Part shown: positions 1 to 64,000 of the stretch, one piece after another | Layout: the number at the start of each line of letters is the position of its first letter | Numbering within the stretch: position 1 is the stretch's first letter | Source: Actinomyces sp. oral taxon 897 | GTDB taxonomy: Bacteria; Actinomycetota; Actinomycetes; Actinomycetales; Actinomycetaceae | DNA: 64,000 bases | Direction: 5' to 3' | Assembly (NCBI RefSeq): GCF_002999235.1 | Contig: NZ_CP027236.1 | Location: 62,001 to 126,000, forward strand | Position numbers and translations under genes: made by a program | The notes under the pieces: generated by a model | The model's input: only the letters and a program-made list of their open reading frames with translations | What the model was told of the DNA's origin: nothing | Databases searched by the model: none

Positions 1-2
1 AT

Positions 3-743
3 GAGGGACACCTGAGCGCCGAGGCCATTGAGCGGGAGATCACGGGCACGCTCCGGCGCCTGGGCACCGACTACCTCGACCTGTACATTATCCACCGCTT
101 CGACTACTCCACCCCCGTGGAGGAGACCATGGAGGCCCTGGACCGCCTCGTGCGCGACGGCCGCGTACGGGCCCTGGGCGCCTCCGCCATGTACGCCTAC
201 CAGCTGCACAACCTGCAAGTGGCGGCGGACGCCCACGGCTGGACCCGCTTCGCCAGCATGCAGAACCACTACAACCTCCTCTACCGCGAGGACGAGCGGG
301 AGATGATCCCCGTGGTCGAGCAGTACGGCATGTCCCTGACCCCCTACAGCCCGCTCGCCTCCGGGCACCTGACCCGCCCCACCTGGGACTCGCCGTCCGT
401 GCGCTCGACGACGGACGGCACCATGCGCGCCAAGTACGACCGCGACCGCGAGATCGACATGCCCGTCATCGAGCGCGTCGCCGAGGTCGCCGCCAGGCAC
501 GAGGTGCCCATGGCCGACGTCGCGCTGGCCTGGCACTGGGCCAAGGGCGTGGCCGCCCCCATTGTCGGCTGCTCGCGGCCGAGCCGCGTCGACGACGCCG
601 TGCGCGCCCTGGATCTGACCCTCACCGCCGAGGAGGTCGCCTACCTGGAGGAGCCCTACGTGCCCCACGAGCTCGTCGGCCCGCTCGCCCGCCCCGGGGA
701 GAAGGCCCTCGCCGGGACGGCGGTGCGCACGACGCGCCGCTAG
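3..743 (+). CDS. Aldo/keto reductase, C-terminal part (cut by window edge)
   Basis: The reading frame is open from the first bases and the start codon lies outside the window. The visible 246 residues read like the C-terminal two thirds of a TIM-barrel NADP-dependent aldo/keto reductase. An RLGTDYLDLYIIHRFD stretch holds the catalytic-type histidine at the end of strand 4, followed by VEETMEALDRLVRDGRVRAL and an IVGCSRPSRVDDAV cofactor-binding segment near the C-terminus. The YxxxH-type wording and length fit the YajO/Tas-like branch rather than the diketogluconate-reductase branch found at 1557. The substrate cannot be told. The first half of the barrel, with the Asp-Tyr-Lys residues of the tetrad, is not in view. 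Confidence 0.88.
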   Translation, partial: EGHLSAEAIEREITGTLRRLGTDYLDLYIIHRFDYSTPVEETMEALDRLVRDGRVRALGASAMYAYQLHNLQVAADAHGWTRFASMQNHYNLLYREDEREMIPVVEQYGMSLTPYSPLASGHLTRPTWDSPSVRSTTDGTMRAKYDRDREIDMPVIERVAEVAARHEVPMADVALAWHWAKGVAAPIVGCSRPSRVDDAVRALDLTLTAEEVAYLEEPYVPHELVGPLARPGEKALAGTAVRTTRR

Positions 744-875
744 GGGCCGCCGGGGCGCCGCTAGGGGCCGGCGGTGCGCCGCTTCACCTCCCAGGACCTG
801 GTCCAGGGCCGCTGACGTCCTGGTGAGGTGGCGTCCCGGGTCCGGGTGGTGCCGGGCCCCACGAGTCCGTACCAC

Positions 876-898
876 ATCGTGTTACACCATGATACGAT
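876..898. promoter_or_regulatory. Candidate operator of the toxin-antitoxin pair
   Basis: An imperfect inverted repeat, ATCGTGT at 876-882 and ATACGAT at 892-898 (6 of 7 positions pair), lies 40 bp before the antitoxin start. It overlaps a possible -10 element, TACGAT. RelB-family antitoxins normally bind such palindromes to repress their own operon. The site is inferred from position and symmetry only. Confidence 0.4.
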
Positions 899-937
899 GA
901 GCATGCTGATGCAGTGAGGTGTGGGGCGGGAGACCTG

Positions 938-1213
938 ATGGCGACTAAGACCCTCAATGTCAAGATCGACGACGACGACAAGCGTCTATTTGTTGAGCTC
1001 ACTCATCAGATGGGGACGACCCCGTCACATGCGGTGCGCATGTTCGTGCGCGCGTTCAATGAGTTCAAGGGCTTCCCCTTCGACACGTCCCGTCCATACG
1101 TCATGAGTGCCGAGGCCCGGCAGGCCTACGACGAGATTGACGCAGAGATCTCCGCGGGCACCGCCAGGCGCTACGGGAGCGTTGCAGACTTGCGTAATGA
1201 CCTGGACCTGTAG
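938..1213 (+). CDS. RelB/DinJ-family antitoxin
   Basis: A 91-residue protein. The N-terminus (MATKTLNVKIDDDDKRLF) and the following HQMGTTPSHAVRMFVRAF helix are the ribbon-helix-helix DNA-binding fold of RelB/DinJ antitoxins. The charged C-terminal half, with a DEIDAEI stretch, is the usual toxin-wrapping segment. It is expected to neutralise the toxin made by the next gene and repress the shared promoter. The ATG at 938 is preferred over the one at 914 because GGGAG lies at the right distance before 938 and homologues start at this point. Its stop overlaps the toxin start by one base, so the two are translationally coupled. Confidence 0.85.
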   Translation: MATKTLNVKIDDDDKRLFVELTHQMGTTPSHAVRMFVRAFNEFKGFPFDTSRPYVMSAEARQAYDEIDAEISAGTARRYGSVADLRNDLDL

Positions 1214-1488
1214 TGCTCGACATCGTCATCTCGAGTAAGTGCAGGAAGGACCTCAAGCGGGCTAGAAGACGCGGCCTCGACATGGATGCCTTCTTCGCAG
1301 TGGTTGAGATGCTTCGACGTCGCGAGACGCTACCTGCTCGTTATCGAGATCATGCGCTCACGGCCGACCGGGCTGGACTGAGGGACTGCCACATCCGGCC
1401 CGACTGGGTGCTGATCTACCAGATCAGGGAGACGGAGCTGGTCCTGGTCCTGGTGGAGACTGGAAGTCACGCCGACTTGGGCCTGTGA
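1213..1488 (+). CDS. YafQ/RelE-family mRNA interferase toxin
   Basis: A 91-residue protein starting with GTG inside the antitoxin stop codon (TAGTG). It has the RelE-superfamily layout: a basic N-terminal helix (CRKDLKRARRRG), then the sheet carrying the active site. YafQ's catalytic residues appear in order: His47 (RDHAL), His60 and Asp64 (DCHIRPDW), and His86 (GSHADL). YafQ-type enzymes cut mRNA in the ribosomal A site. All key residues are present, so the toxin is predicted active. Family assignment rests on this motif series and the paired antitoxin; RelE proper lacks this histidine set. Confidence 0.87.
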   Translation: MLDIVISSKCRKDLKRARRRGLDMDAFFAVVEMLRRRETLPARYRDHALTADRAGLRDCHIRPDWVLIYQIRETELVLVLVETGSHADLGL

Positions 1489-1556
1489 TCGCGCCGGGGC
1501 CCGGCGCGATCGGCCGCGCGGGTCAGGCGGGGCCAAATAGCTGGGGTGGCTGCACC

Positions 1557-2405
1557 TCACGCCTGCCGGGAGTAGTCCATGACGGTGGTGACGAAGGCTG
1601 GCGGCTCGTCGGGCACCTGGTAGTAGGGCCTCTGCGGCAGGGCGTTGACGGCGGCCATCTCCTCCTCGGTCAGCGTGAAGTCGAAGATGTCGAGGTTGTC
1701 CGCCATGTGCTGCGGGTTGAGCGTCTTGGGGAAGGTGACATTGCCCTCCTGGAGGTGCCAGCGCAGCACGACCTGGGCGGCGGTCTTGCCGTACCTGGCG
1801 GCGGGCCCGGTCAGGGCGGGCTCGGCCAGGAGCGTCCTGTCCCCGTGGCCGAGCGGGTACCAGGCCTCGAAGACGACGCCGGTGTCCGCCAGAGCGGCCT
1901 TGAGGGTGTGCTGGTTCCAGTACGGGTGGGCCTCGACCTGGAGGACGGCCGGGACGATCCGGGCGACGTCGAGGATCTCGTGGACCTTCGCGGCGGAGAA
2001 GTTCGACAGGCCGATGGAGCGGACCTTGCCCGCCTCGACCGCCTCCTCCATGGCCCTCCAGGCGGAGACGTACTCACCGTAGGGCTGGTGGAGGAGCAGC
2101 AGGTCGACGTAGTCCGTGCCCAGGCGCTCCAGGGTGGCGTCAATGTCCTTGCCGCACTGGGCGTAGGGGTAGCTCTGTGGGAAGAGCTTGGAGGTGATGA
2201 AGAGGTCCTCGCGCGCGACCGGGCTGCTGGCAACGACCCGGCCGACGGCGACCTCGTTGAAGTAGGCGTTGGCGGTGTCAATGTGCCTGTAGCCAGCGGC
2301 GATCGCCTCGGGCAGGTGCGCGGCGACCTCGGCCGACGTCATCTGGAAGACGCCGTAGCCCAGGACCGGGATCGTGTGGCCGTCGTTCATGGTGAGGGAC
2401 TGCAT
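1557..2405 (-). CDS. Aldo/keto reductase, 2,5-diketo-D-gluconate reductase type
   Basis: 282 residues, full length for the short AKR5 branch. The NADPH-dependent oxidoreductase tetrad is complete: Asp43 and Tyr48 in HIDTANAY, Lys73 in ITSKLF, and His106 in LLLLHQPYG. The GLSNFS motif and the C-terminal FPKTLNPQHMADNLDIFDF phosphate-binding stretch are also present. It is expected to be a cytosolic enzyme reducing small carbonyl compounds. AGGAG lies 7 bp before the ATG. The gene stands alone, downstream of the XRE regulator gene on the same strand (35 bp apart), so the two may be co-transcribed. Confidence 0.9.
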   Translation of the reverse strand: MQSLTMNDGHTIPVLGYGVFQMTSAEVAAHLPEAIAAGYRHIDTANAYFNEVAVGRVVASSPVAREDLFITSKLFPQSYPYAQCGKDIDATLERLGTDYVDLLLLHQPYGEYVSAWRAMEEAVEAGKVRSIGLSNFSAAKVHEILDVARIVPAVLQVEAHPYWNQHTLKAALADTGVVFEAWYPLGHGDRTLLAEPALTGPAARYGKTAAQVVLRWHLQEGNVTFPKTLNPQHMADNLDIFDFTLTEEEMAAVNALPQRPYYQVPDEPPAFVTTVMDYSRQA

Positions 2406-2440
2406 CCGGGGCTCCTTTGGTGTGCGCGCTGTCTGACGTA

Positions 2441-2770
2441 TCAGTCTTCACCGCGTAGCGACTGTTGTAAAACGCCGGGCTCGGTCGGGGCGGGCCCGGC
2501 GTCCGTGGCGGTGCCGTCCGCCCCGGACGATGGCGCCGGACCCTGCGGCCCGGCGTCGTCGGGCGCCGTCAGCAGCGCGTCGACGCTCGTCCCCAGCAGC
2601 GCCGCCAGGCGGGGCAGCGTGGCCACGTCCGGGTAGTTGATGTCGTTCTCCCACTTGCTGACCGCCTGCGGGGTCACCCCCATGCGCTGGGCGAGCCGTT
2701 CCTGGGTCATCCCCCGCGCCAGCCGCAGCCGTGCGATATTGCGTCCCACCGAGTTCATCTGCTGGTTCAT
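2441..2770 (-). CDS. XRE-family transcriptional regulator
   Basis: 109 residues. Residues 8-62 form a Cro/C1-type helix-turn-helix: IARLRLARGMTQERLAQRMG is followed by VTPQAVSKWEND, the recognition helix. The tail after residue 65 is acidic, proline- and alanine-rich and probably disordered. The ATG at 2770 is chosen because AGGAG precedes it at normal spacing and the upstream extension is not protein-like. The gene is divergent from the MFS exporter starting at 2890, with 119 bp between the starts. It could therefore control the exporter, itself, and the reductase behind it. Confidence 0.82.
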   Translation of the reverse strand: MNQQMNSVGRNIARLRLARGMTQERLAQRMGVTPQAVSKWENDINYPDVATLPRLAALLGTSVDALLTAPDDAGPQGPAPSSGADGTATDAGPAPTEPGVLQQSLRGED

Positions 2771-2889
2771 CTGCGTCTCCTTGCTGTCCGTGCCGTCTGC
2801 CGGCCGCCGTCGGGCGGCGTGCCGGACTCGGGGACGCGGTAGGGCGGGAACGCCGGGCACCGACGGTGCCGGTGGAGGACAATGGCGCC

Positions 2890-4320
2890 GTGCCCACCTT
2901 TGAACGCAGGCTCGACGCCCGCCTCGTTATCGCCGTCGTCGCCGTCGGCATCACCTCCTTCGCCGGGGTCGTGGTCGAGACCGCCATGAACATCGCCTTC
3001 CCGGCCCTCATGAAGGAGTTCGGCGTCTCCACCTCCACCGTCCAGTGGGTCACCACCGGCTACCTCCTGGTCCTGGCGGCGATTATGCCGGTCTCCTCCT
3101 TCCTCCACCGGCGCCTGCGCACCAGGACCCTGTTCGCCCTGGCCATGGCGGCCTTCCTGGCTGGCACGGTCATGTGCGCCGCCGCCCCGCACTTCTCCCT
3201 GCTCGTCCTCGGCCGCCTCGTCCAGGGCGTGGGCACCGGCATAGCCCTGCCGCTCATGTTCAACATGGTCCTGGAGCAGGTGCCCCTGGAGCACCTGGGC
3301 ACCATGATGGGCGTGGCCACCCTCATTACCGCCGTCGCCCCCGCCGTCGGGCCCTCCTTCGGCGGCTACCTCATTGGCGCCCTCGGCTGGAGGTCGGTGT
3401 TTATCGTCCTGCTGCCCTTCCTGGTCATCGCCGCCGTCCTGGGCCTGCTGACCATCCGGCAGGCCACCCGGCCCCGGTCCGACGCCGTCTTCAGCCCCCT
3501 GCAGTTCCTGGTCATGGCCGCCGGCTTCACCGCCCTGGTGCTGGCCACGAACGCCGCCGGGCAGACGGGGTGGACCAGCCCCCGGGTCCTGGGGCTGCTC
3601 GCCCTGGCGCTCGTCCTCGTCGCCGCCTTCTGCGTCCTGTCGTCCCGCTCCGAGCGCCCGCTCATCCGCATCCGGATCTTCGCCGACCGCACCTACACCC
3701 TCAGCGTGGTCTACGTCGTCCTCATCCAGGCGGTCGTGCTCGCCCTGGGCTACCTCATCCCCTACTACGCCCAGGTCAGCGCCTCCATGGGCTCCTTCGC
3801 CGCCGGGTGCCTCCTGCTGCCCGGCTGCGTCCTGGGCGCGTGCCTGACCCCCCTGGGCGGCCGTGTCCTGGACCGGCTGGGCCCGGCCCGCCCCATCCTG
3901 ACCGGTGCCGTCTGCGGCGTGCTCGCCATGGCCCTGTTCGCCGCCGTCGGCGTGGACGTCCCCGCCCCCTGGCTCGCCCTCGTCTACGTCATTATGCCGC
4001 TGTGCCAGGGGCTGTCGGTGTCCAACTCCATGACCAACGGCCTACGCTCCCTGCCCGACCACCTCCAGGCCGACGGCAACGCCGCCTTCAACACCATCCA
4101 GCAGCTCGGCGGCGCCGTCGGCACGGCCGTGGCCACCGCCGTGGTCAACGCCGCCCAGAGCGCGGACCCTGACGACCTGGCCGCCGCCACCCGCAGCGGT
4201 ACGCACACGGGGTTCGTCGTGCTCCTCGTCCTGGCCGTCCTCGCCCTGGCCGCCGCGGCCAGTGTCTTCGTCAGCCCCGTCGCCGACCGTCGTACTGCGC
4301 GCGGGGCCCGCCACGGTTAG
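2890..4320 (+). CDS. MFS multidrug exporter, DHA2 (EmrB/QacA) type
   Basis: 476 residues, the usual size of 14-helix proton-driven exporters. Diagnostic stretches are VQWVTTGYLLV in helix 2, the LGRLVQGVGTGIALPL antiporter-type motif around helix 5, and a second long run of hydrophobic helices after residue 190. The GTG at 2890 starts MPTFERRLDARLVIAVV, a short cytoplasmic tail before helix 1, with GGAGG upstream. Longer readings would add a basic segment that is not protein-like and overlaps the divergent regulator gene. The substrate is unknown; the divergent XRE gene suggests drug- or metabolite-inducible expression. Confidence 0.87.
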   Translation: MPTFERRLDARLVIAVVAVGITSFAGVVVETAMNIAFPALMKEFGVSTSTVQWVTTGYLLVLAAIMPVSSFLHRRLRTRTLFALAMAAFLAGTVMCAAAPHFSLLVLGRLVQGVGTGIALPLMFNMVLEQVPLEHLGTMMGVATLITAVAPAVGPSFGGYLIGALGWRSVFIVLLPFLVIAAVLGLLTIRQATRPRSDAVFSPLQFLVMAAGFTALVLATNAAGQTGWTSPRVLGLLALALVLVAAFCVLSSRSERPLIRIRIFADRTYTLSVVYVVLIQAVVLALGYLIPYYAQVSASMGSFAAGCLLLPGCVLGACLTPLGGRVLDRLGPARPILTGAVCGVLAMALFAAVGVDVPAPWLALVYVIMPLCQGLSVSNSMTNGLRSLPDHLQADGNAAFNTIQQLGGAVGTAVATAVVNAAQSADPDDLAAATRSGTHTGFVVLLVLAVLALAAAASVFVSPVADRRTARGARHG

Positions 4321-4381
4321 AGTGCCTCGGGTCTGCTCCGCGGAGAGTCCGACGAGAGTCCGACGGGAGAGGAGCCCCGCC

Positions 4382-5620
4382 TTGAGCCAGCCCAGCCGTG
4401 AGAACGACGACCCCGGGACCGCCGGCCGCACGCCGCCTGCCGGCTCCGCGCCCGCCCCGGCCCCCGCGCTGCCGCCCTCCGCCCACCAGGCGGTGACCTT
4501 CCTCGAGCTCTTCTTCGACCTGGTGTGGGTCTTCGCGATCTCCCAGCTCTCCGAGCACCTCCTGGAGCACCAGACGTGGCGCGGGGCGGGCCAGACCCTC
4601 GTCATGACCCTGGCCATGTTCGTCATCTGGTCCTTCACCGCCTACGAGTCCACCATGGTCCTGGCCCGCAAGGACGAGGCCCGCTGGGTCGTGCTGGCGG
4701 TCATGGCCGGGGGACTGGTGATGAACGCCTCGATCAGCGGCGCCTTCGAGGACGCCTCGTGGGCCTTCGTGGTTCCCCTGGTGCTCATCCAGGTGGGCCG
4801 CAGCGCCATGACCCGCACCCACGACGTCTACGCCTCGCTGCGCCGCCACCGCGTCTCCGTGATCATCTGGGCCGTCGTCTCCGCGGTGCCCTGGGGCCTG
4901 GGGGCCCTGGCCGAGCCGGAGCACCGTCTGCTCTGGTGGCTGGCTGCCGTGGTGATCGACGTCGTCGGCATGTGGAGCGTGCACCCCGTGCCCGGGCGCC
5001 ACCACCGGGACTTCTCCGAGGTGCGCTTCGACGTCGAGCACCAGGTCGAGCGCTGCCGCCTGTTCCTCATTATCTGCCTGGGGGAGGGCGTGCTCACCAC
5101 CGGGCGCTCCATCGCCGCGGACCCGCAGGACCCTGCGCGGCTGGCCGCGGGGCTGGCCGCGTTCGCGGTGCTCGTCGGCGTGTGGTACCTGTTCTTCGGC
5201 ACGGGGACGGACGAGGTCGACGCCCGGCTCGTGGCCGAGCACGGCGAGCTGGCCATGGGCAGGCTGGCCACGAACGGTCAGCAGGTGCTGGTCATCGGGC
5301 TCATCGCCTTCGCGGTGAGCGCCGAGATCGTTGTCGCCGATCCCCACGAGCCGCTCACGGCGGCCGCCGCCGCCCTGCTGGCGGGTGGGATCGTCATCTG
5401 CCTGGTGGCCTTCTGGGGCTTCCTGGCGCTCCTGACCGGGCGCCGCCTCTGGCCGCCTCTGGCCGCGGGGGCCGCGGGGCTGGGTGGCGTCGTCGCCGTC
5501 TGCTGGGCGGCCGCCCTGCCCGGCGTGCTCGTCATGGCGGCCACGGCGGTCTGCCTGGCAGGTACCGGCATGTGGTACAAGCGTGACGCGGCTGACGCCA
5601 TGCGCACAGTGGGTGCGTGA
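4382..5620 (+). CDS. LtrA-family membrane protein (low temperature requirement)
   Basis: 412 residues with about ten membrane helices after a proline/alanine-rich cytoplasmic leader. Family marks are FLELFFDLVWVFAISQL at the first helix and the central VEHQVERCRLFLIICLGEG with its charged residues, plus FWGFLALL near the end. LtrA proteins are widespread and their biochemical role is unsettled. The TTG at 4382 is chosen because GGAGAGGAG lies 7 bp upstream; an alternative ATG at 4262 would overlap the exporter gene by 59 bp and has no ribosome site. The gene lies 61 bp behind the exporter on the same strand. Confidence 0.84.
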   Translation: MSQPSRENDDPGTAGRTPPAGSAPAPAPALPPSAHQAVTFLELFFDLVWVFAISQLSEHLLEHQTWRGAGQTLVMTLAMFVIWSFTAYESTMVLARKDEARWVVLAVMAGGLVMNASISGAFEDASWAFVVPLVLIQVGRSAMTRTHDVYASLRRHRVSVIIWAVVSAVPWGLGALAEPEHRLLWWLAAVVIDVVGMWSVHPVPGRHHRDFSEVRFDVEHQVERCRLFLIICLGEGVLTTGRSIAADPQDPARLAAGLAAFAVLVGVWYLFFGTGTDEVDARLVAEHGELAMGRLATNGQQVLVIGLIAFAVSAEIVVADPHEPLTAAAAALLAGGIVICLVAFWGFLALLTGRRLWPPLAAGAAGLGGVVAVCWAAALPGVLVMAATAVCLAGTGMWYKRDAADAMRTVGA

Positions 5621-5902
5621 GAGCCTGCCCGAGGATCCGCCCGGCCTCCGCCCACTGTCTGCGACGCGATCGCCGCGCCCACGCCGCCTACCCGCTTCCC
5701 TCCCTGCCCGCCGTGCGGCTACCCGACGGCGGGCGGCGGGTCTCGGCCCCGGGGCGGCGGACGTCGGGGCCGGGGCGGCCGGGCGGTAGCTCCCTAGCGC
5801 GCCCGGCGGGGGCGAGGGCTAGGCGGCTAGGCAGCGGGGGCAGGCAGCGGGGCCTGAGCCGGGCGGCGATGCGGCCGGGCGCGCGGGCGGCGGGGGTCGT
5901 GC

Positions 5903-5908
5903 GATAAT
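5903..5908 (+). promoter_or_regulatory. Candidate -10 element (GATAAT); gap 5621-5950
   Basis: GATAAT lies 43 bp before the GTG of the nucleotidyltransferase gene, and AGGAGG follows at 5938. The rest of the 330-bp gap 5621-5950 is a G-rich stretch of short CGGGGCGGCGG-like runs. No gene, hairpin terminator or recognisable -35 element was seen in it. Confidence 0.45.
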
Positions 5909-5950
5909 GTCGCCTGCCCCTCGCAGCAGTCAGACCCAGGAGGCGCTCCC

Positions 5951-6766
5951 GTGCCGTCCGACCCGTATCCCGCCGACCTGCGCTCCGCCAGTCCCGACGC
6001 CGTCGCCCACGCCGTCCGCCACGAGCTCGACCTCCTTGAGGAGGCCGAGGGGGCGCGGGTCCTGCTAGCCGTGGAGTCCGGCAGCCGGGCCTGGGGCTTT
6101 GAGTCCCCCGACTCCGACTTCGACGTCCGCCTCGTCTACGTCCGTCCCGTGGAGCACTACCTGCGCCTGGATCCGGTGCGTGACGTCCTGGAGTGGCGGC
6201 TCGACGAGGTCCTCGACGTCAGCGGCTGGGACCTGGACAAGTCCCTGCGCCTGGCGCGCGGGGCCAACCCCTCCTTCTTCGAGTGGCTCGCCTCCCCGGT
6301 CATCTACGACGAGGACCCCGCCTTCGCCGCCGTGCGCGACCTGGCCGCCGAGTGCTTCTCACCGGCCGCCTCCGCCCGCCACTACCTGAGCATGGCCACC
6401 GGCCAGCTCGTCGCCTGCCAGGGTGAGACGGTGCCCCTCAAGAAGTACCTGTACACGGTGCGCGCGCTCCTGGCCGCCCGCTGGGTGGTGGCCGAGCGCA
6501 GGCCCGCCCCCATGCGTCTCAAGGACCTGGTTGACGCCGGGCTCGAGGGCCCCGTACGCGGGCCCCTTAAGGACGTCCTGGCGGACAAGGCCGTCTCAGG
6601 GGAGCGTGACGGGCACCCGCGCGTCCCGGAGCTCGACGCCTGGCTGCAGACCACCCTCGCCGAGCTGACCGACGTCGTCGCCGACCTCGCGACCGCACCC
6701 AAGGTGCCCTGGGAACGTCTCAACGAGGTCTTCCTCGCCGTGGTGCGCTCCGCCCAGGCCGGGTGA
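5951..6766 (+). CDS. RlaP-like nucleotidyltransferase
   Basis: 271 residues. The nucleotidyltransferase signature is at the N-terminus: ESGSRAWGFESPDSDFDVR, with Gly44-Ser45 and the metal-binding Asp56 and Asp58. The downstream region, with a WDLDKSLRLARGANPSFFEWL stretch and a conserved YLYTVRALLAARW helix, is that of the family annotated as DNA polymerase beta superfamily or RNA repair pathway (RlaP) proteins. They are predicted to add nucleotides to RNA or other substrates; the role here is unknown. The GTG is preceded by AGGAGG. No RNA ligase partner is nearby. Confidence 0.83.
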   Translation: MPSDPYPADLRSASPDAVAHAVRHELDLLEEAEGARVLLAVESGSRAWGFESPDSDFDVRLVYVRPVEHYLRLDPVRDVLEWRLDEVLDVSGWDLDKSLRLARGANPSFFEWLASPVIYDEDPAFAAVRDLAAECFSPAASARHYLSMATGQLVACQGETVPLKKYLYTVRALLAARWVVAERRPAPMRLKDLVDAGLEGPVRGPLKDVLADKAVSGERDGHPRVPELDAWLQTTLAELTDVVADLATAPKVPWERLNEVFLAVVRSAQAG

Positions 6767-6847
6767 GCCGGGGTAGCGCCCGGGCGGCCGGGGTACCACG
6801 AGCGGTAAGGACCTCAGGGCACCCGGGCGGCCCCTGCCGGCGCGGTC

Positions 6848-7063
6848 TCAGATGCCGAAGCCGACGCGCCGGGGCTCGGCCTCCCCGATCTCCACGTAGG
6901 CCAGTGAGCCCGCGGGCACGAAGACCTTGCGACCCTTGTCGTCGCTCAGGGTGATGTTGGCGGTGGCGGCGTTGGCCAGGGAGGAGAGGATCTCGTTCTG
7001 GGAGGCTGAGGTCTCCAGGGTGAGCTCGCGGGTGGAGTGCTTAATACCGAGGGTGACCTGCAT
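6848..7063 (-). CDS. DUF3107 family protein
   Basis: A 71-residue protein matching in full the small actinobacterial DUF3107 family: MQVTLGIKHSTRELTLET, then ITLSDDKGRKVFVPAGSLAYVEIG. No function is established for the family. It is predicted to be a compact cytosolic beta-rich protein. The ATG has AGGAG 9 bp upstream. The gene is convergent with the nucleotidyltransferase gene (81 bp between stops) and reads away from adnA. DUF3107 genes are often found close to DNA-repair helicase genes in Actinobacteria, as here. Confidence 0.86.
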   Translation of the reverse strand: MQVTLGIKHSTRELTLETSASQNEILSSLANAATANITLSDDKGRKVFVPAGSLAYVEIGEAEPRRVGFGI

Positions 7064-7310
7064 GGGACGGGGCTCCTGTTCGTCGGGAGGGTGGACGGGC
7101 TGCCGCCGATCCTATGCCGTTTATACCCGGGTAGGGGATCTGGCCCCGCCTGACACGCGGTGGGCGAACCCGGCGGCCGTACGCAGCGAGTTGTGCTCGA
7201 GCGTGTACCGATCGGCATGGAGGTGGTCACGGCGGCTCGTACGTGCGGGTTGTGCGGGTGACCACGCAGTTAGGTGGGATCCGCAATGGTGCGGCCCCGG
7301 CCCCGGTCCG

Positions 7311-7380
7311 CCCCTGCCCGGTGCCGGCCCTGCCTGCCCCTGCCCGGTGCCGGCCCTGCCTGCCCCTGCCCGGTGCCGGT
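7311..7380. repeat. 26-bp minisatellite before adnA
   Basis: A 26-bp unit beginning CCCCTGCCCGGTGCCGG is repeated 2.7 times without mismatch at 7311, 7337 and 7363, ending 51 bp before the adnA start. The rest of gap 7064-7431 holds the leader of the DUF3107 gene and no further gene. The repeat lies in the probable adnA leader, so copy-number change could alter expression. Confidence 0.85.
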
Positions 7381-7431
7381 GGCCGTGGGGCCCGGCGGGG
7401 CGGGGTCGGCGCCCCGTGGTTCCATGGGCAC

Positions 7432-10400
7432 ATGACCCCCGACGCCGCCCCGCACGCCCCCCGGCTCCTGCCGGCCCTGCCCGTGCCCGGCCTGCCCGAG
7501 CCTGACGACTCCCAGGCCGTGGTCCTGGAGCACGTCCGGGCAGGCGGGAACCTGGTGGTCCTGGGCGCCCCCGGCACTGGGAAGACCAGCCTGGCCCTGC
7601 GCCTGCTGGTGCGTGCCGTCGATGAGGGCAGGGACGCCGTCCTGCTGACCCCCACGCGCGTGCGGGCCAGCGTCCTGCGCGGCCGGGCGGCCCACCTCCT
7701 GCGGGCCCGGGGTGTCGAGGGCGGTACCGTGCGTGTGCGCACCCCCGCGGCCCTGGCCCTGAGCGTCCTGACCACCTCCCTCACGCAGCGTCCCGCCCCC
7801 CTGCCCGCCCCCGTGCTGCTGGCCGGGGCGGAGGAGGACGCCGCCCTGGCCTCCCTTATCCGCCCCGAGGACTGGCCCGGTCTGCCGCCCGAGACCCTGA
7901 CCTCCCGGGCCTTCCGCTCCCAGCTGCGCGACCTGCTGGCGCGCGCCGGGGAGCTGGGTGTGGGCGCCCAGGAGCTCGCCGCCCTGGGGCAGGATCTGGA
8001 CGTGCCCGTCTGGGGGCCTGCCAGCGGGCTGCTGCGTCTGTGGGACGCCCAGGGTCGTCCCAGTGCCCGCAGGCGCGCCCAGACCCGGCGGATGGACACC
8101 GCCCGCCTCCAGGACCGTGCCCGGGAGGCCCTGGGCACCTGGGAGGCCGACGGCGTCATGGAACCGCGTCCCGTGCCCGACCTGGTCGTGGTGGACGACT
8201 ACCAGGACTGCACCGCGGCCACCGCCCGCCTCCTGGGCACCCTGGCGGTCCCCGACGCCCTCGGGCACGCTGCCCAGGTCGTCGTCCTGGGCAACCCGGA
8301 CACCGCTGTCGAGACCTTCCGCGGGGGCACTCCCAGCCTGCTGTCGTCCGCCCAGGAGGGCGCCAGCCTGGGGGCCGCCCGCCTGGTCCTGGGCACCGTC
8401 CACCGTGGGGGCCCTGCCCTGGTGGAGGCCGTCGCTGCGCAGGCCGCCCGGGTCCCCGTGGTCGGGGCGACCGGGTACCGCCAGGCGCGGGCCGTCCAGG
8501 AGACCGTGGAGGAGAGCGTGGAGGAGCCGGGCGGGCCGGTGATCGGCGCCAGCGTGACGGACGCTGCCCCGGCGGGGCCCTCGGTCGTCCTGGCCTCCAG
8601 CCCCGCCCAGGAGGCCACCCACGTGGCGCGGATCCTGCGTGGCGAGCACATCCACCACGCCACGGGCTGGGACCAGATGGCCGTCATCGTCCGCAGCACC
8701 GCCCAGGCCCAGGCGGTGGCCCGCGACCTGCGCCGACGGGGGGTTCCCCTGGCGTCACGGACCCCCGCGGTCCTCCTGCGCACCGAGCCCGCCGCCCGCG
8801 CCCTGACAGAGGTGGTCCGGGCGGCCCTGGACGGGGACCTCGGTCAGGACGGCCAGCCCCCCCTCCCGGAGGTCGTCCAGCTCCTCCTGACCGGTCCCCT
8901 CATTGGCCTGAGCCCTCTTGACCTGCGCAGGCTACGACGTCGGATCCGCGTCTGGGCGGAGGGGCCAGCTTCCCGGCAGGGGGAGCAGGCCGGGGGCACC
9001 CAAACCCTGGCGGAGGGCGCCCAAGCCCAGGGCGCCCGGGCGGAGAGTGCCCGGGCGAGGGGCGTCCAGGCCCAGACCGAGGGCGCCCGGTCGGGAGGCC
9101 GGCGGGGGGAGCTGGGCCCGGGTGCCGGGAGAGTCACGCTCCCGGGGCTCGTGGGCGACCTGGAGTCCGCCCGCCAGCTGGTGGAGGACCTGGGCCGGGA
9201 GTCGGTGGCCGCCCAGGCCGCCGACCTGCTGCGGGCCGCCCAGGTGGTGTCGGCGCTACGTGAGGTCCTGGGCTTGGGCTCCCCCCCTGCGGACGGTGCC
9301 CGGGGGCCGGAGGCAGGGGGGCGCTCTCCCGGCGGGGGGCTCCCGGACGACGTCTCGGCGAGGTACCCAGGGGCGCCCGGACAGGCCGACGGGCAGCGCC
9401 CCGACCCCACCGGGGGGTCCTCGGACGCCAGTACCCGGGCAGGAGGCCGTGGACGGGCCCCGCGTGACGTCGAGGCCCTCCTGTGGGCCGCCTGGGACGC
9501 CTCCGGGCGCGCCGAGGCCTGGCGGGCCCTGGCCCTGGAGGAGGGTGGTGGACGTGGTCTCCTGGCTGAGGCCGCTGAGCACCACCTTGACGTGGTCACC
9601 GCCCTGTTCAAGCGGGCGGAGGTCTGGTCCGAGCGCTACCCCGGGGTGGACGGCGCCGTCTTCCTGGCCGAGCTGGACAGTGAGCTCGTCCCCTCCGACT
9701 CCGTGGCCCCCCAGGGGCGGCGCCCCGCCGGTGTGGCGGTCCTCACCCCGGCCGCTGCCGCCGGGGAGCAGTGGGAGGTCGTCGTGGTCATGGGCCTGGA
9801 GCGTGACGTCTGGCCCGACCTGCGCCTGCGCGACTCCCTGACCCGCTCGGGCCTGCTGGTGGACGCGGTGACCGGGCGCCTGCCCCTGCGCCCCGACGGC
9901 AGCCTGGACCCGGGGGCGGATCCGGCCTCCGCCCGCGCCCAGGTGCGTGGGGACGAGCGCCGTATGCTCGTGGCCGCCATGTCGCGGGCCTCACGCAGGC
10001 TCGTCCTGACGGCCACCTCCGACGTCGAGCACGCCCCCTCCTCCTTCCTCCTGGAGGTGGCCGCCAGCGCCGGGCTGCCTGTCACGGACGTCGACGGCGC
10101 CCCCCTGACCAGCCCGGACGCCGGTGACCTCACCCTGCGTGGGCTCGTGGGCGAGCTGCGTCAGGCGGCCGTACGCGGGGCCCTGGACAGCGCCACCCCC
10201 GCTGAGCGCGCCCGGGGAACGGCCGCCGTCACCCTCCTGGCCGACCTGGCCCGCAGGGGTGTCCCCGGCGCCTCGCCCACCACCTGGCTCGACGTGGCCG
10301 GCCCCACCTCCACCAGCCCCCTGACCGCCCTGGACCAGCGGGTGCGGGTGAGCCCCTCGGACGTGGAGAGCCTGTCCACCTGCCCCCTGCGCTGGTTCCT

Positions 10401-11199
10401 GTCCCGGCACGGGGGCGACCGGCCGGCCTCCGGGGCCCAGCACCTGGGCAGCCTCGTGCACGCCCTGGCCGAGCAGGCCGAGCGCGAGCACCTGCGGGGC
10501 CCGGCGCTGCGGGCCCAGGCCGAGGAGCTCCTGCCCGGGCTCGGCTACCCCGATACCTGGCTGGGGCAGGTCCAGCAGCGCCGTGTCCGGGAGATGGTGG
10601 GGCGCCTGGACGCCTACCTGGCGGACTGCGACGCCCTGGGGGTCACCGCGCAGGTCGAGCTGACTGTCAGGGCGGACACCGTCCTGGCTCCCGGGGACCT
10701 CAGCGAGGACCTGGGGGGCTACCTGGAGGACCTCCTGGCGCTCACGGGGGCGGGCGCGGGCCTGCGCCTGCGGATCGCAGGACGTGTTGACCGCCTGGAG
10801 CGCCGGGCGGACGGCAGCGTGCGCGTCATCGACCTCAAGACCGGGCGCCTGGTACCCTCCTCGCCCGAGCGCCACCCCCAGCTGGCCACCTACCGGCTGG
10901 CCCTGGAGGCCCTGGGGCGGGTGGTGGGTGGCGGGGCCCTGGTCCTGCTGGGCAAGGAGCCGGGCAGGCGCTCCGGGGAGGGCTACGTGCTGGCCCCCGC
11001 TGGCGGGGCCCTGGATCCCAGCCCCGTACAGGACCCGGACACCGGTGAGAGCCTGCCCTGGGCCCAGGACCTCCTGGCAGCCGCCGCCCTGGGGAGCCTG
11101 GGGCCCCTCTACGAGGCCCGCAGCGGTGACCACTGCCGCAACTGCGCCGTCAAGGACTCCTGCCCCGTACGCAGCGAGGGAAAGCGGGTGACCCAGTGA
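7432..11199 (+). CDS. adnA: AdnA-like helicase-nuclease subunit (UvrD-like motor plus RecB-type nuclease)
   Basis: 1255 residues. An N-terminal superfamily-1 motor has Walker A GAPGTGKT at 45-52 and Walker B VVDDYQD with Asp255-Asp256. A C-terminal PD-(D/E)XK nuclease has VIDLKTGR (Asp1134, Lys1136). Cys984 with Cys1235, Cys1238 and Cys1244 (CxxCx5C) matches the iron-sulphur staple of AddB-type nucleases. In mycobacteria AdnA and AdnB form a heterodimer that resects double-strand breaks. Two low-complexity linkers, near residues 518-563 and 619-678, are longer than expected for the family. The ATG at 7432 is chosen because the upstream open frame runs through the minisatellite. The stop overlaps the adnB GTG (GTGA), so the subunits are translationally coupled. 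Confidence 0.86.
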   Translation: MTPDAAPHAPRLLPALPVPGLPEPDDSQAVVLEHVRAGGNLVVLGAPGTGKTSLALRLLVRAVDEGRDAVLLTPTRVRASVLRGRAAHLLRARGVEGGTVRVRTPAALALSVLTTSLTQRPAPLPAPVLLAGAEEDAALASLIRPEDWPGLPPETLTSRAFRSQLRDLLARAGELGVGAQELAALGQDLDVPVWGPASGLLRLWDAQGRPSARRRAQTRRMDTARLQDRAREALGTWEADGVMEPRPVPDLVVVDDYQDCTAATARLLGTLAVPDALGHAAQVVVLGNPDTAVETFRGGTPSLLSSAQEGASLGAARLVLGTVHRGGPALVEAVAAQAARVPVVGATGYRQARAVQETVEESVEEPGGPVIGASVTDAAPAGPSVVLASSPAQEATHVARILRGEHIHHATGWDQMAVIVRSTAQAQAVARDLRRRGVPLASRTPAVLLRTEPAARALTEVVRAALDGDLGQDGQPPLPEVVQLLLTGPLIGLSPLDLRRLRRRIRVWAEGPASRQGEQAGGTQTLAEGAQAQGARAESARARGVQAQTEGARSGGRRGELGPGAGRVTLPGLVGDLESARQLVEDLGRESVAAQAADLLRAAQVVSALREVLGLGSPPADGARGPEAGGRSPGGGLPDDVSARYPGAPGQADGQRPDPTGGSSDASTRAGGRGRAPRDVEALLWAAWDASGRAEAWRALALEEGGGRGLLAEAAEHHLDVVTALFKRAEVWSERYPGVDGAVFLAELDSELVPSDSVAPQGRRPAGVAVLTPAAAAGEQWEVVVVMGLERDVWPDLRLRDSLTRSGLLVDAVTGRLPLRPDGSLDPGADPASARAQVRGDERRMLVAAMSRASRRLVLTATSDVEHAPSSFLLEVAASAGLPVTDVDGAPLTSPDAGDLTLRGLVGELRQAAVRGALDSATPAERARGTAAVTLLADLARRGVPGASPTTWLDVAGPTSTSPLTALDQRVRVSPSDVESLSTCPLRWFLSRHGGDRPASGAQHLGSLVHALAEQAEREHLRGPALRAQAEELLPGLGYPDTWLGQVQQRRVREMVGRLDAYLADCDALGVTAQVELTVRADTVLAPGDLSEDLGGYLEDLLALTGAGAGLRLRIAGRVDRLERRADGSVRVIDLKTGRLVPSSPERHPQLATYRLALEALGRVVGGGALVLLGKEPGRRSGEGYVLAPAGGALDPSPVQDPDTGESLPWAQDLLAAAALGSLGPLYEARSGDHCRNCAVKDSCPVRSEGKRVTQ

Positions 11200-14100
11200 G
11201 CCCCCTGAGCCCCACCCACCTGGCCCGGGCCCTGGGCGTCCACGTCCCCACCGCCGAGCAGGCCGCCGTCATCGCCCACCCGCTGGCGCCCCTGCTGGTG
11301 GTGGCCGGGGCCGGCTCGGGCAAGACCGCCACCATGGCGCAGCGGGTCGTCTACCTGGTGGCCACCGGCCAGGTCCGTCCCGACCAGGTGCTGGGCCTGA
11401 CCTTCACCCGCAAGGCCACCGCCGAGCTGGACGAGCGCGTGTCCTCCCGCCTGGAGGCCCTGGCCCGTGCGGGCCTGGTGGATCCGCAGGTGGCCGACGG
11501 CGCCCCCACCATCGCCACCTACAACTCCTTCGCCGGCACCCTGGTGCGTGATCACGGACTACTCATTGGCGTCGACCCCGACACCACCCTCATCACCCAG
11601 GCGCGCAGCTGGCAGATCGTCGAGACGCTCCTGCGTGAGCGCACCGCGCCCCTGCCCGAGGAGGGCCTGGAGCACAACACCACCGCGGTCCTGCTGCTGT
11701 CCGACGCCCTGAGCCAGAACCTCCTGAGCGCCGACCAGGCCGCCGAGGGCCTGGAGGACCTGGCTGGGCTCCTGGAGGACCTGGCCGGTGTCAGGGGCTG
11801 CAAGACCCTCATCGGCCGGGGCCCGGCCGCCATGCGGGAGTGGCTCGAGCTGCTGGACGTGGTGCGGGCCCTGACGCAGTACAAGCGCTCCCACGGCCTG
11901 CTCGACTTCGGCGACCAGATCGCCCTGGCCTGCCAGGTCGCCCAGGAGGTCCCGGAGGCCGTCGCCCAGGTCCGCGCCCAGTACCCGGCGGTCCTCCTGG
12001 ACGAGTTCCAGGACACCTCCGTGGCCCAGATCCGTCTGCTGTCCGCGCTCTTCGCCGACTCGGGGGTCACCGCCGTGGGGGACCCGCACCAGGCCATCTA
12101 CGGGTGGCGGGGGGCTAGCGCCGCCGCCCTGGACACCTTCCATGCGCGCTTCAACCCCACCGGGAGCGCCGCCGTGTCCACCGGCGCGCAGGCGGCGCAG
12201 GCGGCCCCCGTCCTCCAGCTGTCCACCTCCTGGCGCAACGACGCCGCCGTCCTGGAGGCCGCCAACGTGGTCTCCTCCCCGCTGCGCCACCCCCGGACCC
12301 TGCCCGGGGACCCGCCCGGGGAGCACATTGCCGTGGCCGAGCTCACGCCCCGCCCGCGTCACCTGGGGCTGGCCCAGGGCGCCGTCCACGCGGCCTTCCT
12401 CCAGGACCCGCTCGAGGAGGCCCAGCACGTGGCCCGGTTCCTGGCCGAGCGCTGGGGCCCCGGCGCCCGTATGGCGGTCCTGACCCGCACTCGCGCCCAG
12501 ATGGCCCCCGTGGCCGCCGAGCTGGAGGCCCAGGGCCTGCCCTACGTCGTCGTGGGCCTGGGGGGGATGCTCAGCGTCCCCGAGGTGGAGGACGTCCGCT
12601 CCCTCCTGGTCCTGGCCGCCGACCCCGAGCGGGGCGACCGGCTCATGCGCCTGCTCACCGAGCAGGATCTGGGGGCCAGCGACCTGGCTGCCCTGGCCGC
12701 CCTGGCCCGGGAGGTCACCCGCGCCCCCGGGGAGACCCCCGTGGGGCCGACCGACGCCCTACCAGGAGGACAGGTCACCCGCGCCCCCGGGGAGACCGGC
12801 CCCCAAGGGCCTGACGGCAGCCAGGGGTCCCAGGGGCCCGACGGCTCCCAGGGGCCCGACGCCGACCCTCAGCCTGACGTCCCCCTCCTGGTCGAGGCCC
12901 TGGAGACCGTGCTGCGCTGGGAGGAGGCCGGTGAGCCCGGGCAGGTCGTGGGCCTGAGCGAGGCCGGGCGTCGCGTGGCCCTGCGCACCGCCCGCGCCCT
13001 GCGTCGGGTCCGCGCGAGCCTGACCCTGCCCGTCCCCGAGCTCGTGGTGGTGGCTGAGCAGGCCCTGGACCTGGATCTGGAGATCGCCGCACGGGTGGGC
13101 AACCCCCTGGGGCACCGTGCCCTGGACGCCTTCCAGGACACCGCTGCCAGGTACGTCGCCGACGCCCAGGATCCCACCCTGAGCGGGTTCCTGGAGTGGC
13201 TGGACCTGGCGCAGGCGCGCGAGGACGGCCTGGCCGCCCCCGAGACCGAGCCCGTCCCCGGGGCCGTCCAGATCCTGACCGTCCACGCCGCCAAGGGCCT
13301 GGAGTGGGACGTGGTGGCCGTCCCGGGCCTCAACGAGCAGGTCTTCCCCTCCTACCGCTCCAGGATCCAGCCCGGGCGCCACGTGGTGGAGACCGGCTGG
13401 ATGGCCGGCACCTCCGTCTTCCCCTACCCGCTGCGGGCCGACGCCCAGGATCTGCCGCCCTTCACCGTGGGGGAGCTGGACCCGGGTGCCGGTAAGGAGC
13501 TCGTGACGGACACGGTCCTGGCCTACCGCACCGCCCTGGGACGCCAGGTCGTGCGCGAGGAGAGGCGCCTGGCCTACGTGGCCCTCACCCGCGCCCGCCA
13601 CGAGCTGCTCCTGACCGGCTCGCACCTGGCCAAGTCCGCCACCAGGCCGCGGCCCGCCTCCCGGTTCCTCGACGAGCTGCGCCGTCGGGACCTCCTGCGC
13701 CCCTACGGGCGCGGCTGGGTCGACTACGACCCGGACCGGCCCAACCCCCTGGCCTCGCAGCACCACAGCGGCACCTGGCCCCTGGGAGCCCCGCCGGACC
13801 ACCTGCCCGGCGTGGACGGCCGCGCCGTCGAGGCGCTGCGCAGGGCAGGGGGCCCCCAGGCGCGGGGGGTACTTGGCGGTGGTCTCAGTGACGACGGCGT
13901 CGCTGACCGCCGCGGCTCCGTCCAGGCGGCCCGGCGTCAGGCCGCCCGCGCCGTCGCCGCCGCCATGGCGGCGGGAGCAGACGGGGGCGCCGGGGCCGAC
14001 GGGGCCAGGGCCCCGGGACCGGGCTCGCCTGCTCCGCACGCTCCCGCCGCTCAGGGCGCGCCCATGCCGTTCCCCGCCCCACCCAGCCCGATAGCCGGCT

Positions 14101-14794
14101 GTGCCCCGGCCGACCCGGTGGTCCGGCGCTGGTACCTGGAGGCCGAGCTGCTGCTGGCCGAGCGGGAGCAGGCCCGTCGGGCCGTGCCCGAGCTGCACCT
14201 GCCCGCCCACCTGGCGGCCACCCGGCTGGACGACCTGCGCACCGACCCCGAGCGCTTCGCCCTGGACCTGCGCCGCCCCCTGCCTGCCCGGCCGCGGGCC
14301 TCCGGGCGCCTGGGGACGGTCTTCCACGAGGCCGTCGCCCAGCGCCTGAGCGCCCACGCGGCCCTCATGAGCCTGGAGGAGGCCGGGGTCCCCGACTCGG
14401 TGCCGCCCGCCGACCGCCGGAGGATCGAGCGCTGGCTGGAGGTGGCCGAGCACCTGCCCCTGCTGGCCCCCTACCGCCTCTACGACACCGAGGTCGACCG
14501 TGAGCTGACGGTGGGGGCACCACCCTGCGCTGCCGCATGGACGCCGTCTTCGAGGGGGCGGACTCCACCTGGCTCATTGTGGACTGGAAGACGGGGCGTC
14601 TGCGGGTGCCGGTGGACCAGCTCAGCGTCTACGTCCACGCCTGGGCCGCCTCCCAGGGGGTGCCCACCGGGGCGGTGCGTGCCGCCTACGTCTACGTCAG
14701 CGCCCCCGGCGGCCTGGTCGAGGAGCTGAGCCCCGCCGACCTGCTGCCCCTGGAGGCCATTACCCGTCTCCTGGCCCCCTCCACCCGCCCCTGA
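11196..14794 (+). CDS. adnB: AdnB-like helicase-nuclease subunit, frameshifted in the nuclease domain
   Basis: The motor is complete: PTAEQAAVI Q-motif, Walker A GAGSGKT (38-44), Walker B LLDEFQDT (Asp269-Glu270), GDPHQAIYGWRG, VHAAKGLEWD and YVALTRARHELL. The uninterrupted frame runs to 14729, but after about residue 1108 it stops looking like protein. The true nuclease end, including VDWKTGR at 14579-14599, lies in the next frame and stops at 14794. The two are joined by adding one G to the run at 14513-14517. As read, the protein loses its nuclease active site. A collagen-like linker of G-x-y triplets occupies roughly residues 506-560. Starts with GTG overlapping the adnA stop. Confidence 0.85.
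14513..14517 (+). other. Frameshift point in adnB (run of five G)
   Basis: Before this run the protein reads EVDRELTVG. Codons after it make sense only one base earlier (GGC ACC ACC CTG CGC). Either one G is missing or the ribosome must slip back by one base. A homopolymer miscall, a real inactivating deletion, and slippage all fit. Confidence 0.8.
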
Positions 14795-14797
14795 CAC

Positions 14798-14858
14798 CGC
14801 GAGAACGGTACTTGTTCGTCGCGAGAACGGTACTTGTTCGTCGTGAGAACGGGGCACC
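14798..14858. repeat. 22-bp repeat triplet, locus A
   Basis: GAGAACGG begins at 14801, 14823 and 14845, an exact 22-bp period. Units 1 and 2 are identical (CGCGAGAACGGTACTTGTTC plus GT); unit 3 is cut short after GAGAACGGGG. The triplet starts 3 bp behind the corrected adnB stop. The same family occurs at 22095 and 57935, again with three units. Confidence 0.92.
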
Positions 14859-14916
14859 GGGGTAGACCCGTCCCGGCCCTTGACCCTGACACTGTGGCAG
14901 GTAGGAGGGTGGGCCC

Positions 14917-15213
14917 ATGACCACACCGGCACCCGCCCCGCCCCCGCGGTGGAGCATCGGCCGGTTCTCCCGGATGACGCGCCTGAGCGCCAGGCGGCTG
15001 AGGCACTACGACGCCGTCGGCCTGCTCAGGCCCGCCTACATCGACCCCTTCACGGGCTACCGGTACTACTCCGACCCTGAGCTTCACCAGGCCATGGGGG
15101 AGCGGGGGCTGAAGAGCACCAGGCCCAGCTTCGAGCGCTACCTCGTGGGGCCGGCCCGCACCTCCGACCAGTCCGCCTGGCGCACCGAGGTCTGCTTCCC
15201 CGTCGTCGCCTGA
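14917..15213 (+). CDS. MerR-family regulator with internal deletion (N-terminal HTH joined to C-terminal effector-domain remnant)
   Basis: 98 residues. Residues 12-54 are a MerR DNA-binding domain: WSIGRFSRMTRLSARRLRHY, then VGLLRPAYIDPFTGYRYYSD. Without the usual dimerisation helix, the sequence jumps near residue 55-65 to TRPSFERYLVGPARTSDQ and RTEVCFPV, wording typical of the far C-terminus of MerR proteins with a GyrI-like ligand domain. Full-length relatives are about 270 residues, so some 170 are missing, in frame. It may bind DNA poorly or not at all. A good GGAGG precedes the ATG. Best read as a deletion derivative, possibly a pseudogene. Confidence 0.65.
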   Translation: MTTPAPAPPPRWSIGRFSRMTRLSARRLRHYDAVGLLRPAYIDPFTGYRYYSDPELHQAMGERGLKSTRPSFERYLVGPARTSDQSAWRTEVCFPVVA

Positions 15214-15515
15214 GGGAGCAGGGGATCCGGTTGGTGAGCCGGGGCGGACCGCCTCCCGGCCGCCTGAGGGCCCGGAGGCCTCCCCGGATCCGGCCGGTGC
15301 CAGGGGACGGCTCCTGGGCGCTGGCACCGGGGTGGGGGTGGGGCCGCGTACTGAAGGGGTGGGGCTGCGTACCGTCGGGCACGAAGACGGCCCCGTAGGA
15401 AGTCGGTCGGTGAGGGGAACCTCGCTGTTCCGCACCTGTGGTCGTGCGTCTGACGGTGACCGGTCGCCTCGGGTGCCCGGGGCAGCTGGCGGAGGGCCTC
15501 AGTGCCCGGTGAGTC
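15214..15515. other. Gap with short direct repeats, no gene seen
   Basis: This 302-bp gap between the convergent MerR remnant and kinase-like genes holds two short direct repeats: GTGGGGCYGCGTAC twice around 15334-15372, and AGTGCCCGGT followed by GTCCT twice at 15501-15533, the second next to the stop codon of the minus-strand gene. No hairpin terminator or protein-like frame was recognised. Confidence 0.5.
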
Positions 15516-16730
15516 CTAGTGCCCGGTACGTCCTGCCGTCAGGTCCTCGCTCCGCACCAGGTGCAGCGTGGGCCCGGACCCGCGGCCCCTGTCCTGGTCC
15601 TGGCGCCCCGCCCCGGGCGGGTCGACGGCGCGTGCCGGGCGCCTCCCGCCCTCCCTGCCCTCCTCCACCTGGACCATGGCGACCTCGGCGGTGACCTGGT
15701 CCGGCTCGGCGTGCTCCTTCTCCCCGGGTACCGGGGCCAGGCGCGGGGAGGAGTGCTCCACCAGGGGCTCGGCGCCCACCTGGTCGTCCAGGTCCTGGAG
15801 CATGGCGATGGCGTCGTCGATAATGTCGTCGTCCTCCGAGCGCACCCCGTGCATGAGCCAGCGCGCCAGGCTCAGCTCGCTGACCAGCTCGGCGCGGTGG
15901 CGCAGGTGCTTGTCCGAGCCCTCGCGGCGGGCCACGTCGTAGGCGTCCTCGATCGAGTCCAGGCAGTCCACGGGCGCGGCGGAGTACACCCAGGCCATGT
16001 CCTCGGCCGGATCGCCCACGTGCGCCTGGGACAGGCCCCGCAGGGCGACCACGGCGCCGCCGGCTGTCAGCACGTTCTCCTCCGCCAGGTCCCCGTGGAC
16101 CACCACGGGGCGGAAGCGCCACAGCGCCGTGTCCTTCAGGGTGTTCTCCCAGCGCACCAGCAGCGTGGGCGGGACGTGTCCGGTGCCCCGGGCCTCCTCC
16201 ACCAGGGTCAGCCAGCGCCGGCGCACGTCCTCGGCGTCGTAGACGGGCAGGCCGGCCTCGGAGACGACCGTGGTGGGCAGCTCGTGGAGCTCGCCCAGCG
16301 CCCGCCCCAGCCCGGCCGAGAGCCCCGGGCCGGGGTGGAGTGCGTCCACGGAGATAGGGCGGCCCTCCAGGTGGGAGCGGACCTGCACGTACGTCGTGCT
16401 GCCGCGCAGCACCCCGCCGGGGCGGGCCACGTCGAAGCTGAGGTGGCCGTTGTCGACCTGCCGGCCCATGCGGCGCAGGACCTCCGCCTCGGCCTCCAGG
16501 GCGGCACCGGTGACGTCGTCGCTGGTCTCCAGGACCTCCCAGTGGCGCCCCTGGGTGTCGATGAGGCCGGTGACCTCCAGGTCCTTGGAGTGCTCCTGAG
16601 GCAGGGCGAGCCTGGCGGGGTCAAGCCCCGGCACCGCGACCGCGGCAAGAGCCGCCAGGCGCAGCATGGTGGCCCGGTGCGAGCTCGACCCAGCCTTGGG
16701 GTCGGGCTGGTCAGGGGTGGAGGAAGACAT
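15516..16730 (-). CDS. Aminoglycoside-phosphotransferase-fold protein, probable pseudokinase
   Basis: 404 residues. The catalytic-loop motif VVHGDLAEENVL is present (His212, Asp214, Asn219), and GDPAEDMAWVY follows as in APH/choline-kinase-like proteins. The metal-binding aspartate of the usual LDW motif is replaced: the sequence reads VVALRGLSQAHVGD with Gly232 at the expected Asp. The N-lobe is degenerate, and the last 80 residues are charged and probably disordered. The protein may bind a nucleotide or ligand without kinase activity. The ATG at 16730 is used because the upstream extension is not protein-like; the ribosome site is weak. It is divergent from the Tad operon, 243 bp away. Confidence 0.7.
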   Translation of the reverse strand: MSSSTPDQPDPKAGSSSHRATMLRLAALAAVAVPGLDPARLALPQEHSKDLEVTGLIDTQGRHWEVLETSDDVTGAALEAEAEVLRRMGRQVDNGHLSFDVARPGGVLRGSTTYVQVRSHLEGRPISVDALHPGPGLSAGLGRALGELHELPTTVVSEAGLPVYDAEDVRRRWLTLVEEARGTGHVPPTLLVRWENTLKDTALWRFRPVVVHGDLAEENVLTAGGAVVALRGLSQAHVGDPAEDMAWVYSAAPVDCLDSIEDAYDVARREGSDKHLRHRAELVSELSLARWLMHGVRSEDDDIIDDAIAMLQDLDDQVGAEPLVEHSSPRLAPVPGEKEHAEPDQVTAEVAMVQVEEGREGGRRPARAVDPPGAGRQDQDRGRGSGPTLHLVRSEDLTAGRTGH

Positions 16731-16973
16731 ACCACCACCGTAGGCGAAGGACGGCCTGACGTCGTAGCTGCCGCGCGGACAGGCCCTGCTCGACGTCGTT
16801 TCTCCACAATCTGAGACAAACTGCTGGCGTCCGGCGCCTCCCATGATCTAAGATGCTCAGGTGCGCTTGCTCACCGTTGAGCGGTCTCTGTATTGCTCAT
16901 CCCAGTCCGGACTCCGGACCCTGAACAACCTCACACCCTGTTCCCACCCTCTTCTCAGACCCAGCGAGGCCCC

Positions 16974-18236
16974 ATGGACGCGGTCACCGTGCTGCACACA
17001 GAGATCCGGGAGCTGGTCCGCCGCCGCGGCGTCGACCCGCTCACCGAGCCCGAGGTGCTGAGCGCCCTCGTGGACGAGGCCCGCGCCGACTACCTCTCCC
17101 GGGCCGACGCCGGGCTCGTCCCCCCGCTCACCGACCCCGAGGCCGCCAGCGCCTACGTCCTGGACTCCCTGGCTGGGCTCGGACCGCTCCAGCCCTACCT
17201 GGAGGACGAGTCAGTCGAGGAGATCTGGGTGAACTCCGCCAGCCGCGTGTTCGTGGCCCGCTCCGGGCGCCCCGAGCTGACCACCACCATCCTGGAGGAC
17301 GAGGACCTGCGCGTCCTGGTGGAGCGCATGCTGCGCTCCACCGGGCGCCGCCTGGACCTGGCCAGCCCCTTCGTGGACGCCCAGCTCCCCGGCGGGGAGA
17401 GACTCCACGTGGTCATCCCGCCCATTACCGCCGGGACCTGGGCGGTCAACATCCGTAAGCACACCGCCCGGGCCACCCGCACCAGCGACCTGGTGTCCCT
17501 GGGCTCCCTGACCGCCCAGGCCGCCGCCTTCCTCGACGCCGCCGTCGCCTCGGGCCTGAACATCCTGGTCTCGGGGGCCACCCAGGCCGGCAAGACCACC
17601 CTGGTGCGGGCCCTGGCCGGGGCCATCCCCGCCGGGCAGCGCGTCATCACCTGCGAGGAGGTCTTCGAGCTGGCCCTGCGCAACCGTGACTGCGTGGCCA
17701 TGCAGACCCGCTCGGCCAACCTGGAGGGGGCCGGGGAGATCACCCTGCGGCGCCTGGTCAAGGAGGCCCTGCGCATGCGTCCCGACCGCCTCCTCATCGG
17801 GGAGGTGCGGGAGGCCGAGGCCCTGGACCTGCTCATCGCCATGAACTCCGGCCTGCCGGCCATGTCCACCCTCCACGCCAACTCCGCCCGGGAGGCCGTC
17901 ACCAAGATCTGCACCCTGCCGCTGCTGGCCGGGGAGAACATCTCCCCGCGCTTCGTGGTCCCCACCGTGGCCAGCGCCATCGACCTGGTGGTCCACCTCG
18001 ACCTGGACGTCTCCGGGCACCGCACCGTGCGGGAGGTGGCCGCCCTGTCCGGGCGCGTGGAGAACGGCGTGGTGGAGATAACCGACGTCTTCCACCGTGA
18101 CGAGCGTGACCGCCTGGTGCGCGGCCCCGGCGCCCCCCACGACCCCCGGCGCTTTGCCCGCGCCGGCTACGACCTGCCCACCCTGCTGGCGCCGCTCGCA
18201 CCCCGCCCGGCACCGCTGGCCCGGGAGTGGTTCTAG
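16974..18236 (+). CDS. tadA: Tad pilus assembly ATPase (CpaF/TadA)
   Basis: 420 residues, normal for secretion ATPases of the VirB11/CpaF group. An N-terminal domain leads into GLGPLQPYLEDESVEEIWVN, typical of CpaF. The Walker A box is GATQAGKT (201-208), then an Asp box ITCEEVFEL, a LLIGEVREAEALDLL Walker B region and MSTLHANS with the conserved histidine. It powers pilin assembly at the inner face of the membrane together with TadB and TadC. ATG 16974 is chosen because CpaF-like similarity begins there. It opens a seven-gene operon with overlapping or nearly touching genes. Confidence 0.93.
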   Translation: MDAVTVLHTEIRELVRRRGVDPLTEPEVLSALVDEARADYLSRADAGLVPPLTDPEAASAYVLDSLAGLGPLQPYLEDESVEEIWVNSASRVFVARSGRPELTTTILEDEDLRVLVERMLRSTGRRLDLASPFVDAQLPGGERLHVVIPPITAGTWAVNIRKHTARATRTSDLVSLGSLTAQAAAFLDAAVASGLNILVSGATQAGKTTLVRALAGAIPAGQRVITCEEVFELALRNRDCVAMQTRSANLEGAGEITLRRLVKEALRMRPDRLLIGEVREAEALDLLIAMNSGLPAMSTLHANSAREAVTKICTLPLLAGENISPRFVVPTVASAIDLVVHLDLDVSGHRTVREVAALSGRVENGVVEITDVFHRDERDRLVRGPGAPHDPRRFARAGYDLPTLLAPLAPRPAPLAREWF

Positions 18237-19087
18237 TGGGCGCCCTGTCCGGCCTCATGGGAGGCATCGGCCTGGTCCTGGTGTGGACGGCCTTCACCAG
18301 CGAGCCGCCCCGGTGGCGCTCGGAGCGCTCCCGGCGCCTGTCCGACCTCCTGGTCCAGGCGGGGGTGGGGCGTACCAGCCCGGCGGTGTTCGTGGTCGGC
18401 AGCCTCGTCCTGGGACTGGTGGTGCTCCTGGTCTTCCTGGGGGTCTCACGGGCCTGGCCCATTGCGGTGGCCTTCGGCGTCATCGCCCTGGCCGCCCCCT
18501 ACGCCCTGGTCTCCGCCCGGGCCCGCGCCCGCCGCACCCGGCTGCGCGAGATCTGGCCCGAGACCGTGGACACCCTGGTCTCCGGGGTCCGTGCGGGCAT
18601 GAGCCTGCCCGAGGCGCTAGGCAACCTGGGGGCGCGCGGCCCCGAGGCGGTGCGTTCGGAGTTCACCGCCTTCGCCGTGGACTACGCCTCCACCGCCCGC
18701 TTCGACACCTGCCTGGACCGGCTCAAGGCGCGCTTCGCCGACCCGGTGGCCGACCGCATTGTGGAGGCGCTGCGCCTGGCCCACGAGGTCGGCGGCACCG
18801 ACCTGACGGTCCTGCTGCGCAACCTGGCCCGGATGCTGCGTGAGGACATGCGCACCCGCGGGGAGCTGGAGGCCCGCCAGTCCTGGACCGTCAACGGCGC
18901 CCGGGTGGCCGTGGCCGCCCCCTGGCTGGTCCTGGCCCTGCTGTCCACCCGTCCCGAGGCGGCCAGGGCCTACGCCACCGCCGCCGGCGCCACGGTCCTG
19001 GGGGCCGGGGCTCTGGCCAGCGTCGTGGCCTACCGCCTCATGCTGCGCCTGGGGCGGCTTCCCGAGGAGGAGAGGATTCTCAGATGA
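18236..19087 (+). CDS. tadB: Tad pilus membrane platform protein (TadB)
   Basis: 283 residues of the type II secretion F family. A cluster of hydrophobic segments lies near the N-terminus (helices around residues 5-20 and 45-90), a conserved cytoplasmic helical domain contains LVSGVRAGMSLPEALGNL, and terminal membrane helices follow. The GTG at 18236 overlaps the tadA stop by one base (TAGTG). TadB pairs with TadC to form the inner-membrane platform that couples the ATPase to pilus growth. No oddities were seen. Confidence 0.9.
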   Translation: MGALSGLMGGIGLVLVWTAFTSEPPRWRSERSRRLSDLLVQAGVGRTSPAVFVVGSLVLGLVVLLVFLGVSRAWPIAVAFGVIALAAPYALVSARARARRTRLREIWPETVDTLVSGVRAGMSLPEALGNLGARGPEAVRSEFTAFAVDYASTARFDTCLDRLKARFADPVADRIVEALRLAHEVGGTDLTVLLRNLARMLREDMRTRGELEARQSWTVNGARVAVAAPWLVLALLSTRPEAARAYATAAGATVLGAGALASVVAYRLMLRLGRLPEEERILR

Positions 19088-20013
19088 GCCCAGTCACCGC
19101 CGGCGCGCTCGCGGCCCTGTCCGCGGTCCTGGGGGTCCTCCTCCTGGTCTCGGTCTACCGGGGGCGTCGCCCCGGCCTGGTCGAGCGGGTGGCCCCCTAC
19201 GTCCACCAGCGTCAGGTCACCTCCACGCTCCTGACGGCCGCCCCGGTGGCGGAGGGGCACACCGTCTCCTCCCGCCTCCTGTCGCTGCTCCTGGGCGGGG
19301 GCCACCTGCTGGAGGCCATTGGCTCCTCGTCGGCCTCGGTCCGACGGCGTCTGGCACGTACGGGGTCGTCCCTGGGCTACGACGAGTTCCGCCTCCAGCA
19401 GGTCCTGACCGCGGCGGCGGCCCTGGGCCTGACCGCGGCGGCGGGCCTGGCCCTGTCCCTGGTGCACGGGGTGTCCTTCCCCGCCCTGGTCCTGGCCTGC
19501 CTCCTGGCGGCGCTGGGGGGTGCGGCCGCCAGGGACTGGTGGCTGAGCCGGACGGTGGAGCGGCGTCGCAGCCGGATCGAGGCCCAGCTGCCCGACGTCG
19601 TCGAGCTCCTGGCCCTGGTGGTCGGCGCGGGGCAGGGGCCGGTGGCCGCGATCGAGCGGGTGGTGGCCCTGGGCCGGGGGGACCTCGTCGACGAGCTGGC
19701 CCTGACCCTGGCCGACGTGCGCAGCGGCACGGTGCTGACCACCGCCCTGGTCCACCTGGAGGACCGGGTCGCCTCCCTGCACGTCACCCGCCTGTCCGAG
19801 GCGATCGCGGTGGCCCTGGAGCGTGGCACCCCGCTCGCGGAGGTCCTGCGCGCCCAGGCGGCGGACGCCCGTGAGGCCTCCCGGCGCGCCCTCATGGAGG
19901 AGGGCGGGAAGCGGGAGATCGCCCAGATGGTGCCCGTGGTCTTCCTGGTCCTGCCCGTCACCGTCCTGTTCGCCCTCTTCCCGGGCCTGTTCGTCCTCAG
20001 GCTCGGAGTCTGA
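19084..20013 (+). CDS. tadC: Tad pilus membrane platform protein (TadC)
   Basis: 309 residues, also a type II secretion F-family protein. Two N-terminal helices, a conserved segment IEAQLPDVVELLALVVGAGQG, VSGT-like helical repeats, and a C-terminal helix (VPVVFLVLPVTVLFALFPG) fit TadC. ATG 19084 overlaps the tadB stop (ATGA). Order and lengths match the mycobacterial Rv3659c-Rv3654c locus: ATPase, TadB, TadC, pilin, TadE-like proteins. Confidence 0.9.
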   Translation: MSPVTAGALAALSAVLGVLLLVSVYRGRRPGLVERVAPYVHQRQVTSTLLTAAPVAEGHTVSSRLLSLLLGGGHLLEAIGSSSASVRRRLARTGSSLGYDEFRLQQVLTAAAALGLTAAAGLALSLVHGVSFPALVLACLLAALGGAAARDWWLSRTVERRRSRIEAQLPDVVELLALVVGAGQGPVAAIERVVALGRGDLVDELALTLADVRSGTVLTTALVHLEDRVASLHVTRLSEAIAVALERGTPLAEVLRAQAADAREASRRALMEEGGKREIAQMVPVVFLVLPVTVLFALFPGLFVLRLGV

Positions 20014-20042
20014 CCGTGCTCAGCTATGACTAAGGAGATGCC

Positions 20043-20231
20043 ATGACCACTATCACTGCCCGTTTGCGCGCCCTTGCCGCCGACCTGCGTCAGGAGCGCG
20101 GCGACGTCCCCGGCTGGGTGCTCGTCACCCTCATGACCGCGGGCCTCGTGGTCACCCTGTGGGCGGTGGCCGGCCCGGCCCTCACCCAGGTCTTCCAGAC
20201 CGCGATCTCCAAGGTCACCGGTGCTATCTGA
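20043..20231 (+). CDS. Flp-like small pilin of the Tad locus
   Basis: 62 residues: a basic N-terminus, then one hydrophobic helix (WVLVTLMTAGLVVTLWAVAG) and a short amphipathic tail. Position between tadC and tadE, size and topology say it is the major pilin. The classic prepilin site (Gly followed five and six residues later by Glu-Tyr) is missing. The nearest candidate is ERGDVPGWVLV, so processing may differ from textbook Flp. AGGAG precedes the ATG at good spacing. A DUF4244-like actinobacterial pilin is the alternative name. Confidence 0.75.
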   Translation: MTTITARLRALAADLRQERGDVPGWVLVTLMTAGLVVTLWAVAGPALTQVFQTAISKVTGAI

Positions 20232-20421
20232 GGGCTGGCGGCCGCCTGCGGGGCGGGGCCACGTGGGCGGCCCCCGGCTCGTGGTAGGCGGTGGGGAGGG
20301 CGTGCCGGTGCATGCGCGGCGCCTGCGCCTCCCCGCTCGGCACCCGTCCGGTCGGCACCCGTCCGGTCGACGGCGGGCGGCCCGGCACCTGCCACGTCGC
20401 CCGCCGGGTAGCCCGGGCCGG

Positions 20422-20832
20422 GTGCGGGGCCGGCTGGGGGAGGAGTCCGGCTCCGCCGTCGTGGACTTCGTCCTGGTGGGGGTCCTGGTGGTGGTCGTCT
20501 CGGTGGCCCTGCTCCAGCTGGTGCTGGGCCTCCACGTGCGCAACGTGCTGACCGACGCCGCCGGGGAGGGGGCCCGTCGCGCCGCCCTGGTGGGTGGCAC
20601 CAGCGCGGAGGCCGAGGCGCGGGTACGGGCGCTGGTCGGCGCCGCCCTGGCCGACGACTACGTCGACTCGGTGTCGGTGACCCGTACCCAGGTCCAGGGC
20701 GTGGCCGTGGTCGAGGTCGAGGTGGGGGCGCCCCTGCCGGTCCTGGGACTGCTGGGACCCCGGGGCACGCTGACGGTGACCGGTCACGCCGTGGACGAGG
20801 CGGCCCTGACGGGCAAGGCCCCCGCACCATGA
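20422..20832 (+). CDS. tadE: TadE-like pilus assembly protein
   Basis: About 136 residues. The mark is GSAVVDFVLVGVLVVVVSVALLQ, the TadE-type single helix after a short basic leader, followed by HVRNVLTDAAGEGARRAA and a pseudopilin-like beta-rich domain. The start is uncertain: GTG 20422 puts a 16-residue leader before the helix, as in relatives, while the frame stays open back to 20221 through a stretch that is not protein-like and contains a 15-bp direct repeat near 20338-20368. The stop overlaps the next ATG (ATGA). Confidence 0.78.
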   Translation: MRGRLGEESGSAVVDFVLVGVLVVVVSVALLQLVLGLHVRNVLTDAAGEGARRAALVGGTSAEAEARVRALVGAALADDYVDSVSVTRTQVQGVAVVEVEVGAPLPVLGLLGPRGTLTVTGHAVDEAALTGKAPAP

Positions 20833-21329
20833 GGCGCCCCGGTCAGGCAGGTGGTCCGCGGCCAGCAGGTGGCCTGCGGCCTGCACCTGAGGGGCCCCAC
20901 GCCCTCCTGCCCGGCAGGTCGCGCAGGGCCCTGCGCGAGGAGGGCAGTGCCCCGGTGGAGTTCATCGGCTGGGCGCTCCTGCTGGTGGTCCCCGTGGTCT
21001 ACCTGGTCGTGGCCCTGGCCCAGATCCAGGCGGCCTCCTTCGCCGTGGCCCAGGCCGCCGACGCCGCCAGCCGGATCCTGGAGGTCGACGCCAGCCCCCA
21101 GGCCCAGGAGCGCGCCCGGTTCGCCGTCGCGCTGGCCCTGGCCGACCAGCACGTGCCCGCCCAGGAGGCACTGACGGTCCAGTGCGCCCCGGCGGGGTGC
21201 GCACACGGCGTCGTGGTACGGGTCGAGGTGGGGGTCGACCTGCCCCTGCTGTCCGGGATCGGGCGGCAGGCCGTACGGGTGGACACCACCCGCAGCGTCG
21301 ACCTGGCCCAGTACGGGGGCGGCTCGTGA
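20829..21329 (+). CDS. TadE/TadF-like pilus assembly protein
   Basis: 166 residues. After a basic, proline-rich leader of about 40 residues comes EEGSAPVEFIGWALLLVVPVVYLVVALAQ, a TadE-family helix that keeps a glutamate at +5 of the segment, then AQAADAASRILEVD and a small periplasmic-type domain with two cysteines (QCAPAGC) that could form a disulphide. It is probably a minor pseudopilin. It overlaps both neighbours by four bases (ATGA at 20829, GTGA at 21326). Confidence 0.78.
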   Translation: MRRPGQAGGPRPAGGLRPAPEGPHALLPGRSRRALREEGSAPVEFIGWALLLVVPVVYLVVALAQIQAASFAVAQAADAASRILEVDASPQAQERARFAVALALADQHVPAQEALTVQCAPAGCAHGVVVRVEVGVDLPLLSGIGRQAVRVDTTRSVDLAQYGGGS

Positions 21330-22065
21330 GGCCCCCGGCGCGCGGCCGGGCGGGGGCCCCGGCGCACCGGGAGGCGAGCCCGGCCCGTGCCGATGAGCGC
21401 CGGGGCGTGCAGGGGGCCCCGGCGCACCGGGAGGTGGAACGTGCCGTCCGGGTGGAGCCGGTCAGGGGGCCGGGCGTACGCCCGGTGCCGGAGGCTGTGC
21501 GCCGTCGCCGGGTGGTGGACACCTGGTGGGCCGGCCTCCGGCGCCTGGGGGCGGTGCGGTGGCGACGGCGGGGCGGGCGGGTGGCTCCTGTCGGGCCCGC
21601 GCAGCGCCTGGCGGGCGAGGAGGGACAGGTCCTCCTCCTGGGGGTCGGGACGGTCGCCCTGGTGGCGGCCCTCCTGCTGGTGGTGGCGACCGCCACCTCG
21701 GTCTACCTGGATCTCAAGCACCTGACCTCGTTGGCGGACTCCGCCGCCGCGGCGGCCGCCGACTCGGTGGACTACTCCTCCTACTACGGCAGCGGGGTCA
21801 GCCCGGGTGCCCCCGGGGCCCTGACCGACCAGGTCGTTATCGAGACGGCCCAGGAGGACCTGGGCTCCCAGCTCCGGGCGCAGGACGGTCGTGCCGGCGG
21901 CCTGAGCGACGTGCGTATTAGCCAGGCCTACGCCCAGGACGCGGGTACCGCCGTCGTCACCCTGACGGCCCGCTCCCAGCCGCCCTTCCTGCCCTGGGGG
22001 ATCCTGCCCTCGGGGGCTTCACCCTCACGGCCACCGGCTCGGCCGCCGTCACCAGCCGGCCGTGA
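21326..22065 (+). CDS. TadG-like pilus locus protein, frameshifted near the end
   Basis: A long basic leader of about 90 residues is followed by GEEGQVLLLGVGTVALVAA and SLADSAAAAAADSVDY, the conserved beginning of the putative TadG/Rv3654c-type family, with one membrane helix. Near the end the frame changes. As read, it runs on to 22582 through non-coding repeats. Adding one G to the five at 22012-22016 gives GGFTLTATGSAAV and a stop at 22063-22065, which is the natural C-terminus. The damage affects only the last 16 or so residues. GTG 21326 overlaps the previous stop. Confidence 0.75.
22012..22016 (+). other. Frameshift point in tadG-like gene (run of five G)
   Basis: Before the run the protein reads FLPWGILPSG; the sensible continuation GFTLTATG lies in the next frame. 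As in adnB, one G missing from a GGGGG-C run explains it. Confidence 0.75.
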
Positions 22066-22094
22066 GCCGGGGCGCCTGGCGGCACTGCCTCCGT

Positions 22095-22155
22095 CGCGAG
22101 AACGGTACTTGTTCTTCGTGAGAACGGTACTTATTGCTCGTGAGAACGGTACCGT
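22095..22155. repeat. 22-bp repeat triplet, locus B
   Basis: GAGAACGGTAC begins at 22098, 22120 and 22142, again exactly 22 bp apart. Unit bodies differ slightly after GGTACTT (GTTCTTCG, ATTGCTCG). The third unit ends in CGTCGG. It lies 30 bp behind the corrected stop of the tadG-like gene and 30 bp before the convergent minus-strand gene. Confidence 0.92.
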
Positions 22156-22183
22156 CGGCCCACCGCGAGGGGAGGGGCCGGGG

Positions 22184-22528
22184 CTAGGCGGCCTCGGTGA
22201 GCTCCTTGCGCGCCAGGTGGTGGGGCAGGACCCGCTGGCGCAGGGCGGTGCCGCGGCGTCGGGCCACCTCGGCGATGTAGCGCCGTTTGACGGTCAGGAG
22301 GATGTTGACCCCCACCGCCACGTAGAAGGCGTTGGCAATGACGCTGGGCCAGGCGCCGGTGGCGGCGCAGTTGATGATCAGCAGGACCGATCCGGTGAGG
22401 TTGAGGAACTGGTAGCGCAGCGAGTCGCCGGCCAACGTGCCCTTGGAGACCAGGAAGTAGGCCACCAGGAGCTCGGTCGCGCCGATCCAGCCGCCAATGG
22501 CGACCAGGGAGGTCAGGATGCCGTTCAC
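22184..22528 (-). CDS. Small three-helix membrane protein (CBU_0592-like)
   Basis: 114 residues with three predicted membrane helices: ILTSLVAIGGWIGATELLVAYFLV, then a helix around FLNLTGSVLLIINC, then VIANAFYVAVGVNILL. A basic tail rich in arginine follows. The sequence resembles small uncharacterised CBU_0592-type membrane proteins. GTG 22528 is preferred because the hydrophobic core starts right behind it; the longer reading from 22618 would run through the divergent regulator's control region. The ribosome site is weak. The gene is divergent from the LysR gene and may be its target. Confidence 0.68.
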   Translation of the reverse strand: MNGILTSLVAIGGWIGATELLVAYFLVSKGTLAGDSLRYQFLNLTGSVLLIINCAATGAWPSVIANAFYVAVGVNILLTVKRRYIAEVARRRGTALRQRVLPHHLARKELTEAA

Positions 22529-22563
22529 GGGATCCAGTGTGGGGCCCGGTGGAGTGAAGAGCA

Positions 22564-22580
22564 ATTGTATCTTGCTCAAT
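22564..22580. promoter_or_regulatory. Candidate LysR-type operator (ATTG-N9-CAAT)
   Basis: A perfect short palindrome, ATTG at 22564-22567 and CAAT at 22577-22580, contains the T-N11-A pattern of LysR-family boxes. It lies 20 bp before the lysR ATG, between the divergent genes. Confidence 0.55.
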
Positions 22581-22600
22581 AGGGGATGTAGTTTTCCTTC

Positions 22601-23512
22601 ATGAACCTCTCGCCCCACCGCATGGCCGTCCTGCTGGCGGTGCAGCGCTCAGGGGGCGTGGTGGCCGCCGCGGACCTGCTGCACATTAGCCCCTCCGCCG
22701 TGTCCCAGCAGGTCAGGGCCCTGGAGCGGGAGAGCGGGACCCGGCTGCTGGACCGTACCCCCACCGGGGCGGTCCTGACCCCGGCGGGCAGGGTGCTGAC
22801 CGCGGCCGCTGAGCGCATTGAGGACGAGCTCGCCGCCGCCACCCGGGAGCTGGTCGCCCTGGACGGTTCCACCCCCACCGGGCTGGTGCGGGTGGGCTCC
22901 TTCGCCACCGCCGTGCGCGCCCTCCTGCTGCCCCTCATGGCCTGCCTCCAGGACGACCACCCGGGCCTGGAGATGGTGGTCGAGGAGGTCGAGGAGCGTT
23001 CCGCCCTGACCCGGCTGCGTCGCGGTGAGCTCGACCTCGTCCTGCTGGAGCGCGACGAGCGCACGCCCGCCGCCGCCGCGCGGGGCACCACAGACGTGCC
23101 CCTGCTGGACGAGTCCTGGATCGTGGTGGTCCCGCCCGGGCAGAGCGCCCCCACCAGCCTGGCCGAGCTGGTCCGGGCCTCCTGGATCGACCTGGAGCCG
23201 GACACCGCCGGCGCCTTCGCCCTCCTGCGTCTCTCACGCCAGCTCGGCACCCCCCTGACCCTGCGGCACGTGGGCTACGACTACGACGTCGTCCTGGCCA
23301 TGGTGGCCCAGGGCCTGGGGTACGCCCTGCTGCCCGAGCTCGCCGTGCGCGGGGGCCACGTGCCCGACGGCGTCGGCGTCGTCCGGCTGCCCGGCCTGGG
23401 CACCCGCCAGCTCGTCGTGCGCCACCGCTCCAGCCGTAGTGAGCCCAGCCCGGCCACGCGCGCGGTCCTGACCGAGCTGCTGGCGGTCGCCTCCAGCCTC
23501 GACCTGGGCTGA
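22601..23512 (+). CDS. LysR-family transcriptional regulator
   Basis: 303 residues, standard length. The N-terminal winged helix reads LAVQRSGGVVAAADLLHISP, then SAVSQQVRALERESGTRLLDR. An effector-binding domain follows from about residue 90 (TGLVRVGSFATAVRALL) with a second lobe containing VGYDYDVVLAMVAQGLGYALLPE. The effector is unknown. A palindromic box before the start suggests self-control and control of the divergent small membrane-protein gene. Confidence 0.9.
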   Translation: MNLSPHRMAVLLAVQRSGGVVAAADLLHISPSAVSQQVRALERESGTRLLDRTPTGAVLTPAGRVLTAAAERIEDELAAATRELVALDGSTPTGLVRVGSFATAVRALLLPLMACLQDDHPGLEMVVEEVEERSALTRLRRGELDLVLLERDERTPAAAARGTTDVPLLDESWIVVVPPGQSAPTSLAELVRASWIDLEPDTAGAFALLRLSRQLGTPLTLRHVGYDYDVVLAMVAQGLGYALLPELAVRGGHVPDGVGVVRLPGLGTRQLVVRHRSSRSEPSPATRAVLTELLAVASSLDLG

Positions 23513-23559
23513 GGAGCCGACCCGGGCGCGAGCGAGGCTCCCGCGCCGTCCGCCCGCCT

Positions 23560-23700
23560 CAGGGGCACCCCAGGTACCCGGGCGCGGGCAGCGAGGCCGG
23601 CACACAGGGGAAGGGGGCCGTCCCGTACCCTCGGGACCCGGGGTGGGGCGGGCGCGGTAGCAAGGGGACACGGGCCGCCCCGTACCCTCGGGAGCCGCGC
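23560..23700. repeat. Imperfect GC-rich tandem repeat between lysR and prfB
   Basis: GTACCC recurs at 23574, 23625 and 23682 within repeats of about 51-57 bp sharing CCGTACCCTCGGGA and GGGCGCGG-type stretches. The two better copies contain a CCCG...CGGG hairpin. They lie between lysR and the prfB start, so they may also act as a terminator. Confidence 0.6.
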
Positions 23701-23749
23701 AACCACGCGGATCCGTGGGACGGGCCCACCCTGCCGTAGACTGCCGCCC

Positions 23750-24871
23750 GTGGCCACTGACTTTCCTGCTGAGATCGAGCGACTCCGACACACCTACGCC
23801 TCCATTGCCGCCGTAAGCGATCCGCAGGTCCTGCGCGCACGCATTGCCGAGCTCTCCGAGCAGGCCGCTGCCCCCAACCTCTGGGACGACCCGGAGGCGG
23901 CCCAGGTGGTCACCTCCGCCCTGTCCCACACCCAGGCCGAGCTGAGTCGCGTGGAGACCCTGGGCTCACGCATTGACGACCTGGAGACCATGCTGGAGCT
24001 GGCCGCGATGGAGGAGGGCGAGGAGGCCGCCGCCATCCTGGCCGAGGCCGAGACCGACCTGGCCGCCGTCTCCAAGGACGTCTCCGAGCTGGAGATCCGC
24101 ACCCTGCTGAGCGGGGAGTACGACCCGCGCGACGCCGTCGTCACCATCCGCTCCGGCGCCGGGGGTGTGGACGCCGCGGACTTCGCCGAGATGCTCCTGC
24201 GCATGTACCTGCGGTGGGCCGAGCGCCACGGCCACCCCGTCAAGGTCCTCAACACCTCCTACGCCGAGGAGGCGGGCCTGAAGTCCGTGACCTTCGAGGT
24301 CCACGCCCCCTACGCCTACGGTACGCTGAGCGTGGAGGGTGGCACCCACCGCCTGGTGCGCATCAGCCCCTTTGACAACCAGGGTCGCCGCCAGACCTCC
24401 TTCGCGGCCGTGGAGGTCATCCCGCTCATTGAGTCCACCGACCACATTGACGTCCCCGAGTCGGACATCCGCGTGGACGTCTTCCGGTCCTCGGGCCCGG
24501 GGGGGCAGAGCGTCAACACCACCGACTCCGCCGTGCGTATCACCCACATCCCCACCGGCCTGGTGGTCTCCATGCAGGACGAGAAGTCCCAGATCCAGAA
24601 CCGAGCCGCCGCCATGCGCGTGCTCCAGTCGCGCCTGCTGCTGCTCAAGCAGCAGGAGGAGGACGCCAAGAAGAAGGAGCTGGCCGGGGACGTCAAGGCC
24701 TCCTGGGGCGACCAGATGCGCTCCTACGTGCTCAACCCCTACCAGATGGTCAAGGACCTGCGCACCGGCTACGAAGTGGGCAACCCCGACTCGGTGTTCG
24801 ACGGCGACATTGACGGCTTTATTGACGCCGGCATCCGCTGGCGCAGGCAGCAGGAGCGCGCCGGGGCCTGA
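23750..24871 (+). CDS. prfB: Peptide chain release factor 2
   Basis: 373 residues, full length. It ends translation at UGA and UAA codons. The stop-codon-reading SPF motif is Ser206-Pro207-Phe208 ([10 protein letters not shown]), and the peptidyl-tRNA hydrolysis motif GGQ is Gly251-Gly252-Gln253 ([17 protein letters not shown]). The frame is continuous from the GTG, so the autoregulatory +1 frameshift known from Escherichia coli is absent, as usual in Actinobacteria. ftsE, ftsX and smpB, the frequent downstream neighbours, are not present here. Confidence 0.96.
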
Positions 24872-25148
24872 GTGCGTGCCCGCACCCGCGGGCCTGGCCC
24901 GTCGCACGTCGTCCGACGGTAAGGCGTCGTCCAGGTACCCGCGCCCCGCGCACGCCAGGCTCACCCCCTCGTGGGCCTGGCCCGTCATGCGGCCCCCTCC
25001 GGCTCCAGGCCGACGACGCCCGGCAACCCCTCGCAGGCCGTCACCTGGCAGGCCCATGGGCCTGCGGGCTGGCCTGAGGGGGAGCCGGAGGTGTCGGGGT
25101 GTACCATCGCCTGGTGCGGGCTGGCGGCGTGTTTATGAGGAGGTCCCG

Positions 25149-26819
25149 GTGCCAGAGGACAAGGACGAGGACGCCACCAGGCGGGCGCCAGCGAACGAGG
25201 ACGTGCTGCCAGCGCTGGTGCTGGTGGAGCCCGGTATCGCGCTCCTTCTGGGTGACCGACCGGCGGAGGACTTCGCTGACTGCGGTATTCACCTCCTGGA
25301 GGAGCGGGAGCGGGATAAATGGTCTGAGCTGTTGAACGTAATGTCACTCGCCTCAGGTGGTGCGAATGCTATCGCCCAGGGGACGAGGGCCGCGCTCAGC
25401 GTCCAGGGGCTGGTGAGGCTCGCGCCGGAGACCGTGGCCGCCCTCGAGGGCGGCATGACGCCCCTGACGTCAGGCGGCTGGAACCTCGGGTCGCTTACCA
25501 CCGGGGGGAGGATAGCCGCACAGGTGCGCTGGCTGCCCGCGACAGGCGCGCAGGCCGCACTGACGCTGTCATCCGTCACCCCTGCGCTGGCGCTGTGCGC
25601 CATGGGGTTTCAGCTCATGTCGATCTCAAAGCGGGTGGACAAGAGCATTGCCGTCATTGAGGAGCTAGAGGAGAACCTGCGTCAGGAGCGGCTGCGGGAG
25701 TGCCGCAGCATGTGTGTCGAGGTTCGTAATACCGTCACCGAGGCTTACTCGTTCCGCTCCGTGGACAGTAAGATGTACAAAAAGCTCGACGACATGCTGC
25801 GGCACCTCAGGTCCGAGCGGGACGCATGCCTCGACGCCGTCTCGAAGCATTACGCCAGGACGGAGGACCTGCAGTCGGGCAGAAGGTACGTGCTCGAGCG
25901 GCAGGACGAGATCTACAAGGACATCTGTCTCTTGGTGGCGGTGCAGGAGGCGAAGTACAGGGCCGACATGCTGTGCTGCGCTCACGTGGCACAGGAGGGC
26001 AAGACGGACGAGCACGTCAGGAGGCTTGAGACGAGGCTAGGGAACGCAGAGGACGAGAACGGCAGGGCGGCGGCAGATATTCAGGACGTTCTTTACGGGC
26101 TGGGGCGTCGTGTCGGCCTAATGACCGAGCTTCCGGACAAGAGCCACCCTAAGCACGGCAGCAAAAATGACGCTGATATCGTGCTAGAGAATCTGCTGAG
26201 CAGCATCGAGAGGACAATGGGTGATATAGGTGGGGCGAGGTTCCCGGACCTCCCTGGCGCCCAGGTCGTGTCGGGGGAGGAGAAGGACAGGAGCCACGAG
26301 CGCAGGGTGCTGCGGTGGATCCTTGAGCGGGACGAGAAGCTGTGGGTCATGTCGCCGGTCAGGAAGGTGTCCGCAGATAGCCCTCTGGGCGTAGCGTCAG
26401 GGGTGGTGCAGTGGGTGGCGGACGCGACCGACAGGTCCGGTATTGTCGTGGTCACGTCGAAGCGTGTTCTTTTCTGGGGGTCTCGGAACAAACTGGTGGT
26501 CAAGGGGTCCCTCGACCACGAGGTCCCTCTCGCTGACGTACGCTACATGCGTCTCACGGAGGAGGGAGACACCCTGGAGCTTGAAGTCGTCACCGGGAAC
26601 CGCGGCAACGACCTCCGCCTGTCATTCAGCAGCAGCGACCGTGAGGCCGCGACGCGCATTGCTGACATCCTTGCTAGCGTCATGCACATTCCTGACAGTG
26701 AGGTCAAGGAGGATCCTCTCGTGGTCGAGGCGAACGAGGAGCTCCAGAAGGTCGAGGCGCCGCCGCGTACGAGCCTGGTCCCCGCCAGCCGGGGACGGGG
26801 GCCTGCCGAGGGCGCGTAG
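25149..26819 (+). CDS. Unknown protein with central coiled coil and C-terminal PH-like domain
   Basis: 556 residues, not recognised. A hydrophobic stretch at about 131-158 (LTLSSVTPALALCAMGFQLM) could insert in or lie on the membrane. Residues 160-320 are strongly charged helices, probably coiled coil, with clustered cysteines (for example DMLCCAH). Residues 430-512 look like a bacterial PH/GRAM domain: GIVVVTSKRVLFWG, VPLADVRYMRL, LELEV, then a closing helix. It uses many more AGG and other less GC-rich codons than its neighbours, which suggests acquisition. GTG 25149 is chosen for the AGGAGG 5 bp upstream. It stands alone between prfB and ettA. Confidence 0.75.
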   Translation: MPEDKDEDATRRAPANEDVLPALVLVEPGIALLLGDRPAEDFADCGIHLLEERERDKWSELLNVMSLASGGANAIAQGTRAALSVQGLVRLAPETVAALEGGMTPLTSGGWNLGSLTTGGRIAAQVRWLPATGAQAALTLSSVTPALALCAMGFQLMSISKRVDKSIAVIEELEENLRQERLRECRSMCVEVRNTVTEAYSFRSVDSKMYKKLDDMLRHLRSERDACLDAVSKHYARTEDLQSGRRYVLERQDEIYKDICLLVAVQEAKYRADMLCCAHVAQEGKTDEHVRRLETRLGNAEDENGRAAADIQDVLYGLGRRVGLMTELPDKSHPKHGSKNDADIVLENLLSSIERTMGDIGGARFPDLPGAQVVSGEEKDRSHERRVLRWILERDEKLWVMSPVRKVSADSPLGVASGVVQWVADATDRSGIVVVTSKRVLFWGSRNKLVVKGSLDHEVPLADVRYMRLTEEGDTLELEVVTGNRGNDLRLSFSSSDREAATRIADILASVMHIPDSEVKEDPLVVEANEELQKVEAPPRTSLVPASRGRGPAEGA

Positions 26820-27138
26820 CCGAGGTTGTGCCGCCTGTCCCCGGTAAGGGACCTCTGGCGGGAACGGTCCCGGAGCCGCGGCCCCAGGTGCGGCCCGCGT
26901 TTAGCGCCCGGCTCAATTAGCTGTCACCGTGGTCTGCCCCTGGCGGGTGGCCTGTGTACCCGGCGATACAGGCGCGGCCCGCGTGCACGGCCTCACGTCC
27001 GCGTCCTTCGCCATTGCCCGCCCGCTCCCCTAGGCTTGGGCCCGGTGCGCGCGAGACCGGACGGACGGCCGGGTACGGCGTCGGCGGTCTCGCCGCGCAG
27101 GCATCCACCACTCACCCCACGAAAGGCACGGCGAAGCA
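26820..27138. other. Gap before ettA
   Basis: This 319-bp gap has no protein-like frame. A possible promoter reads TTCGCC, 18 bp, TAGGCT around 27007-27036, about 100 bp before ettA. No clear terminator was found for the unknown gene upstream. Confidence 0.3.
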
Positions 27139-28821
27139 GTGGCTGAGTACATCTACCAGATGGTCAAGGCGCGCAAGGCCCACGGCGACAAGGTCATCCT
27201 CGACGACGTCACCATGGCCTTCCTGCCCGGCGCCAAGATCGGCATGGTCGGCCCCAACGGCGCCGGCAAGTCCTCCATCCTCAAGATCATGGCCGGCATT
27301 GACCAGCCCTCCAACGGCGAGGCCCGTCTGAGCCCCGGCTACAGCGTCGGCATCCTCCTCCAGGAGCCACCCCTTAATGAGGACAAGACGGTGCTCGGCA
27401 ACGTCGAGGAGGGCGTGGCCGTGATCAAGTCCAAGCTGGACCGCTTCAACGAGATCTCCGCCCTCATGGCCGAGCCCGACGCAGACTTCGACACCCTCCT
27501 GGCCGAGATGGGCACCCTCCAGGACGCCCTGGACGCCGCGAACGCCTGGGACCTGGACTCCCAGCTGGAGCAGGCCATGGACGCCCTGCGCTGCCCCCCG
27601 CCGGACGCCCAGGTGGCGCACCTCTCCGGTGGTGAGCGCCGCCGCGTCGCCCTGTGCAAGCTTCTCCTCCAGGCCCCCGACCTGCTCCTGCTGGACGAGC
27701 CCACCAACCACCTCGACGCCGAGAGCGTCCTGTGGCTGGAGCAGCACCTGGCCAGCTACAAGGGCGCCGTTATCGCCGTCACCCACGACCGCTACTTCCT
27801 GGACCACGTGGCCCAGTGGATCGCCGAGGTCGACCGCGGCCACCTCTACCCCTACGAGGGCAACTACTCCACCTACCTGGAGACCAAGGAGAAGCGCCTG
27901 GAGGTCCAGGGCAAGAAGGACGCCAAGCTCGCCAAGCGCCTCAAGGAGGAGCTGGAGTGGGTGCGCTCCTCGGCCAAGGGCCGTCAGGCCAAGTCCAAGG
28001 CCCGTCTGGCCCGCTACGAGGAGATGGCCGCCGAGGCCGAGCGCACCCGCAAGCTCGACTTTGAGGAGATCCAGATTCCGCCGGGCCCGCGCCTGGGGAA
28101 CACGGTGCTCGAGGCCAGCCACCTGCGCAAGGGATTTGACGGGCGCACCCTTATTGACGACTTGTCCTTCACTCTGCCGCGCAACGGCATTATCGGCGTC
28201 GTCGGCCCCAATGGCGTGGGTAAGACCACCCTGTTCAAGACCATTGTGGGCCTGGAGGAGCTCGACGGCGGCACCCTCAAGGTCGGCCAGACCGTCAAGC
28301 TGTCCTACGTGGACCAGACCCGCGCCGGGATCGACCCCAGGAAGACCCTGTGGGAGGTCGTCTCCGACGGCCTGGACTACATTAAGGTCGGCAACGTGGA
28401 GATGCCCTCACGCGCCTACGTGGCCTCCTTCGGCTTCAAGGGCGCCGACCAGCAGAAGCCCGCCGGGGTGCTCTCCGGCGGGGAGCGCAACCGCCTCAAC
28501 CTGGCCCTGACCCTCAAGCAGGGCGGCAACCTCATCCTCCTGGACGAGCCCACCAACGACCTGGACGTGGAGACCCTGGGCTCCCTGGAGAAGGCGCTCC
28601 TGGAGTTCCCCGGCTGCGCCGTGGTCATTACCCACGACCGCTGGTTCCTGGACCGCGTGGCCACCCACATCCTGGCCTGGGAGGGCACGGAGGAGAACCC
28701 GGCCAGCTGGTACTGGTTCGAGGGCAACTTCGCCTCCTACGAGGAGAACAAGGTCAAGCGCCTGGGCGCCGAGGCCGCCCGCCCCCACCGCGTCACCTAC
28801 CGCAAGCTCACACGCGATTGA
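27139..28821 (+). CDS. ettA: Energy-dependent translational throttle protein EttA (ABC-F)
   Basis: 560 residues with two ABC domains and no membrane helices. The first Walker A is GPNGAGKS (38-45) with LSGGERRRVAL and LLLLDEPTNHLD. The inter-domain linker carries the arm and P-site tRNA-interaction motif (KRLKEELEWVRSSAKGRQAK). The second Walker A is GPNGVGKT with LSGGERNRLNLAL and LILLDEPTNDLD. EttA binds the ribosomal E site and gates the first elongation step according to energy state. It ends in HRVTYRKLTRD, the common actinobacterial C-terminus. GTG start. A hairpin-repeat array begins at the stop codon. Confidence 0.95.
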   Translation: MAEYIYQMVKARKAHGDKVILDDVTMAFLPGAKIGMVGPNGAGKSSILKIMAGIDQPSNGEARLSPGYSVGILLQEPPLNEDKTVLGNVEEGVAVIKSKLDRFNEISALMAEPDADFDTLLAEMGTLQDALDAANAWDLDSQLEQAMDALRCPPPDAQVAHLSGGERRRVALCKLLLQAPDLLLLDEPTNHLDAESVLWLEQHLASYKGAVIAVTHDRYFLDHVAQWIAEVDRGHLYPYEGNYSTYLETKEKRLEVQGKKDAKLAKRLKEELEWVRSSAKGRQAKSKARLARYEEMAAEAERTRKLDFEEIQIPPGPRLGNTVLEASHLRKGFDGRTLIDDLSFTLPRNGIIGVVGPNGVGKTTLFKTIVGLEELDGGTLKVGQTVKLSYVDQTRAGIDPRKTLWEVVSDGLDYIKVGNVEMPSRAYVASFGFKGADQQKPAGVLSGGERNRLNLALTLKQGGNLILLDEPTNDLDVETLGSLEKALLEFPGCAVVITHDRWFLDRVATHILAWEGTEENPASWYWFEGNFASYEENKVKRLGAEAARPHRVTYRKLTRD

Positions 28822-29185
28822 GCCGAGTGAAGCCGAGCTTGCTCGAGCTTCCGAGGCGATTGAGCGTGTTGGAGGCGGGGCCGAGCACACGCGATTGAGC
28901 CGAAGGCCAAGGCCGCTCGCGGTCTTGGCTGAGGCGATTGAGCGTGTTGGAGGCGGAGCCGAACACGCGCCGATTGAGCCGAGTGAAGCCGAGCTTGCTC
29001 GGGCTTCCGAGGCGATTGAGCGTGTTGGAGGCCGCAGGCTGAACACACGTCGATTGAGCCGAGTGAAGCCGAGCTTGCTCGAACTTCCGAGGCGATTGAG
29101 CGTGTTGGAGGCGGAGCCGAGCACACGTCGATTGAGCCGAGTGAAGCCGCGAGCGGCCCTGGACGGCCGCAGGCCGTAGCCGGGG
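28815..29185. repeat. Composite array of two alternating hairpin repeats behind ettA
   Basis: CGATTGAGC occurs nine times (28815, 28857, 28892, 28935, 28971, 29013, 29051, 29093, 29129), alternately separated by a 42-bp and a 36-bp block, giving a composite period of 77-80 bp. The longer block (type A) folds as a hairpin with arms such as GAAGCCGAGC; the shorter one (type B) as GTGTT...AACAC with an inner GGC/GCC stem. Copies vary but still pair. The ettA TGA lies inside the first CGATTGAGC. The rest of gap 28822-29561 (from 29186) is moderately AT-rich and holds no recognised gene. Confidence 0.93.
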
Positions 29186-29561
29186 ACCGGTGGCGGGGAT
29201 GCCTGCACCTGGCCCTGCCCGCGCTCTTACGCGGGTGGGCCAGAGTCGGGCGCCGGTCGCCCCGCCCCTGCCGGGGCGGCCACCCGCCGCGGTGACAGAC
29301 GGGTGGTCTCCTGGCCTTCGCATACGTCATGCGTCGCCTATGCTTTTAGCCAAAGTACAGCTATGGGCGTAAGGTTTTGATCATGCTGGGTGGTGTCCCA
29401 GTGCTGCCGAATAGGCGCCTCCGATCGACAGGTCATGACTCATAGCCGCGGACCCAAGCCGTGCCCATATTGATGCCAAACTATAACAAATGTGAAGAGC
29501 GCAATGGCCGCAGATCGGGGAAGATAGGTAGGTCGGGACACAACCGTTGAAAGGAGTCCCC

Positions 29562-29744
29562 ATGCCCACCCGTCTCACCTACCGTGGACCTGCCTCACCC
29601 CCGCCAGGCGGCCCGCCCGCTGGCGTGGCAGCTCGACCAGCAGATCAAGCAGCCGCACCTCCACCAGGCGGCCCGCCCTCCGGGGCGCTGACCCGGCCTG
29701 GGCCCAGCCGTTGCGTGGCGCGTACGCCGAGGGGCCGCTCATGA
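29562..29744 (+). CDS. Possible small protein before the kinase-like gene
   Basis: 60 codons from an ATG with AAAGGAG 7 bp upstream, ending in TGA that overlaps the next ATG (ATGA). The peptide is proline- and glycine-rich after MPTRLTYR and not recognised. Codon composition suggests that from about 29584 the neighbouring frame (VDLPHPRQAARPLAWQLDQQ) is more gene-like, so a frameshift or a different start is possible. It could be a leader for translational coupling. Confidence 0.35.
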   Translation: MPTRLTYRGPASPPPGGPPAGVAARPADQAAAPPPGGPPSGALTRPGPSRCVARTPRGRS

Positions 29745-30493
29745 GGCCCCGGACGCAGCAGGACCAGGGCGCACGTCCTACCAGGCCCTGGACGCGCAGG
29801 CAGCAGCTACGCCTCGCCGCCGCCAGGACCGACCGGGGAAGGTACCACCGTGAGGCCATGATCCAGGCGCGGAACAGCAAGAGGATCTGCGACCGTGCCG
29901 GGGAGCTCCTGGGGCAGCTGGCAGGGTGGATGCGGGTCATGGGCGCGTCGGACGACCTTAATGACCTGGCTGACAGGTCTGTTGACCTGATCCTGGAGGC
30001 CAGGTGGTACATGGGGCACGTCGCGACGGTCAACGACAGGACGCTGCTCGGCGCCAGGAGGATGACGGTCAGGCGGGCCGTGGGGGCGCTGTGCCGTTCG
30101 GAGGCGGCTTACGCGGGCCTGGACCTTGAGGGCGACCTGCCTAACCTGACTGAGCTGACAAAACTCGTCGGGGAGCTCCCAGCGGCCATGTTCATAATGG
30201 CGCTCCGGGACATGGTGTACTCCGCGGCGAGGGTCGCGCCTCGTGGATCCCAGATCGTCGTCGAGGCGCCTGTCGACGACGAGCAGATCGAGCTGAACGT
30301 GTTCTTCTATGTCGACGAGGACCAGACGGTTGACAGGCCGTCCCGGCTCCTCCAGAGCGATACGCGCCTGATCTATCTTGGTCGCGCCCTGGAACGTATC
30401 GGGGGGAGCCTGGAGTACGCGGACTTCAATGAGCAGAAGTTCCTCGACGCGGTGTTCCCGCGTGATGCTGACGACTCCCCGGTGACGCCCTGA
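29741..30493 (+). CDS. Unknown protein resembling a degenerate histidine-kinase ATPase domain
   Basis: 250 residues. No named family was recognised by eye. Residues 40-115 form helices with no phospho-accepting H box. Residues 150-240 follow the order of a GHKL ATPase domain: MALRDMVYSAARVAPRGSQI resembles an N box, LNVFFYVDEDQ the strand before the G1 box, and LGRALERIGGSLEY the last helix and turn. The Mg-binding Asn is replaced by Ser161, and the DxGxG box is missing. It is therefore predicted inactive as a kinase, perhaps a protein-binding module. Codon use (many AGG) is unlike the neighbours. An alternative is an unrelated alpha/beta fold. Confidence 0.6.
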   Translation: MRPRTQQDQGARPTRPWTRRQQLRLAAARTDRGRYHREAMIQARNSKRICDRAGELLGQLAGWMRVMGASDDLNDLADRSVDLILEARWYMGHVATVNDRTLLGARRMTVRRAVGALCRSEAAYAGLDLEGDLPNLTELTKLVGELPAAMFIMALRDMVYSAARVAPRGSQIVVEAPVDDEQIELNVFFYVDEDQTVDRPSRLLQSDTRLIYLGRALERIGGSLEYADFNEQKFLDAVFPRDADDSPVTP

Positions 30494-30600
30494 CGGTCCT
30501 TGCCCCGGCAGGGGCCAGGGCGCAGGCGCCTGTCGCACGGCGGGCGCCCTGAGGGCGGGCATACTGCTCGTCCGCTTGCCGGTAGTCGGCCTCTCACCAC

Positions 30601-30645
30601 CCGTCAGGGTGGCGCCCCCAGAGGATCGGGGCGCCACCCTGACGG
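30601..30645. terminator. Bidirectional terminator, 18-bp perfect stem
   Basis: CCGTCAGGGTGGCGCCCC (30601-30618) pairs perfectly with 30628-30645 around a 9-base loop. It sits between two convergent genes. There is no T tract on either side. Confidence 0.8.
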
Positions 30646-30666
30646 GAGGTAAGGGGCGAGCCGCCG

Positions 30667-33081
30667 CTACTCCGTGAGCAGGCAGTAGGCGGTGACCTTC
30701 CTGACGGGGCGGGTGGCGGCCACGGTCGCCGCCACGGCGGTGAGCAGCACCACGGCCCCTACGGCCAGGGTGGGCCACAACGGGATCCCTACCGTGATCT
30801 TCCTGATCCCGACCCCGCTGAGCATGACCTCCAGCAGTGGCATGACCAGCACCCCGCCCACGACGCAGCCCAGCACGGTACCCAGGACCAGGGGCGGGAG
30901 TATGGTCCAGCGCACCTGGGCCGCCGCCTGCCGCGAGGTCATGCCCAGGGCCTTGAGCAGACCTGAGGTGCGGCGGGACCGGGCCACCAGGGAGGTGGTC
31001 ATGAGCGCCACCACCAGGACCACCACGAGGCCGGTGAACACCATGAGGGTGCGTGACAGAAGCGGGACCACGGAGGTGTAGCTCTCCAACTGAACCGCCA
31101 TGGCGTCGCGTATGTTGAGTACCTGGACGGTGGGGCCCAGCTCATTCTGCAGCGTCCTGGTCACCGCCTCGGAGCTGGTGCCCGGGGCCGTGAAGACGCC
31201 GACGTCGTTCAGCTGCGCGTCGGGCACGAGCTCCTGGTAGGCCTGACGGGTCAGGATCGCAAAGCTCCCACCGTTGACCACACCGCTGGCCAGGCCCGTG
31301 ACCAGGAACTCCTTCTTGGTGCCGCCGTGGGTCATGGTCCAGGTACCACCGACCCGGACCCCAGGGCGCTGCAGGCCTGGGCCCAGGACGACCTCGTTGG
31401 CGTGACGGGCGGGCCGTCCCTCGTAGACGGGGTTGACAGGAAGATCCTCCACCCGGTCCACGGCAATGAGGAGGATACCCGTGCCGTTGACCCTCTCGGA
31501 GTGCTGGGAGTAGGGCAGCGCGCTGGCTACGCCGTCGGTCTGCCGGATTTGGGCCATGACCTGGTCCAGGTCGCCCGGCGACTGCGTCGTGACGGTGACG
31601 TCCGGGAAGACGCCGCCCAGGAGCAGTGACAGGGCGTTGTCCCGGTCCGCGAGCGTCCCCAGACCCGAGGCGGAGAAGACCGAGGCCGTGGTGCAGGCAC
31701 CGGTCACCACCAGGATGAGTAGCGCGCGCCCCGGTGCTGCCAGCACCTTCTTGAGGCCGAGCAGTACGACCAGTGGCCCGTGCACGCGCTCCAGGGGCAG
31801 ACGGGCGCGGGCGAAGGAGTGGTCGGCCTGGCCGCCGCGCAGCGCCTCCACCACGCTCATGCGGCTGGCGCGCCGTGCGGCCAGGGCCCCGCCCACCCAG
31901 ACCAGGAGGCCCAGCACGGCCGTGCACACCAGGAGCAGTCCGAGGTCGAACCGTGCTCTCCAGGTGATCCCGGCCTGGGCGCGCAGGAGCGAGGACAGGT
32001 AGGGCAGGACGGCGTAGCCCAGGGCGGCTCCGACCACCCCGCCCGCAGCGGCGACCAGCGTCAGGCAGAGCACCATGGGGCGCACGACCCCGCCCGTGGT
32101 GAACCCCGTGGCCCGTAGCGCGCCCACCGTCGCCAGGTCCTCGCGGACGGCGCTGCGTAGCATAGAGGTCAGTATGAGCAGCGCCATGACCGTGATCATG
32201 GAGGAGAAGAGCAGGATGACCACGGACGTCAGGCTCACTGATATCTGGTTGGCCATGGACACGGTCGTCCGGGTCATGTCCCAGGTTGCGGTCACGTCCA
32301 GGTGCGTGAGGACGTCGCTGACGACCGTGTCGTCCCCGGCGGCGTCGGTCCGTACCTTGATGAGTGTGAACGGCACCCAGCCGGGTGCCCGGTTCAGCTG
32401 TCGTGCGCTGGCGGCCTCACCGTCGGCGGCGGCTTGCAGGCCGGCCACGTGCTCACGCGCCTGGGACTCCAGCTGCCGGTAGCTGCTACCGGGTACCCCC
32501 AGCCACAGCAGGCCGATCGCAGGCATCCCCCCGTAGGTGGACTCCGTGAACCCCTGGATGTGGAAGGTGCGCTCACCCGCGGGGGAGGTGAGCACCAGCG
32601 CGTCACCGAGCTTATAGCCGCCGGAGGCCTGGAACGTGGCGGGCACCCAGACGGGGTCCTCCACGGGGTCGGTGAGCTGGGAGACGACGTCCCACCGCCC
32701 CATCTGCGGGGTGGAGTCAATGTCGTAGAAGAGGAACCTGGACGGCAGGGTCGAGCCGGCGTAGGGGATCGAGCCCAGCACGCCCACCATGGAGCTGGTT
32801 TCTACCTCGCGCACACGCGGCTCTGAGCGCAGGGCGGCTGTGACGGCGTCGGCCTGCTCACCCTGCGGTATGAGGGTGGCGTCGTCGGGGGAGTTCCACT
32901 CATCCGCCTTGTGCTCCAGGTACGCGCTGTGCTGGGTCATCATGACCAGCCCGACGTTCATGAGCAGCCCGGAGACGAGGGACAGGACCGTCATGGCCCC
33001 CACCAGGCCCGGGTGCTTGCGGAGGGTGCGGCGGACCAGCAGCGGCCAGGGGCGTGCCGTCAGAGACCTCAGCACCCTCAC
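30667..33081 (-). CDS. ABC transporter permease with FtsX domains (MacB/LolE-like)
   Basis: 804 residues. One helix near residues 20-40 precedes a large extracytoplasmic region; three helices follow near residues 300-410 (TSVVILLFSSMITVMALLIL), then a second extracytoplasmic region and four C-terminal helices ending at a short tail. This duplicated FtsX layout is typical of permeases that extract peptides or lipids rather than transport solutes. GTG 33081 overlaps the stop of the ATPase gene (GTGA), so both are made together. With the adjacent two-component genes it looks like an antimicrobial-peptide or envelope-stress module. Confidence 0.86.
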   Translation of the reverse strand: MRVLRSLTARPWPLLVRRTLRKHPGLVGAMTVLSLVSGLLMNVGLVMMTQHSAYLEHKADEWNSPDDATLIPQGEQADAVTAALRSEPRVREVETSSMVGVLGSIPYAGSTLPSRFLFYDIDSTPQMGRWDVVSQLTDPVEDPVWVPATFQASGGYKLGDALVLTSPAGERTFHIQGFTESTYGGMPAIGLLWLGVPGSSYRQLESQAREHVAGLQAAADGEAASARQLNRAPGWVPFTLIKVRTDAAGDDTVVSDVLTHLDVTATWDMTRTTVSMANQISVSLTSVVILLFSSMITVMALLILTSMLRSAVREDLATVGALRATGFTTGGVVRPMVLCLTLVAAAGGVVGAALGYAVLPYLSSLLRAQAGITWRARFDLGLLLVCTAVLGLLVWVGGALAARRASRMSVVEALRGGQADHSFARARLPLERVHGPLVVLLGLKKVLAAPGRALLILVVTGACTTASVFSASGLGTLADRDNALSLLLGGVFPDVTVTTQSPGDLDQVMAQIRQTDGVASALPYSQHSERVNGTGILLIAVDRVEDLPVNPVYEGRPARHANEVVLGPGLQRPGVRVGGTWTMTHGGTKKEFLVTGLASGVVNGGSFAILTRQAYQELVPDAQLNDVGVFTAPGTSSEAVTRTLQNELGPTVQVLNIRDAMAVQLESYTSVVPLLSRTLMVFTGLVVVLVVALMTTSLVARSRRTSGLLKALGMTSRQAAAQVRWTILPPLVLGTVLGCVVGGVLVMPLLEVMLSGVGIRKITVGIPLWPTLAVGAVVLLTAVAATVAATRPVRKVTAYCLLTE

Positions 33082-33848
33082 CACCCCATCTCGGTCAGGA
33101 AGGAGGTGAGAGCCTGGGTACGCTCGGTCCTGCCGGACAGGGAGCACTCGTGGGAGACGTGGCCGTCACGCAGGTAGAGGACACGCTCGGCGCGGGCGGC
33201 GGAGCGTACGTCGTGGGTGACCATGACAATGGTCTGACCATCTGCGTGCACGTCGCTGAGCAGGTCCAGGACGGCGGCGGACTGCTCGGAGCCCAGCTGG
33301 CCGGTGGGCTCGTCGGCGAAGACCACGGCGGGCCGGTTCATCAGGGCCCGGGCGATGGCCACGCGCTGCGCCTCCCCGCCCGAGAGCATGGTGGGTACCT
33401 TGGTCCAGTCTCTCTCAGGCAGGTTGACGCGCTCCAGCAGCGAGCGGGCCCTGTCAGCCAGGGCCCCGCGGTCCCGGCTGACCAGCAGGCCCACGACCAG
33501 GAGGTTCTCCAGGACGGTCAGGGAGTCCAGCAGGTGCGCTTGCTGGAACACGAAGCCGCAGTGGCCGCGGCGGAAGCGGGCCAGGGCGTCCTCGCCCAGG
33601 GCGGTCAAATCCGTACCGTCCAGCCTCACCGTGCCCAGGGTAGGACGGTCCAGCCCGGACAGGGCGTACAGGAGCGTGGACTTGCCCGCGCCCGAGGGGC
33701 CCATGACCACGGTGAAGGAGCCCGCGGTGATCTCCAGGTCCAGATTGCGCAGCACGTGCTGCTGGGCCCCGCCCACCGAGAAGCTCTTGGAGAGCTTGTC
33801 GGTGGTGATAACGGCACTGTCAGGGTCCTCTTGTGGTGTCGGTGGCAC
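33078..33848 (-). CDS. ABC transporter ATP-binding protein (LolD/MacB type)
   Basis: 256 residues. Walker [11 protein letters not shown]-loop [14 protein letters not shown], signature [17 protein letters not shown] and Walker [10 protein letters not shown] are all complete. The D-loop reads GQLGSEQS, where LDS is usual, a mild deviation. It supplies energy to the FtsX-type permease encoded directly behind it. The GTG at 33848 has GAGAGGAG at good spacing. The operon is transcribed in the same direction as the regulator-kinase pair but about 210 bp downstream of it. Confidence 0.92.
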
Positions 33849-33894
33849 AGGTGCTCCTCTCGTAACGGGGTCGACGCTATGGGAGGCACCACGG

Positions 33895-33919
33895 GTAAGT
33901 CCTTACGAAAGCCCTACGT
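33895..33919. promoter_or_regulatory. Candidate response-regulator binding site before the ABC operon
   Basis: GTAAG-TC-CTTAC (33895-33906) is an inverted repeat. Reading the minus strand, CGTAGGG and CGTAAGG are direct repeats 11 bp apart, the arrangement bound by OmpR-type regulators. A GGACTT-17 bp-TAGCGT promoter-like pair overlaps it. The encoded OmpR-type regulator nearby is the obvious candidate; this is an inference. Confidence 0.4.
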
Positions 33920-34060
33920 TTTGCCTGCGATCGGCGGCTGGCGCCAGCGCCGTCAGCAGCTCGAGCGGGTCCAGGGGACCAGGCCCCTGGTGCGCTGGCG
34001 GCGTGCAGGCCCGGGGGTGCGCCGCTGTAGGACGCCAGCTGGCCCCCGGTAGCCACCGGG

Positions 34061-35338
34061 TCAGGCCAGCGGCAGGTAGAGCGTTATCGCCAGGCCACCT
34101 GTGTCAGGCAGGCTCGCCTCAATGTGCCCGCCCATGCGCTCCATGAGCTGGGCGCAGGTGAACAGGCCGAGCCCCTGGCCGGGGACGCCCACGGCACCCC
34201 GGCCACGCTGCCCCCGGGCAAAGATCAGGCTGGTCTCGTCGGGGGCGACGCCGGGGCCGGCGTCGGTCAGGACCAGGCGCAGGCAGTCCGTCTCGAGGCC
34301 GCCGGTCAGGCGGATGGGCGTGCCCGCGTACTTGTAGGAGTTCTGCACGACATTGTCAATGACCTGCGCCAGGCGCAGGCGGTCGGCGCGTACCAGCACC
34401 TGGGGCAGGTCGGTGGCCTCCACGAGCTGACGGTGGTCGGCCTGGCGCACCAGGGCGACCACCTCGCGGCTGCTCAGGTCCGCAGGGCTCACGCTCAGGG
34501 CGTCCACCTGGCTGGAGTGGGCCCGGAACAGGTCACTGATCAGGGCGTCCACCTGGTGGCCCTTGGAGCGGACCACCTCCAGGCGCTCACGGGCAGGGGA
34601 GTCCTCGGTGAGCTGGAGGAGCTCGGCGGTGGCGCAGATCGTGGCCACGGGCGTGCGCAGGTCGTGGCCGATCTGGGCGATGAGGGCCTCCTTGGAGGCC
34701 TGCGCGTCCGCCTCGCGCTGGCGTGAGGCGGCCAGCTCGGTGCGCAGCAGGTCAAAGCTCTGCGTCCAGGCCCCGAAGGCGTTGGCCCGGTCCATCTCCA
34801 GCGGGGCGGACAGGTCCCCTCCCGCCACCCGCGCGGCAAAGCGCTCCAGACGCTTAAAGGGGAGGAGTACCCGGACGCCCAGCCAGCCCACCAGGGCCAG
34901 GACCAGGACCAGGGTCAGGACCAGGGTGGCCGTGCCCGCCCGGGCCAGGGCACGCTGGTGGGCGGCCACGGCGGTGGTGTACCCGTCGTCGAGCCAGACC
35001 CAGGCCACGGTACGCCCGTCCACGACCACGGGGCTGGTCAGCGGACGGTGCTCGCCCGTCCACTGCATGACCCCGAACCCGCTGTACCCCACCGGCGCGG
35101 CCCCGGGGCCGAGGGGCACCGGGGCTCCTGCGGCGTCCACCACCCTTAGTGCGTCGGCCATGCCGTCCAGTCCAGCTGCCTCAGGGTGGGGCCAGGCGGC
35201 TGCCAGGCGCTGGACGACGTCGTTGATCCTGGCGGTGTCCGCACCGGGGGCCTGGCGGGTGCCGAGCAGGGCCAGGGTGCACGTCCCCGTGACCAGGACG
35301 GCCACCAGCAGGGCCACGGGGACGGACAGGCGGCGCAC
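34061..35338 (-). CDS. Sensor histidine kinase
   Basis: 425 residues. Membrane helices at about 5-28 and 138-160 flank a sensor domain of about 100 residues outside the cell. A HAMP segment ([21 protein letters not shown]) leads to the H box [12 protein letters not shown], with phospho-accepting His225. The N box ([12 protein letters not shown]), G1 (TDAGPGV) and G2 (GQGLGL) boxes are complete, so it should be active. GTG 35338 overlaps the regulator stop by one base (TAGTG). The signal is unknown; the ABC genes downstream suggest a peptide or envelope stress. Confidence 0.92.
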
Positions 35339-36048
35339 TAGCGGGCCTCGAACAGGTAGCCGCGCCCCCACACCGTGTGGATGTAGGTGGGGGACTCGGG
35401 TGTCTTCTCAATCCGGGCCCTCAGACGGCGTACGTGCACCGTCAGGGTGCCCGGGGTAGTGAACTCGTCACCCCACACCGAGCGGATAATCTCCTCCTTG
35501 GTGCACACCGTGCCGCGCCTGGACACCAGGTGGGCCAGGATCCGGTCCTCCAGCGTGGTCAGGTGCAGCTCGTGCCCCGCCAGGTAGGTGCGGCCGGTGG
35601 ACAGCTCCACCCGCAGGCGTCCGTCGTCAAAGTCCGCCCTCACCCAGCCGGTGGGGGCTCCCCGGCCGGTGGGGCCGGTGGCGCCGCCACGTTCCAGGGC
35701 CCGGCGGACCTTGGCCAGGAGGACGGCCAGGGAGAAGGGCTTGGTGACGAAGTCGTCGGCCCCCAGGGACAGGCCGTGTACCTGGTCCACGTCGGTGCCG
35801 CGGGCCGAGACGAAGATAACCGGTACCTGCCTGTCCCGCAGGTGCTGGCACAGCTCGAAACCGCTCATACCGGGCAGGTTGACGTCGAGCAGGGCGACGC
35901 CGGGCGCCTGGGGGCGCAGGTGGCGCAGGGCGGACTCCGCGTCAGGGCAGCTGAGCACGTGCAGGCCGAAGGCCTCCAGGTAGTCGCGGGTGACGGCGGC
36001 GAGGTCCACCTCGTCCTCGACCAGCAGGACGTCCACGGGTGCGCTCAT
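35338..36048 (-). CDS. OmpR-family response regulator
   Basis: 236 residues. A receiver domain holds the acidic pocket (LLVEDEVD), phospho-accepting Asp55 (LLDVNLPGMSG) and Lys103 (DDFVTKPF). A winged-helix DNA-binding domain from about residue 140 ends in LTVHVRRLRARIE and the VWGRGYLFE signature. ATG 36048 is chosen because similarity begins there; the frame stays open upstream to 36138 without a credible protein. It is co-transcribed with the kinase, and its likely target is the promoter of the ABC operon. Confidence 0.93.
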   Translation of the reverse strand: MSAPVDVLLVEDEVDLAAVTRDYLEAFGLHVLSCPDAESALRHLRPQAPGVALLDVNLPGMSGFELCQHLRDRQVPVIFVSARGTDVDQVHGLSLGADDFVTKPFSLAVLLAKVRRALERGGATGPTGRGAPTGWVRADFDDGRLRVELSTGRTYLAGHELHLTTLEDRILAHLVSRRGTVCTKEEIIRSVWGDEFTTPGTLTVHVRRLRARIEKTPESPTYIHTVWGRGYLFEAR

Positions 36049-36210
36049 GGTGGCAGTCTCCCACCACGGCCCCACCAGCCAGGGGCGTCTCCGTTTACCG
36101 TGTCGCGCCCCCGGCCCCGGAGCCCGCGCGGCCCCCACTCAGCTCCGCAGCGTAGCCCGCTACGCTCTCCCGGCCCCGGAGCCCGCGCGCAGGCGAAAGT
36201 ACGCACAAGG

Positions 36211-36242
36211 GTGGGGCGGGGACCTCACGGTCCCCGCCCCAC
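36211..36242 (-). terminator. Terminator of the surface-protein gene, 14-bp perfect stem
   Basis: GTGGGGCGGGGACC (36211-36224) pairs perfectly with 36229-36242 around a four-base loop, 20 bp behind the minus-strand stop. A second small perfect hairpin, AGCGTAG-CCCG-CTACGCT, lies at 36149-36166. A 19-bp direct repeat (CGGCCCCGGAGCCCGCGCG) at about 36113 and 36173 flanks that second hairpin. Confidence 0.82.
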
Positions 36243-36261
36243 CCACGTTGGGAGCCGGTGG

Positions 36262-37743
36262 TCAGCGGTTGCCGCGGACCCGGCGGGCGATGAGGAACGC
36301 GCCCCCACCCAGCAGCGCCACGACCGCAATGACCGCGGGCACCAGGGTGGCACCGGTCTTGGCCAGGCCAGAAGCAGGCTTGGTGGCCGGTGCGGCAGGC
36401 TGCTCGGCGGCGGGGGCCGCGGGCTGCTCGGCAGCAGGCTGCTCGGCGGCGGGGGCCGCGGGCTGCTCGGCGGCGGGCTGCTCAGGAGCCGGGGCGGCGG
36501 GGGCCGCGGGGTTCTTCTCAGCCGGGGGCTGGACCTGCTCGGGGGGCAGGGCGGGAGCCACGGCGGGAGGGTTCTCGACCTGGGCGGGCAGGACGCCGAA
36601 GCCCTCACCGCCACCGTTGCGGGTGCTCACGGTCGCCTCGGCGTGGAAGGTCTTGTCACCCAGGGACAGCGTGGCCGAGTCCGTCCAGCTGCCGGGGCCG
36701 GAGAACTTCATGGGGACGTAGACGCGGGCGAACTGGCCCGCGGGGACGGTCACGGACCCGGAGACCTCGGTCTCGCTGCAGCTGGTGACCGTGGCGGTGG
36801 CCGCCTTGGCGGTGTCGTACTTGGGGTCGCCCCACTTGGTCCGGCCCTCGTAGGACCAGGACAGGAGCCCTTCCTTGCTGGCCTTGTCGCAGTCAAAGGC
36901 CTGGTCGGGGCTGGTGGTCTTGTCCGTCCAGTTGAAGGTCTTGGAGGTCTCGCTGCCAGCCATCTCGGGGGTCAGGCCGGGGGTCTGGACGACGACGCTG
37001 CCCGGGCGGGTGCCGTCCTCCCCGGGGGCGAGGGCCCAGCCGAACTTGCCCATGGCCGTGGGAAGGCCCTCGCAGTCGGGCCCGCACTCGCCGACCGGGA
37101 CCGGGGCGTTAATGGGCTCGCCGTTGGCGCTGAACTTCAGGGTCTCGGTGGTGTTGGGCGTAATGGAGGCGTCAATGGTGGCCTCCACCCAGCCCGAGAT
37201 CTCGACCTTCTCCTTGCCCTTGACGTAGTCAGACAGCTTGACGGACAGGTAGCCGCCGTCGTTCTTGTCGTAGGTCATAGTGGCCACGACCGGCTTGCTG
37301 GCGTCATCGGAGACCGGCTTGGTGTCATCGGAGACCGAGCGGTCCTGCGCGGTCGAGCTTCCCTCGTTGGCCGAGCTGTCCTGCGCGGCGGTGCCTTCCG
37401 GCTTCTTCTCCCTGAGGTTCCAGGTGGTTCCCAGGTCGAAGTGGAGGCTCTCAGGCGCCTTGATCTTGTACTCCTGGCCCTCGCAGTGGCCGCTGGACAG
37501 GTTGTAGGTGTACTGCAGCTTGACCCGGTTCCAGGCGGTGACCTTGTTCTCCTCGGACACCGGCTTGTCGTCCTTGAAGACGGTGACGGAGGTGGGGACC
37601 TCGGTGGTGGGGGTGCAGGAAGTGGAGTCCGCGGGTTCGGGGTCGGCGGCGCTCGCCGCCGGCGTCAGCGCCGAGGTCGGGACGACCACGGCCGCGGCGA
37701 GCGCGAGCACGGACAGGGCTCGCGTCAAGGTTGGGCAGGACAT
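36262..37743 (-). CDS. LAXTG-anchored surface protein, adhesin-like
   Basis: 493 residues. A signal peptide (ALSVLALAAAVVVPTSALT, cut near ASAAD) opens it. About 340 residues of beta-rich domains with WNRVKLQYTYNL and several possible disulphide cysteines follow, similar in style to Ig-like or collagen-binding-type adhesin modules. A wall-spanning stretch of repeated AAEQPAAPA units (about 400-455) comes next. It ends with LAKTG, a hydrophobic helix and RRVRGNR, a sorting signal of the LAXTG kind used by class E sortases. GGAGAG precedes the ATG. No sortase gene is in the window. The ligand is unknown. Confidence 0.85.
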   Translation of the reverse strand: MSCPTLTRALSVLALAAAVVVPTSALTPAASAADPEPADSTSCTPTTEVPTSVTVFKDDKPVSEENKVTAWNRVKLQYTYNLSSGHCEGQEYKIKAPESLHFDLGTTWNLREKKPEGTAAQDSSANEGSSTAQDRSVSDDTKPVSDDASKPVVATMTYDKNDGGYLSVKLSDYVKGKEKVEISGWVEATIDASITPNTTETLKFSANGEPINAPVPVGECGPDCEGLPTAMGKFGWALAPGEDGTRPGSVVVQTPGLTPEMAGSETSKTFNWTDKTTSPDQAFDCDKASKEGLLSWSYEGRTKWGDPKYDTAKAATATVTSCSETEVSGSVTVPAGQFARVYVPMKFSGPGSWTDSATLSLGDKTFHAEATVSTRNGGGEGFGVLPAQVENPPAVAPALPPEQVQPPAEKNPAAPAAPAPEQPAAEQPAAPAAEQPAAEQPAAPAAEQPAAPATKPASGLAKTGATLVPAVIAVVALLGGGAFLIARRVRGNR

Positions 37744-37936
37744 AAGGGGACTCTCCAGGCAAATCGTGGGTGGCGGTCCCTCCCCCCTGGCGGAGGGTGC
37801 GGACCGGGGTCTACCGGGCGCACAGACCTCTCGGGGCAGGGTCCCAGGGGACCTACCGTGATTTCAGGACGGTTACATCGTAACGCCAATGTGACTACTA
37901 GACGAGACCTAACCGCAAGCAGTTCCGTTGGGCGCG

Positions 37937-39064
37937 TCACCCTGCCTGGGCGTCCTGGGGGTCCTGGGCGTCGACCCTGACCTGCCAGCGACCCCCGACG
38001 TCCTGCCCGGCGCCGGGCACCCGGACCATGCCCTCCTGGCCGATGGTGGACAGCAGGCGCCCGGCGCGGTCGTAGACCCGGGCGCGGCCCATGGCCCGGC
38101 CCCCCTGGGAGGTGGGGGAGTCCTGGACCACCAGCAGCCAGTCGTTGGTGTCCACGTCCCGGTGGAACCACTGGGCGTGGTCCAGGGTCGCCAGGCTCAT
38201 GCCCCGGGTGCGCCAGGACAGCCCCCGGCTGCGCAGGGCCGGCTCCAGCATGACCTGGTCGCAGACGTAGGTCAGCAGCGCCCGGTGGACCGTCTGCGTG
38301 GCACTGTCGGGTACCTTCCCGCGGGCGCGCAGCCACAGCTGCTGGCGGTCCCGCCGCACCGCGTCCGGACGCAGGTAGATACCGCCCTGCACGTGGCGTA
38401 CGTCAAAGGCCGCGGTGCGCCCCAGGAACCTGGCCGCCGGGTGGTTGACGGAGCGGAAGATCTCGATGGCGCTGGGCAGGTCCTCGGGCGGGGGCACCAC
38501 CGGGGGCGGGATCTGGACGTCCTCGCCCTCCTGGGGAAGCTGGTAGGAGGAGATCATGGCCAGCAGGACCTCACCGTCCTGGACGGCGGTGGTACGGCGC
38601 TGGGAGAAGGAGCGTCCGTCGTGGAGCCGTTCCACGTGGAACTCGATCGGCTCCTTGAGCCTGCCGCCGCGCAGGAAGTAGGCGTGCAGCGAGTGCGGCT
38701 CGCGCACCGGCAGCCGGGCCCCGGCCCGGGCCGCCTCCGGCCGGGCGCCCGGCCCGCTCGGGACGCCCGGGTGCGGCCCCGCCCCGGGGGCCGGAGCCGC
38801 GGTCGCCAGGTCGTCGGCGGGGTGCGGCCCCGCCCCGGGGGCCGGGGAGGCGGCGTCGCCGGCCCCCGCCTCACGCGGGAGGGTCGCCGCCGCCGCCAGG
38901 AGCCCCTGGGCCATGACCTGCCCGCCGTAGACACGTCCGGAGAGCTGGGGCAGGCTCCGCCCCACGAAGACGTCTACCCCGTCGCCCTCCGCCAGGGCGA
39001 GCACCCGGGTCACCGAGCCCAGGGGCTCCTCGCTGGCGAAGGGGACGGGGTAGGACGTGGTCAC
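37937..39064 (-). CDS. tesB: Acyl-CoA thioesterase II (TesB type)
   Basis: 375 residues of the double-hotdog thioesterase family, which hydrolyses acyl-CoA to free acid and CoA. Family wording includes VYGGQVMAQGLLAA, PHSLHAYFLRGG, HDGRSFSQRRTTAVQ, and in the second hotdog LTYVCDQVMLEPAL and SLDHAMWFH-like SLATLDHAQWFHR. Residues 66-119 are a proline/alanine/glycine insertion containing the same PAPGAGPHP twice, inside the first hotdog where relatives have a short loop. GTG 39064 overlaps the ptsI stop (GTGA), so tesB is the second gene of the ptsI operon. Confidence 0.9.
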   Translation of the reverse strand: MTTSYPVPFASEEPLGSVTRVLALAEGDGVDVFVGRSLPQLSGRVYGGQVMAQGLLAAAATLPREAGAGDAASPAPGAGPHPADDLATAAPAPGAGPHPGVPSGPGARPEAARAGARLPVREPHSLHAYFLRGGRLKEPIEFHVERLHDGRSFSQRRTTAVQDGEVLLAMISSYQLPQEGEDVQIPPPVVPPPEDLPSAIEIFRSVNHPAARFLGRTAAFDVRHVQGGIYLRPDAVRRDRQQLWLRARGKVPDSATQTVHRALLTYVCDQVMLEPALRSRGLSWRTRGMSLATLDHAQWFHRDVDTNDWLLVVQDSPTSQGGRAMGRARVYDRAGRLLSTIGQEGMVRVPGAGQDVGGRWQVRVDAQDPQDAQAG

Positions 39065-40758
39065 AGGGCGAGCTCCTCCAGGATCGGCAGCTCGGCGCGG
39101 ACGGTGTTGCGCGCCTCCTCGGCGGTGCCGGCGCTCGTGGCCAGCCCCGCCAGGCGCTGGCAGTCCTCGAAGGTCACGGACTTCAGGACGGCGTCCACGT
39201 CGGGCAGGGCGCGGGCGGTCATGGACAGGCTGGCCACGCCCAGACCCACCAGGACGACGGCGAGGGCCGGGTCGGCCGCCGCCTCACCGCAGACGCCCAC
39301 CGGGCGCCCGTGCACGGCGGCGCCGTCACAGGCGGTCTTGATCAGGCGCAGGACGGCCGGCTGCCACCCGGTGGACAGGTCCGCCAGGGAGGACAGCAGG
39401 CGGTCGGCGGCCATGACGTACTGGGTCAGGTCGTTGGTGCCGATGGAGGCGAAGTCCGCGTGCTCGAAGAGCTTGTCCGCCATGAGGGCGGCCGAGGGGA
39501 CCTCGATCATCATGCCGGCGATCTTGAGCCCGTGGGCGCGGGCCTGGTCGGTGAAGGCCTTGGCCTCGTCCTTGGTGGAGATCATGGGGGCCATGACCCA
39601 CACCTTGGCGTCGGTGACGGCCTCCGCCTTGGCCAGGGCCTGGAGCTGGTGCTCCAGGACCTCGGGGTCGCGGCGGGTGGTGCGGTAGGCGCGCACGCCC
39701 AGGGCGGGGTTGGCCTCGGTGGCGTCGGTGAGGAAGGGCAGGGGCTTGTCCGCGCCGGCGTCCAGGGTGCGGACCACCACCTTCTTGCCCGGGAAGGCCT
39801 CCAGGACGCCCTTGTAGGCCTCGATCTGGGCCTCGATGGTGGGCTCCTCGGGCTGGTCCAGGAAGCAGAACTCGGTGCGGAACAGGCCCACGCCCATGGC
39901 CCCGGCCGCGGCGGCGGAGCGGGCCCCGGCGGCGTCGCCCACGTTGGCGAGCAGCTGGACCTCGCGGCCGTCCTTGGTGGCGCCGTCACCGCGGAAGACC
40001 CGCACGCGGCTGGCCAGCTCCTTGGCCCGGCGCAGGGCCTCCTCGCTGGGGCTGACCGTGATCTGGCCCTTGGTGCCGTCCACCAGGACGATGTCGCCGT
40101 CGTGGAGCTGGTCGGTCACCTCCGAGCCGGTGCCCACGATCGCGGGCATGCCCAGGGCGCGGGCCAGGATGGCGGTGTGGGAGGTGGGGCCGCCCTCGGA
40201 GGTGATAAAGGCGACAACCTTCTCCGGGTCCAGCAGGGCGGTGTCGGCCGGGGCCAGGTCCTCGGCCACCAGGACGAAGGGCTCAGGGAGCACCGGGATA
40301 CCGGGCATGGGGGCGTCGGTGAGGACCGCCACAATGCGGTCGCGCACGTCCGCTACGTCGCGGGTGCGCTCGGCCATGTAGCCCCCCAGGGACTTCAGCA
40401 TGGCGGCCAGGGTGCCGGCGGCCTCCCAGACGGCGCGCTCGGGCACCAGGCGGCGCTCGCGGATCATGGCCTGGGCGGAGGAGGTCAGGGTGGGGTCGGC
40501 GGCCATCTGCGCCGTCGTCTCCAGGAGGGTCCGCCCCTCTCCCTTGGCCTGGGCCGCTGAGAGCTCCAGGTTCTTCTTGACCCTCTGGGCGGCCGCGGCG
40601 ACGCGGTCGCACTCCTCCTCCAGGTCCTTGCTGGGTTCCAGGGTGGCGATCTCGGGCTCGATGATTCCGGGTGCCATGCGTGCGACGGGGCCCGCGACGA
40701 GGCCCGGGCTCACGCCGATCCCGGTCAAGGAGGTGGGGGTTGCGTCTGACAATGCCAT
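39061..40758 (-). CDS. ptsI: PTS enzyme I (phosphoenolpyruvate-protein phosphotransferase)
   Basis: 565 residues, full length. It takes phosphate from phosphoenolpyruvate and passes it to HPr. The phospho-accepting His194 lies in GGPTSHTAILARALGMPAIVG; the PEP-binding barrel has GVGLFRTEFCFL, GADKPLPFL, IEVPSAALMADKL and GTNDLTQYVMAADR, with GVCGEAAADP near the end. ATG 40758 has AGGAG at 7 bp; the long open frame upstream is antisense to malQ. ptsH for HPr is not in the window. It is divergent from the IIB-malQ operon, 199 bp away. Confidence 0.95.
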   Translation of the reverse strand: MALSDATPTSLTGIGVSPGLVAGPVARMAPGIIEPEIATLEPSKDLEEECDRVAAAAQRVKKNLELSAAQAKGEGRTLLETTAQMAADPTLTSSAQAMIRERRLVPERAVWEAAGTLAAMLKSLGGYMAERTRDVADVRDRIVAVLTDAPMPGIPVLPEPFVLVAEDLAPADTALLDPEKVVAFITSEGGPTSHTAILARALGMPAIVGTGSEVTDQLHDGDIVLVDGTKGQITVSPSEEALRRAKELASRVRVFRGDGATKDGREVQLLANVGDAAGARSAAAAGAMGVGLFRTEFCFLDQPEEPTIEAQIEAYKGVLEAFPGKKVVVRTLDAGADKPLPFLTDATEANPALGVRAYRTTRRDPEVLEHQLQALAKAEAVTDAKVWVMAPMISTKDEAKAFTDQARAHGLKIAGMMIEVPSAALMADKLFEHADFASIGTNDLTQYVMAADRLLSSLADLSTGWQPAVLRLIKTACDGAAVHGRPVGVCGEAAADPALAVVLVGLGVASLSMTARALPDVDAVLKSVTFEDCQRLAGLATSAGTAEEARNTVRAELPILEELAL

Positions 40759-40957
40759 GCGATGCTCCTGTGGCCGCGGCGGGTGTGGGTTAGGACCCAT
40801 TGTGCATGGTCGGAGCCGAAAATGTGCAACCTGCGCCACACTGTGACGAATCGCGGGCCGCGAACACGCTCCCGGCGGCGCCCTGAGGTGTAGGGACGTA
40901 ACCCTCTGTGATAGAGTGATCTCGCACACTGGTCTGAAGAGCTCGGAGAGGAACGCC

Positions 40958-41185
40958 ATGAGTACCGCAGCGGATATCGTCACAGGTCTGGGTGGGGCTG
41001 ACAACATCACGGACCTGGAGCCCTGCATCACCCGCCTGCGGGTGGAGGTCAAGGACCAGGAGAAGGTGGACGAGGAGGCGCTGCGCGCCACGGGCGCCTT
41101 CGGCGTGGTGCGCTCCGAGCGTGTCGTCCAGGTCGTCGTCGGCCCGACTGCCGACGCCCTCGCGGCTGAGATCGCCGCCCTGTGA
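40958..41185 (+). CDS. PTS EIIB domain protein, glucose/GlcNAc family
   Basis: 75 residues, one complete EIIB domain. The phosphorylated cysteine is Cys23 in LEPCITRLRVEV, and GAFGVV and VQVVVGP complete the fold. It passes phosphate from IIA to the sugar bound in IIC. GGAGAGG lies before ATG 40958. Its stop overlaps the malQ GTG, an unusual pairing with a glucan-processing enzyme. It is one of three EIIB genes within 4 kb. A half-site ACTGGTCT upstream (40928) resembles one arm of the GntR operator. Confidence 0.9.
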   Translation: MSTAADIVTGLGGADNITDLEPCITRLRVEVKDQEKVDEEALRATGAFGVVRSERVVQVVVGPTADALAAEIAAL

Positions 41186-43410
41186 CCATGGACATGACGC
41201 AGACCGTCGTGCCCGACGCCGGCCCCGTGCGGCACGAGGCCAACGAGGCCCTGCGTCGCCTGGCCGAGGCCCACGGCGTCTCCACCGAGTACTGGGACTA
41301 CCAGGGGCACTACGCCGCCCCCTCCCAGGAGACCCTGGAGGCCGTGCTGGCCGCCATGGGGGTGCGGGCCTCCACGCAGGAGGAGATCGCCACCTCCCTG
41401 AAGGATGTCGAGCTGGCCCCCTGGCGGCGTGTGCTGCCCCCCAGCGTCGTGGTACGCGGGGGCGCCTCCCACGTCCTGGTGGTCCACGTGCCCGACGGCG
41501 CCGTGGTACGGGCCAAGGTGGACCTGGAGGACGGCGGGGTCAGGCGCCTGGCCCAGGCCGAGGACTGGACCCCCGCCCCCGCCCGGGAGGTGGACGGTGT
41601 CCTGACCAGCCAGGCCTCCTTCGTCCTGCCCAAGGACCTGCCCCTGGGGTGGCACCGCATTGTCGCCGAGGTCGACACCGGCCGGGGGCTCGGCCCCCAC
41701 ACGGCCTCCTGCCCCCTGGTCGTCACCCCGGACCACCTGGATCTCCCCCTCAGCCTGGGGGAGCGGGGGTGGGGTGTCATGGCCCAGCTGTACTCGGTGC
41801 GCTCGCGGGGGTCCTGGGGGGTGGGGGACGCCGCCGACCTCACCGAGCTGCTCAGCTTCCTGGGGGACGAGGGGGCCGACTTCCTCCTCATCAACCCCCT
41901 CCACGCGGCCGAGCCCACCGGGCACATGACGCCCTCGCCCTACCTGCCGGTGACGCGCCGCTTCGTCAACCCCCTCTACATCCGTCCCGAGCAGATCCTC
42001 GAGGTCGCCGAGCTCCCCGGCCCGCAGCGCTCGCTGGTGAGCTGGGGGGCGGAGGAGGCGCGCGCCGCCAACCACGGCGCCGACCCCATTGACCGCGACG
42101 CCAGCTGGAAGGCCAAGCGCGAGGCCCTGGAGGTGATATTTGCCACAGGACGTTCCCGGTCCCGGCAACGCGACTTTGATCGCTTCCGCGCCGAGCAGGG
42201 GCCCGGCCTGGAGCGCTTCGCCCTGTGGTGCGCGCTGAGCGAGAAGTACGGGGACATGCGCCAGTGGCCCGCCACGCTGCGGGACGCCAGCAGCGCCTAC
42301 GTGGCCATGGAGGCCCGCACCTTAAGCGAGCGGATCGACTTCTACGCCTGGCTCCAGTGGGTGGTGGACGAGCAGCTGGGGCGGGCCCAGCGCCAGGCCG
42401 TGGCCTCGGGGATGGCCCTGGGCGTCATGGACGACCTCGCCGTGGGCACCCACCCCCGCGGGGCGGACGTGTGGGCCGACCCCCAGGCGTTCGCCCCGGG
42501 GGTGACCGTGGGCGCGCCCCCGGACATGTACAGCCAGAAGGGGCAGAACTGGTCCCAGCCGCCGTGGAGCCCCACCTACCTGGCCCGCAGCGCCTACGCC
42601 CCCCTGCGGGACATGGTGCGCACCGTCCTGCGCCACGCAGGCGCCCTGCGGATGGACCACATTATGGGCCTGTTCCGCCTGTGGTGGATCCCCAACGGCA
42701 TGGGTGCCGGCCAGGGCGCCTACGTCCGCTACGACCACGAGGCCATGGTGGGGGTCCTCCTGCTGGAGGCCTACCGGGCGGGGGCCGTCATTATCGGCGA
42801 GGACCTGGGCACGGTCGAGCCCTGGGCCCGGGACTACCTGACCAGCCGGGGCATCCTGGGCACCTCGGTGCTGTGGTTCGAGAAGCAGGGCGACGGCTGG
42901 CCCACCCAGCCGGAGGCCTACCGCCGCCTGGCCCTGTCCACGGTCAACACCCACGACCTGCCCCCGACGGCGGGCTACCTGGCCGACGAGCACGTCACCC
43001 TGCGTGAGCGCCTGGGCCTGCTGACCCAGGACATTGACGAGGTCCGTACCGACTCGCGTATCGAGCGCGACCGGATGATGGCCCGCCTGCGCGAGCACGG
43101 CCTGCTGGGGGAGCGGCCCAGCGAGCGGCAGGTCGTCGAGGCCCTCTACCGCTACGTCCTGCGCACACCCTCGGTCCTGGTGGGGATCGCCCTGGTCGAC
43201 GGCGTCGGGGAGAGGCGTGCCCAGAACCTGCCGGGCACGGACCAGGAGTACCCCAACTGGAGGATGCCCCTGGCGGACGGCAGCGGCGAGGTGGTCCTGG
43301 TGGAGGACCTGCCCGGTAACGCACGCCTGTCCAGCCTGCTGTCCGCGGTGCGCCAGGAGCTGGGGCGCGGGCCCCGGTGGGGCCGGGACCTGCCGGTGCC
43401 CCCGGTGTAG
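41182..43410 (+). CDS. malQ: 4-alpha-glucanotransferase (amylomaltase)
   Basis: 742 residues, the long actinobacterial form with an N-terminal beta-rich extension of about 170 residues before the GH77 barrel. It moves glucan chains between maltodextrins and releases glucose. Barrel marks are YSVRSRGSWGVGDAADL, DFLLINPLHA, the nucleophile region LRMDHIMGLFRLWWIP, the acid/base region IIGEDLGTVEP and STVNTHDLPPTAGY. GTG 41182 overlaps the IIB stop (GTGA); ATG 41188 is an alternative. Being coupled to a PTS IIB suggests joint use of maltodextrin-derived glucose. Confidence 0.95.
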   Translation: MTMDMTQTVVPDAGPVRHEANEALRRLAEAHGVSTEYWDYQGHYAAPSQETLEAVLAAMGVRASTQEEIATSLKDVELAPWRRVLPPSVVVRGGASHVLVVHVPDGAVVRAKVDLEDGGVRRLAQAEDWTPAPAREVDGVLTSQASFVLPKDLPLGWHRIVAEVDTGRGLGPHTASCPLVVTPDHLDLPLSLGERGWGVMAQLYSVRSRGSWGVGDAADLTELLSFLGDEGADFLLINPLHAAEPTGHMTPSPYLPVTRRFVNPLYIRPEQILEVAELPGPQRSLVSWGAEEARAANHGADPIDRDASWKAKREALEVIFATGRSRSRQRDFDRFRAEQGPGLERFALWCALSEKYGDMRQWPATLRDASSAYVAMEARTLSERIDFYAWLQWVVDEQLGRAQRQAVASGMALGVMDDLAVGTHPRGADVWADPQAFAPGVTVGAPPDMYSQKGQNWSQPPWSPTYLARSAYAPLRDMVRTVLRHAGALRMDHIMGLFRLWWIPNGMGAGQGAYVRYDHEAMVGVLLLEAYRAGAVIIGEDLGTVEPWARDYLTSRGILGTSVLWFEKQGDGWPTQPEAYRRLALSTVNTHDLPPTAGYLADEHVTLRERLGLLTQDIDEVRTDSRIERDRMMARLREHGLLGERPSERQVVEALYRYVLRTPSVLVGIALVDGVGERRAQNLPGTDQEYPNWRMPLADGSGEVVLVEDLPGNARLSSLLSAVRQELGRGPRWGRDLPVPPV

Positions 43411-43447
43411 GGGCCACGGCGCCGGCTACCGGGCCCGGTCCGCAACA

Positions 43448-43495
43448 GGGAGTCGGGGCGGGGATCCCCACCCGGGGATCCCCGCCCCGACTCCC
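43448..43495. terminator. Bidirectional terminator, 22-bp perfect stem
   Basis: The 22 bases at 43448-43469 (beginning GGGAGTCGGGGCGGGG) pair perfectly with 43474-43495 around loop ACCC. It lies between convergent malQ and the IIA gene. No T tract follows on either side. Confidence 0.88.
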
Positions 43496-43500
43496 TAAGG

Positions 43501-43962
43501 TCAGTCCCAGGTCACCAGGGCGTCCCCGGCGGCGACCTGCGTGCCGGGTGCGGTGAGCCCCAGCGTGGTCTCCTCGGCCTCCAGGAGGATGACGGGGACC
43601 ACCGGGTCCAGGCCCCTGGCCTGGACCGCGTCCGGGTCCCAGGTGACCATGGGGTCGCCGACGGACACCGTGGCGCCCTCCGCGGTGTGGACGGTGAAGC
43701 CCTCCCCGGCCAGGGACACCGTGTCCAGGCCCAGGTGGACCAGGACACCGCGCCCCCGGGGGCTGGTGACCACGAAGGCGTGCGGGTGGACCTTGGCGAC
43801 CGTGCCGTCGATGGGGGACACGGCCGTGACCTGGCCGGGCCCGCCCGTCCTCGGGTCCAGGGCCAGGCCGGGCCCGACGATCTTGGCGGAGAAGACCGGG
43901 TCCGGGACGTCCTCGACGGCCAGCACCCGGCCGGGCAGGGGCGCGCGGACGACCAGGCTCAT
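43501..43962 (-). CDS. crr: PTS EIIA, glucose family (Crr type)
   Basis: 153 residues. The two active-site histidines are His61 (KVHPHAFVV) and the phosphorylated His76 (GVLVHLGLDTV). VTAVSPIDGTV is the usual opening of the fold. It receives phosphate from HPr and gives it to the IIB proteins; free IIA may also act in regulation. ATG 43962 overlaps the stop of the upstream IIB (ATGA). Separate IIA, IIB and IIC genes are the arrangement known from Streptomyces GlcNAc uptake (crr, nagF, nagE2). Confidence 0.92.
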   Translation of the reverse strand: MSLVVRAPLPGRVLAVEDVPDPVFSAKIVGPGLALDPRTGGPGQVTAVSPIDGTVAKVHPHAFVVTSPRGRGVLVHLGLDTVSLAGEGFTVHTAEGATVSVGDPMVTWDPDAVQARGLDPVVPVILLEAEETTLGLTAPGTQVAAGDALVTWD

Positions 43963-44189
43963 CGGAGGTCCTCGATGTCCTCCGCGATCGTGTCCGCGTT
44001 GGGGCCGACGACGACCTGGACGGCGTCGCCCACGCGCACGACGCCGTGGGCGCCGGCGGCCTTGAGTGCCTGGTCGTCCACGAGGGAGACGTCCTCCAGC
44101 TCGCAGCGGAGCCGGGTGATACAGGGCTCGATCTCGATAATGTTGTCGAACCCGCCGAGGGCGTCGACGATGCTCTGTGCCTGGGACAT
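43959..44189 (-). CDS. PTS EIIB, glucose/GlcNAc family (second copy)
   Basis: 76 residues. The active cysteine is Cys23 in IEPCITRLRCEL, followed by GAHGVVRVGDAVQVVVGPNAD. AGGAGAC precedes ATG 44189. Translationally coupled to the IIA gene behind it. Closer in sequence to the third copy at 44360 than to the one before malQ (all share PCITRLR and VVVGP). An operator-like TGGTCCATACCA lies 72 bp upstream, so the IIB-IIA pair may have its own regulated promoter. Confidence 0.92.
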   Translation of the reverse strand: MSQAQSIVDALGGFDNIIEIEPCITRLRCELEDVSLVDDQALKAAGAHGVVRVGDAVQVVVGPNADTIAEDIEDLR

Positions 44190-44260
44190 GGAAGTCTCCT
44201 TAGCGTCTGGGTTGCGTCAGTGCCGGCTGGGACCGGGAGCCGGGCGTCCTCGCCCGACAG

Positions 44261-44272
44261 TGGTCCATACCA
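44261..44272. promoter_or_regulatory. GntR operator candidate TGGTCCATACCA (copy 1)
   Basis: Differs from the two copies before gntR at one base. It lies upstream of the IIB-IIA pair, next to a TAGGAT -10-like element on the minus strand (44284-44279). Confidence 0.6.
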
Positions 44273-44359
44273 GTCCACATCCTAGCGTGGTCACGGTGCG
44301 TGCGCACCTGCCGGGGCCTCAGGGCGTCGGTGCCCCGCAGGGCGCCGGGGGCTTCCCCC

Positions 44360-44614
44360 TCAGGGCGCCGGGGTCTCCTCGCCCCAGATGAGGTCCGCCA
44401 GGTCCGAGGCGATGGTGTCCGCGTTGGGGCCCACGACGACCTGGACCACGTGCCCCGCGGCGGTGACCCCGTGGGCGCCGGTGCCCCGCAGGGCGGCGCG
44501 GTCCACGGCACCGGGGTCGTGGACCTCCGTGCGCAGCCGGGTGATGCACGGTTCGATGGTGTCGATGTTCTCCGCGCCTCCCAGCGCGGCGACCAGTCGA
44601 TCGAGGTTGATCAT
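44360..44614 (-). CDS. PTS EIIB, glucose/GlcNAc family (third copy)
   Basis: 84 residues with Cys23 in IEPCITRLRTEV, GAHGV, VQVVVGPNADTIASDL and an extra tail (IWGEETPAP). ATG 44614 overlaps the gntR stop (ATGA) and has AGGAG upstream, so it is translated with the regulator. Having one IIB joined to the regulator and another joined to IIA suggests different sugars or dosage; which one serves the nearby IIC is unknown. Confidence 0.9.
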   Translation of the reverse strand: MINLDRLVAALGGAENIDTIEPCITRLRTEVHDPGAVDRAALRGTGAHGVTAAGHVVQVVVGPNADTIASDLADLIWGEETPAP

Positions 44615-45384
44615 GAGGCGCTCCTGGTGTCTGGTGCGGTTCTGGGGCGGGTGGTGCGACCTGTGGGCTGGGGGGCCGACACCGGGACCCACAGGGTGTA
44701 CCGGTCGGCACGGTACAGGGAGCGGGAGTAGTCCACGACGTGGTGCTCGTGGAAGGTGCGCCGGGTGATGTCCAGGGCGGGCGCCCCGACGGTCACGCCC
44801 AACAGGGTGGCCTCCTCGCGGGTGACCACGTGGCCCGCGATGACGTCCTCGCCCCACTGGGGGTCGAACCCCGCCGCCGTCAGGCTGGAGTACACCGAGG
44901 CGGGCGGGCCGGGCTCCAGGAGCGCGGGCAGCAGGTGGGCCGGGATCCAGTTCTCCTCGATGGCCATGGGGATGGAGTCCGCCGTCAGCAGGCGGCGCAG
45001 GTGGTGGGTGGGGGCGGCGGGCTCGGCCTCCAGGGCCTGGGCGACCACCGGCGGGGCGGGGGCCGTCTCCATGGTCAGGACGACGACGCCGGGCGTCATG
45101 CCGCGGCGGCGCATCTCCTCGCTGAAGGAGGTCAGGCGGGGCTGGAGGTCCAGCTTGGGGGGCGCCACGAAGGTGCCCCTGCCCTGGTGGCGCTCCAGGA
45201 CGCCGTCGACAATGAGGGTGTCAATGGCCTGGCGCACCGTCATGCGGGAGACGGAGAAGGTCTCGCACAGCTCGCGCTCGGAGGGCAGCGGGGCGCCGGG
45301 CTCCAGGCCCTGGGCGATCAGGCCGAGGAGGTACTCGCGGACTCGTAGGTACTTGGAGGTGGGGCGTCTGGGCATCATCACCAT
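44611..45384 (-). CDS. GntR/HutC-family regulator, DasR-like
   Basis: 257 residues. The N-terminal winged helix reads YLLGLIAQGLEPGAPLPSER, then SVSRMTVRQAIDTLIVDGVLER and the GRGTFVA signature of the family. From about residue 85 a UTRA ligand domain of the HutC branch follows (AEDM-like SFSEEMRRRG, PMAIEENWIP, YSRSLYRADRY), as in DasR/NagR, which sense amino-sugar phosphates. GGGAGG lies before ATG 45384; GTG 45381 or ATG 45378 are possible starts. Palindromes TGGTCCRTACCA before its own gene and the PTS genes are the likely binding sites. Confidence 0.88.
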   Translation of the reverse strand: MVMMPRRPTSKYLRVREYLLGLIAQGLEPGAPLPSERELCETFSVSRMTVRQAIDTLIVDGVLERHQGRGTFVAPPKLDLQPRLTSFSEEMRRRGMTPGVVVLTMETAPAPPVVAQALEAEPAAPTHHLRRLLTADSIPMAIEENWIPAHLLPALLEPGPPASVYSSLTAAGFDPQWGEDVIAGHVVTREEATLLGVTVGAPALDITRRTFHEHHVVDYSRSLYRADRYTLWVPVSAPQPTGRTTRPRTAPDTRSAS

Positions 45385-45446
45385 TGTCCTCCCGGCGGGC
45401 GGGGAGGGTGTCGGGACGGGTGGGGCCGGGCCGACCAGGCGGCGTC

Positions 45447-45458
45447 TGGTCCGTACCA
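45447..45458. promoter_or_regulatory. GntR operator candidate TGGTCCGTACCA (copy 2)
   Basis: Part of a 19-bp block, GTCTGGTCCGTACCACCGT, repeated 52 bp further on. It lies 63 bp upstream of gntR, in the gntR-IIC divergent region (45385-45941), which otherwise holds no gene. Confidence 0.65.
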
Positions 45459-45498
45459 CCGTACCGGAGAGGACCGGGGCGTGGGCACGGACCCAGTC

Positions 45499-45510
45499 TG
45501 GTCCGTACCA
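45499..45510. promoter_or_regulatory. GntR operator candidate TGGTCCGTACCA (copy 3)
   Basis: Identical core to copy 2, in the same orientation and with the same flanks (GTCTGGTCCGTACCACTGT). The 52-bp distance is close to five helical turns, which suits binding on one face or looping. Confidence 0.65.
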
Positions 45511-45801
45511 CTGTGCCCGACTGCGAGCAGCCGGGGCGGTACGGCTGGTGCGAGCACCGCCGTCCCTCCGCGGGACCGGTCCTGACCGGCTCTGACCAGC
45601 CCAGATAGGCGGCTCCTGGTTCCCGGGCCCCGGTGCCGGCGGCCCCGTGCCCCGGAGCCGGGTTCCGCTGACCCGCCCTCCGGGGCCCGGCAGCGGACCA
45701 GGTGGTCTACCGGAGGGCGCAGAGGAGGGCAAAAAAGTGAGATATGTCATGTTATCAATGATTGGTCTTGTCGCTATTTGGTCGTTAAGGTGCAGGGCCG
45801 C

Positions 45802-45850
45802 TTGACATGTACAGCGAGATCGGCTTTGCTGGAAGCGGTGGTCCAGACAT
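45802..45850 (+). promoter_or_regulatory. Promoter and operator-like site of the PTS IIC gene
   Basis: A perfect -35 element, TTGACA (45802-45807), is followed after 17 bp by a weak -10, TTTGCT (45825-45830). TGGTCCAGACAT at 45839-45850, just behind the expected transcript start, resembles the DasR site TGGTCTAGACCA at 9 of 12 positions. A further half-site TGGTCTTG is at 45763. Confidence 0.5.
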
Positions 45851-45941
45851 GTTCGACGTCGAGCGGTCCGGGCCCGCCGTCCCCGAGGGCGGTTCCCACT
45901 GGCGTGGCGCAGGTGCCGCGCCGTCCCGAACGGAGAACAAC

Positions 45942-47285
45942 GTGACAACAAGGAAAAAGGGCGGCGTCTTCGCGGTCGCCCAGCGGCTCGGTCGCTCGTT
46001 GATGCTGCCGATCGCGACCCTGCCCGCCGCAGGCCTCCTCCTGCGCCTGGGGCAGGACGACATGCTCGGCAAGGACGGCCTGTCCTCCCCGCTGCCCTGG
46101 CTGGAGCCCGTGGCCAAGGTCCTGGCCGCCGCCGGTGGCGCGGTCTTCGACAACCTGCCCCTCATCTTCGCCGTGGGCGTGGCCATCGGCTTCGCCAGGA
46201 AGTCGGACGGATCCACCGGTGTGGCGGGCCTGTTCGGCTACCTGGTGCTCAAGGGCGTGCTCGGCGCCCTGGCCCCCTACTGGGGCGCCGCCCCCAAGGA
46301 GGGCGATGACCCGGTCATTAACTACGGGGTGCTGGCCGGTATCATTATCGGTGTCGTGGCCGCCCTGCTGTGGCAGAGGTACTACCGTATCAAGCTGCCT
46401 GACTGGCTGGCCTTCTTCGGCGGGCGCCGCTTCGTCCCGATCGTCACCTCACTGGCCGCCATTGTCGTGGCCCTGGTGCTGGGCGCCGTCTACCCGGCCT
46501 TTAACTGGCTCATTAACGAGCAGCTCGGCGGCTGGCTCATGCGCGCGGGTACCGAGGGCGGCGCCGCCGGCGCCCTGGCCGTCCTCGTCTTCGGCACCAT
46601 TAACCGCCTGCTCATCCCCCTCGGTCTGCACCACCTGCTCAACTCCGTGCCGTGGTTCCAGCTCGGCAACTGCACCAACGCCAAGGGTGAGGCCATGCAC
46701 GGCGACCTGACCTGCTTCTTCAACGGCGTGGACGGCACCAACGCCTGGACCGGCAGCTTTATGACCGGCTTCTTCCCCATTATGATGTTCGCCCTGCCGG
46801 CCGCGGCCCTGGCCATCTGGCACACCGCCAGGTCCTCCAAGCGCAAGGCCACCGGGGCCCTCATGGTCTCCGTGGCCCTGACCGCCTTCCTCACCGGCGT
46901 CACCGAGCCCCTGGAGTACGCCTTCGCCTACGTGGCCTTCCCGCTCTACGCCGTCCACGCGGTGCTCACCGGCACCTCGCTGGCGGTGGTCAACGAGCTG
47001 GGCATCAAGGACGGATTCTCCTTCTCGGCCGGCGCGATCGACTACGTGCTCAACTTCGGCAAGTCCGCCGAGCTCTCCGGCGGCGTCCTCAACGGCCCTG
47101 TCCTGCTGGCGGTTATCGGCCTGGTCTACGCCGTCATCTACTACTTCCTCTTCCGGTTCCTCATTGTCAGGTTCGACTTCAGGACCCCCGGGCGTGAGGA
47201 GGACGACGTGGACGCCTTCACCACCGCCCAGGCCCAGGCCGCTGAGCGCACCGGCAAGAACGCCGAGGCTGCTCGCAGGGCCTGA
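45942..47285 (+). CDS. PTS EIIC permease, N-acetylglucosamine type (NagE-like)
   Basis: 447 residues, about ten membrane helices, IIC domain only. Marks are LMLPIATLPAAGLLLRLGQ, FDNLPLIFAVGVAIGFA, GLHHLLNSVPWFQ (the wording of GlcNAc rather than glucose permeases), FMTGFFPIMMFALPAAALA and TAFLTGVTEPLEY with the sugar-binding Glu. It imports the sugar while the separate IIB phosphorylates it. GTG 45942 has GGAG at good spacing; earlier starts add a non-hydrophobic leader running over the operator. GlcNAc is inferred from the motif; glucose remains possible. Confidence 0.9.
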   Translation: MTTRKKGGVFAVAQRLGRSLMLPIATLPAAGLLLRLGQDDMLGKDGLSSPLPWLEPVAKVLAAAGGAVFDNLPLIFAVGVAIGFARKSDGSTGVAGLFGYLVLKGVLGALAPYWGAAPKEGDDPVINYGVLAGIIIGVVAALLWQRYYRIKLPDWLAFFGGRRFVPIVTSLAAIVVALVLGAVYPAFNWLINEQLGGWLMRAGTEGGAAGALAVLVFGTINRLLIPLGLHHLLNSVPWFQLGNCTNAKGEAMHGDLTCFFNGVDGTNAWTGSFMTGFFPIMMFALPAAALAIWHTARSSKRKATGALMVSVALTAFLTGVTEPLEYAFAYVAFPLYAVHAVLTGTSLAVVNELGIKDGFSFSAGAIDYVLNFGKSAELSGGVLNGPVLLAVIGLVYAVIYYFLFRFLIVRFDFRTPGREEDDVDAFTTAQAQAAERTGKNAEAARRA

Positions 47286-47359
47286 CCTCGGTCCCGTAAG
47301 GGCCTGCGTCCACCGTCGGTCCCAAGAGCCTCGGGGCCTGCCCGCCAAGGGCCTTGAGC

Positions 47360-47401
47360 ACGTGCGCGGGGCCGGATCCGCTGATCCGGCCCCGCGCACG
47401 T
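47360..47401. terminator. Bidirectional terminator, 19-bp perfect stem
   Basis: ACGTGCGCGGGGCCGGATC (47360-47378) pairs perfectly with 47383-47401 around loop CGCT, between the convergent IIC and pepN genes. It lacks a T tract. Confidence 0.87.
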
Positions 47402-47429
47402 CCGCCCCCGGGAACAGGGCGGGGATACC

Positions 47430-50024
47430 TCAGAGGATGGTGCGCGGCACGGAGGCCGCCTGGGCGGCGGCCACCCGGCGGGTGTCGTCCAGGTTCTCCG
47501 TCACAATGCGACGCAGGGCCGCGGGGGCGCCGGCGTGGGAGGCCAGCCAGTCCTCCAGCAGGCCCGTGGCCGCCTCCGCCTCCGCGCCCTCCTGGCCCAC
47601 CGCCGCCAGCGGCCACAGCCCCGACAGCAGGTTCTCCGCCATGTGGAAGGTCCGGGAGGACCAGATGCCGTCCACGATCTGCGGGTAGCGTCCCAGGAAG
47701 GGCACCAGGAGGGCCGGGTCGCCCTCCACGGTGGCCAGGCCGCGCAGGACCTTGACCTGGGTCTCGTTGGGCATGTCCGCGTCCTCCACCAGGGCCGTCC
47801 AGGTGGCCTCCTTGGCCTGCTCGGTCGGGACGGTGGCCCGAGCCTGGGCGGCGCGCTCACGGCCGGTGGTGGTCACGTCGCGTGCCTCCTCGACGGCGAT
47901 CTGCTCCTCGCCGTAGCGCCCCGAGGCCACCAGGCCGGTCAGGAGCTCCCAGCGCAGGTCCTGGTCAATGGTCAGGCCCACCAGGGTCTCCCCGCCGGTC
48001 AGGAGGGCCTCGACGGCGTCGACCTGCTCGGTGGTGGAGGCGTGGGCGGCCGCGGCCCGCACCAGCTGGAGCTGCTTGTCGCTGCCGGCGGCGGCCGTGC
48101 GGGCCAGGTGCAGGACCTTGCGGGCGGCCTCGGCGCGGGCGGTGGGACGCACCTGGGCGGGCAGGTAGAGCCCCAGGCAGGTCGAGACCCGGGCCAGGAG
48201 CCCCTGGACCACCGAGGAGTGCTCCTCCACCCGCAGGGCCGACAGGGCGGCGTCCAGGTAGTCCTGGGCCGAGGCCTCGGCGTCGCGCACCATGTCCCAG
48301 GCGGCGGCCAGGACGATGGAGCGGGGCAGGGACTCGGTGAAGGCGTCCACCCGCTCCAGGCCGGTGGCCAGGGAGGCCTCGTCCAGGCGGACCTTGGCGT
48401 AGGTGAGGTCGTCCTCGTTGAGCACGATGACGTCGGCCCGCCGGGTGCCCACGAGCTCGGGCACCGGCGTGCGCTCCCCGTCCACGTCCAGCTCCACGCG
48501 CCCGGTGCGCACCAGGGAGGTGGCGCCGTCGGCCTCCCGGAGGCTGTAGGAGCCGATGGCCAGGCGGTGGGGGCGCAGCGTGGCGGGGGAGCCGGCGGGG
48601 ATCTCCTGGAGGACGGCGAAGGAGGTGATGACCCCCTGGTCGTCGGTGACCACCTCGGGACGCAGGGTGGTCACCCCGGCCTCCTGCAGCCACAGCCTGG
48701 TCCAGGCGCCCAGGTCGCGCCCGCTGGTGGCCTCCAGCTCGGCCAGCAGGTCGGTCAGGGTGGCGTTGGCGTAGGCGTGGGCGGCCAGGTAGCGCTTGAT
48801 CCCGGCGAAGAAGTTGTCCCGGCCCACGTAGCCCACCAGGGCGGCCAGCACGGCGGCCCCCTTGGCGTAGGTGATGCCGTCGAAGTTGACCTCCACGTCG
48901 TGCAGGTCGTTGATCTCGGCGGCCACCGGGTGGGTGGAGGAGAGCTGGTCCTGGTTGTAGGCCCAGGCCTTCTCAATGGTCTGGAAGGTGGTCCAGGCGT
49001 CGGTGAAGCGGGTGGTCTCGGCCACGGCGAGGGTGGAGGTGTACTCGGCGAAGGACTCATTGAGCCACAGGTCGTTCCACCACCTCATGGTCACCAGGTC
49101 GCCGAACCACATGTGGGCCAGCTCGTGCAGGACGGTCACGGCCCGCCTCTCCACACGCGCCTGGACGGGCCGGGAGCGGAAGACGTAGTCGTCGCGGTGG
49201 GTCACGCACCCGGCGTTCTCCATGGCGCCCGCGTTGAACTCCGGCACGAAGATCTGGTCGTACTTGGCGAAGGCGTAGGGGGTGCCGAAGAGCTCCTCGT
49301 AGTAGGCCAGGCCCTTGCGGGTCATCTCCAGGATCTCCTCGGCGTCCAGGTACTCGGCCAGGGAGGCGCGGCAGTAGACGCCCAGGGGCACCACGCGGCC
49401 GTCGTCGGCCCGGTACTCGCTGGTGACGCCCGTGTAGGGGCCGGCCACGACGGCGGTGACGTAGGAGCTGAGCCGCTCGGTGGGGGCGAAGGCGAAGGTG
49501 TGGGCCCCCTCGGCGGCCGGGGTGGGCTCGGGCGTGGGGGAGTTGGACAGGACGGTCCACTCCTGGGGGGTGGTGACCGTGAAGGTGAAGGAGGCCTTGA
49601 GGTCGGGCTGCTCGAAGACGGCGTAGACACGGCGGGAGTCGGGGACCTCGAACTGGGTGTAGAGGTAGGTGGCGCCGTCAGCGGGGTCGGTGAAGCGGTG
49701 GAGGCCCTCGCCGGTGTGCATGTAGGCGCAGTCGGCCACGACGGTGAGCTCGTTGTCCTGCTCCAGGCCCGTCAGCGCGATGCGCGAGTCGGCGTAGACC
49801 TGGGCGGGGTCCAGGCGGCGGCCGTTGAGGGTGATCTCGTGGACGGCCGGGGCAATGAGGTCAATGAAGGTGGAGGCTCCCGGCGTGGCGGAGAAGCGGG
49901 CGGTCGTGGTGGAGCGGAAGGTGTCCTCACCACTGGTGAGGTCCAAGGTGACGTCGTAGGACCCGGTGCGCACGAGGGCGGCACGCTCTGCCGCCTCGAC
50001 GCGGGTCAGGTTCTGCCCTGGCAT
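47430..50024 (-). CDS. pepN: Aminopeptidase N (M1 family)
   Basis: 864 residues, the usual size of the actinobacterial cytosolic enzyme, which removes N-terminal residues from peptides. Substrate-anchoring GAMEN is at 266-270, and the zinc site is His300, His304 (HELAH) with Glu323 (LNESFAEY). A catalytic tyrosine is expected near 385. The long helical C-terminal domain (ERAP1-like) runs from about 540. ATG 50024 is chosen for AGGAG at 7 bp. Single gene, divergent from the PadR operon. Confidence 0.95.
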   Translation of the reverse strand: MPGQNLTRVEAAERAALVRTGSYDVTLDLTSGEDTFRSTTTARFSATPGASTFIDLIAPAVHEITLNGRRLDPAQVYADSRIALTGLEQDNELTVVADCAYMHTGEGLHRFTDPADGATYLYTQFEVPDSRRVYAVFEQPDLKASFTFTVTTPQEWTVLSNSPTPEPTPAAEGAHTFAFAPTERLSSYVTAVVAGPYTGVTSEYRADDGRVVPLGVYCRASLAEYLDAEEILEMTRKGLAYYEELFGTPYAFAKYDQIFVPEFNAGAMENAGCVTHRDDYVFRSRPVQARVERRAVTVLHELAHMWFGDLVTMRWWNDLWLNESFAEYTSTLAVAETTRFTDAWTTFQTIEKAWAYNQDQLSSTHPVAAEINDLHDVEVNFDGITYAKGAAVLAALVGYVGRDNFFAGIKRYLAAHAYANATLTDLLAELEATSGRDLGAWTRLWLQEAGVTTLRPEVVTDDQGVITSFAVLQEIPAGSPATLRPHRLAIGSYSLREADGATSLVRTGRVELDVDGERTPVPELVGTRRADVIVLNEDDLTYAKVRLDEASLATGLERVDAFTESLPRSIVLAAAWDMVRDAEASAQDYLDAALSALRVEEHSSVVQGLLARVSTCLGLYLPAQVRPTARAEAARKVLHLARTAAAGSDKQLQLVRAAAAHASTTEQVDAVEALLTGGETLVGLTIDQDLRWELLTGLVASGRYGEEQIAVEEARDVTTTGRERAAQARATVPTEQAKEATWTALVEDADMPNETQVKVLRGLATVEGDPALLVPFLGRYPQIVDGIWSSRTFHMAENLLSGLWPLAAVGQEGAEAEAATGLLEDWLASHAGAPAALRRIVTENLDDTRRVAAAQAASVPRTIL

Positions 50025-50181
50025 GGGGGGCTCCTGTCTGCAGATGGTTGTGGGCAAGGATTATGCGATTGGTCAGCGGGCGGACCCGGGTGGGCCAGGG
50101 TCTACCCGCAGGTTCTACCTCCCGGTGTGGCCGGGCTGGGGTGATTGTCTCACTGGTGCGGGCGCACGGACCACGTCTCTG

Positions 50182-50210
50182 TTGACGCCAGGTACCATGT
50201 AGTGCATACT
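50182..50210 (+). promoter_or_regulatory. Promoter of the PadR-ABC operon
   Basis: TTGACG (50182-50187), 17 bp, CATACT (50205-50210). TAGTGCATACTA at 50200-50211 is a short inverted repeat over the -10, where PadR could bind to repress itself. Confidence 0.6.
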
Positions 50211-50239
50211 AGTTGGTGTCACAAGGAAGGAGGTCGGAC

Positions 50240-50599
50240 ATGGCACGTCCTCAGGAGTCACAGCTCCGCAAGGGCGCGCTCGAGCTCGCCGTCCTGGCAC
50301 TCATCGCCCGTTCCGAGCCCACCGGCGCCTACGGGGGCGCCCTCGTCGAGCAGCTCGCGGCCCGCCCCACCCTCGCCGCGCCCCAGGGCACCGTCTACCC
50401 GCTCCTGTCCCGCCTGCGTCAGCAGGGGACCGTCGAGACCACCTGGCAGGAGTCGCCCACCGGCCCGCCCCGCCGCTACTACCGCCTCACGCCCGACGGC
50501 GTCCGGCGCCTGAGCGCCCAGCGCTCCACCTGGCAGGCCCTGACCTCGGACATGGCGGCCGTCCTGCGGGACCCCGCCGGAAAGGACACGCAGTCATGA
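50240..50599 (+). CDS. PadR-family transcriptional regulator
   Basis: 119 residues. The winged helix is typical: LRKGALELAVLALIARSEPT, GAYGGALVEQL, GTVYPLLSRLRQQGTVETTW and RRYYRLTPDG. PadR proteins usually repress an adjacent transporter operon and are released by a drug-like ligand. AGGAAGGAGG precedes ATG 50240. The stop overlaps the next ATG (ATGA), so it heads a five-gene operon ending with an ABC pair. Confidence 0.93.
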   Translation: MARPQESQLRKGALELAVLALIARSEPTGAYGGALVEQLAARPTLAAPQGTVYPLLSRLRQQGTVETTWQESPTGPPRRYYRLTPDGVRRLSAQRSTWQALTSDMAAVLRDPAGKDTQS

Positions 50600-51591
50600 G
50601 CACCACCCCGCGCGACCGCCACGACCCCCGCGGTACCACGAGCCCGGACGCCACGGGGCCGGCGCCCCGCACGCAGGCCGGGGAGACGGCCCAGGCGCCC
50701 GCCACGGCACCAGGCCGCCCGGCGGCACCGGACCCGCTGAGCGACTACGTCGCCCAGGTCCGCGCCCACCTCGGCGCGGCCGCGCCCGCCCTCGCCGAGG
50801 ACCTGGCCGAGCTCGACGCCTCCCTGCGTGAGACCGCGGACAGCCAGGGGTACCAGACGGCCCTGGCCGCCTACGGACCTGCCGCCGACTACGCCGCCGC
50901 CCTCAGGGGCAGCAGGGCGGCCGACGACCAGGCCGACCGTCCGGGGGAGCGCCCCCCGGTACGCCGCGTGCTCGGCGTGCCCACCGCCCTCAGCCCGCGG
51001 GGACTGGTCCACCGTGCCGCCCGGAGCTTCTCGCCGGCCGACCCCCTCCTGGTGCCCCGCGCCTACGGGATCGGCTGGGACGTCAACCTCGGGGCCCTGG
51101 CCGTGCGCGCCGGCCTGGCCCACCCCGACGACCTCGACGACGACCTGGACCTGGCCCCCGCCCAGATGACGGCCCTGAGCCTGGTCCCCGCCCTCCTGGC
51201 CCTGGGCGTCGCCGCGACGGGCACGCACTGGGCGCCCCGCGGCCCGCGGCAGGGACGTGCCGGCCGGGCCCCGGCAGGTGGCAGGGGGCCAGCCGTCGCC
51301 CTTCTGCCGCCCGCGCTCGCGGCCGCCGCCCTGGGTGCGGTCGACGTCCTGGGTGGCGCGTCCCTGCCCCAGCGTCTGGGGCACGCGGTCACCTCCGTGC
51401 TCCTGACCGGCGTCGGGGTCGCCGGGGCGCTCCAGCGCCGCCCCGGGGCCCGCTCCGCCCGCCTCACGCAGGCGGGGGTGGTGGCCGCCGCCGGTGCCCT
51501 GGCAGGCGGAGCCGCCGTCCTGACCCTGCGTGCCGCCGTGCACCGTGCCGTGCACGCCCAGCGCCCGCCCGCCCAGTCCACCCGCTCATGA
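50596..51591 (+). CDS. Membrane protein of PadR-linked operon (DUF1700-like N-terminus)
   Basis: 331 residues. After a disordered, proline/alanine-rich start comes DPLSDYVAQVRAHLGAAAPA with LAEDLAELDASLRE, the helical motif seen in proteins encoded next to PadR regulators (DUF1700/permease-prefix type). WDVNLGALAVRAGLAHPDD follows, then four or so membrane helices in the C-terminal half. Its function is unknown; the context suggests help or control for the ABC exporter. A GRPxx-rich charged loop separates two helices. Confidence 0.7.
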   Translation: MSTTPRDRHDPRGTTSPDATGPAPRTQAGETAQAPATAPGRPAAPDPLSDYVAQVRAHLGAAAPALAEDLAELDASLRETADSQGYQTALAAYGPAADYAAALRGSRAADDQADRPGERPPVRRVLGVPTALSPRGLVHRAARSFSPADPLLVPRAYGIGWDVNLGALAVRAGLAHPDDLDDDLDLAPAQMTALSLVPALLALGVAATGTHWAPRGPRQGRAGRAPAGGRGPAVALLPPALAAAALGAVDVLGGASLPQRLGHAVTSVLLTGVGVAGALQRRPGARSARLTQAGVVAAAGALAGGAAVLTLRAAVHRAVHAQRPPAQSTRS

Positions 51592-51603
51592 GAGGAAACC
51601 ACC

Positions 51604-51933
51604 ATGTCACCTGTCCTGCTGCCTGATGTCCTGCTGCCTGAGGCCGCGGGCCTGTCCCAGCCCAGCGGCCCCGTGCTCGCCGTGCTCGTCGTCGCCGTCG
51701 TCGTGGAGGTGGGGCTGGCGGCCACGGCCCTGTGGCGCTGGTGGCGCACGCCCACTGAGCGCCTGAGCGCCAACCGCTGGGTCTGGCTGGCCCTCATTGT
51801 GCTGCTGTCCCTGGTCGGCCCCCTGGCCTTCCTGGCCGCCGGGCGCCGCCCCGCACCCGCGACTGACCCCCGTAGGGCGGGGGCCGTACGCGCCGACGAC
51901 GCCGTCGCCGCCCTCTACGGGAGCGAGCGGTGA
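51604..51933 (+). CDS. Small PLDc_N-type membrane protein
   Basis: 109 residues with two membrane helices (VLAVLVVAVVVEVGLAATALW and WVWLALIVLLSLVGPLAFLA) and the conserved WR..P..RLSANRWVW and FLAAGRRP motifs of the phospholipase D N-terminal family, which on its own has no enzyme domain. Such proteins often accompany ABC-2 exporters and PadR regulators. It starts 12 bp behind the preceding gene, and the next gene overlaps its stop by four bases (GTGA). Confidence 0.82.
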   Translation: MSPVLLPDVLLPEAAGLSQPSGPVLAVLVVAVVVEVGLAATALWRWWRTPTERLSANRWVWLALIVLLSLVGPLAFLAAGRRPAPATDPRRAGAVRADDAVAALYGSER

Positions 51934-52961
51934 GCACCCTGGCCGCCCTGGTCACCCGGGGCCTGACCAAGCGCTACAGGGAGCGTACGGTCGTGGACCA
52001 CCTGGACCTGCGGGTTCCCCAGGGCAGCGTCTTCGGCTTCCTGGGGCGCAACGGCGCGGGCAAGACCACGACCATCCGCATGGCCCTGGGGCTGGCCCGC
52101 CCCAGTGGTGGGAGCGTGGAGATCCTGGGGCACGACGCCAACGGGGCCCTGGCCCCCGGGGTGGTCGGCTACCTTCCCGACGTCCCCGGCTTCCGTCCCT
52201 GGATGAGGGCCGGTGAGGTCCTGGCCCACGCCGGGCGCGTGGCGGGCCTGGAGGGGGTGGCGCTACGACGTCGCACCGCCACCCTGCTGGACCTGGCGGG
52301 ACTGACGGGGGTGGACCAGCCGGTGGGCGCCTACTCCCGGGGCATGCGCCAGCGCCTGGGCCTGGCCCGCGCCCTGGTGAGCGCCCCGCGCCTGCTCATT
52401 ATGGACGAGCCGACCTCCGCCCTGGACCCGGTGGGACGCAGGGAGGTCCTTGACCTCATTGCCACCCTGCACGGGCGCACCACCGTCCTGCTGTCCACCC
52501 ACCTGCTCGACGACGCCGAGCGGGTCTGTGACGAGGTCACCGTCATCGACCACGGGCGCCTGCTCCTGACCGGGGCGACGGCGGACCTGGTGGAGGGGGC
52601 GCGGGCCACCAGCGTGGAGGTCGAGACCGTGGACGACGCCGCGCCCCTGGCCGGGCTCCTGGCGCACCAGCCCTGGGCGCAGGAGGTGGAGTCCGAGGGC
52701 GCCCGCCTGCGCCTGCGCACCCGGGACCCCCAGACCGCGCACCGTCGGCTCCCGGGCCTCCTGGAGGCGGCCGGGTGCGGGCTGGTCCGCCTGGGCTCCA
52801 CACGCCACGGCCTGGAGGAGGTCTTCCTGCGGGCCGTCGGGCAGGCGGGTCCCGGTGAGGTCGATGACGCCCGGTCCTCCGGGACGGGGGCTCAGGCACG
52901 CTCGGCGGGTCTCGGTGAGGCGGATGACGCGGCGGTCGGAGGGAGGGTCGGTCATGAGTGA
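51930..52961 (+). CDS. ABC-2 exporter ATP-binding protein
   Basis: 343 residues. Walker A GRNGAGKTTT, the signature YSRGMRQRLGLARAL and Walker B LLIMDEPTSALDP with the switch histidine in LLSTHLLDDAERV are complete. The C-terminal domain resembles drug or antibiotic exporters of the CcmA/DrrA group. The last 40 residues are low in complexity and contain the same GEVDDA/GEADDA-type unit twice (52849-52932). GTG 51930 overlaps the previous stop. It pairs with the permease that follows. Confidence 0.9.
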   Translation: MSTLAALVTRGLTKRYRERTVVDHLDLRVPQGSVFGFLGRNGAGKTTTIRMALGLARPSGGSVEILGHDANGALAPGVVGYLPDVPGFRPWMRAGEVLAHAGRVAGLEGVALRRRTATLLDLAGLTGVDQPVGAYSRGMRQRLGLARALVSAPRLLIMDEPTSALDPVGRREVLDLIATLHGRTTVLLSTHLLDDAERVCDEVTVIDHGRLLLTGATADLVEGARATSVEVETVDDAAPLAGLLAHQPWAQEVESEGARLRLRTRDPQTAHRRLPGLLEAAGCGLVRLGSTRHGLEEVFLRAVGQAGPGEVDDARSSGTGAQARSAGLGEADDAAVGGRVGHE

Positions 52962-53787
52962 GCGTCCTGAGGGAAGTTCTGGGGAGCGTCCTGGGGGGCG
53001 CCGCCACGGTTTCCTCCGTGCCTTTGCCGAGCTCCTGCGCCTTGAGCTGGCCGGGGTGAGGCGGACCTGGCGCGGTCCGGTGCTGCTCGGGGCGGCCCTG
53101 GTGACCGGGGTCGGCTCCCCGGTGGTGGCCTGGCTCGTCCCCGACCTGCTGGCCAGCACCCTGGGCCAGGCGGCTGCGGGCGCCCTGCCCGTCCCGGTGG
53201 TGGCCGACGCCTGGGCCCAGTGGGTCAAGAACGCCTCCTCCCTGCTGCTGGTGGTCCTGGTCGTCGTGGCGGCCTCGGCGATCGCGGGGGAGCGGGGCAA
53301 CGGCGTGGCCCCGGCCGAGCTGGCCGGGCAGGGCCCGCGGGGTCGGGACGTCTACGTCCTGGCCAAGACCACGGCGGTGGGCCTGAGCGCCCTGGCCGCG
53401 GCGGTGGTGAGCGCCCTGGCCTGCGCGGCGGTGGCGACGGCCCTCTTTGAGGGGGTCACCGGGGCGGACCTGGCCCGGGGCGCGGCGGCGGCGGGCCTGT
53501 GGTGCCTGGGGGCGCTGGTCGCCCTGGGCCTGACCCTCCTGGTGTCGGCCTGCTCGCGTGCCGCCGTGCTGCCTGCCGCCGTGGGGGTGGTGTTCTCGCT
53601 GCTGGGCCAGCTCCTGGCCCTGTGGGGGCCCCTGGCCCGCTGGAGCCCCCTGGGGCTGGTCCCCATGGCCTCCTCGCTGGCCTCCTCCTGGGACGCCCTG
53701 GTCTGGGGCCCGGTGTGGACGGGGGGTGTGGCCCTGGTGCTCCTGGTGGCCGGGACGGTGGTGGCGCTGCGTCGTGCCGAGCTGTGA
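52954..53787 (+). CDS. ABC-2 type permease
   Basis: 277 residues, six membrane helices typical of ABC-2 exporters (for example LLLVVLVVVAASAIAGERGNG, ALAAAVVSALACAAVATALF, LVALGLTLLVSACSRAAVLPAAVGVVF split across two helices). ATG 52954 has GGGAGGG upstream and overlaps the ATPase stop by eight bases. Substrate unknown; the PadR lead gene suggests export of a toxic compound. 287 bp without a gene follow up to pepO. Confidence 0.88.
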   Translation: MSERPEGSSGERPGGRRHGFLRAFAELLRLELAGVRRTWRGPVLLGAALVTGVGSPVVAWLVPDLLASTLGQAAAGALPVPVVADAWAQWVKNASSLLLVVLVVVAASAIAGERGNGVAPAELAGQGPRGRDVYVLAKTTAVGLSALAAAVVSALACAAVATALFEGVTGADLARGAAAAGLWCLGALVALGLTLLVSACSRAAVLPAAVGVVFSLLGQLLALWGPLARWSPLGLVPMASSLASSWDALVWGPVWTGGVALVLLVAGTVVALRRAEL

Positions 53788-54074
53788 GGGCAGGGCCGGT
53801 CGCCGCCAGCACGGCGGGAGACCACGGGGCGGCACTCCCCGCCCCGTGGCGCCGTTACGGCAGTGCTCGGGGCCGGGGGCGCTGCTACGGCTACCCCTGC
53901 TGAGGGTACCGCGGCGGTCTACGCCCCCGCCGGGGCGGTGCCCAGGGCCTCAACCGGCTCCGGCCGGGCCGGGGCCAGCGGCGGGCCGCGCCGCCGGGGC
54001 CCTATCCTCCACTGAAGGGGTTCCTCTGCCTCCGGGTATGCCTCCGGGTATCCCGGGGGCGCGTCGCCGGGGCC

Positions 54075-56288
54075 CTACCAGATGGTGACCCGCTTGTCGG
54101 GGTCCAGCCACAGGGCGTCGTCGGGGCCCACGCCGAAGGTCTCGTAGAAGGCGTCCGTGTTGCGTACGATCCCGTTGCAGCGGAACTCCGCGGGAGAGTG
54201 GGGGTCGATGGTGAGCAGCAGCTCGGCGTAGTCGGGGCGCTGCTTGGAGCGCCAGGCCCGGGCCCAGGAGTAGAAGAAGCGTTCCAGGCCGGTCAGGCCG
54301 TCGATGACGGGGGCCTGGTCGAAGGAGGTGAGGCCCTCCCGGGCCAGGGCCAGGCCGTAGGCCTTTAGCGCGATGCCGAGCCCTCCCAGGTCCCCGATGT
54401 TCTCCCCGATGGTCAGGGCGCCGTTGACGTGGGGGGCCTGCTCCCCTGTGGCCGCGTACCTGTGGGCCAGGACCGTCGGGGTGTAGGCGTCGTACTGGGC
54501 GATCAGCTCTCTGGTGCGCGTCGTGAACGCGTCGTGGTCCTCCTGGGTCCACCAGTTGGTCACCTTGCCGGTGCCGTCGAAGGTGGAGCCCTGGTCGTCG
54601 AAGCCGTGACCGATCTCGTGACCGATGACCGCGCCGATCGCACCGTAGTTGACGGCGGCGTCGGCCTGAGGGTCGAAGAAGGGCGGCTGGAGGATGGCCG
54701 CGGGGAAGACGATCTCGTTCATGGTGGGGTTGTAGTAGGCGTTGACCGTCTGCGGCGTCATGTGCCACTCCTCGCGGTCCACCGGCCCCTCCAGCTTGCG
54801 CAGTGAGCGGGCCAGCTCCACGTCCTCCACGGAGCGCACCGAGGCCAGCACGTCACCGGGGGTGACCTCGACCGCGGAGTAGTCCCTCCAGCGGCCCGGG
54901 TAGCCGATCTTCGGGTTGAACTGGGCGAGCTTGGCCAGCGCCTGCTCCCGGGTGGCCTGGCTCATCCAGTCCAGGGCCGAGATCGACTGGCGGTAGGCCT
55001 CAATGAGGTCGGCGACCAGGAGCTCCATGGCCTCCTTGTGCTCCGGGGGGAAGTGGCGCTCCACGTAGAGTTCGCCGACCGCATCCCCCAGGCAGCCCTC
55101 GACCAGGCTCACGCCCCGCTTCCACCGGGGGCGCAGCTCGTCGGTGCCCTGGAGGGTACGCCCGTAGAAGTCGAAGTTCTCCTTCACGAAGGCGTCGGAG
55201 AGCAGCGTGGCCCGGTTGTGCACCACGTGCCAGACCGCCCAGGCGCGCAGGTCCTCCAGGTCCGTGGTGTCCCAGACACCGGCCAGGTGGGGGAGGTAGT
55301 CGGGCTGGGTGACAATGACCTCGTCCAGGAAGGTGGTCTGCTCCACCCCGACTGCCGCGGCCCGCTCCCGCACCCCCCGGCGCCAGGACCCCCAGGGGAA
55401 GCCCGGGGCGGAGGCGGTCAGCTCCTCCCAGGTCATGGGATTGTTCATGGCCTCGATGTCACGGGTGCGCACCCGGTCCCAGTGCCCCTTGGCCAGGGCG
55501 GTCTCCAGCGCCATGACCTTGCGGGCCAGGGACGCCGGGTCATGGTCCGTCGTGCCCGACGGCGTCGTCCCGGCTGCCCCGCCCACGCCGTCTGTCTCGG
55601 TTGTCCCATCTGCTCTGGTTGCCCCGCCCGCGGCCGGGTGGGTGGCCAGGCCGACGAGGTCCAGCATCCGGGCCACGTGCGTCACGTAGGCGGCGCGGAC
55701 GTCGGCCTGGTCCTCCTCACGGTAGTAGGACTCGTCAGGCAGTCCGATGCCGGACTGGCCCATCCACGTGGTGTAGCGGTCAGGGTCGTTGAGGTCGTTG
55801 GACACCTCGGCGTCCACCGCCCCCGTGAAGCCAGCTGGTCCCCACCCCAGCACCGCGGCCAGCTCCTCCTTGCTGGTGGCCGACATGACCGGCACCAGGT
55901 CCGCCTCCAGGGGCGCGGCGCCCAGCACCTCAATGTCTTCCTCGTCCATGAAGGAGGCGTACAGGGAGCCGATCTTCTCCCGGACCGTGCCCGCCACCGG
56001 CTCCTCCCCGCCGGCGCGCACGGTCGCGACCACCGCCGCGGTGAGGTCCTGGGCCGCCTCCTCGATGACCTCGCGGCACGCGGCCTCGGCCTCGTCGCGC
56101 AGGACGGTGAAGACCCCCGTGGCGGCGCGGTCGGCGGGGATCTCCGCGTCGCGCAGCCAGCCGCCGTTGACGTGACGGAAGAGGTCGTCCTGGACACGCA
56201 CGGCGGGGTCCGCCGCGGCGGTCTCGTAGACGCCCGCCAGGACCGGGGCGGGCGTGTCCGGGGCGTGGGTCGCGTTCGTTGCGGTCAT
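54075..56288 (-). CDS. pepO: M13-family metallopeptidase (PepO/neprilysin-like)
   Basis: 737 residues, somewhat longer than the usual 640-660. Zinc-binding His557 and His561 (GHEIGHGFDDQG) and Glu629 with Asp633 (GENIGDLGG) form the gluzincin site; VNAYYNP and the C-terminal HSPAEFRCNG substrate motif are present. There is no signal peptide, so the enzyme is likely cytosolic. Residues 217-251 are a Gly/Thr/Ala-rich insertion not expected in the family and account for part of the extra length. Divergent from rpiB, 86 bp between starts. Confidence 0.94.
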   Translation of the reverse strand: MTATNATHAPDTPAPVLAGVYETAAADPAVRVQDDLFRHVNGGWLRDAEIPADRAATGVFTVLRDEAEAACREVIEEAAQDLTAAVVATVRAGGEEPVAGTVREKIGSLYASFMDEEDIEVLGAAPLEADLVPVMSATSKEELAAVLGWGPAGFTGAVDAEVSNDLNDPDRYTTWMGQSGIGLPDESYYREEDQADVRAAYVTHVARMLDLVGLATHPAAGGATRADGTTETDGVGGAAGTTPSGTTDHDPASLARKVMALETALAKGHWDRVRTRDIEAMNNPMTWEELTASAPGFPWGSWRRGVRERAAAVGVEQTTFLDEVIVTQPDYLPHLAGVWDTTDLEDLRAWAVWHVVHNRATLLSDAFVKENFDFYGRTLQGTDELRPRWKRGVSLVEGCLGDAVGELYVERHFPPEHKEAMELLVADLIEAYRQSISALDWMSQATREQALAKLAQFNPKIGYPGRWRDYSAVEVTPGDVLASVRSVEDVELARSLRKLEGPVDREEWHMTPQTVNAYYNPTMNEIVFPAAILQPPFFDPQADAAVNYGAIGAVIGHEIGHGFDDQGSTFDGTGKVTNWWTQEDHDAFTTRTRELIAQYDAYTPTVLAHRYAATGEQAPHVNGALTIGENIGDLGGLGIALKAYGLALAREGLTSFDQAPVIDGLTGLERFFYSWARAWRSKQRPDYAELLLTIDPHSPAEFRCNGIVRNTDAFYETFGVGPDDALWLDPDKRVTIW

Positions 56289-56373
56289 GGGCGCACGCTA
56301 TCGCGGGAGCCGCAGGGCCCTGCCGAGGGCTGCCGGGCTGCGCGAAGGTGTTCGCGTGAGGCACAATCAGCCC

Positions 56374-56826
<453 letters not shown>

Positions 56827-56835
56827 GCGGCCGCC

Positions 56836-57873
56836 GTGCCCGAGGGACACACCGTCCACCGTCTGGCCTCCGCGCTCACCGAGCTCTACGGCGGGCAGCG
56901 CCTGCGCGCCTGCTCGCCCCAGGGCCGCTTCGCCGCCGGGGCGCAGCGCCTTGACGGCCAGGTGCTCCTGGGCGCCCAGGCGCACGGCAAGCACCTCTTC
57001 GTGGCCTTCGCCCCCCGGGCGGACGCGGACCCGCAGGATCCGGATGTCACCTGGCTGCGCGTCCACCTGGGCCTGTACGGCTCCTGGTCCTTCGACGGCG
57101 ACGCGGAGTTCACCGCCCCGCACTCCATCGGGGCGCCCCGGCGCAGGGTGGGGGAGCGCGGGGAGCACGCCCTGCCCTCTGCCGGCGGGCGCGGGCGCAG
57201 CGGGGGCTCGGCCCTGTCCGGGCTGCGCGGCGGGCAGGAGGCCGCTGGCACCGCGGCGGACGGCGGCACCGCGGCGGGACCCGTGGCGGCCCCGCCCGCC
57301 GGGCAGTGGGTCCCGCCTGCTCCCCGTGGGGCCGTGCGGCTCAGGCTCCTGGGTGAGCACGGGGTGGCCGACCTGACCGGCCCGGCGGCCTGCGAGCTCC
57401 TGGACGCCGACGGCGTGGCCGCGGTGCACGCCCGCCTCGGGCCGGACCCCCTGCGCGCGGACGGGGACGTGGAGGCCTTCGTGGAGGGGGTGCGACGGCG
57501 TCGCAAGGACATTGGTGAGCTCCTCATGGACCAGTCCGTCCTGGCCGGGGCGGGCAATATCTACCGCGCCGAGACCCTGTTCCGGGTGGGGGTGAGCCCC
57601 TTCCGCCCCGGCAGCGCCGTCTCCGCCAGGAGGCTGCGGGCCATCTGGGAGGACCTGGTCCCGCTCATGGAGTACGGGGTTGCCACCGGCTTTATCACCA
57701 CCGTGGACGAGGCCGACGTTCCCGACCCCCTGCCTGAGGGGGACCAGGAGGCGGCGCGCTGGTACGTCTACCACCGCACCGGCCGCCCCTGTCTGCGCTG
57801 CGCCACCCCGGTGGCGGCCAAGGACGTCGCCGGACGGCGCCTCTTCTGGTGCCCCCGCTGCCAGGCCCGCTGA
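56836..57873 (+). CDS. nei: DNA glycosylase, Fpg/Nei family (endonuclease VIII-like)
   Basis: 345 residues. Pro2-Glu3 (MPEGHTVHRLA) form the catalytic N-terminus, Lys52 (HGKHLFV) is the conserved lysine, and DQSVLAGAGNIYRAE is the helix-two-turn-helix. A C-terminal zinc finger (CLRC, then CPRC) completes the fold. It removes oxidised bases and nicks the strand. Residues of about 100-160 hold a Gly/Ala/Ser-rich insertion between strands that is unusually long. GTG start; no strong ribosome site, probably coupled to rpiB. Confidence 0.93.
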   Translation: MPEGHTVHRLASALTELYGGQRLRACSPQGRFAAGAQRLDGQVLLGAQAHGKHLFVAFAPRADADPQDPDVTWLRVHLGLYGSWSFDGDAEFTAPHSIGAPRRRVGERGEHALPSAGGRGRSGGSALSGLRGGQEAAGTAADGGTAAGPVAAPPAGQWVPPAPRGAVRLRLLGEHGVADLTGPAACELLDADGVAAVHARLGPDPLRADGDVEAFVEGVRRRRKDIGELLMDQSVLAGAGNIYRAETLFRVGVSPFRPGSAVSARRLRAIWEDLVPLMEYGVATGFITTVDEADVPDPLPEGDQEAARWYVYHRTGRPCLRCATPVAAKDVAGRRLFWCPRCQAR

Positions 57874-57934
57874 TCAGTTGCCAGACCCGCTGACCGGTCC
57901 GGCGGTAGACGGCGCCCCGCCCGCCTCTCTGGTT

Positions 57935-57995
57935 CGTGAGAACGGTACTTATTGCTCGCGAGAACGGTACTTGTTTGCCGCGAGAACGGGGGGTG
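57935..57995. repeat. 22-bp repeat triplet, locus C
   Basis: GAGAACGG begins at 57938, 57960 and 57982, again at an exact 22-bp period. Unit 1 ends ATTGCTCG as in locus B; unit 3 breaks off after GAGAACGGGG as in locus A. It lies 62 bp behind the nei stop. Confidence 0.92.
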
Positions 57996-58162
57996 CTTGC
58001 AGTGGTCCTGTCTGGGCTGGTTGGTGGGTGCGCCGGGTGGTCTTCTCGGTGTGCTCGTCTTCTGGGCGTGCTGTCCGCGTGGTGCCGGGGATGGCGGGGC
58101 GGGCTCGTCCCGGGAGACGCCGGGCCCGTCTGCTCTGCCGGTGCGCCCGCGCGCCGGACCGA

Positions 58163-58360
58163 GTGGAGGTGAACGCGCTCTGGGGCAGGTAGACGCCATA
58201 TCACGGGAATAAACGCGCTTTCGTGCTGGTGAACGCTAGCTTGAATGGCGTTCACCTGACCAAAAGCACGTTCATCTACCTCAAGACACGTTCACCCGAC
58301 TCAGAGCGCGTTTACCAACATCGGGACACGTTCACCTACACAAAAGCGCGTTCACCTGGG
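58163..58360. repeat. Phased 20-bp inverted repeat array (ten sites)
   Basis: GGTGAACG or close variants begin at 58168, 58188, 58208 and 58228; the reverse form CGTTCACC or variants begins at 58249, 58269, 58289, 58309, 58329 and 58349. Spacing is exactly 20 bp within each half. The core is GGTGAACGCGC with a looser CTTTTG flank. The two halves face each other across 13 bp, so the transcript could fold into one long hairpin. Gap 57874-58680 contains this array, locus C and a possible small frame at 58439. Confidence 0.93.
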
Positions 58361-58438
58361 GGTGCGCGAGCCCAGCTACCCGGTGCCCGCACGCCCGACA
58401 AGCAGCCTGCTGCGCAAGCAAGAGGGGGCAGTGCCTCT

Positions 58439-58627
58439 GTGGAGGCCCCGTACGCGCACTCGGGGACGCTCGATGAATGCGAGGCCGTCTGGGTGCCCGG
58501 CACGCACGCGCACTGGGAGTGGTCAGAGATGGTCGAGGTGGTCCTCTTCGACCTGCTTCCCCACCCCGTGCACCCAGGAGCGGTGGAGGCCATCACGCCC
58601 GCCGGGAGCGGGGGCGTGCCGGGGTGA
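58439..58627 (+). CDS. Possible small gene or gene remnant
   Basis: 62 codons from a GTG, with strongly GC-biased third positions as in real genes of this window. The peptide (TLDECEAVWVPGTHAHWEWS, then VEVVLFDLLPHPVHPGAVEA) is not recognised. A GAGGGGG lies about 10 bp upstream. It may be the end of a degraded gene whose front was replaced by the repeat array. Confidence 0.28.
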   Translation: MEAPYAHSGTLDECEAVWVPGTHAHWEWSEMVEVVLFDLLPHPVHPGAVEAITPAGSGGVPG

Positions 58628-58680
58628 GACGAGGATGCTGTCTGGCACGCCCGCCGGGAGCGGTCGTCTAGAGTGCGCTC

Positions 58681-59970
58681 ATGACCACACCCCTGAGCAC
58701 CACCGCCTGGTCGGCCGCCACCGCTGGTCTGCTCACCCGCGACCACCGCCTGACCGTCCCCCTGGACCGTAGCGGGGCCGGGGACCGGGCGCCCGACGGT
58801 AGGACCACCATCACCGTCTACGCCCGGGAGGTCGCGTGCGCGGGGGCCGACCCGCTGAGCAGGCCACCACTGGTCTTCCTCCAGGGCGGTCCCGGGTTCG
58901 AGGCCCCCCGCCCCAGCCCCGACGCCGGCCTGGGCTGGGTGGGCGCCCTGCTGGAGCACTACCGTCTCATCCTCATCGACCAGCGCGGTACTGGCGCCTC
59001 CACCCCCGTTGACCACCCCGACGCCGCAGGGGACGCGGCCGCCACCGCCCGCCTGCTCACCCACCTGCGTGCCGACGAGATCGTCGAGGACTGCGAGGAC
59101 CTGCGCCGTGCCCTGGGCCTGGAGCGCTGGAGCGTCCTAGGGCAGTCCTTCGGCGGCTTCTGCACCACCCGCTACCTGTCAGCCCACGCCTCCAGCCTGG
59201 AGCAGGCCTACCTCACCGGGGGCCTGCCCGCCGTCGGGCACGGCATCGAGGAGGTCTACGCCCTGACCTACGAGGCCATGCGGGTCAGGAGCGAGGAGTA
59301 CTACGACCGCTACCCCACTGACCGGGACCGTGTGGCCGCCCTCATGGAGGCTGCTGGGCGCGGGGAGGTCCTCACCCCGGGCGGGCACCCGGTGGGTCCC
59401 GAGCGCCTGCGCGGCGTCGGCATCTGCCTGGGTGCCAGCGGCGGCATGGACTCCCTGCACCACTTCCTGGAGGCCGACCCCGCCTCGGCACGCTTCCGCC
59501 ACGACCTGGCCGGGATGCTGCCCTTCAGCGCCCGCAACCCGCTGTACGCCGTCGTCCACGAGTCCTGCTGGGCCGACGGCGGGGTCAGCGCCTGGGCCGC
59601 TGAGCGCACCCTCCCGGCAGAGTTCGACGACGACCCCACCCTGCTCACCGGCGAGCACGTCAGCCACGCCCACCTGGCTGAGGACCCCCTGCTGGCCCCC
59701 TGGCTGGAGGTGGCCGACCTCCTGGCCGGGCACGAGTGGCCCCGCCTGTACGATCCGGTCGCCCTGCGCTCCACCCGGGTGCGTGGGGCGGCGGCCGTCT
59801 ACGCGCGCGACGTCTTCGTGCCCATGGTCTACTCCCTCCAGACCGCCGCCCTCGTACCAGGGCTGAGGACCTGGGTGACCAGCGAGTACGAGCACAACGG
59901 CTCACGGGCCTCCGGCGGGGCCGTCTTCACCCGCCTGCACGCCCTGGCCACGGGCGCCGTCGTCCGCTGA
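58681..59970 (+). CDS. Alpha/beta hydrolase, proline iminopeptidase family (S33)
   Basis: 429 residues. The oxyanion-hole segment FLQGGPGF (67-74), the DQRGTG strand (100-105) and nucleophile elbow GQSFGG with Ser156 identify the prolyl aminopeptidase branch, which releases N-terminal proline. The cap domain and the C-terminal WVTSEYEHNGSR with the expected catalytic His follow. Length matches the longer actinobacterial members. The gene stands alone between two repeat-filled gaps. Confidence 0.88.
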   Translation: MTTPLSTTAWSAATAGLLTRDHRLTVPLDRSGAGDRAPDGRTTITVYAREVACAGADPLSRPPLVFLQGGPGFEAPRPSPDAGLGWVGALLEHYRLILIDQRGTGASTPVDHPDAAGDAAATARLLTHLRADEIVEDCEDLRRALGLERWSVLGQSFGGFCTTRYLSAHASSLEQAYLTGGLPAVGHGIEEVYALTYEAMRVRSEEYYDRYPTDRDRVAALMEAAGRGEVLTPGGHPVGPERLRGVGICLGASGGMDSLHHFLEADPASARFRHDLAGMLPFSARNPLYAVVHESCWADGGVSAWAAERTLPAEFDDDPTLLTGEHVSHAHLAEDPLLAPWLEVADLLAGHEWPRLYDPVALRSTRVRGAAAVYARDVFVPMVYSLQTAALVPGLRTWVTSEYEHNGSRASGGAVFTRLHALATGAVVR

Positions 59971-60044
59971 CCCGCCCTGGTGCCCGGCCCGGTGCCGGGG
60001 CGCGCAGGCCAGGGCACCAGGGCCCGCTTCTGAGCCTGCTCGCG

Positions 60045-60450
60045 CGGGGGCTCCGTTCGGGTGCGCGGGCCGGGGTGGTGCCCGACCAGCTGGAGGTGGC
60101 GCATGACCAAGCTCCGCCCGTGCGCGCCAGGGCTGGTCCCCGGTGCGCCGGGGACGCGCCAGGGCCGGGACGTCCCAGCCCTGTTCCGCCAGGCTGGTCC
60201 CAGGCGCGCCGAGGACGCGCACGATCTGGCGGATCTGCCGCATCGCGCTCTGGGCGCTGGTCCCCGGTGCGCCGGGGACGCGCGGTGAGCACCGCTCCGC
60301 CCGGGTGTGCGGGCCGGGGTGGATTGCCGGAACGCGGCGCGCATGAGTTGCAGGGCTCCGCCCAGGCGCGCGGGTCGGGGCTACATGGTGTGGCCGGCGG
60401 GGACTGAGGTCACGGGCTCCACCCAGGCGAGCAGGCCGAGGCCAAGACGA
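60045..60450. repeat. Mosaic of GC-rich hairpin repeats in gap 59971-60492
   Basis: Two families alternate. CTGGTCCCCGGTGCGCCGGG with GACGCGC occurs at 60133 and 60258, with a diverged copy at 60194; its core GTCCCCGG-TGCG-CCGGGGAC is a perfect 8-bp hairpin. GCTCCGYYCGGGTGYGCGGG with CCGGGG occurs near 60051, 60294 and 60355. The 522-bp gap has no convincing gene. Confidence 0.7.
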
Positions 60451-60492
60451 ACACGTCCCGCAGCCGTAATGTCGGGGGTTCCACCCGGAGGC

Positions 60493-61068
60493 TCAGATGT
60501 AGATGGTGGGGTCCATCATGAGGTCAGGGTCGGTCTTGGGGTCACGCACGCGGCTGGGCACGCCCACGGCCACGTGCCCCTCCGGGACGTTCTTGACCAG
60601 GACCGCGTTGGCGCCGATCTTGGCGCCGTCGGAGACCACGACCGGGCCCAGGACCTTGGCCCCCGCCCCGATCTGGACGTTATTGCCAATGGTGGGGTGA
60701 CGCTTGCCCGGGCTCATGGAGACCCCGCCCAGGGTGACGCCGTGGAACATGAGGACGTCGTCGCCCACCTCCGCGGTCTCGCCAATGACCACGCCCATGC
60801 CGTGGTCGATAAAGAAACGGTCGCCGATACGGGCGGCCGGGTGGATCTCAATGCCGGTGACATTGCGGGCCGTCTGGGAGATGAACCGCGCGGCAAAGCG
60901 GTGGCCCGAGCGCCACAGGCGGTTGGCGGCCCGGTAGGCCCACAGGGCGTGGACCCCCGGGTACAGGAGGGCCACTTCCAGGCTGGAGCGGGCGGCGGGG
61001 TCGCGTCGACGGGCGGTGGCAAGGTCCTCACGGGCCTGGTCGATGAAGGAGCGTCTCTTGTCTGTCAT
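60493..61068 (-). CDS. cysE: Serine O-acetyltransferase
   Basis: 191 residues, the short actinobacterial form. It acetylates serine with acetyl-CoA to give O-acetylserine, the substrate of CysK. It has a left-handed beta-helix of hexapeptide repeats with [19 protein letters not shown] (catalytic His/Asp region), [20 protein letters not shown] and [14 protein letters not shown]. It lies 150 bp behind cysK on the same strand, with a strong hairpin between, so it is probably partly attenuated or separately transcribed. Confidence 0.95.
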
Positions 61069-61176
61069 GGTGCCCTTAAGGCCGGAGGGTGGTGGTTGGT
61101 GGGGCGCGGACGGCGCGCGAGTGCGGCCTGGCGGCTCTCCGCCGGCGGGTGCAGCAGGCCGCCCAGGTCAAACACT

Positions 61177-61211
61177 GACGGCGGCGCCCCTGTTCCCGGG
61201 GCGCCGCCGTC
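61177..61211 (-). terminator. Hairpin between cysK and cysE, 14-bp perfect stem
   Basis: GACGGCGGCGCCCC (61177-61190) pairs perfectly with 61198-61211 around a seven-base loop, 8 bp behind the cysK stop. It probably ends most cysK transcripts and lowers cysE expression, or processes the joint mRNA. Confidence 0.78.
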
Positions 61212-61218
61212 GTGGCAC

Positions 61219-62157
61219 TTAGTTGAGGTACTCGGAGTACAGGGGGGTGGACAGGTAGCGCTCACCGGTGTCCGGCAGGACCGTGACAATGGTCTTGCCC
61301 TCCAGCTCCGGGCGGTGCGCCAGCTTGCTGGCGGCGACCAGGGCCGCCCCGGAGGAGATCCCCACCAGCAGGCCCTCCTCGGCGGCGGCCCGGCGGGCGT
61401 AGGTCAGGGCGTCTGCGCTGGTGACGTGCAGCAGCTCGTCCCAGATCCCCTGGTCCAGGATCTCGGGGACGACGTTGGGGCCCAGGCCCTGGATCTTGTG
61501 CGGGGCGGCGCGGCCCTCGCTGAGCAGCGGGGACTCGGCGGGCTCGACGCCGTAGATCCTGACCCCGGGGACCTTCTCCCGCAGGACGGCGCCCACGCCG
61601 GTCAGGGTGCCGCCGGTGCCGATGCCGGCCACGAAGGCGTCCACGGCGCCACCGGTCGCCTCCAGGATCTCCCGGGCGGTGGTCTCCCGGTGGATCCGGG
61701 GGTTGGCGGGGTTGCTGAACTGGGAGGCCAGGACGGAGTTGGGGGTGGCGGCCTGGATCTCCTCGGCCCGCTTGACCGCGCCGGCCACCCCGCCCTCGGT
61801 GGTCAGGACGAGCTCGGCACCGAAGGCGCGCATAATGGCCCGCCGCTCCTTGGACATGGTCTCGGGCATGGTGATGATGACCCGGTAGCCCAGGGCCGCG
61901 CCCACCATGGCCAGGCCGACGCCGGTGTTGCCGGACGTGGCCTCGATAATGGTGCCGCCGGGCCGCAGGGCCCCGGAGTCCTCCGCGGCCCGGACGATGG
62001 ACAGGGCGATACGGTCCTTGACGCTTCCGGCGGGCTCGAAGGCCTCGACCTTGGCCAGGACGGTGGCCGGGGCGCCGTCGGTGACGCGGTTAATGCGTAC
62101 CAGGGGGGTGGAGCCGACGAGCTCGGTGACGTCGGCGGCGATCGGGGGGTGTGCCAT
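61219..62157 (-). CDS. cysK: Cysteine synthase A (O-acetylserine sulfhydrylase)
   Basis: 312 residues. It makes cysteine from O-acetylserine and sulphide using PLP. The PLP lysine is Lys47 (EPAGSVKDR), the substrate loop is TSGNTG (74-79), the phosphate-binding loop is GIGTGGTLTG, and SSGAA near the end holds the pyridine-contacting serine. With CysE it forms the cysteine synthase pathway. Upstream by 218 bp is a 17-codon leader with three cysteine codons, which suggests control by cysteine supply. Confidence 0.95.
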   Translation of the reverse strand: MAHPPIAADVTELVGSTPLVRINRVTDGAPATVLAKVEAFEPAGSVKDRIALSIVRAAEDSGALRPGGTIIEATSGNTGVGLAMVGAALGYRVIITMPETMSKERRAIMRAFGAELVLTTEGGVAGAVKRAEEIQAATPNSVLASQFSNPANPRIHRETTAREILEATGGAVDAFVAGIGTGGTLTGVGAVLREKVPGVRIYGVEPAESPLLSEGRAAPHKIQGLGPNVVPEILDQGIWDELLHVTSADALTYARRAAAEEGLLVGISSGAALVAASKLAHRPELEGKTIVTVLPDTGERYLSTPLYSEYLN

Positions 62158-62375
62158 GGTGGTGTCCTAACGGTGGTGGGGGTGCTGTCGGTGGCAGGGG
62201 TAGCTCACGGTGACGGGGCAGGGCCCCGGGTGTGCGGGGGCTCGGGTCGCGACCGAGGGGGTAGGGGGCACCGGGTGCGCAGGGACCTGGGAGCGTGCTC
62301 AGGGCCTTAGGGGGACGGTGCCGTGGCGCCGGGCGGACGCGCTGCGACGCGCGCCCAGGATCATGGCCTGGCGCC

Positions 62376-62429
62376 CTACCGACACAGGCAGGAACAGGGC
62401 ATCTCACGCATGACGGTCATGGTCGCCAT
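62376..62429 (-). CDS. Cysteine-rich leader peptide upstream of cysK
   Basis: 17 codons, MATMTVMREMPCSCLCR then TAG, with AGGAGAGGAG at ideal distance before the ATG. Three of the last six residues are cysteine. Short cysteine-rich frames before cysteine-biosynthesis genes act as attenuators in mycobacteria: scarce Cys-tRNA stalls the ribosome and frees downstream expression. Right at the stop the RNA can form a hairpin (GCGCCAGG with CCTGGGCGC, 62350-62374), the sort of structure a stalled ribosome would disturb. Function is inferred; sequence and position are direct. Confidence 0.7.
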   Translation of the reverse strand: MATMTVMREMPCSCLCR

Positions 62430-62479
62430 GGGGTGCTCCTCTCCTGCGGGGCGGCGCCGGTGGCGCCGCGCTTAGGAGG

Positions 62480-62510
62480 ACCCTACCTGCCCGGGGCGGT
62501 GGTCCGTCAA
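62480..62510 (-). promoter_or_regulatory. Candidate promoter of the leader-cysK transcript
   Basis: On the minus strand TTGACG (62510-62505), 19 bp, TAGGGT (62485-62480). A perfect 8-bp hairpin GCGGCGCC-GGT-GGCGCCGC (62451-62469) would sit at the very 5' end of the RNA, before the leader's ribosome site. The rest of gap 62158-62716 shows no gene. Confidence 0.5.
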
Positions 62511-62716
62511 GTCGAGACCGTCCCGTCCTCTACCGGAACGGTCCTTGGGCCCGTCGTTAAGGACGGGGTGCTCAGGGCTCCCCTCGGGGCGCGGACCGGG
62601 GGGGCGTGCGGTTGCCCTAAGTGGCCTCTCGTCCGTCTGCCGCCCCGGGCCCCGCCCGCGTCCTGCCGCGAGGATCCCGGGCGCGGACGCCTCCGGGGCG
62701 GTCGTCCCCTCCGCGG

Positions 62717-63409
62717 CTACCGCGGGACGGGCAGCTCGGTCAGGCGGCTCCCGGCCGCCTCCAGGAGCGCTGTACCCCCTGTGAGGGAGGAGACGATCTC
62801 GGGCAGGGCGCCGCCGTCGTCCTGCGTGGTGGTCAGGGTCAGGACGGCATGGGTGGGGCCCCAGACGGTCTCCTCCACACTGGCCGGGCAGGGCCCCTGC
62901 GTCCCGGCGCACAGGCGGCGCAGCTCGGACTCCAGGCGTCCGGCCTGGGCCACGGGTACGCGCAGGTCCCACAGGAAGCGGGTGGCCAGCCTCACGCGCC
63001 GGGCGGCCGCCAGTACCTGGGAGGTGGCCTGGGAGTAGGCGCGTACCAGACCGCCCGTGCCCAGCAGGACGCCGCCGAAGTAACGGGTCACGACCACGGT
63101 GGCGCCTACCAGGGTGCTGGCGCGCAGGACCTCCAGCATGGGCTGGCCCGCGGTACCGGCGGGCTCCCCGTCGTCGCTGGAACGCTCCGTGGTCGGGGCG
63201 CCCAGACCGCCGGGCCCGGGGACGACCAGGGCCGAGCAGTGGTGGCGGGCGTCGGGGTAGGCGGCGCGGACGGAGGTGATAAAGGCGCGGGCGTCCTGCT
63301 CGGTGTCGGTCCGGGCGGCGCGGGCCAGGAAGCGCGAGCGCCTGACCTCCAGCTCGGTCTCAGGCTGCTCGCCGGGGGCCAGGGTGAGGACGGTGGGGGA
63401 GGTGGCCAT
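62717..63409 (-). CDS. YigZ/IMPACT family protein
   Basis: 230 residues. The N-terminal IMPACT domain has EVRRSRFLARAARTDTEQDA, ARHHCSALVV, SSDDGEPAGTAGQPMLEVL and VVVTRYFGGVLLGTGGLVRAYS, the strongest family marks. A smaller C-terminal ferredoxin-like domain (DUF1949 type) follows. The eukaryotic IMPACT protein modulates translation control; the bacterial role is not settled. The tail ends in LTELPVPR. The gene stands alone, divergent from rpmF. Confidence 0.92.
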   Translation of the reverse strand: MATSPTVLTLAPGEQPETELEVRRSRFLARAARTDTEQDARAFITSVRAAYPDARHHCSALVVPGPGGLGAPTTERSSDDGEPAGTAGQPMLEVLRASTLVGATVVVTRYFGGVLLGTGGLVRAYSQATSQVLAAARRVRLATRFLWDLRVPVAQAGRLESELRRLCAGTQGPCPASVEETVWGPTHAVLTLTTTQDDGGALPEIVSSLTGGTALLEAAGSRLTELPVPR

Positions 63410-63540
63410 GGGCCGATCGTCGCAGATCCTAGGCCGTGCTCGTCACAGATGAGGGGAGGGATCTCACACGGCGGGAGGCGGTGGGGGCTGGCACCGGGCT
63501 GGTAGGAGCCGTTAAGGTGTCCTCTGGTCCAGTTTCCGAG

Positions 63541-63554
63541 GGATCGGACGATCC
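63541..63554. promoter_or_regulatory. Palindrome GGATCG-GA-CGATCC before rpmF
   Basis: A 6-bp perfect inverted repeat 25 bp upstream of the rpmF ATG, just before a GATACT -10-like element (63556-63561). It could be an operator; zinc-responsive control is known for cysteine-free L32 in other Actinobacteria, but this sequence is not a recognised Zur box. Confidence 0.35.
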
Positions 63555-63578
63555 AGATACTTTGAGAGGAGCGGGTTC

Positions 63579-63743
63579 ATGGCAGTCCCGAAGCGGAAGA
63601 TGTCCCGCAGCAACACCCGCAAACGTCGTTCGCAGTGGAGGGCCCAGCTGACCGAGCTCAACACCGTGCGCGTCAGGGGCCGGGAGATCACCGTCCCCCG
63701 TCGTCTGGTCCGCGCCTACAAGGAGGGCCTCCTGGAGTTCTGA
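63579..63743 (+). CDS. rpmF: 50S ribosomal protein L32, cysteine-free form
   Basis: 54 residues beginning [20 protein letters not shown], the invariant L32 start. The C-terminal half ([17 protein letters not shown]) has no cysteines, so this is the zinc-independent variant similar to mycobacterial RpmF, not the form with two CxxC pairs. It is part of the large ribosomal subunit. GAGAGGAG precedes the ATG at 7 bp. Where genomes have both forms, this one usually replaces the zinc form under zinc shortage; whether a second copy exists cannot be seen here. Confidence 0.93.
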
Positions 63744-63778
63744 GACCACCACGACAGGGGGCGGCGCCCTCTGCCACT

Positions 63779-63849
63779 GCGGGTGTAGCTCAATGGTAGA
63801 GCCTCTGCCTTCCAAGCAGATTGCGCGGGTTCGATTCCCGTCACCCGCT
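63779..63849 (+). tRNA. tRNA-Gly (anticodon TCC)
   Basis: 71 bases fold into a full cloverleaf: acceptor GCGGGTG with CACCCGC, D arm with AGCTCAATGGTAGAGC, anticodon loop CTTCCAA giving TCC, and T arm GCGGGTTCGATTCCCGT. The discriminator is T, and CCA is not encoded. It reads GGA and GGG codons. It lies 35 bp behind rpmF. Confidence 0.96.
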
Positions 63850-63898
63850 CTGAGCAGCCCAGGGCCACCGGGTGTCCTGGTGGTCCTGGGTGCCTATA

Positions 63899-63972
63899 CG
63901 GGGTGTGGCGTAGCTTGGTAGCGCGCCTGCTTTGGGAGCAGGAGATCGTGGGTTCAAATCCCGCCACCCCGA
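63899..63972 (+). tRNA. tRNA-Pro (anticodon TGG)
   Basis: 74 bases: acceptor CGGGGTG with CACCCCG, D arm GTAGCTTGGTAGC, anticodon loop TTTGGGA giving TGG, and T arm GTGGGTTCAAATCCCGC. The discriminator is A and CCA is not encoded. The first base C opposite a final G is typical of bacterial tRNA-Pro. It is 49 bp behind tRNA-Gly and probably co-transcribed. Confidence 0.96.
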
Positions 63973-64000
63973 CTGCTTTACACGCTTGCCCGGATAAACC

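Follow-up and report, generated by a model that had tools for sequence, protein, structure and literature searches.

Mirror-symmetric arrays of sites phased at 20 bp: a candidate REP-like, lineage-private repeat in Actinomyces sp. oral taxon 897

Arrays of short DNA sites, phased at 20 bp and arranged in two facing arms, recur across the genome of Actinomyces sp. oral taxon 897. The first was found at positions 58163..58360 of a 64,000-nucleotide stretch of this genome (the window). Our preferred reading, to which we give a probability of roughly one half, is that the arrays are a dispersed, mirror-symmetric, mainly extragenic and lineage-private repeat of a REP-like kind, composed of phased putative protein-binding sites. 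Each copy would present short duplex sites along one DNA face, spaced by two helical turns and grouped into a pair of inverted arms that flank a fixed centre, and a putative sequence-specific oligomeric DNA-binding protein would sit side by side on the cores.

The window sequence bears out the original prediction of ten sites phased at 20 bp, four facing six. The left arm (58168..58235, minus strand) contains four GGTGAACG-type cores, which start at 58168, 58188, 58208, and 58228 and have 0, 2, 3, and 0 mismatches, respectively, to the 8-bp core. A 13-bp dyad centre, CTAGCTTGAATGG (58236..58248), separates it from the right arm (58249..58356, plus strand), where six CGTTCACC-type cores start at 58249, 58269, 58289, 58309, 58329, and 58349 with 0, 1, 0, 1, 0, and 0 mismatches. 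The step is exactly 20 bp inside either arm, and the start-to-start step over the 13-bp centre is 21. With 3 of 8 positions mismatched, the site at 58208 is degenerate; the other nine are good sites. Upstream lies a gene for an Fpg/Nei-type DNA glycosylase (56836..57873, plus strand), with H2TH, Fapy_DNA_glyco, and zf-FPG_IleRS domains, and downstream, starting 325 bp past the array, a gene for an alpha/beta hydrolase (58681..59970, plus strand), which we take to be proline iminopeptidase. About 60 bp past the stop codon of the upstream gene there is a second, one-armed array with a 22-bp step (57934..57989, plus strand), made up of two copies of GAGAACGGTACTT and a partial third, GAGAACGG. 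Elsewhere in the window, a 78-bp tandem repeat of 4.4 copies (28809-29149), whose unit seems by eye to contain inverted stretches, and adjacent tRNA-Gly(tcc) and tRNA-Pro(tgg) genes at the window end (63779-63973) were observed.

The chromosome search proposed in the original prediction gave a clear answer. The pair CGTTCACC-N12-CGTTCACC is present, with up to 2 mismatches, at 58 + 54 = 112 places in the 3.25-Mb genome, and the reversed control pattern at 0 + 0; a chance origin of the site pairs is thus excluded at genome scale. Among the 100 of these places that were listed, 17 fetched stretches plus the window yielded at least 22 arrays, with 194 sites and 2 to 9 sites per arm. Two pair places do not count among the 22 loci: 118853-118880, which lies inside the glycosylase gene, and 1509209-1509236, a lone pair. 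All 22 loci can be read as a minus arm, a 13-bp centre, and a plus arm, given that in L014, L016, L020, L022, and L024 the centre was moved one unit by hand, beside an innermost site with 3 mismatches. CTAG is found within the centre in 11 of the 22. Exceptions to the phase consist of a 1-bp slip in L018 and in L021 and outer sites that are out of phase at L010 and L017.

Across the 194 sites of the 22 loci, information content ranges from 0.74 to 1.87 bits per position in the CGTTCACC core and from 0.13 to 0.86 in the twelve-base spacer, in agreement with the predicted selection on both sites and spacing. In addition, the base directly ahead of the core reaches 1.4 bits when read as upstream flank, and the site profile contains an A-rich patch a few bases ahead of the core. 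Such a profile is that of a putative main contact together with a weaker second contact.

The arrays are mainly extragenic and dispersed. By rough GC3-based gene calls, 20 of the 22 are clear of called genes, and the array of L014 touches a gene end by 4 bp; with looser settings, two arrays overlap called frames (58223-58627 in the window and 2508-5156 in L021). Every type of intergenic space is represented, many arrays lying between tandem or divergent genes and some between converging genes. The genes that adjoin the 22 loci are, by eye, unrelated to one another. This finding does not support the single operator that had been suggested for the window array, and a dedicated regulon that includes the downstream hydrolase gene seems very unlikely. 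Phased sites on one helix face are typical of cooperative operators, and the array does lie 325 bp upstream of a gene; however, the unrelated neighbours speak against an operator array, as does the lack of any match to a sigma-70-type promoter in 57850-58700.

The arrays have also been copied as parts of longer segments. The window array and those of L012 and L018 share a composite of a 22-bp array, a linker, and a 20-bp array (57934..58356 in the window), whose pieces are 78-95% identical and which is inverted in L018. In L009 there is a tandem copy together with a related third one, with a left flank in common. Otherwise, the outer flanks vary between subfamilies and have no common tip: no 7-mer is common to more than 7 of the 44 outer flanks, these flanks show no sign of transposon tips, and no target-site duplication at the outer ends was noticed by eye in pairwise comparisons of loci, made without an empty site from the same species. 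Since the outer flanks differ and lack a common tip and long composites are shared, recent copies have moved as intergenic segments.

The core is private to this lineage. In a sample of 213 genomes of the family, 49 of them from the same genus (both counts including the present genome), pairs with at most 1 mismatch number 61 in the present genome; 31 others have one match each and 181 have none. The closest congeners, as judged by the flanking hydrolase, share 81% protein identity with it, and thus the lineage is long. Searches of viral contigs returned 19 stretches with one match each to the 20-bp pair, and the composite of L012 has no match in plasmids or phages. In genome contigs, the triple core is found at 12 loci of other organisms, including other actinobacteria and one archaeon; we read these as ordinary 20-bp minisatellites that hold the word by chance. 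Units vary in three of them (L054, L060, and L062), and at about 1850-2200 of L060 (Filobacillus milosensis) a long 20-bp phased array lies between called ORFs, its units shifting from GTGAGTGCAACAATTATTC to GGTGAACGCTCAATT. Literature searches turned up no description of such arrays in this genus.

The same design occurs in relatives with other cores. In the congener G029, the same gene pair flanks two arrays with a different core, GAACGAGAT, and this genome contains 165 GAACGAGAT-N11-GAACGAGAT pairs at up to 1 mismatch, while the other 212 genomes contain none. In the fetched G029 loci, 11 distinct two-armed arrays were counted. Each has 10-bp cores at a step of 20 bp, with single missed steps tolerated, and a 7-bp gap between the cores at its centre. 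One locus has a single arm only. When 14 genomes were scanned de novo, over 80-200 kb of each and with Markov-shuffled controls that gave 0, two-armed phased arrays emerged in four: G026 (19 bp), G028 (19 and 22 bp, with two of the four matches resembling chance palindromes), G029, and G035 (20 bp). The remaining 10 gave none, in a scan insensitive enough to miss known arrays in sampled parts of the present genome and of G023; one-armed arrays, some perhaps coding, were seen in several further scanned genomes. The reversed control pattern, absent from the present genome, has 3 + 6 = 9 matches in G029; these all trace to one dispersed element. A dispersed element of about 1.05 kb was observed in G029 at L045-L052, L111, and L119 (seven copies align over at least 1 kb and two more partly; L119 and L051 are the same place). 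By eye it seems to have long terminal inverted repeats and an IS481-type transposase-like start, and in its middle is a 19-bp two-armed array of the word GGACCAC.

Comparison of orthologous loci indicates that the arrays are additions. The gap between the glycosylase and hydrolase genes is far shorter in nine relatives, 61-193 bp, than in the present genome (about 807 bp) or in the array-bearing G029 (1257 bp). Of the 29 orthologous loci, 18 had no glycosylase gene in range and were left out of this comparison, as was L088, whose 704-bp stretch looks coding-like by eye. At another locus, compared over nine loci less L277, L289, and L291, which were not read, an array is present in G023, G041, and G033 and absent from G020.

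In sister species, transposons are lodged in such arrays. An IS481-like element of G023, whose transposase is bordered on both sides by phased 25-bp end repeats, is seated inside a 20-bp two-armed array, and its 15-bp target duplication is the centre of that array. In the IS-free ortholog of G022, the array is uninterrupted and the 15-bp centre is present once. The transposase of this one G023 element has NF033577, the NCBIfam model for IS481 transposases, as its best match (E 2.4e-60; 204.4 bits, under the curated cut-off of 224), and rve, rve_3, HTH_28, and HTH_29 are over their cut-offs. Among 44 loci of related transposases from congeners, 30 gave a duplication and 14, including L274, gave none. 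After single insertions seen repeatedly (L249/L264/L275 and L269/L329) were merged, 27 distinct insertions remained, of which 21 lie in phased arrays or palindromes. Here the subgroups are defined by the end sequences, and an insertion was assigned to an array by visual inspection of its flanks. All 11 insertions of subgroup A (G023, G003, G036, and G047) are in arrays, and 10 of them are at the dyad centre with a 14-16-bp duplication. Of these 10, 7 were placed there by a symmetry score that exceeds the 99.9th percentile for random positions and 3 by eye. L273 falls just under this threshold, L246 and L319 were called by eye after a one-base shift, and L318 is one unit off. Counting L265 of subgroup C, eight empty sites exceed the threshold. 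The 6 insertions of subgroup B (G035 and G049) all lie inside one-armed 22-bp arrays, at the same phase, although their duplication is uncertain, given that adjacent 22-bp units are alike and several copies differ by 1-2 bases. Of the 9 insertions of subgroup C, 4 are in a long palindrome or in 19-bp arrays, and for subgroup D the count is 0 of 1.

Since subgroup B uses non-palindromic arrays, the targeting is not explained by symmetry alone; a putative protein bound to the array would be one way to explain it. In the present genome itself, a search for rve-domain transposases (E up to 1e-3) and one for relatives of the G023 transposase (E 1e-10) both found nothing, and therefore the link to insertion sequences rests on sister species. 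A link to IS21 was considered and rejected: the three IstB (PF01695) matches in the present genome are partial, two being over the cut-off and none spanning the whole profile.

These transposons also give rise to the best of the rival explanations. An extinct IS481-like (or Mu/Tn7-like) element could have left the arms as binding sites of its transposase, joined as a miniature element, with the cores kept because the transposase needed them and the spacers free to drift. This is possible. The ends of the G023 element are indeed 25-bp phased direct repeats, inverted at the two ends, with a 15-bp target duplication, and the array family is lineage-private and amplified. Furthermore, in G003 a 20-bp two-armed array lies within a miniature element that has 25-bp end repeats, and the site of this element is empty in G024, which is 96% identical, as well as in the seven further sisters that were read (L298, L302, and L305 of the twelve loci were not read). 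At the same place, comparison of L296/L247 (G003) with L297 (G024) reveals a full IS481-like copy in the centre of the miniature element's array, a case of nested mobile elements. However, the conserved part of the arrays is the centre and not the outer ends; no shared terminal bases were seen, the flanks differ between subfamilies, and there are 2 to 9 sites per arm. In addition, none of 30 fetched rve loci from four congeners has two-armed arrays as its own ends. A first scan around these loci found no two-armed array at all, and a looser scan found 19-bp GGACCAC arrays in L111 and L119, which lie within about 1 kb but belong to the separate dispersed element of G029. Finally, no rve transposase is left in the present genome.

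A further proposal, which we regard as doubtful, is that of a landing pad guided by a host factor. The genus would have a quickly evolving system of chromosomal arrays, in which each lineage would have its own DNA-binding protein and matching arrays; the bound protein, rather than the word, would guide IS481-like elements to the dyad, and the 22-bp arrays that lie behind stop codons across the genus would be a second, transcription-ending branch. Were this so, the landing pad would be comparable, in bacteria, to the targeting of Tn7 to attTn7 or of yeast Ty3.

A bidirectional terminator or RNA hairpin, in which the dyad would fold from either side and end or protect transcripts, is an unlikely explanation. 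In its favour, every locus has inverted cores on both sides of the centre, converging genes flank some of the copies, and the dyad folds stably in RNA, with MFE z-scores of -1.7 to -16.2 against 15 shuffles each. A low MFE is, however, what inverted cores should give, and the genes around many of the copies are tandem or divergent. Over 64 pairs, cores at matched levels pair at 87.7%; random pairing across loci gives 87.6% (sd 0.7), and shuffling of levels inside each locus gives 86.6% (sd 0.5), about 2 sd lower. The corresponding values for spacers are 65.9%, 60.6%, and 64.8% (sd 0.8), a weak excess at matched levels. Spacers of the same level agree at 6.23 of 12 positions versus 5.94 when shuffled (p 0.011), and units of the same arm agree more, at 6.60. 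The innermost core pair scores 0.892 versus 0.869 shuffled, a value reached by 404 of 5000 shuffles and thus not significant. Nearly complementary spacers were seen by eye in some sister arrays (L249 and L278). At the window locus, no U-run terminator is called in 57850-58700, and no Rfam family matches at E 0.1. Matched change between the arms is therefore weak or absent, and the long hairpin RNA that had been suggested has weak support at most. Since the arms' changes match weakly at most, selection seems to act on single duplex sites and not on an RNA stem, and the sites seem to be mainly independent duplex sites.

A decaying minisatellite made by slippage, the alternative that the original prediction had named against itself, is hardly credible: units are tandem, some G029 arms have identical spacers, and two loci of the present genome have 1-bp slips, but the 22 loci with a common phase and centre already contradict it, as do the inversion at the 13-bp centre in 22 of 22 and spacers that are little more alike within a locus (5.8-6.6 of 12) than between loci (5.6 of 12).

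The neighbouring 22-bp triplet had been thought to be possibly of the same class. This is no more than loosely right: the triplet belongs to a separate, one-armed 22-bp family with the core GAGNNCGG, which other members of the genus have as well. The two families were copied together as a composite in three loci. At up to 3 mismatches, 298 dimers of the GAGAACGGTACTT family are present in the genome, and two more of its one-armed arrays were observed in the window (14798-14852 and 22094-22152). For 46 GAGAACGGTACTT arrays with a called upstream gene, 32 are behind a gene of the same sense and 14 are not; 29 of the 32 lie at most 82 bp from the stop codon or run into it. The same-sense position is found in 6 of 10 22-bp arrays in stretches of three other species. 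The reduced core GAGNNCGG, required three times at 22 bp, is present in 23 of the 49 genus genomes (the present one included), with at least 10 matches in 13, and absent from 26; control counts for this search ranged from 0 to 6. Viral contigs gave 0 matches to the 22-bp pair and to a shorter version of it. The 22-bp arrays look like a widespread 3'-end feature whose inner letters drift. They were also considered as ends of one mobile element and rejected, as seven pairs have no long shared outer repeat (the longest exact direct repeat is 9 bp) and as the two arrays of the pair in L012 go with two genes that converge. The present genome (L154 3944-4002, at 1.9 Mb) and G035 (L260, L270, and L322-L324) have another 22-bp word, CGAAACCGGCGGAAA, in common. 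The G035 arrays of this word have IS481-like elements inside, at the same point of the unit.

Under the preferred reading of a dispersed repeat of phased putative binding sites, the arrays would work and spread like REP/BIME elements, as intergenic platforms for a protein. They would tolerate insertions and so act as safe targets, and the core word would drift together with its putative protein, so that each lineage would come to have its own word. This reading predicts a DNA-binding protein whose specificity changed between species. It also defines a testable class of extragenic repeat, recognisable by phasing at two helical turns, a pair of inverted arms, a fixed centre, and a word private to the lineage. 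The same locus with and without an array, and with and without a transposon, offers natural experiments on how insertion sequences reach harmless sites.

Several known systems resemble the arrays in part. The rDNA Sal boxes bound by TTF-I are head-to-tail terminator sites; like them, the 22-bp arrays consist of short sites that all point one way and mostly lie directly behind genes. The ends of IS481-family elements are similar to the 20-bp arrays in that those of the G023 element are phased direct repeats in inverted orientation with a 25-bp step. The 20-bp arrays differ from these ends in core and step, lack conserved outer tips, and enclose no transposase. In iterons and phased operator arrays, short sites lie about two helical turns apart, with the cores kept and the spacers free. 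The arrays share these three features and differ in their 22 chromosomal loci and two arms around a dyad; among the neighbour proteins of the 22 loci, no replication gene or initiator was recognised by eye. In REPINs, each element pairs a short word with an inverted copy of it, and the word is lineage-private. The arrays likewise have inverted copies and a private word per lineage, although, to our knowledge, REPINs do not have multi-site phased arms. REPs are single short palindromes, which are tandem or of alternating orientation in BIMEs, whereas the arrays are two inverted multi-site arms, with a 19-22-bp step, around a fixed centre. Their copy number, at least 22 loci with 194 sites, is below the more than 100 copies per genome of REP/BIME elements, and the transposons in sister arrays are IS481-like, with 14-16-bp duplications. 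According to Tobes and Pareja (2006; PMC1525189), REP/BIME elements are extragenic palindromes with insertion sequences at fixed points, two of the reported cases being at a symmetry axis; the arrays are alike in being dispersed, extragenic, and palindromic, with insertion sequences at fixed points in sister species. We file the arrays as a variant of extragenic repeats and not as REPs.
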